This document shows positions 1-36,895 of a DNA stretch of 36,895 nt, piece after piece. Source of the DNA: Chamaesiphon sp. 341R_metabat_111 (lineage in GTDB: Bacteria; Cyanobacteriota; Cyanobacteriia; Cyanobacteriales; Chamaesiphonaceae). The stretch is from positions 1 through 36,895 of the forward strand of contig JANXVE010000040.1 of NCBI GenBank assembly GCA_025351825.1, given 5' to 3'. Position 1 is the first letter of the stretch; each line of letters begins with the position of its first letter. The notes beneath the pieces were generated by a model. That model was given only the letters and a program-made list of their open reading frames with translations. It was not told the DNA's origin and made no database searches. Position numbers and translations under genes: made by a program.

Positions 1-135
1 ATTTCGATCGCTCAAGCTGGCGATGGAGTCCTGATCGCAGGCAAAGGACATGAAGATTACCAAATCCTCGGTACCGAGAAAATCCATTTTGACGATCGCG
101 AGCAGGCGCGAATTGCTCTAGGAAAGAGGTTTTAG
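1..135 (+). CDS. murE: UDP-N-acetylmuramyl-tripeptide synthetase MurE, 3' end only
   Basis: Frame 1 is open from the window edge to TAG at 133-135 and gives the last 44 residues of a Mur ligase. The stretch [13 protein letters not shown] followed by HFDDREQAR is the typical C-terminal signature of MurE, the cytoplasmic ligase that adds the third amino acid to UDP-MurNAc-dipeptide in peptidoglycan synthesis. The catalytic and ATP-binding regions lie outside the window, so which amino acid is added cannot be judged. The stop codon lies at the first base of a TTTAGGC-type heptamer tract. Confidence 0.93.
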
Positions 136-276
136 ACTTTAGGCTTTAGGCTTTGGAACAGAGTTGGGAGTTTGCAGTTGGGAGTGAGGAGCGAGGCTTA
201 TGAGCACGAAGGTTCTGGCAACCTCCCACACCCCCCACACTCCCCACACCTCCCACACTTCCCACACTCTCCCACA
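131..276 (+). repeat. composite spacer repeat: TTTAGGC heptamers then CCCACAC tract
   Basis: The murE stop is embedded in tandem TTTAGGC-like units (131-156). A GTTGGGAGT-type stretch (163-190) follows, then about seven CCCACAC-type units (222-276) that end at the ATG at 277. The same order (stop codon, TTTAGGC units, CCCACAC units, start codon) recurs on the minus strand between mrp and rodA. The spacer has no other visible content. Confidence 0.85.
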
Positions 277-987
277 ATGGAAAACCCTGCCACTCCAAAA
301 CTAAACTTTAGCGATCTTAAAGATGGATCGATCGCACATTTGATGCAGGAGTTGTGTACTCCGTTAACGAATATTCAAACAGCTCTAAAGCTACTCGAAT
401 CTCCAGGAATTAAACAAGTTCAACGCCAGAGATATTTGGGATTAATTCGGGGTGAATGCGATCGACAAAACTTGTTAATTAGTGGTGTGACTAGACTGCT
501 GGCGATCGATCGATCTCCCGATCCACTGGAAATAGTCCCAATTAATTTATCGCAAATTATTCCTGGCATCGTTAGTATTTACCAACCGTTAGCAGAAGAA
601 AAAGGGATTAGATTAGGTTACACCATCCCCGACGATTTGCCAGAAATTAGTTGTGTCGAGGGCTGGTTGCGTCAAATTGCGATCGATCTATTACACAACA
701 GTATTAAATACACACCTGAAGGTGGACATGTTTTTGTCCAAGCTTCCGTTCAGGATAAATATGTCCAGTTAGAATTTAGGGATACAGGCATCGGGATTCC
801 CCCACCAGAAATTCCCAAGATTTTCGACAGGTTTTACCGCGTTCGGAGTTTACCAAACGATCGTGGGGCGGGTTTAGGCTTAACGATCGTTCAAAATATT
901 CTGACTCGTTGTGGCGGCTCGATCTCAGTTGTCAGTCAAGTGGGTGCTGGATCGAAGTTTCGAGTACTTCTTCCGATTAGGCTTTAG
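277..987 (+). CDS. small sensor histidine-kinase-like protein with His-to-Gln change in the H-box
   Basis: This is a 236-aa soluble protein with a HisKA-like helical hairpin (residues 15-80) and a complete HATPase_c domain (about 125-235). The ATP-binding boxes are intact: N-box LLHNSIKYTP (N141), G1 DTGIGI (169-174), F-box FDRFYR and G2 GAGLGLTIV (about 198-205). Where the phosphoacceptor His normally sits in HELRTPL, the sequence reads MQELCTPL, so the position is Gln24; the nearest His is H21. There is no sensor or membrane segment. The frame opens upstream at TTG 172, but that would translate the CCCACAC repeat, so ATG 277 is preferred. The last two codons and the stop lie in the next heptamer tract. 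It may be a phosphatase or an adaptor rather than an autokinase. Confidence 0.85.
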   Translation: MENPATPKLNFSDLKDGSIAHLMQELCTPLTNIQTALKLLESPGIKQVQRQRYLGLIRGECDRQNLLISGVTRLLAIDRSPDPLEIVPINLSQIIPGIVSIYQPLAEEKGIRLGYTIPDDLPEISCVEGWLRQIAIDLLHNSIKYTPEGGHVFVQASVQDKYVQLEFRDTGIGIPPPEIPKIFDRFYRVRSLPNDRGAGLGLTIVQNILTRCGGSISVVSQVGAGSKFRVLLPIRL

Positions 988-1094
988 GCTTTGGGCTTTG
1001 GGTTTTAGACTTTGGGATTGGAAACAAATTAGAGAACGCTGGCGTTCTAAACTCTAACCCCTAAAGCCTAAAGCCTAACTCCTAAAGCCTAATT
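977..1094 (+). repeat. TTTAGGC / GCCTAAA inverted heptamer element
   Basis: The left arm of TTTAGGC/TTTGGGC units begins inside the last codons of the kinase-like gene (977-1016). A small stem, AGAACGC/GCGTTCT (1033-1048), sits in the middle. The right arm of CCTAAAG units (1055-1093) ends a few bases before the next gene's start. The transcript could fold into one long imperfect hairpin. The same design occurs at 1938-2086 and 35103-35220. Confidence 0.85.
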
Positions 1095-1097
1095 CCC

Positions 1098-1940
1098 GTG
1101 TTATCCAAATTCAGATTTATGTTAGTCAAAGTGATTCAAATCTTTTTGGCAGGTTGCGCGCTAGTATTTTTAACTAGTATTTACGCTCACAAAATCGAAC
1201 CGATCTGGTTTGAAGTTAAGCACATCGATATTACGCTACCACAACTCGATCGAGCATTCAACGGTTATCGGATCGTCCAAATTAGCGATCTTCATGCTGG
1301 GGATGGAACTAATCGATCTCAGTTGGAAAAAGTTGTGGCGGCTGTCAACGCCGAACATCCAGATTTAGTCGTAATTACTGGCGATCATGTCACGCGCATC
1401 CCAAAACAGCACCTAGACTTACTAGATACTCTAGCTAAATTACAGCCGCGCGATCGAACTATCTCAATCTTGGGTAATCATGACGTACACAACAATCTTG
1501 CACCCGTTCGAGCAGCCATCGAGAAAGCAGGCATTACGTTACTAGAGAATAGTGTCTACACCCTCAACCGCGACAAAGCAACGCTACACATCGCTGGCGT
1601 TGGCGATGTCTATTTCAAACAGGATAAACTCGATCTAGTTCTCGCCCAACTACCCGCCACCGGAGCCGCAATCATGCTAGCGCACGAGCCAGACTTTGCC
1701 GACAAAACCGCTGCTACTGGACGATTTGGGCTACAATTGTCTGGACACTCCCACGGCGGACAAATTCGGCTCCCCTTTTTCAGCGGATATGTACCGACTC
1801 TGGCTGAAAAATACCCCCTCGGACAATATCAAGTTGGCAACATGGTTCAGTATACTAATCGAGGCATTGGGATGGTCAAACTTTACGCCCGTTTCAATTG
1901 CCGTCCAGAAATTTCAGTGTTTAATCTAGTCGCAAGTTAG
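1098..1940 (+). CDS. membrane-anchored metallophosphoesterase (YaeI/YkuE-type)
   Basis: This is a 280-aa calcineurin-like phosphoesterase. An N-terminal hydrophobic segment (about 10-30) is followed by the dinuclear-metal motifs in order: SDLHAGD (D64, H66), TGD (D96), GNHD (N127, H128, D129), AHEPD (H196) and GHSHGGQ (H217, H219). Size and layout match the YaeI/YkuE group of membrane-bound phosphodiesterases; the substrate cannot be read from sequence. The listed start is GTG 1098; ATG 1119 is a reasonable alternative that keeps the hydrophobic anchor, and neither has a clear ribosome-binding site. The spacers on both sides are TTTAGGC-type repeats, and the stop TAG is the first part of the downstream repeat. 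Confidence 0.88.
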   Translation: MLSKFRFMLVKVIQIFLAGCALVFLTSIYAHKIEPIWFEVKHIDITLPQLDRAFNGYRIVQISDLHAGDGTNRSQLEKVVAAVNAEHPDLVVITGDHVTRIPKQHLDLLDTLAKLQPRDRTISILGNHDVHNNLAPVRAAIEKAGITLLENSVYTLNRDKATLHIAGVGDVYFKQDKLDLVLAQLPATGAAIMLAHEPDFADKTAATGRFGLQLSGHSHGGQIRLPFFSGYVPTLAEKYPLGQYQVGNMVQYTNRGIGMVKLYARFNCRPEISVFNLVAS

Positions 1941-2086
1941 GCTTTAGGCTTTAGGTCATGGACTTTAGATGTTAGGCTGTGAATGTTAGTTTTGATAACG
2001 TTTTCGTCTGCTAAATTCTACAATCTCTAGAGTTTTATCTTTTCCCTAAAGCCTAAAGCCCAAAGTCTAATACCTAATCCCTAACC
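1938..2086 (+). repeat. TTTAGGC / CCTAAAG inverted heptamer element
   Basis: It starts in the stop codon of the phosphoesterase (TAGGCTTTAGGCTTTAGG). A 90-base AT-rich middle follows, and CCTAAAGCCTAAAGCC-type units (2045-2086) close it just before the gatA ATG at 2089. It fills the whole spacer. The central palindrome seen in two sister copies is not clear here. Confidence 0.8.
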
Positions 2087-2088
2087 AC

Positions 2089-3546
2089 ATGGCATCCATC
2101 CGCGAGTTACACAATCAGCTTGTTACGAAACAGAGATCGGCGGTGGAAATCGCGACGGAGGCGATCGATCGAGTGGAGCGACTCGAACCCAAGCTGCGGA
2201 GCTTTCTCTGTACCACGCCGACTCAAGCCCTCGAACAAGCCCGATTGGTAGATGCCAAGATTGCCGCAGGGGAAGAGATTGGGATGCTGGCGGGGATTCC
2301 GATCGCGCTCAAAGACAATATGTGTACTCAGGGGATTGTGACTACCTGTGGTTCCAAGATTCTGGAAGGCTTTGTGCCGCCTTATGAGTCTACAGTTACT
2401 CAGAAGCTCAAAGATTTGGGCGCGGTATCTGTGGGTAAAACTAACATGGATGAGTTTGCAATGGGCAGCTCCACCGAAAATTCGGCTTATCACGTCACTG
2501 CCAATCCCTGGGATTTGGAGCGGGTACCAGGCGGATCTTCCGGTGGTTCGGCTGCCGCTGTAGCAGGTTCAGAATGCGTTGTATCGCTTGGTTCTGATAC
2601 TGGTGGCTCAATTCGTCAACCTGCGTCTTTTTGTGGCGTGGTGGGGCTAAAACCAACCTATGGACTAGTCTCGAGATTCGGACTGGTTGCCTATGCGTCC
2701 TCGCTGGATCAAATTGGGCCATTTGCGCGGACAGTTGAAGATGCGGCGATCTTACTTGAAGCGATCGTCGGTTATGACCCCAAAGACTCTACCAGCCTCA
2801 ATGTAGCGACCCCCAAGTACTCGCAATTGCTCACGTCCGATCTCCCCAAAGGTCTAAAAATCGGGATTATTACCGAAACTTTTGGCGAAGGTTTAGATCC
2901 TCAAGTAGCTGAATCAGTACGTAATTCGATCGAACATTTCCGCTCCCTCGGTGCTGAAATTCAAGAGATTTCCTGCCCCCGTTTCCGCTATGGTTTGCCT
3001 ACCTATTATGTGATCGCCCCTTCAGAAGCATCAGCTAATTTAGCCCGCTATGATGGCGTGAAATACGGTTTTCGCGCTGAAGCCGACAATCTGATGTCGA
3101 TGTATACCAAAACTAGAGCCGCCGGATTTGGGGCGGAAGTCAAACGCCGAATTATGCTCGGTACCTATGCACTTTCGGCTGGTTATTACGACGCATATTA
3201 TCTCAAGGCGCAAAAGGTACGGACGTTGATTAAGCAAGACTTTGAGGCGGCGTTTAGTCAGGTAGATATTCTGATTACTCCCACTGCACCCACAACTGCG
3301 TTTAAGGCTGGCGAAAAAACTGCCGATCCGTTGAGCATGTATCTCTCTGACTTGATGACAATTCCCGTCAATCTCGCTGGATTACCAGGGATTAGTATCC
3401 CCTGTGGTTTTGACGACAAAGGAATGCCGATCGGGTTGCAGTTAATTAGTAATGTGCTGCGTGAAGATATCTTACTCCAAGTCGCCCATGTCTATGAGCA
3501 GTCTACTACCTGGCATACTCGATCGCCTAGCATAGGCCTTGCCTAA
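2089..3546 (+). CDS. gatA: aspartyl/glutamyl-tRNA(Asn/Gln) amidotransferase subunit A
   Basis: This 485-aa amidase-signature enzyme is of normal GatA length. It is the glutaminase/amidase subunit of GatCAB, which converts misacylated Glu-tRNA(Gln) (and Asp-tRNA(Asn) in some species) to the amide form. The Lys-Ser-Ser triad is visible: K75 in ALKDN, S150 in PGGSSGGS and S174 in DTGGSIRQP. The spacing matches the family. The gene starts at ATG 2089, directly after repeat sequence, and ends inside the left arm of a short hairpin (3539-3563). gatB and gatC are not in the window, which is usual for cyanobacteria, where the subunits are scattered. Confidence 0.97.
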
Positions 3547-3563
3547 TCACCTAGCTTAGGCAA
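3539..3563. terminator. hairpin between convergent gatA and thiL
   Basis: TTGCCTAA (3539-3546) pairs perfectly with TTAGGCAA (3556-3563) around a 9-base loop. It includes the gatA stop codon and lies 9 bases beyond the thiL stop. No strong T run follows, so bidirectional termination is an inference from position. Confidence 0.5.
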
Positions 3564-3571
3564 CGGGTCAT

Positions 3572-4579
3572 CTAAAAATGCTTGAAGCCAGATTGTAAGT
3601 CAAGCTGGATCGTTGGCTGCTGGCGACGATCGTCAACCAAAAGAACATCTGTCGATCGAGTAATCCTACCGACAATTGCTGCACCTGTACCAATTCGATC
3701 GACCAATTCTAGCGCAATTGATTTGGGTAAACACAATACTAGTTCAAAGTCTTCGCCACCATATAGGGTGGATGATTGAGCCGTATCTGGAAACACTGTG
3801 GACAGAGCTGGTGAAATTGGTAGACTCGATCGAGATATAATTGCGCCAACTTGACTCGATCGACAAATCTGCACGATCGCATCTGCTAATCCATCACTAC
3901 TATCCATGCCTGAAATTGGAAAAATTCGATCTGAACTCAATCGCAAATCATCGAGAATTGGCAGGATATCTAGTCGCGGTTGGGGATGTTGGTGAGCAGT
4001 AATTAATCTTTGTCGATGTGCCCGTAAATCATCTGCATCTGTAAACTTATTTAGTTCAGACTTGAGCAGTAATTGCAAGCCAGCGTGAGAGTCACCATGA
4101 TAACCCGTCACAACGATCGCATCGTCAATTTGGGCAGTCGATCGAGCAATGATTTTATTTCTATCTACCGCACCCAGCGCGGTAATCGCTACCGTAGTCA
4201 CACTCGATCTCGTCAAATCGCCGCCGACGATCCCTGTCCCATATCGCTCCAAACAAGCCTGCATTCCCACGTAAAGCTGCTCTAGCCAGACGACAGGTAA
4301 ATTTTGGGGTAAACTTAATCCTACCGTGATTCCCAAGGGTGTAGCACCCATTGCCGCTAGATCGGACAGATTCGCCGCCACCGATCTCCAGCCGACATCA
4401 AAAGGAGTGGTAGTTCGATCGCTAAAATGCAGGCCATCGACTAAGATATCCGTAGTCACCACCAGCTCACACCCTGCTGGTGGATGCAAAATTGCCCCAT
4501 CATCGCCGATCGTATTCGGGAGACAATAGGGCTGGATTAACCTAAGAATTCCTTGTTCGCCGAGGTCGCTAATTAGCAT
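3572..4579 (-). CDS. thiL: thiamine-monophosphate kinase
   Basis: This 335-aa PurM-like ATPase phosphorylates thiamine monophosphate to thiamine diphosphate, the last step of cofactor synthesis. Visible family motifs are GDDGAIL near residue 25, TTDILVDGLHF (metal and substrate loop), GGDLTRS, MDSSDGLADA and GGEDFELVL. Length is normal for ThiL. The ATG at 4579 starts the conserved N-terminus (LGEQGILRLIQPY). It is convergent with gatA and is separated from the upstream glycosyltransferase by a perfect 50-bp palindrome, so it is probably transcribed on its own. No TPP riboswitch was recognised in its leader. Confidence 0.95.
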   Translation of the reverse strand: MLISDLGEQGILRLIQPYCLPNTIGDDGAILHPPAGCELVVTTDILVDGLHFSDRTTTPFDVGWRSVAANLSDLAAMGATPLGITVGLSLPQNLPVVWLEQLYVGMQACLERYGTGIVGGDLTRSSVTTVAITALGAVDRNKIIARSTAQIDDAIVVTGYHGDSHAGLQLLLKSELNKFTDADDLRAHRQRLITAHQHPQPRLDILPILDDLRLSSDRIFPISGMDSSDGLADAIVQICRSSQVGAIISRSSLPISPALSTVFPDTAQSSTLYGGEDFELVLCLPKSIALELVDRIGTGAAIVGRITRSTDVLLVDDRRQQPTIQLDLQSGFKHF

Positions 4580-4740
4580 TTTGCTAGTGTATCACTCGAT
4601 CGTTTCTCGAAAGTGAGAATGGTCTGATATCTACTTGGAATTTAGCTGAGATCTAGCTGGCGATCGGTGCCCACCCTACTCGCTAATCTATTGATATCGA
4701 TCGAACTCCAATTCGATAACTCATCGCTTTTGCATTGGCG

Positions 4741-4790
4741 CAAGAAAGCAAGTAGGGGTAATTCATGAATTACCCCTACTTGCTTTCTTG
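4741..4790. repeat. perfect 50-bp palindrome, probable terminator or mobile REP/MITE-like unit
   Basis: The two 25-base halves are exact reverse complements. The core GTAGGGGTAATTCATG resembles a palindrome common in cyanobacterial spacers (recalled, not searched). It lies 7 bases after the glycosyltransferase stop codon, so it could also end that minus-strand transcript. Confidence 0.9.
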
Positions 4791-4796
4791 CTTACG

Positions 4797-5993
4797 CTAA
4801 CGCACCACAGCTACTTCTGCGACCTTTTCCAGCGTCTTGCGATAAACCACTTCAGTTTGAATGGCGATCTTGCCCCAATTAAATCTTTTGCCCAGCTCAT
4901 CGTAGGCATTGTCTGTCAACCACTTGGCATAGCCAGGATTTTTGAGTACTTCCAAAATGCCCCACGCGAGGGAATTGCAATCCCACTTCCACGTAACTAT
5001 TCCCGTTTTGGTATGCCTAACTACTTCCGCTAATCCCCCTGCATCCGAAACTACTACGGGTACCCTAGCGGCAAAACTTTCTAACGCCACAATCCCAAAG
5101 GGTTCGTACAAGCTAGGAAATACCGCGCAGTCAGCGACGGTTTGGAACTTGTCCAAATCCTCGTCGGACATGAAGCCAGTGAAAAAACATTTATCCCAAA
5201 TCCCTAAATCCCAAGCCTGTTGTTTTAGTCCATCCGTATTGCCACCACCAATAAAGATTAGTTTGGCATTACCACCTAGTTCCCACAATACTTTTGGAGC
5301 CGCATTGAGCAGCACAAATATCCCTTTCTCATAGGTCATTCGCCCCACATAGTACACAATTTGTTCGTGGTCGGCAGCAAATCTGCGGCGAAAGTCCCAG
5401 AAATCAAAATCTTTGGGGCGTTGCTTTTTCTCAGGACGAATCCCATTGTAAATAATGCTAATTCTTTCCCACGGACAGCGGAGAATCTGTCCCACCTCTT
5501 GGCGCATGTATTGGCTGCAAACGATCGTTTGTTTGGCTGTCTCCACTAGACGAGTTTCCTGAGCGTGGACGTATTCACTGCTCGGATTGTGGATGCCATT
5601 ATGCCGTCCAAACTCAGTTGCATGAATGGTTGCAACGATCGGCACCTGAAACTTTTCGCTCAAAGCGATCGCCGTATCGGCTACCATCCAATCATGGGCA
5701 TGAATCAGGTCAAAGTCTGGAGTCACCTCAAGCAATTTTGCCCCATACTTACTCATGCTGTAATTCATATTGCCAATCCAGTTGAAGATATCTTGGCTGA
5801 ACCCCGCAACTGGAACGCGGTGAACGTAGATGCCTTCGATAATTTCTTTGGCTGGTGCTTGGCTAAATTCAACAGTAATCAGATGAACCTCATGACCTAG
5901 TTTCACCAGCTCTGGATACAATTCAGCACCGTGACGAGCGATTCCGCCCACAAGGCGCGGTGGAAATTCCCAAATGAGCACTAAAATTTTCAT
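4797..5993 (-). CDS. glycosyltransferase family 4 (GT-B fold)
   Basis: This 398-aa protein has the GT4 layout. The N-terminal Rossmann domain begins MKILVLIWEFPPRLVGGIARH, with the glycine-rich acceptor loop. A HAHDWM motif lies near residue 100. The C-terminal nucleotide-sugar domain has YVGRMTYEKG and the E-x7-E motif EPFGIVALE. The WEFPP..GGIARH opening resembles GlgA and maltose-1-phosphate-synthase-like GT4 enzymes, but many cyanobacterial paralogs are uncharacterised, so the substrate is not assigned. No signal peptide or membrane helix is seen, so it is probably cytoplasmic. It is flanked by hairpins on both sides and looks monocistronic. Confidence 0.9.
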   Translation of the reverse strand: MKILVLIWEFPPRLVGGIARHGAELYPELVKLGHEVHLITVEFSQAPAKEIIEGIYVHRVPVAGFSQDIFNWIGNMNYSMSKYGAKLLEVTPDFDLIHAHDWMVADTAIALSEKFQVPIVATIHATEFGRHNGIHNPSSEYVHAQETRLVETAKQTIVCSQYMRQEVGQILRCPWERISIIYNGIRPEKKQRPKDFDFWDFRRRFAADHEQIVYYVGRMTYEKGIFVLLNAAPKVLWELGGNAKLIFIGGGNTDGLKQQAWDLGIWDKCFFTGFMSDEDLDKFQTVADCAVFPSLYEPFGIVALESFAARVPVVVSDAGGLAEVVRHTKTGIVTWKWDCNSLAWGILEVLKNPGYAKWLTDNAYDELGKRFNWGKIAIQTEVVYRKTLEKVAEVAVVR

Positions 5994-6062
5994 TTCTACT
6001 AGTTTCGCGATTATTCTCCCCTAGTTGGTAATCAAAATTTGGCTAGTTTGTTAGACTTCACT

Positions 6063-6096
6063 GCCAGCCAGATTTATCATATTATATCTGGCTGGC
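6063..6096 (-). terminator. hairpin downstream of the aminotransferase
   Basis: GCCAGCCAGAT (6063-6073) pairs perfectly with ATCTGGCTGGC (6086-6096) around a 12-base loop, about 18 bases past the aminotransferase stop. There is no clear T run on the minus strand. Confidence 0.55.
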
Positions 6097-6114
6097 GTTG
6101 GCTTCGTCGCTGCT

Positions 6115-7281
6115 TTAGGTGCAATTACTTACAAACTTAGCCAACCTGTCCATGCCTTTCTCGATCGTGATTAGATCTGTTGCATAGGAAAGCCGAATAC
6201 AATCATCTGCACCAAATGGTTGCCCAGGAATTGCGGCAACTTGCTGCTGTTCGAGGAGCTGACTACAAAAGTCTAACGATTTGAATTTAGTATTCCCAAT
6301 ATTGGCGAAGATATAAAAAGCTCCATCTGGTTTAGCGCAAGTTAAACCTGGAATTTGCTGAAGACAATCTAACATTACTTGTCGCCGAGTAGCAAATGCT
6401 TGGCGCATCGTCTCTACACAGTCCTGAGAGCCTTCTAGAGCCGCGATCGCACCATATTGAGCGAAAGTACAGACATTCGAGGTACTGTGACCCTGAAGGG
6501 CACTAGCGGCCTGGATCAGCGCGACTGGAGCAGCCAGATAGCCGATTCGCCAGCCAGTCATCGAGTAAGCTTTGGCAAACCCGTTGCTAATAATCGTCCG
6601 CTGGAAGATTTCTTCACCCAGGGCACCAATACTGACTTGTTCGACTCCATCGTAGATAATTTTCTCGTAAATCTCATCAGATACAACCAGGATATCTCGA
6701 TCGACAATCACTTTTGCCAATGCCTGTAACTCATTACGGGTGTAGACGACCCCCGAAGGATTGGAAGGCGAGTTGAGAATAAATAACTTTGTCCTGGGCG
6801 TAATTGCCGCACTGAGCGCGTCAGCCGTAATTTTATAACCAGTGCTGCTATCGGTATCGACAATCACCGGAACGCCACCCGCCAATTTGACCATTTCAGG
6901 ATAACTCAACCAAAATGGCGCGGGGATAATCACCTCGTCACCTGGATTAATCACAGCCATCATCAAGTTGTAGAGCGAATGCTTGCCGCCATTTGTGACG
7001 AGGATATTTGCAGCACTGTACTTGAGATTATTATCACGTTTGAGCTTACCCGCGATCGATTCCCGCAGTTCTGGCTCCCCAGCCGCCGCACCATATTTGG
7101 TTTTACCCCGATCTAGTGCTTGTTTTGCTGCATCTTTAATATGTGCTGGAGTATCAAAGTCAGGTTCTCCCGCACTGAAACTACAGATGTCTTCGCCATC
7201 TTTTTGCATTGCCTTAGCCATCGCCGCAATGGCTAAGGTAACGGATGGTTGAATTTCAGTGATGCGCTGTGCCAATTCCAT
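6115..7281 (-). CDS. aspC: class I pyridoxal-phosphate aminotransferase, AspC-like (subgroup I-beta)
   Basis: This 388-aa fold-type I aminotransferase most likely interconverts aspartate and oxaloacetate with glutamate and 2-oxoglutarate. Residues visible include the N-terminal [11 protein letters not shown] motif, N174 in SPSNPSG, D202 and Y205 in SDEIYE, the Schiff-base lysine K237 in [18 protein letters not shown]245, and the substrate-carboxylate arginine R363 in CIRLSYATD. This layout is the I-beta type, whose plant and bacterial members can also use prephenate; sequence alone does not decide that. The ATG at 7281 gives the usual N-terminus. It is divergent from the VOC gene across a 242-bp spacer. 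Confidence 0.92.
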
Positions 7282-7523
7282 AACTTTACAATTTCCCCAG
7301 TCATCTCGTCCAATGTCGTTACACTGTTGTCTATACGAGTTGTCTTTGTTTCTATAATATAGTTCCCTAAGCGTCGTAATTATAAACCCATTTGGGAGAA
7401 TTTAGACTTAAGAATTTGGGCGATCGATTTCAGGCTGTAAGCTGTGGGTTTCAGATAAAGTCTATTTTTTGACAAATTCACCTAATTTTTGATTAACCAA
7501 CCGATCTTTTTAATCTAATATTT

Positions 7524-7892
7524 ATGCTCACTGGTGCTTTTGTAACGATCGCAAGTATTAATTTCGATGTGGTAGTGAAATTTTACACCCAATTTCTGGA
7601 AAGCCAACCCCAGCCATATCTACCCCATGTCTACGCTGAATTTTCGATTGCAGGATTGAAGTTAGGCATTTTTTGCCCTAAGCCTAGCAATTATGATGAG
7701 TTTAAGCAGCCTAGTCAGAGCGGGATGAGCTTGTGTCTGGAAGTGGTTAACCTGGAAGATTCGATCGATAAATTAGCTCAACTCGGCTATGCGCCGCTAG
7801 GACAAATCACCACCGCCTCCCACGGACGCGAAATCTACGCCTACGATCCCGACGGCAATCGCCTAATTCTCCATCAATCGGCGAATACTTGA
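7524..7892 (+). CDS. VOC (glyoxalase/bleomycin-resistance/dioxygenase) superfamily protein
   Basis: This 122-aa protein has the two-repeat beta-alpha-beta-beta-beta VOC pattern. The first half contains NFDVVVKFYTQFLE. The second contains CLEVVNLEDSIDKLAQLGY and ends with the typical AYDPDGNRLILHQ, where the aspartate-proline-x-glycine-asparagine turn is the family hallmark. It is a single small domain that would work as a dimer around a metal site; the enzyme activity is not assignable. The spacer before it (7282-7523) is AT-rich and shows nothing I could name. A long hairpin repeat follows the gene. Confidence 0.8.
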   Translation: MLTGAFVTIASINFDVVVKFYTQFLESQPQPYLPHVYAEFSIAGLKLGIFCPKPSNYDEFKQPSQSGMSLCLEVVNLEDSIDKLAQLGYAPLGQITTASHGREIYAYDPDGNRLILHQSANT

Positions 7893-7942
7893 TAAGCTCA
7901 CATCTTGCACCAATGCGTAGACACTATTACTGTCATAACATC

Positions 7943-8007
7943 AGGGCGGGCACAGAGCCACGCCCCTACACAATTAACCTGTAGGGGCGTGGTCTTGTGC
8001 CCGCCCT
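7943..8007. repeat. long hairpin repeat (AGGGCGGGCAC...GTGCCCGCCCT)
   Basis: Two 28-base arms (7943-7970 and 7980-8007) pair with only two or three mismatches around a short AATTAACC loop. A half-copy matching one arm plus the loop sequence lies at 28698-28733, so this is a dispersed family. It may also act as the VOC gene's terminator. Confidence 0.85.
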
Positions 8008-8040
8008 AGATCTACGCTAATTACTATTTCCTAATTCCCC

Positions 8041-9132
8041 ATGCAACGCCTAGAAGTAGAATCCCGCACCATCCTCATCGGACTAGCTGGTAGCCACGGC
8101 TATGGACTAAACCGTCCCGAATCCGATCTCGACTATCGGGGGGTATTCATCGCGGGCAAATCCTACTATTTAGGGCTAGATAAAGTCGAACAAAAAGACA
8201 CGGGCTGGGATACCGAGCCTGGGATTTTTGATTTTCTTAATGGTGAAAAAGATACAGTCATCTATGAGCTAAAAAAGTTTATTCAACTATTAGCTGGAGC
8301 CAACCCCAACATTTTAGAATTGCTGTGGTTAAAGCAATATCCAGTTCAAACTCCAGTCGGTAAATACCTACTCGAACATCGGCAAATATTTCTGAGCAAG
8401 CGAGTTAAGCATACCTATTCTGGCTATGCGTTTGCCCAAGTTAAAAAAATTGAATCTCATCGCAAGTGGCTGCTCGATCCACCCCAAGAAAAACCAACTC
8501 CTGAAAAATTTGGTCTTATCGCCGAACGTCCGCTCAATCGAGAAGAACTCCATGCTTTTCTCGAATATCTGTATAGTTTATTGCGCGGTAAAATCGAATA
8601 CCTTTCCGAAGCCCAAGAGCTGCATCAATTATTAACTGGAGATATTGACTACAAGGGCTTATTGAAACAGCATAATTTGACTGATGATGTGATTGAATAC
8701 ACTCAAAACCTCACGAATAGTCGCGGTGATTTTATTAAGCTGCTCCAAAAAAGTCAGCAGTATCAAAATGCTCTGCGGGAGTGGAACGCATACCAATCTT
8801 GGAAAACCAATCGCAATCCCACCCGCGCAGGGATGGAAAAACAATCGGGTTTCGATCTCAAACATGCGATGCACTGCATCCGATTATTACGCAGTGGTCT
8901 AGAGATCTTACAGTCAGGTGAGGTGTTTGTCGATCGAAGAGATACTGGCGATGCTGATGAACTCAAAGCAATCATCAATGGTGAATTTACATACGAACAA
9001 GTAACTAAAATTTCTGACGATTTGATGGCGGAACTCGATCGAGCCTATGATATTTCTAGTCTACCCCATCATCCCGATTTAGCTGCAATCAATCAGCTAT
9101 GTATGGATCTAGTCGAAATGCAAGGATGGTAA
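8041..9132 (+). CDS. predicted nucleotidyltransferase (RlaP/YcgL-like, Nuc-transf family)
   Basis: This 363-aa protein begins with a Pol-beta nucleotidyltransferase core. GSHGYGLNRPESDLDYRGV (residues 17-35) matches the GS-x-(n)-SDxD pattern, with D29 and D31 as metal ligands. A third acidic position is expected near IYELKKF around residue 77. The rest is helical and contains NPNILELLW, typical of the predicted nucleotidyltransferase family sometimes found next to RNA ligases. No RNA ligase is adjacent here. Substrate is unknown; RNA or protein nucleotidylation are options. The start ATG 8041 follows an AT-rich leader without a strong ribosome-binding site. Confidence 0.82.
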   Translation: MQRLEVESRTILIGLAGSHGYGLNRPESDLDYRGVFIAGKSYYLGLDKVEQKDTGWDTEPGIFDFLNGEKDTVIYELKKFIQLLAGANPNILELLWLKQYPVQTPVGKYLLEHRQIFLSKRVKHTYSGYAFAQVKKIESHRKWLLDPPQEKPTPEKFGLIAERPLNREELHAFLEYLYSLLRGKIEYLSEAQELHQLLTGDIDYKGLLKQHNLTDDVIEYTQNLTNSRGDFIKLLQKSQQYQNALREWNAYQSWKTNRNPTRAGMEKQSGFDLKHAMHCIRLLRSGLEILQSGEVFVDRRDTGDADELKAIINGEFTYEQVTKISDDLMAELDRAYDISSLPHHPDLAAINQLCMDLVEMQGW

Positions 9133-9237
9133 TCAAATCACCCAGTTCAAAGTCTTTTTGCTTCTGTTGTAAATGGTTTGTGGGCATTGCTCACCCTGTA
9201 TTTTCCACCGATTGAATAATAAAATTCAATATCTAGC

Positions 9238-9660
9238 TTACTCAGCCTGTATTACTTTCAAAAATTCTTCTGCTGTGACTATTTTCACCCCACGAAATGG
9301 GTTGAGTACTAGCAAATCTTTATCACCGCTGACAATATACTGCGCTTGTCCGTTTAATGCCAATTCTAAAATCTTGTCATCTTTTGGATCGCGGCATTCC
9401 TGCACTTGTTCAATAATATCGATCAAGATCGCTCGCTCGATGAATGTTTCTAAGAATTCGTCTCGCTCTTCACTTGTTAAAAAGCGATCGAATTTCTTCC
9501 GTCCGAGTACATCGCTAAGTTCTTCTAATAACTCAGATGATAATAAAATTTCGCCATGATTTAGGGCATAGTTAAATGCCTGTTCAGGTTTACTGTGCTC
9601 GAACAGCAACGAACTCACAATTACGTTTGTATCAAAGACGTAACGTATTTTACTGTTCAT
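9238..9660 (-). CDS. PIN-domain toxin (COG1569-type)
   Basis: This 140-aa protein is a PIN ribonuclease with its acidic residues visible: D10 in VFDTNVIVSSLL, a glutamate in SSELLEEL (about 43-48), D91/D94/D95 in DPKDDKILELAL and D113 in VSGDKDLL. It belongs to the group annotated as toxin component of a putative toxin-antitoxin system. Members cleave RNA and are silenced by the upstream partner. Its start overlaps the last codons of the antitoxin gene by 11 bases, which indicates translational coupling in a two-gene operon. The target RNA cannot be inferred. Confidence 0.9.
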   Translation of the reverse strand: MNSKIRYVFDTNVIVSSLLFEHSKPEQAFNYALNHGEILLSSELLEELSDVLGRKKFDRFLTSEERDEFLETFIERAILIDIIEQVQECRDPKDDKILELALNGQAQYIVSGDKDLLVLNPFRGVKIVTAEEFLKVIQAE

Positions 9661-9877
9661 TCAAAATTGAATCTAAAATTTCTGGTGTCAATCCTCGCGC
9701 CTGTGCTTTTTGGCTGATGTCACTCATTACTGCTTCTAGTGTTCTTTTGTCACGACTTGTTTGAGTCAGTTTTAAGCTGATTAACGCCTCGATTTTACGT
9801 CTTTGCTCTTGGGGCACGGTTTCAAAGATGTGGGCGGCTTCTAGATTAACATGAACTGTAATGGGTTTAGTTTCCAT
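9650..9877 (-). CDS. antitoxin partner of the PIN toxin
   Basis: This 75-aa protein lies directly upstream of and overlaps the PIN toxin. An N-terminal beta segment (KPITVHVNLEAAHIF) is followed by two charged helices (PQEQRRKIEALISLKL and a C-terminal helix near TPEILDSILNEQ). This is the expected shape for an antitoxin that dimerises and binds its operator by the N-terminus and the toxin by the C-terminus. No family name is certain. The assignment rests on gene order, overlap and size. Confidence 0.78.
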   Translation of the reverse strand: METKPITVHVNLEAAHIFETVPQEQRRKIEALISLKLTQTSRDKRTLEAVMSDISQKAQARGLTPEILDSILNEQ

Positions 9878-10100
9878 ATCACTTGGTATCGGATACTGAT
9901 ATTATACTAGACCTACTTACTATTCATGGGAAGCTAAACTCAGGAATCTAGTTGGGTTGAAGAATGAAACTAGTACTTGGCGGCGTAAATAACAGTAATA
10001 TTTTGGGAAGGGTTGGGAGTTCGGAGTTTGGAGAATTTGAATAGTGGTTGAACCTGCGCCGAGTACTAGGGCATACCCAACTGTAAGAAGGGCATTAAAT

Positions 10101-10913
10101 TTACTGCAATTTCAGAAACTTCTCTAATGCTGCAACCATGTTTGGTGGCCAGCGACGAGTGTTTCTGACCCAATCTAGATCTTTATAGCGACCATCTAAA
10201 CCAATTACTGCTACCCAATTACTTTCAGCTTCACCGCGTTGACCATCCTGCCACAGAGCGGCACTTAGAGCTGCTCGAACGTCGGGAAAATCTCGGTATT
10301 TTCTGACGATGTTTTTCATGTTGCGGATTGCTTCGGGGATTTGACCATCTTGATACAAAGCTAGGGCATAGTTAGCACGAGCAAAAGCAAAATCAGGGGC
10401 TATTTCTGATGCTCTAACATAATTATCGATCGCTCTTTTCCATTCACCCAAACCAGCGTAGGCATTACCTAAATTATTCCAGGCCATTGCATCTTTGGGA
10501 TCGATCGAGAGGATATACTTATAGTCAGATATTGCCTCCTTCCATCTACCCAAACCTTCCAAGGCTGTGCCGCGATTGAGGTAAGCATCGGGATAATTAG
10601 GTAATAGTTCGATCGATTTGTCGAAGTCGGCGACTGCTTCAGTGAGTTTGTTTTGGCTGACACGAGCATTGCCCCGATTGCTCCAGATTGCTGGGTTTTG
10701 GGGAAATAGATCGATGAGTTGTGTCCAATACTTTTCAGCAGTTTTGAAATCACCTTCGTTAGTAGCTGTAAAAGCTTGGGTGCGGAGTTTATCGCCTAGT
10801 TCAAATTCTGTGTCTGTGATATCGGTTGAGGCTGGCTGCGCTAGTCCAGAACTAATCGGCGTTAACACCATTAGCACGATCGCTAAAATACTCACCAACC
10901 ACCGCTTTATCAT
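10101..10913 (-). CDS. exported tetratricopeptide-repeat protein
   Basis: This 270-aa protein has an N-terminal signal peptide (positive MIKR, hydrophobic stretch 5-22, cleavage likely after GLAQ). At least four tandem TPR units follow (about 73-210), such as WSNRGNARVSQNKLTEAVAD and WNNLGNAYAGLGEWKRAIDN. A C-terminal region ends RRWPPNMVAALEKFLKL. It should reside in the thylakoid lumen or periplasm and serve as a protein-binding scaffold. Similar single-gene lumenal TPR proteins exist in cyanobacteria and chloroplasts, but no partner is identifiable here. The 223-bp spacer on its downstream side (9878-10100) holds a fragment of the GTTGGGTTGAAGAATGAAAC repeat near 9951 and nothing else I could name. 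Confidence 0.88.
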   Translation of the reverse strand: MIKRWLVSILAIVLMVLTPISSGLAQPASTDITDTEFELGDKLRTQAFTATNEGDFKTAEKYWTQLIDLFPQNPAIWSNRGNARVSQNKLTEAVADFDKSIELLPNYPDAYLNRGTALEGLGRWKEAISDYKYILSIDPKDAMAWNNLGNAYAGLGEWKRAIDNYVRASEIAPDFAFARANYALALYQDGQIPEAIRNMKNIVRKYRDFPDVRAALSAALWQDGQRGEAESNWVAVIGLDGRYKDLDWVRNTRRWPPNMVAALEKFLKLQ

Positions 10914-11031
10914 AAGGAATTTTGATATTTTATTCCTTTACTGTAAGGGAATCGAGTGAAACTATCAATTTAATTTGGTATTACTGGTGGTGGTGCGTTA
11001 CGCTAGCGCGGTAACACACCCTACGATCCCA

Positions 11032-11520
11032 ATGCTAAAAATACGCCCCGCTCAGGAAAATGATGTTAATACTATTTTTGAATTAATCATGGGTTTGGCT
11101 GCTTATGAGAAGCTAACTGACAATGTGACGGGGAATAGTGACTTACTTCGATCGCATTTATTTGGAGCTAGACCTTATGCAGAATCGCTCGTTGCCGAAT
11201 TAGATGGCAAGCTCGTCGGGTTTGGCTTATTCTTCCATAATTATTCTACTTTCCTGACCCAACCAGGACTTCACCTGGAGGATGTCTTTGTGCTCCCCGA
11301 ATATCGCCGTCAGGGGATTGGAAAAGCACTAATGATAGGTGTTGCCAAAATTGCTTTCGAGCGGGGTTGTGGACGCTTGGAGTGGTCGGTGCTGGACTGG
11401 AATCAACCTGCGATCGAGTTCTATCAAAGTCTCGGTGCAACCATTCTCCCAGATTGGAAAACTTGTCGGATGACAGCCACAACATTGGCGGAGATTGCGG
11501 CTACAGCCGAAAGTGACTAA
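11032..11520 (+). CDS. GNAT-family N-acetyltransferase
   Basis: This 162-aa single-domain acetyltransferase has motif A, VFVLPEYRRQGIGKALM, with the R-R-x-x-G-I-G acetyl-CoA pyrophosphate loop. Motif B is WSVLDWNQPAIEFYQSLGA. Both resemble the diamine/spermidine acetyltransferase-like branch of GNATs, though the substrate is not certain. The frame extends upstream to 10975, but that stretch is a common cyanobacterial spacer repeat (GTGCGTTACGCTAGCGCGGT, 10993 onward), so ATG 11032 (MLKIRPAQENDV) is preferred. The 69-aa gene at 11558 follows after 37 bases and may be co-transcribed. Confidence 0.87.
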   Translation: MLKIRPAQENDVNTIFELIMGLAAYEKLTDNVTGNSDLLRSHLFGARPYAESLVAELDGKLVGFGLFFHNYSTFLTQPGLHLEDVFVLPEYRRQGIGKALMIGVAKIAFERGCGRLEWSVLDWNQPAIEFYQSLGATILPDWKTCRMTATTLAEIAATAESD

Positions 11521-11557
11521 GATTTAGACAGCAACATACAGCGGGAAGGAGAACTTG

Positions 11558-11767
11558 ATGCTGACAATCTGGGTGAATGAACTTTTGGATCCTGGTAATC
11601 TGATGCACGCTTGCATTGCAACCCGCAGCGAAGAATTAGCTAGAGAATGTCATGAATCTTTTCAAAAGCATCTCACGCTAGAACAACAGCAACTCGGCTG
11701 GGTTGCCAGTTTGCGGACAGTCTCCGATTGGAATGATGTACCTGTAAATTCGCTGAATCTCGCCTAG
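11558..11767 (+). CDS. small protein of unknown function (69 aa)
   Basis: The protein begins MLTIWVNELLDPGNLM and contains RSEELARECHESFQKH. It has a strong ribosome-binding site, GGAAGGAGA (11543-11551), 6 bases before ATG 11558. An in-frame TTG at 11555 is closer and less likely. Predicted content is a short strand followed by helices, with no membrane segment or signal. I cannot name a family, although it looks like a conserved cyanobacterial small protein rather than a random frame. It follows the GNAT gene closely and precedes a repeat shared with the hemF 3' region. Confidence 0.65.
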   Translation: MLTIWVNELLDPGNLMHACIATRSEELARECHESFQKHLTLEQQQLGWVASLRTVSDWNDVPVNSLNLA

Positions 11768-11775
11768 TTGGGTGC

Positions 11776-11872
11776 GTTGGGTTGTCTCCTGACGGAGAGG
11801 CTACGCCAACATTCTTCAACCCAACCTACGGATCTGCTAAACCACTAACAACTAAACCACTAAACCACCACT
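11776..11872 (-). repeat. composite repeat after rodA: TTTAGTGG units plus 50-bp imperfect palindrome
   Basis: Read on the minus strand, (TTTAGTGG)n-type units (11836-11870) follow the rodA stop directly. A 50-base element with 8-base ends GTTGGGTT/AACCCAAC (11776-11825) comes next, with an inner stem TCTCC/GGAGA (11785-11798). The same composite, with a palindrome differing at two positions, follows the DEP-domain gene at 16308-16401. Confidence 0.85.
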
Positions 11873-13123
11873 TCAACTAAATCTACGCCGATAGTTTGCA
11901 ACAGATTCTACTAGCCCGATTGCGACAAAATTGGTAATCAGTGCCGATCGACCATAGCTGATCCAGGGTAGCGGAATGCCCGTAACAGGTGCAACCCCGA
12001 TCGTCATACTGATATTGACGATGACCTGAAAACTAATCATCGACAGCACCCCAATCGCCAGCAGCGAGCCAAAGTTGTCGGGAGCTTGGCGGGCAATCTT
12101 CAGCAGTCGCCAGCAGAGAAAGAAAAAAGTCAGCAGTAGACACATGCCCCCGACAAATCCTAGTTCCTCCCCGATCGACGAAAAGATAAAATCAGTATGC
12201 TGTTCGGGAATAAAATTAAGCTGGGTTTGAGTACCTTGATTGAGTCCCTGTCCCCATAGTTCTCCGGCACCGATGGCAATACGTGACTGAATCAGGTGAT
12301 AACCAGATCCCAGTTGATCCGCTTCAGGATTGAGAAAAACGATCAGCCGTTTGCGTTGATATTCCTTGAGAATACCCCAGATGATCGGCCCGATCGATCC
12401 AGCACTGAGATTAACGCCAAGGGCAACAATCGCACTTACCCAGCGCATTGGCAGCGTCAACCAAGCTACAATCCCCGCCAACACTGACCAAAAGATCCAG
12501 ATGGGGATGCTGACGCTGTGGAGAATTGCCGCCGCTAGGGGCGATACTAGCAGCAATAACCAGCCTGGATTGGCATTTGCCCAGTACAACATGCCCAGAG
12601 CGATTGCCCCAAATACTAACGATGTGCCTAGATCTGGCTGTTTGAATACCAGCAGCCAGGGTGGGATCGTAATCGCCAAAGCACGTAAAAATGTCGGTAA
12701 AGTATTCGCTGGACGATGATGCAACATCGCCGCCAGCGTAATAATCAGCCCCACCTTGGCGAACTCTGACGGCTGCACTTGGATCCCCGCGATGCTAATC
12801 CACCGCTGCGCCCCTTTGGCACTACTCCCCAAGGCAATTACCGCTAGTAACAAGCCATTCGTCGCACCATACGTCACCCAGTGCCAACGCAGCAAATTAG
12901 TGTAGGGAATCCGTGCCAGCCCCAACACAATCACCAGCCCAATCCCCCCAAAGATCCAGTGTTGTGTCCAATCAGTTACAGCCTGATTTAACTCGGCACT
13001 GCGGATCATCACCCCACCAAAGAATGTCAAACCGATTACCAGTAGTATTAGCACCCAATCCATTTGTTGCCAATGGATGAATAGATCTTGCCAAGGGGAT
13101 CTGCGGGATGAGTTGCGCTGCAT
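11873..13123 (-). CDS. rodA: SEDS-family peptidoglycan glycosyltransferase RodA
   Basis: This is a 416-aa polytopic membrane protein with about ten hydrophobic segments. The SEDS signature is clear: PEQHTDFIFSSIGEELGF in the long extracytoplasmic loop (with the glutamate and aspartate needed for polymerase activity) and the C-terminal TGIPLPWISYGRS. It polymerises lipid II into glycan strands for side-wall elongation together with a class B PBP, which is not in the window. The N-terminal arrangement (WQQMDWVLILLVIGLTFFG) fits RodA better than FtsW. The ATG at 13123 lies just after a GTGTGGG tract. mrp lies upstream on the same strand, 148 bp away. Confidence 0.93.
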   Translation of the reverse strand: MQRNSSRRSPWQDLFIHWQQMDWVLILLVIGLTFFGGVMIRSAELNQAVTDWTQHWIFGGIGLVIVLGLARIPYTNLLRWHWVTYGATNGLLLAVIALGSSAKGAQRWISIAGIQVQPSEFAKVGLIITLAAMLHHRPANTLPTFLRALAITIPPWLLVFKQPDLGTSLVFGAIALGMLYWANANPGWLLLLVSPLAAAILHSVSIPIWIFWSVLAGIVAWLTLPMRWVSAIVALGVNLSAGSIGPIIWGILKEYQRKRLIVFLNPEADQLGSGYHLIQSRIAIGAGELWGQGLNQGTQTQLNFIPEQHTDFIFSSIGEELGFVGGMCLLLTFFFLCWRLLKIARQAPDNFGSLLAIGVLSMISFQVIVNISMTIGVAPVTGIPLPWISYGRSALITNFVAIGLVESVANYRRRFS

Positions 13124-13277
13124 TTTTGGGGTGTGGGAGTGTGGGGGTGTGGGAAGTGTGGGAAGTGTGGGGGGTGTGGGAAGTGTGGGGGGTGTGGGGG
13201 TGTGAGAATAATTTCCCCAAAACCTAAAGCCTACCCTCTACCCTCTACTCTCATACCCCAAAGCCTAAAGCCTAACC
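13124..13277 (-). repeat. composite spacer repeat between mrp and rodA
   Basis: On the minus strand the mrp stop TAG starts a TTAGGCTTTAGGCTTTGGGG tract (about 13258-13277). A GAGGGTAGAGGGTAGGCTTT stretch follows (about 13222-13245). CCCACAC-type units (13130-13204) then run to the rodA ATG. Order and orientation relative to transcription match the murE-kinase spacer at 131-276. Confidence 0.85.
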
Positions 13278-14321
13278 CAAAGCTACTATTGATACTTTGC
13301 CTGCGATCGATTTGGCAATGCTGACTAGAGCTTGAGCGGCAGCGGATGCTGGGTTGCCCAGAACGATTGGGATGCCGTTGTCGCCGCCTGTGCGGACGGG
13401 AATTTCGAGGGGAATTCGACCTAATAAAGGTACCCCTACTTCGGCGGCAAATTTCTCGCCACCATCTGAGCCAAAGATGTCGTACTGCTTGTCTGGCATG
13501 TCTGGGGGAATAAAATAGCTCATATTTTCGACTACGCCCAACACGGTAGTGAATTTTTCAAACATCCGCAATCCTTTGCGGGCATCGGCGAGGGCGACGG
13601 TTTGGGGGGTAGTGACAATTACGGCTCCAGCCATTGGGACGGCTTGGGCGAGGGTGAGCTGCGCGTCACCAGTTCCAGGTGGGAGATCGACAATCAGGTA
13701 ATCTAGTTCACCCCAGTTAACTTGGTACAGAAATTGACGGATAATCCCGTTCAACATTGGTCCCCGCCAGATTACAGGCTGATCTCGATCGATCAAAAAT
13801 GCCATTGATACGACTTTTACGCCGTGATTGAAAGCAGGCTCCAAACTACCATCGGCGGTGGGTACTAGTCGAATATCGCTCAAACCAAACATCAGGGGCG
13901 CATTTGGGCCATAAATATCTGCATCGAGTAGCCCAACCTTCGCGCCCAGTTGAGCGAGAGCCACAGCCACATTTGCGGCGACGGTACTTTTGCCCACGCC
14001 ACCTTTGCCACTGGAGATGGCGATAATATTCTTGACTCGATCGATGCCTTGGCGGTCGGGCAAGCCCTTCTGCTGGGGAATTTCGGCAGTAACTTCAACT
14101 TCTACGTCGGTTACGCCTGGGAGCGTTCTAACTGCCTGTTTGCATTCATCGACAATAAATTCGCGCAAGGGACAGGCTGGTGTCGTCAATACAACTGTAA
14201 ATTTGACCAAACCGCCATCGACCTGAATATTCCGAATCATATTCAACTCTACCAGACTCTTTTGTAGCTCTGGATCCTGGACGGGTTTGAGTACTTCTAA
14301 AACAGCACTTGGATCTAACAT
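13272..14321 (-). CDS. mrp: Mrp/ApbC-type Fe-S cluster carrier ATPase
   Basis: This 349-aa protein has an N-terminal MIP18/DUF59 domain (residues 1-90, with the cysteine motif TPACPLREF) and a deviant-Walker P-loop NTPase domain. The P loop is ISSGKGGVGKSTVAANVA (about 107-124), followed by DADIYGPN and VDLPPGTGDAQL. The family carries and delivers Fe-S clusters in the cytoplasm. The C-terminal CXXC found in Nbp35 and E. coli Mrp is absent; the matching place reads ENMSYFIPPDMPDKQYDIFG, which I believe is usual for cyanobacterial Mrp. Length is normal. The stop codon is the first triplet of a heptamer repeat. Confidence 0.95.
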   Translation of the reverse strand: MLDPSAVLEVLKPVQDPELQKSLVELNMIRNIQVDGGLVKFTVVLTTPACPLREFIVDECKQAVRTLPGVTDVEVEVTAEIPQQKGLPDRQGIDRVKNIIAISSGKGGVGKSTVAANVAVALAQLGAKVGLLDADIYGPNAPLMFGLSDIRLVPTADGSLEPAFNHGVKVVSMAFLIDRDQPVIWRGPMLNGIIRQFLYQVNWGELDYLIVDLPPGTGDAQLTLAQAVPMAGAVIVTTPQTVALADARKGLRMFEKFTTVLGVVENMSYFIPPDMPDKQYDIFGSDGGEKFAAEVGVPLLGRIPLEIPVRTGGDNGIPIVLGNPASAAAQALVSIAKSIAGKVSIVALG

Positions 14322-14409
14322 AAAGATATTTACAGATGATTGCGATTCGGCTCAGTCAATACTTTACGCCATATCTAAGTATCTTAACTGGGAATCACCT
14401 GTTGTCTAG

Positions 14410-15126
14410 CTAAATTGCCAGTCGATTGAGTTCGGATCGATCGAATTTCCATCTGGGCAGGAATCGATCCATCAAGGCGGTAAAGCGATGGTTGTGGCTT
14501 GGCTCAATCAGGTGAGCCAGTTCATGCACGACCACGTATTCTAAACATGCTGGTGGCTTTTTGGCTAGTTCCGAATTAAATCGAATCGTTGCTAACGTTG
14601 GGGTACAGCTTCCCCACTTGGTTTTCATTTTCCGCACAGTCACGTTTTTGGTTTGGACATCCATCAATAGTTCCCATTTGGAAATCAGCGGTGGTAGAGC
14701 GGCTTCGATCTGCTGACGATAAAATCGATCGACGATCTCACATTTTTGAGCTGTAGTAGTCAGTGGCGAAACTTGGAGCAGTAGGCAATCATCACGAAGT
14801 TTTAACTGCGGGGCTGTATCTACCGCGACAACTTTTAGCAAATGTGGCTTGCCCCAGAGATAATGGTGTTCTCGATCTACATACACTTGACTAGTCTCTG
14901 GTACGTCGTTGCGGAGTCTTGCCTGTTGTGTTCTAATCCAATCCAGTTTGGAATCAGCAAAGATCTGAATCCGATCCAAACCCATCCGCAATGGTGCCGA
15001 AATTCTCACGGCTCCGTTGGGTGGATAAACGCGGAGATGGATATGCTTGATGTTCTTTTTCACCACTTCAACGGTGATGTCACCTAACTCGATTAATTCG
15101 ATCGTCATAGCTGATTGTGAATTCAT
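14410..15126 (-). CDS. YgjP/SprT-like M48-type zinc metallopeptidase
   Basis: This 238-aa protein of the YgjP family (COG1451) ends with the gluzincin-like site VVHELAHLIEPSHNHRF, in which the two HExxH histidines and the downstream histidine pair can bind zinc. KMKTKWGSC is the other conserved family motif. No signal peptide or membrane helix is seen, so it should be a soluble cytoplasmic protein. Family members are predicted proteases of unknown substrate, sometimes linked to restriction or DNA-protein-crosslink repair. The frame opens at TTG 15141; ATG 15126 is preferred and ATG 15108 is possible. Confidence 0.88.
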   Translation of the reverse strand: MNSQSAMTIELIELGDITVEVVKKNIKHIHLRVYPPNGAVRISAPLRMGLDRIQIFADSKLDWIRTQQARLRNDVPETSQVYVDREHHYLWGKPHLLKVVAVDTAPQLKLRDDCLLLQVSPLTTTAQKCEIVDRFYRQQIEAALPPLISKWELLMDVQTKNVTVRKMKTKWGSCTPTLATIRFNSELAKKPPACLEYVVVHELAHLIEPSHNHRFTALMDRFLPRWKFDRSELNRLAI

Positions 15127-15271
15127 AGTAGGCAAGCGCAATCATTTATAAAGTAGACCATTGTGTCCAAATTTGTATATTTCTCGTAACAACATGCGGC
15201 AGCCGATCGCCTGAATATGCTAGGTTTCTAGATAGTTAAATCAACTCAACCTTCAATTCAACTCCCGCTCT

Positions 15272-16288
15272 ATGACAGCTTTTGCCACCGACACCAAATT
15301 TCTGCCCCCTGCTGATGCGAAAAGTCGGATGACTCAGTTCATGCGGGAATTTCAGGATAGTATCTGCAAAGGTTTGGAAGCAGCCGATGGTGGTGGTAAA
15401 TTTCAGGAAGAAAGCTGGGATCGTCCCGAAGGCGGGGGTGGTCGATCGCGGGTGATGAAAGAAGGTAATGTATTCGAGCAGGGTGGGGTCAACTTTTCCG
15501 AAGTTTGGGGCGACCATTTACCACCCTCGATTTTGAGCCAACGTCCCGACGCGGCTGGACATCGATGGTTTGCGACAGGTACCTCGATGGTACTGCATCC
15601 ACGCAATCCCTATATTCCCACCGTTCATCTCAACTATCGCTACTTTGAAGCTGGCCCTGTGTGGTGGTTTGGAGGTGGTTTGGATCTGACTCCCTACTAT
15701 CCATTTGCCGAAGATGCCAGTCATCTCCACAATACCCTCAAGGGAGCTTGCGATAAGCATAGCCCCGATCTATACCCGACTTTTAAGCTCTGGTGCGATG
15801 AGTACTTCTACCTCAAACACCGCAATGAGACTCGTGGCGTGGGGGGAATCTTCTTTGACTATCAAGATGGTCAAGGGGCATTGTATCGCGGCCCTGACCC
15901 TCAAGGCCCTGCGGCTGAATATAGCGATAAGATCGGCGTTCCCACTCCGCGTACTTGGGAGGAGTTATTTGCCATCACTCAAGACTGCGCGAATAGCTTC
16001 CTACCTGCATATGTGCCAATTGTTGAACGTCGTCGCAATACTGAGTATGGCGAACATCAGCGCAATTTCCAACTATATCGGCGTGGACGCTATGTGGAGT
16101 TTAATCTAGTTTACGATCGAGGCACGATTTTCGGTCTTCAGACTAATGGACGTACGGAATCAATTCTGATGTCGCTTCCACCCCTGGTTCGCTGGGAATA
16201 TGGCTATCAGCCCGAACCAAATTCTCCAGAAGCCGAACTCTACAATGTCTTTCTAAAGCCTCAGGACTGGGCAAATTGGAAAGGGTAA
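15272..16288 (+). CDS. hemF: oxygen-dependent coproporphyrinogen III oxidase
   Basis: This 338-aa HemF of normal length oxidatively decarboxylates coproporphyrinogen III to protoporphyrinogen IX, feeding heme and chlorophyll synthesis. Conserved blocks are [43 protein letters not shown] and [17 protein letters not shown] with ESILMSLPP. The active-site aspartates and histidines of these blocks are present. ATG 15272 starts the expected N-terminus. It is divergent from the YgjP-like gene and convergent with the DEP-domain gene. The stop TAA is followed at once by TAGTTGA-type units. Confidence 0.97.
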
Positions 16289-16306
16289 ATAGTTGATAGT
16301 TGAGTG
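16287..16306 (+). repeat. short TAGTTGA tandem tract after hemF
   Basis: Two to three TAGTTGA-like units begin at the hemF stop codon. Tracts of the same heptamer follow the ABC exporter stop (32908-32936) and the DUF565 stop (28768-28789). Confidence 0.7.
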
Positions 16307-16307
16307 T

Positions 16308-16401
16308 GTTGGGTTGTCTCCTGACGGAGAGGCTCCGCCAACATTCTTTAACCCAACCTACAGATCTCTTGCTAAACCACTAAACCACTAAACCACTAAA
16401 T
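16308..16401 (-). repeat. composite repeat after the DEP-domain gene
   Basis: On the minus strand, TTTAGTGG units (16372-16400) follow the stop codon. They lead into a 50-base element (16308-16357) with GTTGGGTT/AACCCAAC ends and an inner TCTCC/GGAGA stem. It differs from the copy at 11776-11825 at two positions only. Confidence 0.85.
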
Positions 16402-16956
16402 TCACTTGTCCATACAAAACTGATAAAAAAACTCATCATCGCCAAAGGACTGCTTATTAGAGAGATTTTTGAGCCAGTTGTCATCGATTAATTTTACGCC
16501 GAGGGTGACAGCATCGGGACGATCGATCGATAGCCGCTTAGTCATCCAATCTACTCCCTCCCGTCCGATAAAACAGCGGCGATGGGGAAAGCGAAAACTT
16601 TGGGCGCGATCCTCGATTTTGACTCCCGATTTCGATCGCATCTCTTCGACCAACTGAGCTAGACTAAAATACTTGACGATATCAGCCGCTGCTGTAGCTA
16701 CTTTAGTAATGTATCGATCTTCATACCAGATCGTCACAATATCTCCATCTTCCACGAGAAGACAGGCGATTACAGGTTCTGGATCGAGATAGTTGCGCCG
16801 CATTTCAGTAATTGCGACTTGACGCTGCTGCTTGGGAAAAGAATTGCCACGCACAAATACATTGCCCTGGTAGCTTACTCCACTGACAATTTCTGATGTA
16901 GTTCCGAACTGACGTACGAGTTGACAATAACTTACGTCTTGGGACTTGAGTAACAT
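16402..16956 (-). CDS. DEP-domain protein of unknown function
   Basis: This 184-aa protein has a C-terminal DEP-like domain (about 105-182). The clearest stretches are RRCFIGREGVDWMTKRLSID, the LGVKLIDDNWLKNL helix and the FGDDEFFYQF strand that ends such domains. The N-terminal 100 residues are a mixed alpha/beta region (QVAITEMRRNYLDPEPVIACLL and VTIWYEDRYI) that I do not recognise. DEP domains usually mediate membrane or partner binding in signalling proteins. No membrane segment is seen. It is convergent with hemF and followed by a composite repeat. Confidence 0.72.
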   Translation of the reverse strand: MLLKSQDVSYCQLVRQFGTTSEIVSGVSYQGNVFVRGNSFPKQQRQVAITEMRRNYLDPEPVIACLLVEDGDIVTIWYEDRYITKVATAAADIVKYFSLAQLVEEMRSKSGVKIEDRAQSFRFPHRRCFIGREGVDWMTKRLSIDRPDAVTLGVKLIDDNWLKNLSNKQSFGDDEFFYQFCMDK

Positions 16957-17066
16957 GCCACCTATTTCCTAATGGGACAAAAATCGAATTTGTGAACGAT
17001 ACATTAATCTGAATATTAGTTACTATACCCCTCTGGTCGATCGATATTAACCGATCCAAAAATAAT

Positions 17067-17090
17067 ATCCTGCTAGCGGTCTAGCAGGAT
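17067..17090 (-). terminator. intrinsic terminator of the M23 peptidase gene
   Basis: ATCCTGCTAG/CTAGCAGGAT forms a perfect 10-bp stem with a 4-base loop about 30 bases after the stop. On the minus strand it is followed by ATTATTTTTGG, a T-rich tail. Confidence 0.85.
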
Positions 17091-17120
17091 CGGTAAATCC
17101 ACAAAAACGTTAGATCTAAA

Positions 17121-18671
17121 CTATTGATATCCAAGTGGTAGATCTCGTTGGGCAAATGGTGCGACTTGACGCAGATTGTCTAGAGCATACTTGATATCAT
17201 CACTAGGATCGACAGCAACCCAGCCGTCGGCGGTAGCTACCTTGGTTTCAAAGTGAAGGTGAGGACCAGTCGAGTTACCTGTACTGCCGACACGCCCGAT
17301 TACGGTACCTTGTTCGATTCTTTGTCCTGGTTGAACAAAAACTTCCGAAAGATGCCCGTAGAGCGTCTGCTGGACACCATTATGTTGGATCACGATCGCC
17401 TTACCATAGCCACCCAGCCAGCCGGAAGACATGACGATTCCAGTTCCAGCAGCGACGACAGGCGCACCCATTGGCGCACCGATATCTACACCAGAGTGGA
17501 AGCGACGGCTACCTGTGATGGGATGTGTCCGCCAACCAAAACTGGATGTCGTTGGAGCTGGGCTGCTGAGTGGGTAAATTAACTGAGCCGCAGCTTCACC
17601 AGTATTGACAAAAGCAACTGGTGTTTGTGAATTTGCCATCCCTGCTGGACGAACACTCGGAATTGCTGGCACAGTTGGCACCGCTCTGGTTGCGCTGATT
17701 TGGGGCAGGTGCGCGACAGGTTGAACTACCGTTAGTCCATTGCGTGGTGTAGGTACAGAAATGGCGATTGAGTCTTGGGCTGTTGCGGGCTTAGTCGGGC
17801 TTGTTTGAGCTGTTACCGCAGGTTTCATTGGTGCCACAACAGTATTTCTGAGTCCGTGCAATGGTACCACTTTTGGTGTGAGTGGCTGACGTTGAGCTAC
17901 TTGTGATGCCGCAGGCTTAGTTGCCACGGCAGTTGGGAGTGTAGATTCAGATCCAGCTCTACCAAAACGAGGTAGCGAAGGATTGGGAATGTTGGCAACT
18001 GCTGGTACAGGGCGATAGCCATTAACAGATGGATCTAGCTTCGGTTTGGATTGGATGCTAGTTGTCGGTGCCGATTGACTGACGATCGACTGTGATTTAA
18101 GATCGCTAGGTTGAATCTGACTGGCTGTGGTACTGACGACTTCCCTGCTCTGAGTAGGAATAGTACGAGTGAGTGGAGCTGGAACCGCAATACTGATGAA
18201 TTCCTCAAAAGCTGTTGGTTCGGAATTCGATTCATTAACACCAACAGTATAGTTTTCTGCACTGAGAATGTCAGTGTGCTGAGGGCGGACAATTGTGCCC
18301 GTCGGCAGAATTACGGCATCAGCAGGCGCAACGGCAATCGGTACTTCCCGATTAGGTAATTGAGCTGAATTAGTTTGAACTGGAGCTGGTTTTTGAGCGA
18401 GGGGAAGGTAGGGACCATATATTTCTCGATCTTCGGGTTTCGCCGAAACATTACCAGCCACTGGCGATGCTGAGGCTTGGATTAATTCGGGTACGTCAGT
18501 TTTGGCGGTAGAGATCGGTTTGAGATCTGCCCAAACCAGTCCGGTGCTGCTGAGGAAACTAATGCTTCCTACCCAAGCGACAATCTTCAATAGCAGGGGG
18601 CTGCGGAAAAAGATATTCAACCGAGGCTGCTGACGTGAATGATTCGATGTTTTTTCTGCCTTGCTGCTCAT
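17121..18671 (-). CDS. membrane-anchored M23 peptidase (LytM/NlpD type)
   Basis: This 516-aa protein has a single N-terminal membrane segment (about 26-47) and a long Pro/Ala/Thr-rich linker (about 50-360) of low complexity. A C-terminal peptidase_M23 domain (about 370-490) follows. Zinc-site residues are visible: H392 and D396 in RRFHSGVDIG, the YGH histidine near 440, and H471/H473 in GPHLHFE. All LytM catalytic positions appear intact, so it should be an active periplasmic cell-wall endopeptidase rather than a degenerate activator. The start is ATG 18671. It has its own terminator at 17067-17090. Confidence 0.92.
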   Translation of the reverse strand: MSSKAEKTSNHSRQQPRLNIFFRSPLLLKIVAWVGSISFLSSTGLVWADLKPISTAKTDVPELIQASASPVAGNVSAKPEDREIYGPYLPLAQKPAPVQTNSAQLPNREVPIAVAPADAVILPTGTIVRPQHTDILSAENYTVGVNESNSEPTAFEEFISIAVPAPLTRTIPTQSREVVSTTASQIQPSDLKSQSIVSQSAPTTSIQSKPKLDPSVNGYRPVPAVANIPNPSLPRFGRAGSESTLPTAVATKPAASQVAQRQPLTPKVVPLHGLRNTVVAPMKPAVTAQTSPTKPATAQDSIAISVPTPRNGLTVVQPVAHLPQISATRAVPTVPAIPSVRPAGMANSQTPVAFVNTGEAAAQLIYPLSSPAPTTSSFGWRTHPITGSRRFHSGVDIGAPMGAPVVAAGTGIVMSSGWLGGYGKAIVIQHNGVQQTLYGHLSEVFVQPGQRIEQGTVIGRVGSTGNSTGPHLHFETKVATADGWVAVDPSDDIKYALDNLRQVAPFAQRDLPLGYQ

Positions 18672-18724
18672 AGTTATTTTAAGTTAACGCAGTCCAGTTC
18701 AGAACTATTCATTTGCCCTAGCAT

Positions 18725-18747
18725 CGCAAGACTAATTAAGTCTCGCG
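18725..18747 (-). terminator. possible terminator after birA
   Basis: CGCAAGACT (18725-18733) and AGTCTCGCG (18739-18747) pair with one mismatch around AATTA, 11 bases after the birA stop. No T run is seen, so support is modest. Confidence 0.4.
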
Positions 18748-18758
18748 TATGTCCAAAG

Positions 18759-19565
18759 TCACAAATCCTCGTAGCCCAGTGTAAATGTCCCAGGAGTAAG
18801 ATACGTTTCCGTCATCTCCGTGGTAGTTGTAAACTCGATGTGTAGCTCACCTTGCGGCGAGATCCCCAACACAGTTCCCAACTTGCCATTCACCATCACC
18901 GAGCGTCCACGAGCATTGAGTAGTTCTAGATAGTTCGACAGTAATCTGTCGATCATTGCTGGATTGCAACATTTATACCCACTTATAATTCCCCTAATCG
19001 TACAACTTGTTAACATCTCCATGCTAAAGTTTGCGTAATTTGGCTGAGGATCCTTACTATGAGCCAAATTAATTGCCGGACTTTCTACTGGATTGGCATA
19101 ATTGATGCCAACTCCAACGATTGCCTTCTGGATTCTACCTTGAAATATTCGCGTTTGAGTTAAAATTCCGCCGAGTTTTCGACCATCGAGGATCAGATCG
19201 TTGGGCCATTTGATCGACACGTCAATTCCCTGCTGTCTCAATCGATCCGCAATTCCCCAAACTAATCCGATCGTTAATTGATGTACATTTATTGCTGGTA
19301 GATCGGGAGAAATGGCCATCGACAGATACAGTCCACCTGGCTCTGAAGTCCACGTCCGTCCGCGCTGCCCCCGTCCGGCTGTCTGAGTCTTGGCAATTAC
19401 TACCGTACCTGAAGGCGCATTTTCTTCTGCTATCAATTGAGCTAATTTATCATTAGTCGATGTCAATGTATCAAAAATATGAATATTTAGATCTAGTCCT
19501 AGATCGCGATCTTCAGCCAATAAGCTCAATATTTTTTGTCGTTCACGCTCTAATTCACTATTCAC
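18759..19565 (-). CDS. birA: biotin--[acetyl-CoA-carboxylase] ligase, monofunctional BirA
   Basis: This 268-aa biotin protein ligase lacks the N-terminal DNA-binding domain, so it has no repressor role. Motifs: STND, AGRGQRGRTW (biotinyl-AMP loop; a Gln where many have Arg), GLYLSM, KWPNDLILDGRKLGGIL with the catalytic lysine, and GVGINYAN. The C-terminal SH3-like cap (NGKLGTVLGISPQGELHIE) is present. It attaches biotin to the carboxyl carrier protein of acetyl-CoA carboxylase. The start is GTG 19565, only 3 bases after the stop of the DndD-like gene and inside GTGAATA tandem units, so the genes appear co-transcribed. A start a little downstream cannot be excluded. Confidence 0.93.
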   Translation of the reverse strand: MNSELERERQKILSLLAEDRDLGLDLNIHIFDTLTSTNDKLAQLIAEENAPSGTVVIAKTQTAGRGQRGRTWTSEPGGLYLSMAISPDLPAINVHQLTIGLVWGIADRLRQQGIDVSIKWPNDLILDGRKLGGILTQTRIFQGRIQKAIVGVGINYANPVESPAINLAHSKDPQPNYANFSMEMLTSCTIRGIISGYKCCNPAMIDRLLSNYLELLNARGRSVMVNGKLGTVLGISPQGELHIEFTTTTEMTETYLTPGTFTLGYEDL

Positions 19566-19571
19566 TATTCA
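19552..19571 (-). repeat. GTGAATA heptamer units at the dndD-birA junction
   Basis: Minus-strand reading gives about three GTGAATA-like units. One supplies the TGA stop of the DndD-like gene and another the GTG start of birA. Confidence 0.65.
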
Positions 19572-21638
19572 CCATCCACTAATTTCTATAATTTCGGTAT
19601 AATCAAAATCATTAGGACTATGCTTAATTAATGGATAACGAGTATTATTAATTTCTAAATAGTCCTCGGGGCAATCTAATTTAGAAGTGTAGTAAGTCAA
19701 AAGATATTGCCTGCCAATTTTTGGCTGCATTTGGGTTTCTACTTCGTCCCGCCATTGCGTCTTCGTCACCAGTACAACGAGCTGATTTGCAAGTTGGGGT
19801 AATATTTTGGCAATTTGACGACGGGAAATCCGATCGAGACTGCCAAACGGTGAGTCCATTACGATGGGGAAGGTATTGCTTTCTGGTCCAATTAGAAGTT
19901 TTTGCTCGCTCCAGGTCCGGACTCGATCGATAATTCCGCCAATAAATGACAGGCTGAGAATCTGGTTTTCGCCTGTAGAAGCAGCGACAGTAGTTTCGAC
20001 ACCTCGCGTATTTTCAATTAACATAAGTTCATACTTTTCAGTGATCTTCGGTAAGTAGGGCGTAACCGAAATCGTTTGGAAAATCTGTTGCACCCGTTGT
20101 TCGAGATCGAGTCGAAATTGCTGCTCTTGTTGATGGCGAATCGTCGTTAATTCGGCAATTGCTGTCGTCGCTGCTTGAAGCCGACGGTGGGCAAGATTTT
20201 GTCTGTCGAGGTTTGTCTGCTGTTTGGCAATCTGTTTCGCTAGGGATTGAATTTGACCTTCGAGGTGGATGATTTGCTGCTTATTTTGCCCTTGACTAAG
20301 AGTGAGATCGCGAACTTTGACTTCAATATCATCGAGCCGCTTTTGGAGGCTACTAATCTCAACATTAGTATCTTGGCGAAGCTGGAGTTCGAGGTTGTCG
20401 ATCTTGATTTCTAACTGACTAATCTCTGCTCTAGCCGCAGTTACAACTTGCTGCTGAAGATCGATCGATTGCCAAAATTCCGCACCTTTAGTTTCGAGAT
20501 CTTCTACCTGGGTAATCAGTCGCATGGTTGTTTCTTCAATTACGGCAATACTGGCGCGAGATAGCCAGTTTTGAACGTGAATATAGGCAGCAGTCTTCGG
20601 CTCTAACTTCGTGCCGCAGAGACAATTTTGGTGCTGAAGTAGTTGACTCAAGAATTCGCGGGAGATTCCTTGATTGAGTTCACCTCGATCGCGCAATTCA
20701 CCGACAATTGTCTGAAAATTTTGAGTCAAATCCGTAATTAGCACAGTATGTGCTTGACTTGAAATTAATTGCTTAATCGCTGTCTGAGCTTGACGAAGCT
20801 GGGTTTGGTGAGTAGCTTTAGTTCGTTCTAATTCTTGTCGTTGTAATTGAGTGGCTTTAGCAGCAGTTAGTTCTAATAGATAAATATCGATCTCTTGCTT
20901 AATCTGTTTAAAATTAGCAATTTCCTGAACTATTTCAGCTTGCCGCAGCTCGATGCGATCGATCTCTTGTTGACACTGCTGTTGGGACTTTAATAAATCT
21001 TTGGTTGTAGTATCACCAATTTGAGCAAGCTCAGTTTCTAGCGTTTTTTTAGCTTCAGCCAGATGTTTGATCGATCGATTTAAGACTTCCACACCGAGCA
21101 ATATTTTCGTCGCTTCAGCGATTTCTAATCGTTTATCCTGGCGGACGATTTGCTCGATCCGTTCGCCGTCAAAGAAAAAATATTGATGTAGACTCGCAGG
21201 TAAAATTCGCCCAATAATTTCATCGGGCGGTTGTTGGGGATGTAGCCACTTACCATCAACATCACCGATGTACAGATACAGCAGCTCATTATTGACGAGA
21301 TTAACGCCAGTTTCCTGCTTGTACGCTCGACACATCCGTTTAGCGCGATAACGCTTACCATCGTGCTCCCAGGCAACTTCTACCCAGCTATCCACCGCCG
21401 TACCAATATCCGCTTCTGCAATCGCCCGTTTATTGACTAACTGCTGAGACTCGGCAAAAGCAGCCGTAAATTTTTCATACAGTACCCAAGTAAACGCATT
21501 CAGGATTGTCGTCTTCCCCGCGCCGTTATTGCCATGAATAATCGTAGTGTTGCGAATATCGTCTGTGGCAAGATGAATTTCAGGAGTCTCACCATAGAAT
21601 TGGCGGAAGTTGCAGAGCCGAATTGTGGTCAACTTCAT
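19569..21638 (-). CDS. DndD-like SMC/Rad50-type ATPase
   Basis: This 689-aa protein has an ABC-type ATPase split by a long coiled coil. Walker A HGNNGAGKTT is at about 35-44, the DndD hallmark QYFFFDGERIEQI at 152-164, and coiled coils at about 180-300 and 370-500. A CxC motif (C339, C341 in NCLCGTKL) sits at the apex, like a reduced zinc hook. The C-terminal part has the ABC signature region STGENQILSLSF (about 554-565) and Walker B PIVMDSPFGSLD (591-602). In full Dnd systems DndD works with DndA/B/C/E in phosphorothioate DNA modification. None of those genes is nearby, so a phosphorothioate role is doubtful here. It overlaps a 45-aa ORF upstream (ATGA) and runs into birA. Confidence 0.85.
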   Translation of the reverse strand: MKLTTIRLCNFRQFYGETPEIHLATDDIRNTTIIHGNNGAGKTTILNAFTWVLYEKFTAAFAESQQLVNKRAIAEADIGTAVDSWVEVAWEHDGKRYRAKRMCRAYKQETGVNLVNNELLYLYIGDVDGKWLHPQQPPDEIIGRILPASLHQYFFFDGERIEQIVRQDKRLEIAEATKILLGVEVLNRSIKHLAEAKKTLETELAQIGDTTTKDLLKSQQQCQQEIDRIELRQAEIVQEIANFKQIKQEIDIYLLELTAAKATQLQRQELERTKATHQTQLRQAQTAIKQLISSQAHTVLITDLTQNFQTIVGELRDRGELNQGISREFLSQLLQHQNCLCGTKLEPKTAAYIHVQNWLSRASIAVIEETTMRLITQVEDLETKGAEFWQSIDLQQQVVTAARAEISQLEIKIDNLELQLRQDTNVEISSLQKRLDDIEVKVRDLTLSQGQNKQQIIHLEGQIQSLAKQIAKQQTNLDRQNLAHRRLQAATTAIAELTTIRHQQEQQFRLDLEQRVQQIFQTISVTPYLPKITEKYELMLIENTRGVETTVAASTGENQILSLSFIGGIIDRVRTWSEQKLLIGPESNTFPIVMDSPFGSLDRISRRQIAKILPQLANQLVVLVTKTQWRDEVETQMQPKIGRQYLLTYYTSKLDCPEDYLEINNTRYPLIKHSPNDFDYTEIIEISGW

Positions 21639-21772
21639 ACGACAATTTCTTTGATGATCTTCAGGATATCATCATTGATTGGTGAATTCTTCTTGCGATC
21701 GAGCCTGTCTTTTTCCAGTTGCAGTACTCGCTCGATAATTTGGCGAATTTCCGGCGTAAGGTGTTGAGTCAT
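21635..21772 (-). CDS. 45-aa ORF overlapping the DndD-like gene
   Basis: ATG at 21772 to TGA at 21635-21637 gives 45 residues: MTQHLTPEIRQIIERVLQLE, then a Lys/Arg/Asp-rich helix, then a C-terminal INDDILKIIKEIVV. The stop overlaps the ATG of the ATPase gene as ATGA, the usual sign of translational coupling. The composition is two amphipathic helices with no signal or membrane segment, as expected for a small partner subunit. I do not recognise a family. The reading-frame logic and the plausible protein composition make it more likely real than chance. Confidence 0.65.
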   Translation of the reverse strand: MTQHLTPEIRQIIERVLQLEKDRLDRKKNSPINDDILKIIKEIVV

Positions 21773-21876
21773 TCGATCGAGCTAATAATACTAACAGCCT
21801 TCATGTGTAGTGCTTGAGCGGAACATATTTCAGGGATCGATCGTCTGATTTGATACCCAAGTAAATATTATCTCAC

Positions 21877-22020
21877 ATGAAAAAGCTTTTATTCATCCCC
21901 GCAATCCTGTTTGCAGTTGTAATGGCTGCAATTACTCAATCACCGCAAGCAGCTCTAGCTGGCGGGATTGGCAACAATTACATCGCACCCTCAGTCGATC
22001 GAGTGTCTGGAAAGCCGTAG
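21877..22020 (+). CDS. putative 47-aa exported peptide
   Basis: This short frame from ATG 21877 to TAG 22020 encodes MKKLLFIPAILFAVVMAAI followed by a segment ending QAALAGG. The pattern (positive N-terminus, about 17 hydrophobic residues, A-x-A site) is a textbook signal peptide. The predicted mature part is only about 19 residues, GGIGNNYIAPSVDRVSGKP. It has no cysteine. No strong ribosome-binding site is visible. It stands alone, divergent from the 45-aa ORF across about 100 bases. The function is unknown. The rest of the 21773-22157 spacer holds a possible gene remnant at 22069-22149. Confidence 0.6.
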   Translation: MKKLLFIPAILFAVVMAAITQSPQAALAGGIGNNYIAPSVDRVSGKP

Positions 22021-22065
22021 TGTAGTTGGATACTCGATCGAGATGAGTTCAGTTAATATTCGTGT

Positions 22066-22149
22066 CTACTCAGCAGTGCGCCACTCTTGTCCCAGACGGA
22101 CAGCTTCATCAAAGGTAGGGTAGTTTTCACAACTATCTGTAATTTCTCT
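22066..22149 (-). pseudogene. possible coding remnant (27 codons, no start)
   Basis: Between two in-frame stops the minus strand reads 27 codons, including CENYPTFDEAVRLGQEWR, which has a natural protein composition but no start codon. It lies just downstream of the HigA-like gene. It may be the eroded end of a lost gene. The parent family is not recognised. Confidence 0.3.
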
Positions 22150-22157
22150 CTACAAAA

Positions 22158-22433
22158 CTAAGCTGCCACAACCTCAACCCGAACCTTCATTCCAGCATGA
22201 GTCAACATCGTAATTAATAGCTCAACTTGGAACCTATCGATATCACCTCCAAGCAATCCTTCCACACAATCGATCGTTGTTTTTAGCTGTAACGCTGCTT
22301 CCTCTAGACTCCATTGATTCGATCGAATCAACTTCCGCAGACTAATCATCAAATCAGATCGAACCCTCAAATTTTCTGATTCCTCCGCTGAGAAACCCAG
22401 CTCTTCAAAAATATTTTGATTAGTTTGAGTCAT
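22158..22433 (-). CDS. HTH antitoxin-type protein (HigA-like)
   Basis: This 91-aa protein has a central helix-turn-helix of XRE type: LMISLRKLIRSNQWSLEEAA, then LQLKTTIDCVEGLLGGDIDRF. It matches the small COG5606-type antitoxins that pair with Gp49-like toxins. It would bind the toxin and repress the operon. The start ATG overlaps the end of the toxin gene by 4 bases (22430-22433), so the order is toxin first, as in higBA loci. Confidence 0.82.
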   Translation of the reverse strand: MTQTNQNIFEELGFSAEESENLRVRSDLMISLRKLIRSNQWSLEEAALQLKTTIDCVEGLLGGDIDRFQVELLITMLTHAGMKVRVEVVAA

Positions 22434-22771
22434 TCTAAATCATCCTGGCGTTGTTGCAGCAGTTGTTTGTATCGTTGTTGTCCAAGCTCAATATCGCTAC
22501 GGGAAGTCTTATGAGTCTTCTTCTGAAACGAGTGAAGAACGTACACGGCTTCCTCAAACTTCGCGACATAGAAAATACGATAGGCATTATCAGTCCGAAT
22601 ACGAATTTCCTCAACTCCCTTCCCTACCGTGGACATTGGCTTGAAATCTGAAGGAAGATCGCCTTGCTGAATCGCTCGTAACTCAAATCCCGCCTGACGA
22701 CGCGCATCATCAGGAAATTCCATCAGATCCTTTTTTGCCGCACCAATCCATTCAATTGGTTTATCGGTCAT
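22430..22771 (-). CDS. RelE/HigB-family toxin (phage Gp49-like)
   Basis: This 113-aa protein of the Gp49-like RelE superfamily contains KPIEWIGAAKKDLMEFPDDA (N-terminal helices), EIRIRTDNAYRIFYVAKFEE (core strands) and VYVLHSFQKKTHKTSRSDIE. The basic residues of the last block correspond to those that contact mRNA on the ribosome. It is probably a translation-dependent mRNA interferase neutralised by the following HTH protein. The ATG at 22771 begins a normal-length protein. The antitoxin start overlaps its end. Confidence 0.88.
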   Translation of the reverse strand: MTDKPIEWIGAAKKDLMEFPDDARRQAGFELRAIQQGDLPSDFKPMSTVGKGVEEIRIRTDNAYRIFYVAKFEEAVYVLHSFQKKTHKTSRSDIELGQQRYKQLLQQRQDDLE

Positions 22772-22931
22772 GACTTGGTTGCTCGAATACCTACAGCTAT
22801 TATATCTCGATTATTTGTTCGATCGAGCTGAGTTCGATTAAGATTATCCAAACTGTGATTAATTCTATAGAGCAATCATAGTCTATCTGTTAATCATTCT
22901 AATCATAGTTCAGACATTAATATTCAATGGT

Positions 22932-23034
22932 GGGTTGGGTTGAAGAATGAAACCCAACATCTCTAGGATGTCTGTGTGTTCGTTGGGTTTTCTCCTGGGG
23001 GAGAGGCTCCGCTAACGCTCTGCTCTACCCAACC
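22932..23034. repeat. GTTGGGTT...AACCCAAC palindrome repeats, two adjacent copies
   Basis: A short copy (22932-22958, GGGTTGGGTTGAAGAATGAA then ACCCAAC) is followed by a longer one (22982-23033) with an inner TCTCCTGGGGGAGAGGC core. The longer copy is a diverged relative of those at 11776 and 16308, and it overlaps the 3' end of the Spy-like gene. The spacer 22772-22931 shows nothing else. Confidence 0.75.
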
Positions 23035-23461
23035 TACCGCTAGTGTTTTCACGAAGAAATTTTTCCATACGTTCCTCACGAGTCAAAGCAAAAGGCTCAC
23101 ACTGCTTTAGAATTTGTGCAGAAGTAAGCACTTCACGAATCGCTAAAAACTTTTCAAAGTAGACTTCGGTGGCTTCAAGTTTCAGCATTTTCAGCTCATA
23201 CTCTTTCTTTTTTAACTCTTCAGCCGAGCCTGCACTAATTATTAATTTAGTCAACAGAATTTCACCTTCATGAACTTCTGTCTCAAGTTTAGTAGTTGAA
23301 TCTTCATATTCATTTTCGATAATCTTGAGCTGTTTTACCTGAGTTTCAGTAAGCTTAAAACTTTCAATCCACTCGTTGCTATTTCCAGTCAGCAGGGCTT
23401 TACCAATTCCAAGTAATAAAGTAACAGATTGAGGAAGTAGAGAAATAATAATCTTAAACAC
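23012..23461 (-). CDS. Spy/CpxP-like small helical protein
   Basis: This 149-aa protein starts at GTG 23461, with GAGGGGCAG about 7 bases upstream. It has a hydrophobic N-terminal stretch (about 1-25) and long helices. LTETQVKQLKIIENEY and a second LTSAQILKQ near residue 113 resemble the LTxxQ motifs of Spy/CpxP-type periplasmic chaperones or heavy-metal-resistance proteins. The signal peptide is not a strong one, so location is uncertain. The last eight codons (GRLGRAER) and the stop come from the repeat at 22982-23033, so the original C-terminus may have been replaced. Confidence 0.6.
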   Translation of the reverse strand: MFKIIISLLPQSVTLLLGIGKALLTGNSNEWIESFKLTETQVKQLKIIENEYEDSTTKLETEVHEGEILLTKLIISAGSAEELKKKEYELKMLKLEATEVYFEKFLAIREVLTSAQILKQCEPFALTREERMEKFLRENTSGRLGRAER

Positions 23462-23538
23462 AAAAATCTGCCCCTCAGTAAATTAGAAGTTGTAGTTGAA
23501 TAAATACCGTAATGGAATAAGTGTAGATTTGGCTAAAA

Positions 23539-23572
23539 AATGAAACCCAACACCTAAATGTTGGGTTTCATT
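23539..23572 (-). terminator. intrinsic terminator of secA
   Basis: A perfect 14-bp stem, AATGAAACCCAACA/TGTTGGGTTTCATT, has a 6-base loop and lies 6 bases past the secA stop. On the minus strand it is followed directly by a TTTTTT run. The stem sequence is related to the GTTGGGTT repeat family. Confidence 0.9.
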
Positions 23573-23577
23573 AATTT

Positions 23578-26373
23578 CTACGCTGCTTGGGCTTGACGTT
23601 CGGGAGAGAATTGGAACATTGAGTAGACCACATTCCGGCGAATGTCTGTCATCATTTCCAGGAACATCTCATAACCTTCCTGCTTGTACTCAATCAGCGG
23701 ATCTTTTTGACCGTAGCCGCGTAAACCGACTGATTCGCGGAGGGCATCCATTGATTGGAGATGTTCGCGCCAGAGGGTGTCGATTTGTTGGAGGATGAAG
23801 AAGCGTTCGGCTTGGCGCATCAGTCCGGCTTGAACTTTGTCGATGTCTGTTTCCTTGACATCGTAGGCACGGCGGACTTCTTCACGCATGTAGATTTTGA
23901 TTTCGTCGTAGGTCATGTCTTCAATTTGGGCGGGGGTCAAATCGTTGAACAGACTGACAAATTCCCGTGATTTGGAGACTAGCTTTTCGAGATCCCATTC
24001 TTCTGGTGGTAGATCTGGGTCGATGTAGTAATTGACGATATCGTCCATTGTTCGCTCGGCATAGCGAACGACTTGTTCCTTGAGGTCTTGCCCTTCGAGG
24101 ACGCGACGACGTTCGGCGTAAATGGCGCGACGTTGATTGTTCATCACTTCGTCATATTCAAATACTTGCTTGCGGATGTCGTAGTAGTGGGTTTCTACTT
24201 TCTTCTGGGCACCTTCGAGGCTATTGGTCAGCATTTTGGACTCGATCGGCATGTCTTCCTCGACACGGAAGGCATCCATTAAGCCGCTGACTTTATCACC
24301 ACCAAAGATTTGCATCAACGGGTCTTTTAAGCTGAGGAAGAACTTGGTGGAGCCTTTATCGCCCTGACGACCTGCGCGTCCTCGGAGCTGGTTGTCTACG
24401 CGGCGAGATTCATGACGTTCGGTACCAATGACGTGTAAGCCGCCGTTGTTGAGGACTTCTTCATGCTCGACAGAAGTGAGTGCGTCGTATTGCTTGCGAA
24501 TTGCGCGATAGGAGTCTCGCAATTTTTGGACAGCTTCGACCTCCGTTGGTGCTTTTTCACAGGCGACGGCAATGGTTTCTTCGGCATCGAGTTCGGATAA
24601 GCTGCGTTCACCATAGTGTCCGACGGCAAAGTTAACTGCATCTTTGAGCAGAGCTTCAGTTTCTTTGGATATTTCAGTTGGGAAGATATCGGGAGATGCT
24701 TTCCAGGTTTTGGCTTTTTTGCCTGGAGCAAAACCTTTGCCGGAAGCCTTGCTCTGTTGGGCGGCGGCTACAGTTGAGGGGCTGAAGTTGCCATCATCTT
24801 CAGGTGCGACGATGCGGGGCATCAGGTATTCTCGGACTTTTAGCCGCGCCATGTAGTCGGAATTACCACCCAAGATGATATCAGTACCGCGTCCGGCCAT
24901 GTTGGTGGCGATCGTCACAGCACCTTTGCGTCCAGCTTGAGCGATGATTTCGGATTCCCGCTCGACGTTTTCTGGTTTAGCGTTGAGCAGTTGGTGAGGA
25001 ATTTCGAGCTGATTCAATAGTTGGGACAGCACTTCTGATTTCTCAATGCTGGTGGTACCAACCAATACAGGTCGTCCAGTGTTGTGCATATCCGAGCATT
25101 CTTGCGCGACAGCTCGCCATTTAGCTTCTTCGGTTTTGTAGACAACATCGGGGAAGTCATACCGTTGTCGCACCCGATTGGTGGGCATGACGGTGACTTG
25201 GATTTTGTAGGTCTTTTCCAGCTCGACTTCTTCGGTTTTGGCTGTACCCGTCATCCCGCCCAATTTGGGATAGAGCAGGAAAAAGTTTTGATAGGTAATC
25301 GTCGCCAGGGTTTGAGTTTCGTTCTGAATTTTGACTTTTTCCTTAGCTTCAACGGCTTGGTGCAAGCCATCACTCCAGCGTCGTCCCTGGAGTACCCGTC
25401 CGGTAAATTCATCCACGATCGTGATCTCATCATTCATGATGATGTAATGAACGTCGCGGGTAAATAGTTCCTTGCCTTTAATCGCATTGAAAACATAGTG
25501 CGCCCAAGGATCGGCTTCATCATAAAGGTCTGTGACACCGAGAAGTCGTTCAGCTTCAGCAAAACCTTCATCAGTGAGCAGTACGTTTCGGGCTTTTTCA
25601 TCCACTTCGTAGTGATTTTCTTTGTTCAAGCCACGGGCAATATCTGCTGCTTGGAGATATTTTTCGGTTGGACGCTCGACTTGACCAGAAATAATCAGCG
25701 GAGTCCGCGCTTCATCGATCAAAATCGAGTCTACTTCGTCAATTACGCAGAAGTTAAACGGACGCTGAACGACTTCGCCCATTGCTTCAGCCATATTGTC
25801 CCGCAGATAGTCAAAGCCCAATTCACTGTTGGTGGCGTAGGTGACATCGCAGCTATAGTTTTTCTTTCGTTCGGGTGGATTCATTCCCGACTGGATCAGT
25901 CCAACTGACAAGCCCAAGAAGCGGTGAACTTGTCCCATCCACTCAGCATCCCGCCGCGCCAGGTAATCATTGACGGTGATAACGTGAACGCCTTTACCTG
26001 TAAGGGCGTTTAAATAGGCTGGCAGGGTAGCTACGAGGGTTTTACCTTCTCCAGTCTTCATCTCGGCAATCTGGCCTTCATGGAGCACCATACCCCCCAG
26101 CATTTGCACGTCGAAGTGACGCAATCCCAAGACGCGCTTGCCAGCTTCACGCACTACGGCAAAGGCTTCCGGTAGAAGTTCGTCGAGGAGATCTTTTTCT
26201 TCCTCATCGTTATTTGCTTGCTCCAGTCTGCGCTTGAATTCTGTGGTTTTCCCCTTGAGTTGTTCGTCACTGAGCTGCTGCATTTCTTCTTCGAGCAGCG
26301 TAATCTCAGTTACGATCGGTTGATACTTTTTCAGTTTGCGAGCGTTGGGATCGCCAAATAATTTTTTCAGCAT
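23578..26373 (-). CDS. secA: preprotein translocase ATPase SecA
   Basis: This 931-aa motor protein drives export through SecYEG at the plasma and thylakoid membranes. Motifs: Walker A MKTGEGKT (105-112), [14 protein letters not shown] (Walker B), [26 protein letters not shown] and RGRAGRQGD. The N-terminus [19 protein letters not shown] is typical of cyanobacteria. There is no C-terminal CxCxSG zinc site; the protein ends [12 protein letters not shown], as in other cyanobacterial and chloroplast SecA1 proteins. A variable insert follows [11 protein letters not shown]. The frame extends to TTG 26382, but ATG 26373 fits the family. It has a strong terminator. Confidence 0.98.
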
Positions 26374-26500
26374 AGGAGGCAAGCGATGGTTCCGTTTAAT
26401 CTAAAAATTATGAGTGCTGAAGTATTTATATCGTTACAGCTTTCTTATCTATTTATGGTATCATCCGCGCTTGATTTGTGGGTGAGGGATGCCGAATAGG

Positions 26501-26575
26501 GTGTGGGGGGTGTGGGGGGTGTTGCGGAGATCTACCCACCCCGCCCTACGGGCACCCCTCCCAAGAGGGGATTTT
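26501..26575. repeat. GTGTGGGG tract and adjacent GC-rich hairpin
   Basis: GTGTGGGG units (26501-26520) relate to the CCCACAC tracts at 222-276 and 13130-13204. CCCCTC/GAGGGG (about 26556-26571) forms a small stem just beyond the DUF2834 gene and may end its transcript. Nothing else is seen between 26383 and 26500. Confidence 0.6.
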
Positions 26576-26580
26576 CCACG

Positions 26581-26943
26581 CTAGGATTCGATCGAGGTTT
26601 GTTCAGTCAGCTCTTTAGTAAGTTTGAGGTGTCGGGCGAGGAGGAAAAGGGGAAAGGTGACGCTGATGGCGACTAGGCCGGAGAAGACGAGGTAGAGCCA
26701 GACGTAGCGTACACCGACGCGCTTACCTTCGATCGCCATAAACATTGATGCGGCAACTGCGATAAACAGCAGATCGTTGGAGAGGGATGCGGCGGCAGCA
26801 TTGACATAGGCGGCATTGATGAAGTCCGTGAAGGAATTATTCGGCTGCTGCATGAAGGCGATGTTATTAATCCAGGTGGCGGGGATGGCTAACAAGGCAA
26901 TTAAGGCGTAGGTGGCGCAAATGAGTTTGTCTTTGGTGGTCAT
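26581..26943 (-). CDS. DUF2834 small membrane protein
   Basis: This 120-aa protein has three hydrophobic segments (about 8-28, 58-72 and 80-103) and the NNSFTDFINAAYVNAAAASL region that marks DUF2834 proteins. The ends are charged and a short cytoplasmic tail follows. The function of the family is unknown. The gene is monocistronic in appearance. The spacer upstream (26944-27300) is AT-rich, with minor inverted repeats such as the one around 27192-27224. Confidence 0.8.
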   Translation of the reverse strand: MTTKDKLICATYALIALLAIPATWINNIAFMQQPNNSFTDFINAAYVNAAAASLSNDLLFIAVAASMFMAIEGKRVGVRYVWLYLVFSGLVAISVTFPLFLLARHLKLTKELTEQTSIES

Positions 26944-27310
26944 GATGAATGTGATTCAGATGTTTGACAGCTTACCAGATCCGATTTTTCAGATATTTGT
27001 CAAGAAACCATGACAATTGAGCTGACTGAAATGACCCAATAGCGTTAAACCCGATAAATTGGCAGCGATCCCCCCTTGACGGATTGGGGTCAAGTTTTGT
27101 TAGATGAGTATATGTACTCAAACAATTGTTAATTACTAAGTAACTTAAACCCAAGTTAACGATCGGACTTTGAGACAGCGTAATTTAGTCACCTGCGATC
27201 GAATCATCTATTCGACATCGCAGACTCTAGAAATTTGATAAACGGCTTAAACGTAGTTAGTGAATTGATGAGCTAACTCAAACAATCGCAATTTTACTAG
27301 GTGACACCAA

Positions 27311-27346
27311 GTGTAGTTGCAAATTTATCAAGTTTGATAACTACAC
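27311..27346 (+). promoter_or_regulatory. 5' leader hairpin of the DUF4912 gene
   Basis: GTGTAGTT (27311-27318) pairs with AACTACAC (27339-27346). The loop contains a second small stem, ATCAA/TTGAT. It ends 6 bases before the CGGAGA ribosome-binding site (27353-27358), so it could influence translation or mRNA stability. Confidence 0.5.
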
Positions 27347-27366
27347 CTTATTCGGAGACTCAGATC

Positions 27367-28605
27367 GTGGCGATAGACAACACATTAGAAGAAATGACAC
27401 TCCGACAACTCCGCCGTGTGGCGAGTGCCTGCGGAGTGTCCCGTTACAGCAGGATGCGGAAATCCCAACTCCTGGAAGAAATTCAGAAAGCTCAAAGTAG
27501 TCAATCTACTCACATCTCATCTACACAACTGGAGGCGCAATTAGCAGTGGAAGCAGGAAAATTTGAACTTGGAATCGATGTCGATCTTACTGCTGAAGAA
27601 CTAGCAGATGTCGATGAAGGGTTGGGTGAATTACCTGCTGGTTATGGCGATAGTCGGATTGTTTTATTACCAAGAGATCCTCAGTGGGCTTATGCTTACT
27701 GGGACATTCCGATCGAACATAAAAACGAGCTACGCTATCATGGCGGTCAACAATTAGCTCTGCGGATTTATGATGTTACTGATATCAATATCGAACATCA
27801 AAGCCCCCACAGTATTCAAGAATACCCGATCGATGAAATGGCGCGAGAATGGTATATCCCCATTCCAGTCAGCGACAGATCTTACACGATCGATATCGGT
27901 TATCGTTGTGGCGATGGTCGCTGGTTGGTGCTAGCTCGATCTGAAGCTGTTGGTATTCCGCCTGTCTATCCTTCCGACTGGATTGAAGATATCTTCATCA
28001 CCGTGCCGTGGGAAGAAGAGCTAGTCGGCAGAACATTTGTCGAACTAGTCCCACCTCGCAACAAAGCCGCAGAAGCTGGTGCGGCGGCGGCTGACAATGT
28101 TACCGACAAGAATGCTGTCTACAACCGGATTTTTGGCATGTCAGAATCGACGGAATCGCTGAGAGTCAATGGCTCAGTCTATGGTTCGATGCAGCACTCA
28201 CCCCTAGATACTGTCAGTTCCTTCCTCTTCCCATCTGGAGCAGGAATGTGGTCATTACCGACGACTTCCGGTGTGAATATGTCTGGTGTCGGCATGTCCG
28301 GTATCGGCATGGATGCAAGCGAACGTCAGCGTCAATTCTGGTTGATTGCTGATGCTGAATTGATCGTCTACGGTGCAACTGAGCCAGATGCAAGTGTAAC
28401 TATCGGCGGGCGACAAATCAAGCTCAATCCCGATGGTACTTTCCGGTACCAGATGTCTTTCCAAGATGGCAACATCGACTACCCAATCATCGCGGTAGCC
28501 AAGGATGGCGAACAGCAACGTTCTGTTCACATGACATTCGACAGATCCACCCCTTCTCGCAATACTAATACTAAGGAAGAAGCTGTTGCTGAAAAATGGT
28601 TCTAG
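27367..28605 (+). CDS. DUF4912 protein with Rho-N/SAP-like N-terminus
   Basis: This 412-aa protein has three parts. The N-terminal LEEMTLRQLRRVASACGVSR is a Rho-N/SAP-like nucleic-acid-binding fold. DUF4912 is central (IVLLPRDPQWAYAYWDIP, then LALRIYDVTD). The C-terminal part has Gly/Met-rich repeats (GMSGVGMSGIGM) and a beta-rich domain (LIVYGATEPDASVTIGG). The start is set at GTG 27367 because of CGGAGA 8 bases upstream and because family members begin just before LEEMTLRQL. The frame opens at GTG 27301, but this would translate through the leader hairpin. The function is unknown; a DNA- or RNA-binding role is inferred. Terminator at 28621-28664. Confidence 0.85.
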   Translation: MAIDNTLEEMTLRQLRRVASACGVSRYSRMRKSQLLEEIQKAQSSQSTHISSTQLEAQLAVEAGKFELGIDVDLTAEELADVDEGLGELPAGYGDSRIVLLPRDPQWAYAYWDIPIEHKNELRYHGGQQLALRIYDVTDINIEHQSPHSIQEYPIDEMAREWYIPIPVSDRSYTIDIGYRCGDGRWLVLARSEAVGIPPVYPSDWIEDIFITVPWEEELVGRTFVELVPPRNKAAEAGAAAADNVTDKNAVYNRIFGMSESTESLRVNGSVYGSMQHSPLDTVSSFLFPSGAGMWSLPTTSGVNMSGVGMSGIGMDASERQRQFWLIADAELIVYGATEPDASVTIGGRQIKLNPDGTFRYQMSFQDGNIDYPIIAVAKDGEQQRSVHMTFDRSTPSRNTNTKEEAVAEKWF

Positions 28606-28620
28606 ATAGTTAAGACTTGC

Positions 28621-28664
28621 TAAAATTAGCTCCGTCAGTCTTTGTGATTGGCGGAGCTATTTTA
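28621..28664 (+). terminator. intrinsic terminator of the DUF4912 gene
   Basis: TAAAATTAGCTCCG pairs with CGGAGCTATTTTA with one bulged base, giving a stem flanked by A and T runs, 15 bases past the stop codon. Confidence 0.85.
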
Positions 28665-28697
28665 CGATCGATTCTAGATGGGCAGCGGAACCTCTAG

Positions 28698-28733
28698 AGG
28701 GCGGGCACAAGGCCACGCCCCTACAGGTTAATT
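28698..28733. repeat. half-copy of the AGGGCGGGCAC repeat
   Basis: AGGGCGGGCACAAGGCCACG and the following CCCCTACAGGTTAATT match one arm plus loop of the hairpin element at 7943-8007. The second arm is missing. Confidence 0.75.
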
Positions 28734-28767
28734 TTATGTGCGGAACCTAACTAGGATTAATGCATGA

Positions 28768-28789
28768 CAACTATCAACTATCAACTAAC
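28768..28789 (-). repeat. TAGTTGA tandem tract after the DUF565 gene
   Basis: Three TAGTTGA units follow the DUF565 stop codon on the minus strand. Confidence 0.75.
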
Positions 28790-29155
28790 TTAACTTCCTA
28801 ATTTAAATGCTTCGACAAACAAACCGTAAATCAAGCCTATTTTAAGATTGTTTAAGATCGCAATTAAAATGGGACGTTGACCGAGGATTGGATTGTATTT
28901 TCCAGGTTTGCGCTGACCAGCAATGGTGCCATAAGTAAGCCACGAAACTAGCTCTACAACGATGACCATGATTAAGCTGATGAAAATATCTAAATCTGTT
29001 CTTTGTCCGGTGGATGTCGCAATAGCTGAGGCAAGAAAATTACCAAATAATAAGCTAATAATTATTAGTGATAATCGCCGCCAAGGATTTTCAGCCCATT
29101 GAGTAAATTGTCGGAAGATTCGATCGATTAGGGTATTGAGGCGGGTATTTTGCAT
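28790..29155 (-). CDS. DUF565 / Ycf20-like membrane protein
   Basis: This 121-aa protein has two or three hydrophobic segments. LSLIIISLLFGNFLASAIAT, followed by GQRTDLDIF, matches the Ycf20/DUF565 pattern, in which a helix ending in a small-residue motif precedes TGQ..D.D. Ycf20 proteins occur in cyanobacteria and plastids; plant homologues have been tied to non-photochemical quenching, but the molecular role is unclear. The gene starts 19 bases after the DUF3685 gene and shares its operon. Confidence 0.8.
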   Translation of the reverse strand: MQNTRLNTLIDRIFRQFTQWAENPWRRLSLIIISLLFGNFLASAIATSTGQRTDLDIFISLIMVIVVELVSWLTYGTIAGQRKPGKYNPILGQRPILIAILNNLKIGLIYGLFVEAFKLGS

Positions 29156-29174
29156 AACTGTACTCGATCATTAT

Positions 29175-30905
29175 TTAAGAGTTTCGCTTACTTTCTTGCC
29201 AGATATTACCAACTCCTTTAATTACACCACGACCAATTAGACCAATGCCACGACCAATAATTTCTGTGAGTAGATAAACAATACTGCTGCCGAAAAATGT
29301 GGTTGCCATTTTTAATCGAGGTGAGAGTGCATCTCTTGTTTCTAGAGCTAAAGTTACTACTAACGGAATTCCAGCTAACTGTGCTAATTCTTGTGGTCGA
29401 GGGGCATAGATAGCGACTCGATCGATTCCATAAGCTGTAAATATAAATAGTCGATATTTACTCTCAAATATAGCTTGAGGTTCACTGATATATCGATCGA
29501 TCCGATACCGCCAAGACAGCTCATTTCGGAATCTTTCAATCTCACGACTAGACAGTAACTTGCGATCGTAAAATCTAGATTTAATTGATTCTACATTCCC
29601 AAATCGATTGAGCAAAGGTTGCATCACCGCGTTTGCCATCTGGATGATGAGATTTTCTAAGAGAATGCAGGCTCGATCTTCAGATGTTTGAATATCTGGA
29701 TCGCTAATAGTAGTATCAATCGCTAATGGTGTTTTGAATAGTAAATAATTTAGTAGCTCGATCGATTGCGGAATTTTGGCGAGAATTTCGACATAAACGA
29801 TCTGAGCATCTTGGAGGACAACTGGAATGATTTCAATGTGGTTATTTTCAATTGAAAGCGTGTGATATCGACCAAAAAAGTCAGTCACTATCGATCTCCA
29901 TAAATCTTGTAATAAGCCAGACTGCTTAGTAGCTAGTTGTTCGATGGTGACTTGCGAAAATCTTAATTCAGCTAACAGTCCTTCAAATTGTTGGAGAATG
30001 AGATAGAATAGTTCTCGCTTCTTTTCTTGACGAAGCATATCTATTTCCAGAGCCATTGGCGTAAAATTATTTAAGCCAGATTGTAACTTTGCGGCGATCT
30101 GTTCAAATAATGATTGCGGTTGAGGATTCGATGGACTAATTTGCGGTAATGGTGATGTGACTAATTTAGCAGTCGAGGAACTAGGATCGAGATTGGAGTC
30201 AACTAGATCTGTAACTGGAAATAATTGTTTGACTAGCCACCGAGCGGTATTGAGTTCGCGTTTACGTCCACTCAAAATTAATCGATCTAATCTAGAAATT
30301 CGATCCCGATCTGAAGAATTGTAGAGACGATCGTTCAGTTTTGTTAAATTAGTTTCAATTTGTTTCAGACTGCTTAACTGCCATCTCTTCGGTAAACTAA
30401 TCGATGAATTATCTGTACCCATTTCGATCTGCTGTAAGATTTCGATTGCCCAACTAGTCTCTCCTGTGGCAACTCGGCGGATTGCAACAACTAAATCTAA
30501 GATCGAACTACCGCGCAGACAACAGCCTGCTATTCCCAGTTGAAACAACCTGCCTAAATCTTGGTTTTGAGGCGTAGCCAACAGTAGAATCGGTAAGTCT
30601 GGGTATCTAGCTCTAACCTGCTGACAGAAGGCGATACTCGCGGATGATACGGCGATATCAGTTGATAAGTGTAATCCTAACAAAATTAGATCGATTCTCC
30701 AGGGGGAGCGGGCTTCCGCCAACGAGCCGATCTCTCTCCCTGCACTGGTGAGGATTTGCCAAGCACTCGAAACACCGTCAGTTTCTACAGACACATGTAG
30801 ATCCGAAAACCGATTCAAGCAGGTAACTAATCCTGAGAGTATAACTGGATCTGGTTCGATCGTTAATAGGTGGATCGATCGATCTGCAACAGACGTTTCT
30901 GCCAT
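29175..30905 (-). CDS. DUF3685 protein with a degenerate receiver domain
   Basis: This 576-aa protein has an N-terminal response-regulator-like domain (residues 10-150), with IHLLTIEPDPVILSGL and IDLILLGLHLS. The phosphoacceptor aspartate expected after LILL is Gly77. The rest is a long DUF3685 region, largely helical with a C-terminal hydrophobic tail (about 545-570). The family is cyanobacterial and of unknown function. Residues of about 55-70 (REIGSLAEARSPWR) are encoded by a sequence related to the TCTCC..GGAG..GGCT..CGCCAAC repeat (30696-30724), inserted in frame. The ATG at 30905 fits. It is in an operon with the DUF565 gene. Confidence 0.8.
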   Translation of the reverse strand: MAETSVADRSIHLLTIEPDPVILSGLVTCLNRFSDLHVSVETDGVSSAWQILTSAGREIGSLAEARSPWRIDLILLGLHLSTDIAVSSASIAFCQQVRARYPDLPILLLATPQNQDLGRLFQLGIAGCCLRGSSILDLVVAIRRVATGETSWAIEILQQIEMGTDNSSISLPKRWQLSSLKQIETNLTKLNDRLYNSSDRDRISRLDRLILSGRKRELNTARWLVKQLFPVTDLVDSNLDPSSSTAKLVTSPLPQISPSNPQPQSLFEQIAAKLQSGLNNFTPMALEIDMLRQEKKRELFYLILQQFEGLLAELRFSQVTIEQLATKQSGLLQDLWRSIVTDFFGRYHTLSIENNHIEIIPVVLQDAQIVYVEILAKIPQSIELLNYLLFKTPLAIDTTISDPDIQTSEDRACILLENLIIQMANAVMQPLLNRFGNVESIKSRFYDRKLLSSREIERFRNELSWRYRIDRYISEPQAIFESKYRLFIFTAYGIDRVAIYAPRPQELAQLAGIPLVVTLALETRDALSPRLKMATTFFGSSIVYLLTEIIGRGIGLIGRGVIKGVGNIWQESKRNS

Positions 30906-31081
30906 TAGGTGAACAAGGTCGCTCTTGATTAACCATCAGTTTAGCACCATAGTCGAAAGAGTAATTTTCAACTAGTGGCCAGAAAGTAATTAATTAATTA
31001 CACTGAAATTGTTTAGAATCTAAATAGTGACCATTGCTTACTCTCGAAGTCTCTCTTAGCTCTCTGTTCGCCCCCTCATAC

Positions 31082-32908
31082 ATGACTGCAACCAAATCTC
31101 GCCCTAAAAATCTAGCATCTCCAGGACTCCCAGATAATGATTGGCGATTATTACTTAGACTAGTTCCCTATGCGCGTCGCAGTGGGAAATTATTTGTGCT
31201 TTCATTTGGGCTGTTGATTCCATTGGCAATTTCCAATGCCGTCCAACCGTTAATTATCGGACAGGCAATTTCTAAAATTAGGAGTGAAAAAACCTGGGAT
31301 TTTGTGAGTGGTTTATCCATGCTTGATGGATTAAATACCTTGACTTTAATCCTGATGGGGACGGTGGTTGTTCGGCTAATCTTGAGCGCAATCCAGGGTT
31401 ATACCGTGCAACGGATCGGCCAACAAATCACCGCTGATATTCGGAATGATTTATTCGATCGAGTCACATCTTTAGCGGTGCGGTTTTTCGATCGGACACC
31501 TGTAGGCAAGCTGATTACCCGCCTGACTAATGATGTTGAAGCATTAGGCGATGTATTTACAACTGGTGCAATTGGGATCATTAGCGATCTGTTTTCGATC
31601 CTGGTGATGATGTACTATATGTTTACACTTCAGTGGCAAATTGCCCTGATGTTATTGGTAATGCTGATCCCAGTAGCAGCGTTAGTAATCTATTTTCAGC
31701 AGGAATATCGCAAGGCAAATTATCGCGGTCGGGAAGAGTTATCTTCACTCAATTCAATGGTACAAGAAAATGTGGTGGGGATTAATGTCGTCCAACTATT
31801 TAGGCGCGAAAGATATAACGCTGAACTGTTTCGGACAGTGCGAGATCGATACATTCAAGAAATTGATAAAACTAACTTTCACGACTCCGCTGTATCTGCA
31901 ACACTAGAGTGGATTTCTCTCGTGGCAATTGCGGGCGTACTGTGGTGGGGAGGCTTAATGGTGCTAGATAAAACATTAGATTTTGGAACATTGGCGGCCT
32001 TCATTTTGTACGCTCAAAAACTATTCGAGCCATTGCGTCAATTCGCCGAGAAATTCACATCGATTCAATCGGGATTTACCGCTGTCGAACGAATCAATGA
32101 TATTCTCGATGAGCCGATCGAAATTAAAGATATCGAAAACGCTCAGAGTCTGCATCTAACTCACATCGATGGTGCTGCTTTGGGCGAAATTAGATTTGAA
32201 AATGTCTGGTTTGCCTACAAAGATGATGACTATGTGATTCGCGATCTGGACTTCACCATTAAACCAGGTGAAAAGATTGCTTTAGTCGGCCCCACAGGTG
32301 CAGGTAAAAGTTCGATTATTCGCTTGCTTTGCCGTCTATATGAGCCGACAAGGGGGCGAATCCTAGTTGATGGAGTGGATATCAAAAATATCGCTCAAGC
32401 CGAACTGCGCCGTTATTTGGGCGTAATTCTTCAAGATGGTTTTTTGTTTGCCGGAGATGTCCGCGAAAATATTACCTTGGGTGAAGAGTACAGTGAGGCG
32501 GAAATCCTCTATGCGGCTAAATCTACTAATGTGGACAGGTTTATCAACGAATTACCGCAAGGTTATGATACGCAACTGCGCGAACGTGGCTCCAATTTAT
32601 CGGCTGGACAAAAACAGTTAATTGCCTTTGCTCGATCGGTAATTCGCAATCCCCGTGTTTTAGTCCTCGATGAAGCAACAGCTAGTTTAGATGTGGGTAC
32701 CGAAGCATTAGTTCAAGATGCACTCGATCGATTAATTGTCGATCGAACCGCGATTATTATTGCTCACCGCTTATCCACAATCCGCAATGTCGATCGAATT
32801 TTTGTACTCAAGCAAGGTTCATTAGTAGAGTCGGGTAGTCACGATGAACTGTTGCAGCAGAGCGGACTATATGCAAGTTTATATCAACTGCAAATGTTGG
32901 GAACTTAG
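31082..32908 (+). CDS. ABC exporter, MsbA/multidrug type (fused TMD-NBD half-transporter)
   Basis: This 608-aa half-transporter has an N-terminal six-helix membrane domain (about 45-315) and a C-terminal ATPase. The ATPase has Walker A GPTGAGKSS, a Q-loop in GVILQDGFLFAGDV, signature LSAGQKQLIAFAR, Walker B VLVLDEATASLD and the H-loop IAHRLSTI. It should work as a homodimer or with a partner encoded elsewhere. The substrate (lipid, peptide or drug) is not predictable. The frame opens at TTG 31034, but ATG 31082 (MTATKSRPKN) is the better start. It is divergent from the DUF3685 gene and convergent with tsaD. Confidence 0.93.
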   Translation: MTATKSRPKNLASPGLPDNDWRLLLRLVPYARRSGKLFVLSFGLLIPLAISNAVQPLIIGQAISKIRSEKTWDFVSGLSMLDGLNTLTLILMGTVVVRLILSAIQGYTVQRIGQQITADIRNDLFDRVTSLAVRFFDRTPVGKLITRLTNDVEALGDVFTTGAIGIISDLFSILVMMYYMFTLQWQIALMLLVMLIPVAALVIYFQQEYRKANYRGREELSSLNSMVQENVVGINVVQLFRRERYNAELFRTVRDRYIQEIDKTNFHDSAVSATLEWISLVAIAGVLWWGGLMVLDKTLDFGTLAAFILYAQKLFEPLRQFAEKFTSIQSGFTAVERINDILDEPIEIKDIENAQSLHLTHIDGAALGEIRFENVWFAYKDDDYVIRDLDFTIKPGEKIALVGPTGAGKSSIIRLLCRLYEPTRGRILVDGVDIKNIAQAELRRYLGVILQDGFLFAGDVRENITLGEEYSEAEILYAAKSTNVDRFINELPQGYDTQLRERGSNLSAGQKQLIAFARSVIRNPRVLVLDEATASLDVGTEALVQDALDRLIVDRTAIIIAHRLSTIRNVDRIFVLKQGSLVESGSHDELLQQSGLYASLYQLQMLGT

Positions 32909-32936
32909 ATTAGTTGATAGTTGATAGTTGATAGTT
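32908..32936 (+). repeat. TAGTTGA tandem tract after the ABC exporter gene
   Basis: Three to four TAGTTGA units follow the stop codon by one base. Confidence 0.8.
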
Positions 32937-32943
32937 TAATCTG

Positions 32944-32980
32944 GTCGAGAGAGCGTTTTAGAACAAAATGATCTCTCGAC
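32944..32980. terminator. hairpin between the convergent ABC exporter and tsaD genes
   Basis: GTCGAGAGA (32944-32952) pairs with TCTCTCGAC (32972-32980). The 19-base loop is AT-rich. It lies 36 bases past the exporter stop and 14 bases past the tsaD stop, so it could serve both. Confidence 0.7.
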
Positions 32981-32993
32981 TGCTGTTTTGTGG

Positions 32994-34034
32994 TTATTTA
33001 TATAAACTCATCACTTCCACGATCGACAGCCGCGACTGTACGCCCAGATTTAGGGGTGAAGTATGTCCCAAATTGAGATGTTCTGCTGCCGCACAACCGA
33101 TCATGGCTGCATTGTCAGTGCAGTATGCCATCGGCGGAAACAATACCTGAATATTGTTTTTAGTTGCTGCGGCTTGTAATGTAGCTCTCAAGCCCCGATT
33201 GGCGGCCACACCACCACCGATGACGATCGTATCTAGTTGATGATCGATCGCACACCGGATCGCCCTTTTGGTGAGAGACTTGGCGACACTATGCTGAAAA
33301 CTTGCTGCAATATCAGCCACTGGTAATTCCGTCCCTTCTGCTTGTAGTTTTTGGACGAGTCTGAGTACGGCTGTCTTGACACCGCTAAAGCTGGAATCAT
33401 AAGGATGAAAACCACCCCCAGGCAGGGAGATGTTGCCCTCTGGCAATGGATAAAGCTGTGGATTGCCCTGAGGAGCCAATCGATCGATTGCAGGGCCGCC
33501 TGGATAGCCCAGGTTCAATAATCTAGCCACTTTATCAAAGGCTTCACCCGCTGCATCATCGCGGGTGGTTCCGAGTTCGGCATATACGCCGCAAGCTTGG
33601 ACATGAATCAGACTCGTATGTCCACCAGATACCAGTAAACACAGAAATGGCGGCTTCAGTTCTGGCGAACTTAGATAAGATGCGTAAATATGCCCTTCCA
33701 GATGATGTACGCCCAAAAATGGCTTGTTGTGCAAAATCGCCAGAGTTTTCGCCGCAGTCATCCCAATCATTAGGGCACCAACTAATCCTGGCGCGACAGT
33801 TGCGGCAATTCCATCAATTTCTGCCCAGCTCAAACCAGCCTCGTCAATTGCTTGGGCAATTAATTCGGTAATTGTTAATAAATGTTGCCGCGATGCCACT
33901 TCGGGGACAACACCCCCATATTGAGTATGAATGGGGATTTGAGAAGCGATCACACTGCTGCAAACTTTACGATTGTTAACGATTGCTACCGCAGTTTCGT
34001 CACAACTTGTTTCAATTGATAAAACTGTTGTCAT
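32994..34034 (-). CDS. tsaD: tRNA N6-adenosine threonylcarbamoyltransferase TsaD
   Basis: This 346-aa ASKHA-fold enzyme transfers the threonylcarbamoyl group to A37 of ANN-decoding tRNAs, working with TsaB, TsaE and TsaC elsewhere. Visible residues: [15 protein letters not shown] at the N-terminus, the metal-binding H111 and H115 in [14 protein letters not shown], and [11 protein letters not shown]. The ATG at 34034 gives the expected start. The gene is divergent from psaF; linkage of tsaD (older name gcp) with psaF-psaJ is common in cyanobacteria. Confidence 0.97.
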
Positions 34035-34265
34035 TAGCTGCTAATTTTAAAGATGAAAATATAAGTAAATAGTTTGGCGATCGAGGTTGTGTAGCTGTTA
34101 ATTCAGATAATACACTAACTTGAATAGCGATCTCATTCAAGTTATCGCTAGCGGCTCAAGTATCCCCAACCTTGACAAGATCGGTGGTACTGCTTAAGTC
34201 GATCGCGAAATCTTGCGCAAGCTGTCCAGAAGACCATTATAGTTTTTTTGCCAAAACAGATCGCT

Positions 34266-34307
34266 AACCCGATCGGGTTTTTTGCAAACAAAACTATTTG
34301 TTTTGTT
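34266..34307 (+). promoter_or_regulatory. psaF leader: terminator-like hairpin plus second stem
   Basis: AACCCGATCGGGTT (34266-34279) is a perfect palindrome that runs into a T tract (34278-34283), like a short intrinsic terminator. A second stem, AACAAAAC/GTTTTGTT (34287-34307), follows at once, 19 bases before the psaF ATG. In the rest of the 34035-34326 spacer I see no motif I can name. Confidence 0.5.
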
Positions 34308-34326
34308 ACATAAAGAAACAATTACT

Positions 34327-34824
34327 ATGCAAAAACTATTAGCTTTTGTCTTTGCCCTTTGTCTCTGGTTAAACTTCACGCCGACTGCATCTGCTTCAGA
34401 AGTAGCTGGACTCACCCGTTGTGGTGATACTCCCGCTTTTCAACAGCGTGCAAAAACAGCGCGAAATACGACCGATGACCCTGAATCTGGCAAAAAACGC
34501 TTTGCTCGCTATGAGCAAGCTCTGTGCGGCCCTGAAGGATTGCCACATCTGATTGTAGACGGACGGCTCGATCGAGCGGGTGACTTCTTGATTCCTGGTG
34601 TCTTGTTTCTCTACATCGCTGGCTGGATCGGTTGGGTCGGGCGTGCTTATATCATCGCCATCAAAAAAGGCGACAATGCCGAAGAAAAAGAAATCATTAT
34701 CGATCTACCTTTAGCAATCAATTGCATGTTAGGCGGATTCGCTTGGCCTGCTTCTGCCTTAGGTGAATTCACCTCTGGTAAGCTCCTTGCTAAAGATAGT
34801 GAAATCACTGTTTCTCCTCGGTAA
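34327..34824 (+). CDS. psaF: photosystem I subunit III
   Basis: This 165-aa PsaF has a thylakoid-targeting signal peptide (about 1-23, [17 protein letters not shown] ending ASAS). The mature lumenal domain has paired cysteines in GLTRCGD and [13 protein letters not shown], and the [17 protein letters not shown] segment leads to the membrane helix [16 protein letters not shown]. It is a peripheral-facing PSI subunit near the donor side; the basic docking extension of green plants is absent, as expected for cyanobacteria. The frame extends to TTG 34282, but that start lies in the leader hairpins, so ATG 34327 is used. psaJ follows after 152 bases. Confidence 0.97.
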
Positions 34825-34976
34825 ATTTGGATTGCTTTCGATCGGAAGAGTATTGAATTTGGCAGTTAACAGCAGTGTAACTACAGACTAATCATCTACC
34901 AGTCAAAGCTCCATCTCGATCGCATTCCCACAGGCACAAACCAAGTTATTTAGACTTTAAATCCTGGAGATATTTC

Positions 34977-35102
34977 ATGTCACATTTCGTCAGATTTTTA
35001 TCTACTGCTCCAGTTTTAGCAGCAGTTTGGATGACATTTACTGCGGGTATTCTGATTGAGTTCAATCGGTTCTTCCCCGACTTATTATTTCATCCTTTGT
35101 AA
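34977..35102 (+). CDS. psaJ: photosystem I subunit IX
   Basis: This is a 41-aa single-span membrane protein: [20 protein letters not shown], then an [16 protein letters not shown] tail. This is the classic PsaJ sequence, with the F/L-rich C-terminus next to PsaF in the complex. GGAG (34966-34969) provides a ribosome-binding site 7 bases before ATG 34977. It is co-directional with psaF and psaL. The stop is followed by a TTAGGG/TTTAGGC inverted repeat. Confidence 0.97.
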
Positions 35103-35220
35103 ATTAGGTGTTAGGGATTAGGGATTAGGGATTAGGCTTTAGGGGTTAGAAAGAAAAACGCTAGCGTTTTAAAATCTTTAAAAGCCTAAAGTCTAAACCC
35201 TAGAGCACCAAACCCTAAAC
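35103..35220 (+). repeat. inverted heptamer element between psaJ and psaL
   Basis: TTAGGGA/TTAGGCT units (35104-35149) oppose CCTAAAG/CCCTAAAC units (about 35183-35220) around the palindrome AAAACGCTAGCGTTTT (35155-35170). It starts at the psaJ stop and ends 29 bases before psaL. It may act as an RNA stabiliser or partial terminator within the PSI transcript. Confidence 0.85.
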
Positions 35221-35248
35221 TATTCATTAATCTTTAGAGAGGTTTTTC

Positions 35249-35728
35249 ATGGCCAGTCAAGCTGTTAGTAGTCCGAGTCCTGAAGTTAGCAACTTAGCTA
35301 CTCCAATCAACTCGACAGGAATCATCAAATTTTTCATTGGCAATTTACCTGTTTATCGCAACGGTTTGTCCGCACAGCGACGGGGAGTGGAAGTCGGCAT
35401 GGCGCATGGATATTTATTGATTGGTCCTTTCACCATGTTGGGTCCTCTCCGTCACACCGACCAGGCTTATCTGGCTGGATTGGGTGCAACCATTGGGCTA
35501 GTGGCCATCCTCACTGCCTGTCTATCTCTATATACCAGCACCAATCCTGGCCCACCATTGCCTAGCGTTGCCGTACCCACAGCACCTGCCAATCTCAAGG
35601 ACAAAAAAGGCTGGAGTGACTTTACATCGGCTTTCTTTATTGGTGGAGCTGGCGGAGCAGCGTTTGGCTATGTATTGCTGGCCAATATCCCTGTTTTGAG
35701 TAGTTTCTCAATTCTTTCTGCGGGTTAA
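35249..35728 (+). CDS. psaL: photosystem I subunit XI
   Basis: This 159-aa PsaL forms the contact between monomers in PSI oligomers. It shows the conserved N-terminal segment FIGNLPVYRNGLSAQRRGVE, the chlorophyll-binding region EVGMAHGYLLIGPF and membrane helices at about 50-70, 78-98 and 128-152. RBS GAGAGG at 35237-35242. No psaI was found on either side, whereas psaL-psaI is the common order in trimer-forming cyanobacteria. The psaF-psaJ-psaL order is discussed as a finding. Confidence 0.97.
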   Translation: MASQAVSSPSPEVSNLATPINSTGIIKFFIGNLPVYRNGLSAQRRGVEVGMAHGYLLIGPFTMLGPLRHTDQAYLAGLGATIGLVAILTACLSLYTSTNPGPPLPSVAVPTAPANLKDKKGWSDFTSAFFIGGAGGAAFGYVLLANIPVLSSFSILSAG

Positions 35729-35760
35729 TCATCGTTGAATTAGCTTCAGCGATGGTGCCA

Positions 35761-35814
35761 ACAAATACTAAATTACCCTGTCTTCGATCGAAGATAGGGT
35801 AATTTAGTATTTGT
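35761..35814. terminator. 54-bp near-perfect palindrome after psaL
   Basis: Two 27-base arms (35761-35787 and 35788-35814) pair with one G-T wobble, about 33 bases past the psaL stop. The size and position suggest a strong transcription end for the PSI genes. The GTG at 35816 of the next frame abuts it. Confidence 0.8.
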
Positions 35815-35872
35815 AGTGTCCATTTTCAGAATCGACGCTACACTGAACTATATAAATTTTATTTTATACTCA

Positions 35873-36619
35873 GTGATAAAATTACCTTTTGTCCAGCTAG
35901 GGATTGCGGCGATGTTCATCGGAGTATTGGTGCCGATGCCAGGATTGAGCCACAGTTTAGATCGGACAGAGACGGCCAAATATCCCGATTCGAGTCTGTT
36001 GGCACAGGTCGCTAATTATCGCTCATTGGTAGACGCAGCCAACAGAGAAGAACAGATAGGAACTCAGGCGGCTGACAACTTTTTTGCCGCATTAGACCAA
36101 ATTTCCAGCGCACCCAATCGAGGTCGAGTACTTCAGCTTACTAACGTTCTAATCCAGACATCTGGGCAAGCAGCTAGTCGTCTTCAGCGAAGTAGTCAAT
36201 TGGGACTGCAAAGCCTGCCCTACTATGCTGCCGATCCATCAGCCCAAACCGCATTGGACACCACATATCGGATTCAGGGCGAACTAGCTCAGGTTTATCG
36301 GAGCTACAACCAAGTTTCCAAGCAGACTCGAAGTGCCATTCAAGCTGGTGATGGAACTAAAGTAAATGTGCTGTTGACTAAATTTTCAATGCTCGATGAA
36401 AAGAAAACACAGTTGGTTCAAATGAGCCAACAAGTTTCTCAAGCTTATAAAGATCGCAGTAATGCCGTAAATGCTCAGTTAATCAATAATTTAAATACCC
36501 AAATGAGAAACGGGCTGATTCAAAGAGGTCGAGCAACAAAATGTATGGTGTCTAATTTGCCATACGGTTCACCAGCTCAAGTCGCTAATAATGCCAGCGG
36601 CTACTGCAATTCACCGTAA
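35873..36619 (+). CDS. putative exported helical protein of unknown function
   Basis: This is a 248-aa protein from GTG 35873. A hydrophobic N-terminus (IKLPFVQLGIAAMFIGVLV) is followed by GLSHSL, a likely signal peptide. The body is almost all helical and rich in Gln, Ala and Ser, with heptad-like segments. Only two cysteines are present, both near the C-terminus (KCMVSNLPYG and GYCNSP), and could form a disulfide. The frame opens at GTG 35816, but that start abuts the psaL terminator. I do not recognise the family. Position downstream of psaL does not by itself imply a role in PSI. Confidence 0.65.
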   Translation: MIKLPFVQLGIAAMFIGVLVPMPGLSHSLDRTETAKYPDSSLLAQVANYRSLVDAANREEQIGTQAADNFFAALDQISSAPNRGRVLQLTNVLIQTSGQAASRLQRSSQLGLQSLPYYAADPSAQTALDTTYRIQGELAQVYRSYNQVSKQTRSAIQAGDGTKVNVLLTKFSMLDEKKTQLVQMSQQVSQAYKDRSNAVNAQLINNLNTQMRNGLIQRGRATKCMVSNLPYGSPAQVANNASGYCNSP

Positions 36620-36715
36620 ACAATATCGCAGTGCCTGCGATCGACAGTGACTCAACTAGATTTTGACTATTTGTAGTAAAATTGAATTAGTCGCAAATTA
36701 CTTGAGTAAGTAGCT

Positions 36716-36895
36716 ATGGTTGCCCAAATTCCGACACAAACTACTCCTGAAATCATTTATCCCGATCGAGATGGTCAACCGATGTCTGATAATACTAAAC
36801 AGTTTCGGTGGATTGTCACGATTAAAGAAAATCTCGAACTGCTCTTTGCTGAAGATCCACAGGTATTCATTGCTGGAGATCTGCTGTGGTATCCC
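36716..36895 (+). CDS. Uma2-family (PD-(D/E)XK-like) protein, 5' part
   Basis: The first 60 codons run off the window. YPDRDGQPMSDNTKQFRWI and the LEDxxVFIAGDLLWYP-like stretch (here AEDPQVFIAGDLLWYP) match the N-terminal region of Uma2 proteins. These are abundant, mostly uncharacterised cyanobacterial proteins with a restriction-endonuclease-like fold. The catalytic residues lie beyond the window, so activity cannot be judged. Confidence 0.82.
   Translation, partial: MVAQIPTQTTPEIIYPDRDGQPMSDNTKQFRWIVTIKENLELLFAEDPQVFIAGDLLWYP

Follow-up and report, generated by a model that had tools for sequence, protein, structure and literature searches.

Why should tandem heptamers in this Chamaesiphon contig run outward from the stop codon of one gene and, in inverted form, up to the start codon of the next? 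An earlier note on the window (the whole stretch of DNA analysed here, 36,895 nucleotides) had described such repeats in five spacers between co-directional genes, murE-kinase, kinase-phosphoesterase, phosphoesterase-gatA, mrp-rodA and psaJ-psaL, and on re-reading the sequence we found these spacers to be as described. Pfam matches support the kinase, the phosphoesterase, the amidase (gatA), RodA, the Mrp-type ParA, PsaJ and PsaL; the 44-residue murE tail had no Pfam match, and its name rests on the earlier note. The stop TAG lies within a TTTAGGC-like unit in four of the five spacers, as had been claimed (murE, GGTTTTAGACTTTAGGC; kinase, ATTAGGCTTTAG; phosphoesterase, AGTTAGGCTTTAGG; mrp, on the minus strand, GGTTAGGCTTTAGG), and the psaJ stop is a TAA just outside its tract.

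Between murE and the kinase, the stop-side arm (131-154, plus strand) reads TTTAGAC(TTTAGGC)2 and includes the murE stop TAG (133-135), and the start-side arm (221-276, plus strand) consists of C-rich 7-9-mers of the CCCACAC type, unlike the stop-side unit, that directly adjoin the kinase ATG at 277. The kinase-phosphoesterase spacer carries TTAGGCT/TTTGGGC units that encode the kinase tail and its stop at 985-987 (977-1013, plus strand), the palindromic core GAACGCTGGCGTTC between the arms (1034-1047), and CCTAAAG units (1046-1092, plus strand) ending 5 nt before GTG 1098. This GTG is the likelier phosphoesterase start, because six of six aligned congeners have a GTG at that position and none has an ATG at the place of 1119. 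After the phosphoesterase, TTAGGCT units (1937-1955, plus strand) include the stop TAG (1938-1940), and units of the CCTAAAG type (2045-2084, plus strand) end 4 nt short of the gatA ATG at 2089. The mrp-rodA spacer, on the minus strand, has a stop-side arm of TTTAGGC and GGGTAGA units (13231-13277) that includes the mrp stop (13272-13274) and a start-side arm of the CCCACAC type (13128-13204) that stops 4-7 nt short of 13123, where the rodA ORF starts. In these four cases the start-side tract thus comes within a few bases of the next start, in agreement with the earlier note. The psaJ-psaL spacer contains ATTAGGG units (35103-35149, plus strand), the palindromic core AAAACGCTAGCGTTTT (35155-35170) and an arm of the GCCTAAA type (35181-35219, plus strand), which stops about 29 nt before the psaL ATG and spares a downstream GAGAGG motif common to the congeners.

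Window tracts in convergent spacers (11837-11868, 16289-16400, 28768-28787 and 32911-32936), as well as other units, had been overlooked. The spacer at 16289-16400 has unlike arms, ATAGTTG after the plus-strand gene and the octamer CTAAACCA beside the end of the minus-strand gene, with a dispersed TTGGGTT palindrome between them. At 28768-28787, TAGTTGA runs outward on the minus strand from a gene end, 2 nt from the stop, and at 32911-32936, on the plus strand, 3.7 copies of TAGTTGA begin 2 nt after a stop.

Occurrence and placement were determined in 807 kb of the source genome (G000, termed Chamaesiphon-like), a sample of about 20% that is biased towards long contigs among the hits. Gene models came from a purpose-made hexamer caller, which places stops firmly and starts less so and misses small genes; in the window it missed psaJ and placed the rodA start at 13063, so the arms at 35103-35149 and 13128-13204 were scored farther from the gene edge than they really lie. 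Tandem 7-9-mer tracts were found in 152 of 595 spacers, about a quarter. They are not a product of chance, because reversed controls and shuffled spacers were nearly or wholly empty: exact (TTTAGGC)2 occurred 70 times in the genome and 0 times for the reversed control, a 20-mer repeat query with at most 3 mismatches gave 593 matches vs 5 in the control, and period-7 tracts numbered 122 in real and 0 in base-shuffled spacers. The best period was 7 in 122 tracts and 8 in 43, and shuffled spacers gave none at either. In the first 434 kb, 54 tracts were intergenic and 4 coding. The tracts are therefore head-to-tail 7-bp units, dispersed and intergenic, as in STRRs or heptamer SSRs, and a tract-bearing spacer has one or two such arrays (7-mers, with some 8- and 9-mers) at its ends. 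TTTAGGC was present in all eight congeners and is not restricted to the genus: among 142 further genomes in the order, 31 had at least one match and four had at least 20 (G051, 104; G076, 67; G090, 27; G091, 22).

The tracts crowd at gene edges with a fixed polarity. Of 214 tracts, 114 were no farther than 10 nt from an edge; uniform placement, in which every tract kept its own length and spacer, gave 63.4 +/- 6.2 (2000 trials, highest count 88). The polarity score was G minus C over the tract, a measure that is poorly informative where a unit is balanced. Of the 134 tracts lying no more than 20 nt from an edge, 129 had the C-poor strand running 5' to 3' out of the gene (75:4 at stops and 54:1 at starts). 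The same polarity was seen in the near-closed congener G006 (53:1 within 20 nt), in G011 (5:0), and at orthologous spacers of the congeners (92:4), a set comprising the window in eight congeners and loci L089 and L101 in six; the G012 contigs offered 8 spacers and no tract. For other cyanobacteria (46 loci, 218 spacers) the ratio, read from the listing, was 6:1 within 20 nt. The distant genome G051 is rich in tracts, yet its ratio within 20 nt was 6:3, and it does not clearly obey the rule. Farther from the edge the polarity faded, to 13:6 at 21-40 nt, 23:20 at 41-80 nt and 6:12 beyond 80 nt, and in G006 to 6:8 at 41-80 nt and 7:7 beyond. Thus, the enrichment at stops and the fixed order that had been proposed from five spacers were borne out, and in the 20% sample the tracts were not random with respect to stops and strand.

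Does the rule follow transcription? A tie to intercistronic RNA had been suggested, but tract frequencies in co-directional and convergent spacers were about equal, whether among all neighbour pairs (co-directional 105/482, convergent 23/122, divergent 24/118) or among spacers of 30-1000 bp (105/387, 23/92 and 24/116). The rule was kept by 21 of 21 convergent and 17 of 24 divergent period-7 tracts, and by 11 of 12 divergent tracts within 20 nt of an edge. An inverted pair has an identical reading on either strand. Because the polarity holds at stops, at starts, and in convergent and near-edge divergent tracts, the rule attaches to gene borders and not to transcription. General base skew at edges was rejected as its cause, because the skew at tract-free spacer edges had the same sign but was weak, likewise in other cyanobacteria. 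Polarity near the edges is probably kept by selection. STRR sequences, tandem heptamers in cyanobacterial intergenic DNA, were reportedly described by Mazel et al. in 1990, and Elhai et al. are said to have found, in 2008, small dispersed repeats that lie within heptamers; we know of no border rule in either.

Properties of the unit itself might account for the polarity. The units could serve as translation insulators, kept for all-frame stops after genes or for an absence of start codons before them; TTTAGGC, TAGTTGA and GTGAATA do carry stops in the outward reading, and the earlier note had pointed to a TAG in every frame. However, units without a stop codon on either strand kept the polarity at stop edges (26:2), as did units with stops on both strands (41:2), and units without start codons on either strand showed 30:0 at start edges. 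An insulator role is therefore very improbable, and the recurrent TAG is not the driver.

Placement of this kind is already known for G4 heptamers. According to the available text of Rehm et al. 2015 (PMC4692102), Xanthomonas and Nostoc have intergenic arrays of G-rich heptamer SSRs that mostly lie no more than 50 bp from the ORF, either on the coding strand following the stop (stop overlap included) or on the non-coding strand preceding the start; facing pairs form inverted repeats in Xanthomonas, and the arrays are under-represented between divergent ORFs. The sense strand after stops and the antisense strand before starts are likewise seen here (129:5 and 53:1 within 20 nt in the two genomes), and the present arrays are a variant of that arrangement. 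This shared placement, and the GGG in some of our units, would fit regulatory repeats that form G-quadruplexes, a role put forward for GGGNATC and GGGGA(C/T)T in those two genera. Unlike those repeats, however, the arrays here have many different units that follow the rule; most near-edge ones lack GGG (127/188), so that, judged on unit sequence, the arrays are not GGG-run heptamers. Near-edge polarity was 122:5 for units without GGG and 60:1 for units with it, and we give G-quadruplexes almost no weight as a general cause. Stop codons, start codons and G4 were thus each rejected as the cause of polarity, since each class of units lacking the feature keeps it. These tests of codon content and G4, together with the unit turnover at fixed polarity, the arm similarity against controls and the common dyad core described below, go beyond the available text of that report.

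The earlier note had also proposed a selected intercistronic RNA element, whose hairpins would stabilise, process or partly terminate transcripts. Folding was assessed in spacers of 60-320 bp, including at most 60 tract-free and at most 40 one-sided ones. All 11 same-unit pairs gave z below -2 (median -5.05), as would be expected of such an element, three of the four folded window spacers gave z of -4.3 to -6.0, and at a position flanking the dyad core complementarity was kept in 18 of 20 copies. If transcribed, same-unit pairs would thus fold into strong hairpins. However, 19 of the 30 folded both-sided spacers had unlike arms, and their median z was -1.39 (n = 19) vs -1.58 for tract-free spacers, murE-kinase giving -0.08; excess folding was found only where the arms share a unit. 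Stabilising or terminating hairpins are therefore not generally the rule, as spacers with unlike arms show no folding advantage over those free of tracts. Tracts also lie in divergent spacers, where both arms are not expected in one transcript. Array placement needs no RNA function, and we regard the RNA element as quite unlikely.

Comparison of congeners showed turnover of the unit from species to species, with position and polarity mostly conserved. At 33 orthologous edges, 127 species pairs differed in unit with the same polarity and 38 kept the unit; the 12 polarity flips all came from four tracts. In the kinase-phosphoesterase spacer, the window and G008 have a common middle and different arms, TTAGGC/GCCTAAA vs GGGATAG/CTATCCC. 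Between G001 and G008, the murE-kinase spacer differs by a single TTTAGGC unit plus one other base and one substitution, which supports change in 7-base steps. Particular units are seemingly favoured by particular species. The available text of MacGregor 2015 (PMC4679880) describes TAACTGA direct repeats in Beggiatoaceae, some cyanobacteria and Bacteroidetes, which are intergenic, lie mostly just upstream of starts in Beggiatoaceae, differ mainly by multiples of 7 nt in a pair of close Cyanothece strains and have mixed orientations in Microcystis. In contrast to the arrays here, those repeats have one unit, and that text describes neither an outward orientation at stops nor paired arms.

The two arrays of a spacer share their unit above chance and can change together. 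Both arms were present in 34 spacers vs 11.2 expected, and arm similarity within a spacer was 0.322 vs 0.094 when shuffled (0/5000). Across species it was 0.325, vs 0.199 when shuffled among species at the same spacer (2/5000) and vs 0.238 when shuffled among spacers of the same species (79/5000, a moderate control only); in G006 alone it was not significant (476/5000). The likeness runs across the spacer and not across the gene: a gene-flanking panhandle was rejected, arms across a gene scoring 0.154 vs 0.121 in G000 (1585/5000) and 0.025 vs 0.081 in G006.

Some loci, a minority, have a 14-bp dyad, RGACGCWWGCGTCY, between their arms. A candidate common core, AACGCTRGCGTT, was rejected, having two genome sites only, both in the window; the broader dyad ACGCNNGCGT, found afterwards, occurred in 5/152 and 6/56 tract spacers vs 0/443 and 0/238 tract-free ones. 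In G006, 19 of 20 copies of the core GACGCWWGCGTC had a tract within 110 nt, compared with 78 of 400 random spacer centres (draws too near a stretch end being counted as misses), and the flanking tracts were all G-type on the left (11) and all C-type on the right (16). Few or no copies were found outside the genus. These results are consistent with a mobile composite element, heptamer arms around a core dyad, that would move between junctions like REPINs or MITEs, the polarity being a property of its ends; the apparent preference of species for certain units and some tract-free orthologous junctions of 0-7 bp would also fit. However, the core is present in only 11 of 208 tract spacers, the middle can persist while the arms change, and polarity fades away from the edges. 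Inverted arms are present, as might be expected of MITEs, but orthologues free of tracts showed no general shortening (median 163 vs 155 bp), and 12/61 of them were at most 20 bp, similar to the 14/81 of groups never with a tract; insertion into tiny junctions, seen in single examples, thus gained no support from the larger orthologue set. We consider a mobile element unlikely. GACG/CGTC is present inside the core palindrome. REPs and REPINs, in the available text of PMC3733652, are short palindromes that bear a GTAG or CGTC tag and have no tandem arrays; like them, the inverted intergenic pairs here could fold as hairpins, and unlike them the arms here are tandem arrays of changing unit.

The reading that we prefer, with middling confidence, is that STRR-type arrays grow by slippage, are copied from arm to arm and are halted at the last constrained base. 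Slippage would lengthen or shorten arrays in 7-base steps. Template switching, which is reported to make and maintain hairpins (available text of PMC8794818), may recopy one arm from the other across the spacer, as in quasipalindrome correction, and units may spread between loci too. Arrays would then advance up to constrained bases, i.e., the last needed codon at one end and the start codon or ribosome-binding site at the other, and purifying selection near the edges would purge the opposite orientation, giving G-poor leaders ahead of starts and C-poor trailers behind stops. This last step is the weakest, because a reason is easy to suggest for starts (no Shine-Dalgarno-like G runs, an open leader) and not for stops, where we know of no advantage of C-poor sequence on which selection could act. 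Simple palindrome formation is not the whole story, because polarity decays beyond about 40 nt. That decay, the unlike arms in 19 of 30 spacers, the moderate arm control (79/5000), the result for G006 alone (476/5000), the weakness of the like-signed skew at tract-free edges and the 6:3 ratio of G051 count against this reading.

More tentatively, we suggest as a possibility that a border-sensing force or process, blind to transcription direction, keeps the C-poor strand outward through full unit replacement, and that the arms, and sometimes the 14-bp core, form one concerted locus whose identity would lie in position and polarity and not in sequence. Strict polarity with sequence turnover separates position and direction from sequence, which offers a clean test of selection or mutation effects at gene borders and a natural system for studies of arm-to-arm template switching; as general explanations of such heptamers, G-quadruplexes, stop codons and RNA hairpins are weakened.

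Finally, an upstream gene can have its final codons and its stop encoded by array sequence. The HATPase_c domain of the kinase ends at residue 234/236, and the residues after LLP vary among congeners (IRL, IRG, TKS and TGG, with longer tails in G002 and G007). The tail is visibly array sequence in the window, G008, G002 and G007.

On re-reading their sequence, the earlier note's description of the five spacers (murE-kinase, kinase-phosphoesterase, phosphoesterase-gatA, mrp-rodA and psaJ-psaL) was borne out, and Pfam agreed with the gene names given in the window, the short murE tail excepted. The window is contig C121 of an assembly of 4.06 Mb in 202 contigs, and the best four matches to its kinase (L001 to L004, from Chamaesiphon-type metagenome genomes) had 82-88% identity. 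Window bases 1-141 exactly match, on the opposite strand, the start of contig C155, which places a contig break at its murE end, adjacent to the TTTAGGC array; this break is probably an assembly junction. For the phosphoesterase, the probable start is GTG 1098: 6/6 aligned congeners had a GTG at this place and none had ATG 1119. For RodA, 13123 is a more probable start than 13063, as the additional N-terminal sequence is similar across four aligned congeners.

Across the whole genome (G000), exact double TTTAGGC occurred 70 times, versus 0 for a reversed control, and a 20-mer with ≤3 mismatches gave 593 matches versus 5. In the first 434 kb, 54 period-7 tracts fell in spacers versus 4 in coding sequence, and no tracts of periods 5, 6 or 10 to 13 were found in its spacers. 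We then analyzed a G000 sample made up of the window and 40 further stretches (806,895 bp in all; 763 genes from our own gene caller), in which 152 of 595 spacers of 30-1000 bp carried 214 tracts. The best period was 7 in 122, 8 in 43, 14 in 21 and 21 in 13; base-shuffled spacers yielded five tracts in total, none with these periods. One unit family, ATTAATTGAG(AATTGAG)n, abuts the stop codon exactly, directly following four genes that use three different stops between them (L085 12254, L086 ~7605-7640, L092 3811, L118 ~378).

Tracts cluster at gene borders: 114 lay within 10 nt of a gene edge in the G000 sample, versus 63.4 +/- 6.2 under uniform placement. Within 20 nt, the G-rich, C-poor strand (scored as G minus C) ran 5' to 3' out of the gene in 129 tracts and opposite in 5, a polarity of 75:4 at stops and 54:1 at starts that faded with distance (13:6 at 21-40 nt, 23:20 at 41-80 nt, 6:12 beyond 80 nt). 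In a congener, G006 (three contigs, main 6,284,095 bp; 20 spaced sites sampled, 400 kb), polarity within 20 nt was 53:1 (co-directional 40:0, convergent 11:1, divergent 2:0) and was absent beyond 40 nt (13:15). Orthologous spacers of the congeners gave 92:4. The border rule is real, strong and general within the genus.

The earlier note had tied the tracts to the direction of transcription, a reading that was not supported, as tracts and polarity also occur in convergent and divergent spacers. The order of the arms alone is uninformative on this point, because an inverted pair is identical from either strand. Tracts occurred in 105/482 co-directional, 23/122 convergent and 24/118 divergent neighbouring gene pairs, or 105/387, 23/92 and 24/116 of the respective 30-1000 bp spacers, and polarity was followed by 21/21 convergent and 17/24 divergent period-7 tracts (11/12 divergent within 20 nt of an edge). 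Divergent spacers do hold somewhat fewer tracts, as period-7 density per kb of spacer was 0.82, versus 1.46 in co-directional and 1.16 in convergent spacers.

Several possible causes of the polarity, which was 182:6 near edges in G000 and G006 pooled, were rejected. GGG runs do not account for it (122:5 in pooled units without GGG, 60:1 with), nor do stop codons (26:2 in stop-edge units without a stop on either strand, 41:2 with stops on both) or start codons (30:0 in start-edge units without one on either strand). A general edge skew has the same sign in tract-free spacers, here and in other cyanobacteria, but is weak, at 0.08-0.15 in the edge-adjacent 10 nt.

Two or more species had tracts at each of 33 orthologous edges; there, 127 species pairs had another unit with the same polarity, 38 the same unit and 12, deriving from four tracts, a flipped polarity. 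The phosphoesterase-gatA arms, for example, are TTTAGGC/GCCTAAA in the window, GGATAGTGAATAG/CTATCCACTATCC in G003 and GGATAGTGGATGG/CCATCCACCATCC in G008, both congeners; the kinase-phosphoesterase spacers of the window and G008 have a common middle and differ in both arms. The kinase ends in LLPIRL, LLPIRG, LLPTKS or LLPTGG, and its tail is extended in G002 and G007; where the tail is plainly array sequence, as in several species, the array provides the last residues and the stop. In 9/19 window orthologue groups the tract was absent from every species sampled; several tract-free groups, e.g. 16957-17120 and 34035-34326, are still recognisably similar across species.

Outward tracts stood on both sides of 34 G000 spacers versus 11.2 expected, with arm likeness of 0.322 versus 0.094 for shuffled arms (0/5000), in agreement with an earlier window-only test (0.119 versus 0.061, n=31, 0/5000). 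Edge arms were alike across a spacer (0.438 versus 0.119, n=21, 0/5000), with no excess across a gene (0.154 versus 0.121, n=11, 1585/5000), and the G006 spacer test was not significant (0.276 versus 0.164, n=12, 476/5000). Across species, likeness in 37 both-sided spacers was 0.325, and fell to 0.199 (2/5000) when arms were swapped among species of the same spacer and 0.238 (79/5000) among spacers of the same species, so the likeness reflects partly species-favoured units and partly the spacer itself. The related kinase of Hassallia and Tolypothrix is likewise followed by a spacer (L028 1804-1910, L037 4732-4848) with outward arrays of other units at both ends.

Hairpins look like a by-product of the arrays. 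Median folding z was -5.05 for same-unit arms (11/11 below -2), -1.39 for unlike arms (7/19), -1.83 for one-sided spacers (19/40) and -1.58 for tract-free spacers (26/60); in the window it was -6.0 for kinase-phosphoesterase, -5.0 for phosphoesterase-gatA, -4.3 for psaJ-psaL and -0.1 for murE-kinase.

The repeat-array class is already known, and the genus case is a further variant. Rehm et al. 2015 (PMC4692102) describe heptamers of the G4 type, placed as in Chamaesiphon and likewise scarcer in divergent spacers, from Xanthomonas and Nostoc; pairs that face each other are reported for Xanthomonas but are few in Nostoc. MacGregor 2015 (PMC4679880) places TAACTGA repeats close to starts. Among the matches listed, only these two had bacterial heptamers as their subject by title, and no paper on Chamaesiphon repeats was found in a search that covered few subscription journals. 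Sister-genus genomes were nearly tract-free (G009 1/45 spacers, G010 1/60); G011, of another family, had tracts in 4/35 spacers with polarity 5:0. G051, another cyanobacterium, had tracts in 27/73 spacers with 6:3 within 20 nt, so either the rule fails in some genomes or G minus C scores the balanced units of G051 poorly.

The account that fits best combines slippage with copying between arms: arrays would change by slippage, one arm would be copied onto the other, and constrained bases would set the limits of the arrays. Close to gene edges, polarity is probably enforced. PMC8794818 supports template switching as one way in which paired arms arise.

A minority of loci carry a 14-bp palindromic core between the arms. 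ACGCNNGCGT was present in 5/152 tract versus 0/443 tract-free spacers of the G000 sample (a sixth copy lay outside the scored spacers) and in 6/56 versus 0/238 in G006; six control palindromes showed no such association. In G006, a tract lay no more than 110 nt from 19/20 GACGCWWGCGTC copies; left-hand tracts were G-type (11/11), right-hand ones were C-type (16/16), and 8 copies were flanked on both sides; random spacer centres had any tract in 78/400 and both sides in 16/400. One base outside GACGCWWGCGTC was complementary in 18/20 copies versus 9.7 shuffled, and farther out the match was at chance. Each of nine genus genomes has 1 to 20 core copies, and 142 other genomes of the order have 0 to 3 each (31 with any).

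There are two other dispersed elements. The palindrome AGATCTGTAGGTTGGGTT..AACCCAACCTACAGATCT occurs in many spacers (window 16297-16367 and 11768-11853; L099, L100, L113, L114), and G000, G001 and G008 together contain at least some two dozen sequences closely matching 16297-16367. The second, GGGTACCC with AAGGGCACCCCTACA..TGTAGGGGTGCCC arms, often adjoins CTCACATCTTGCACC (window 7897-8026; L090, L092, L106, L108).
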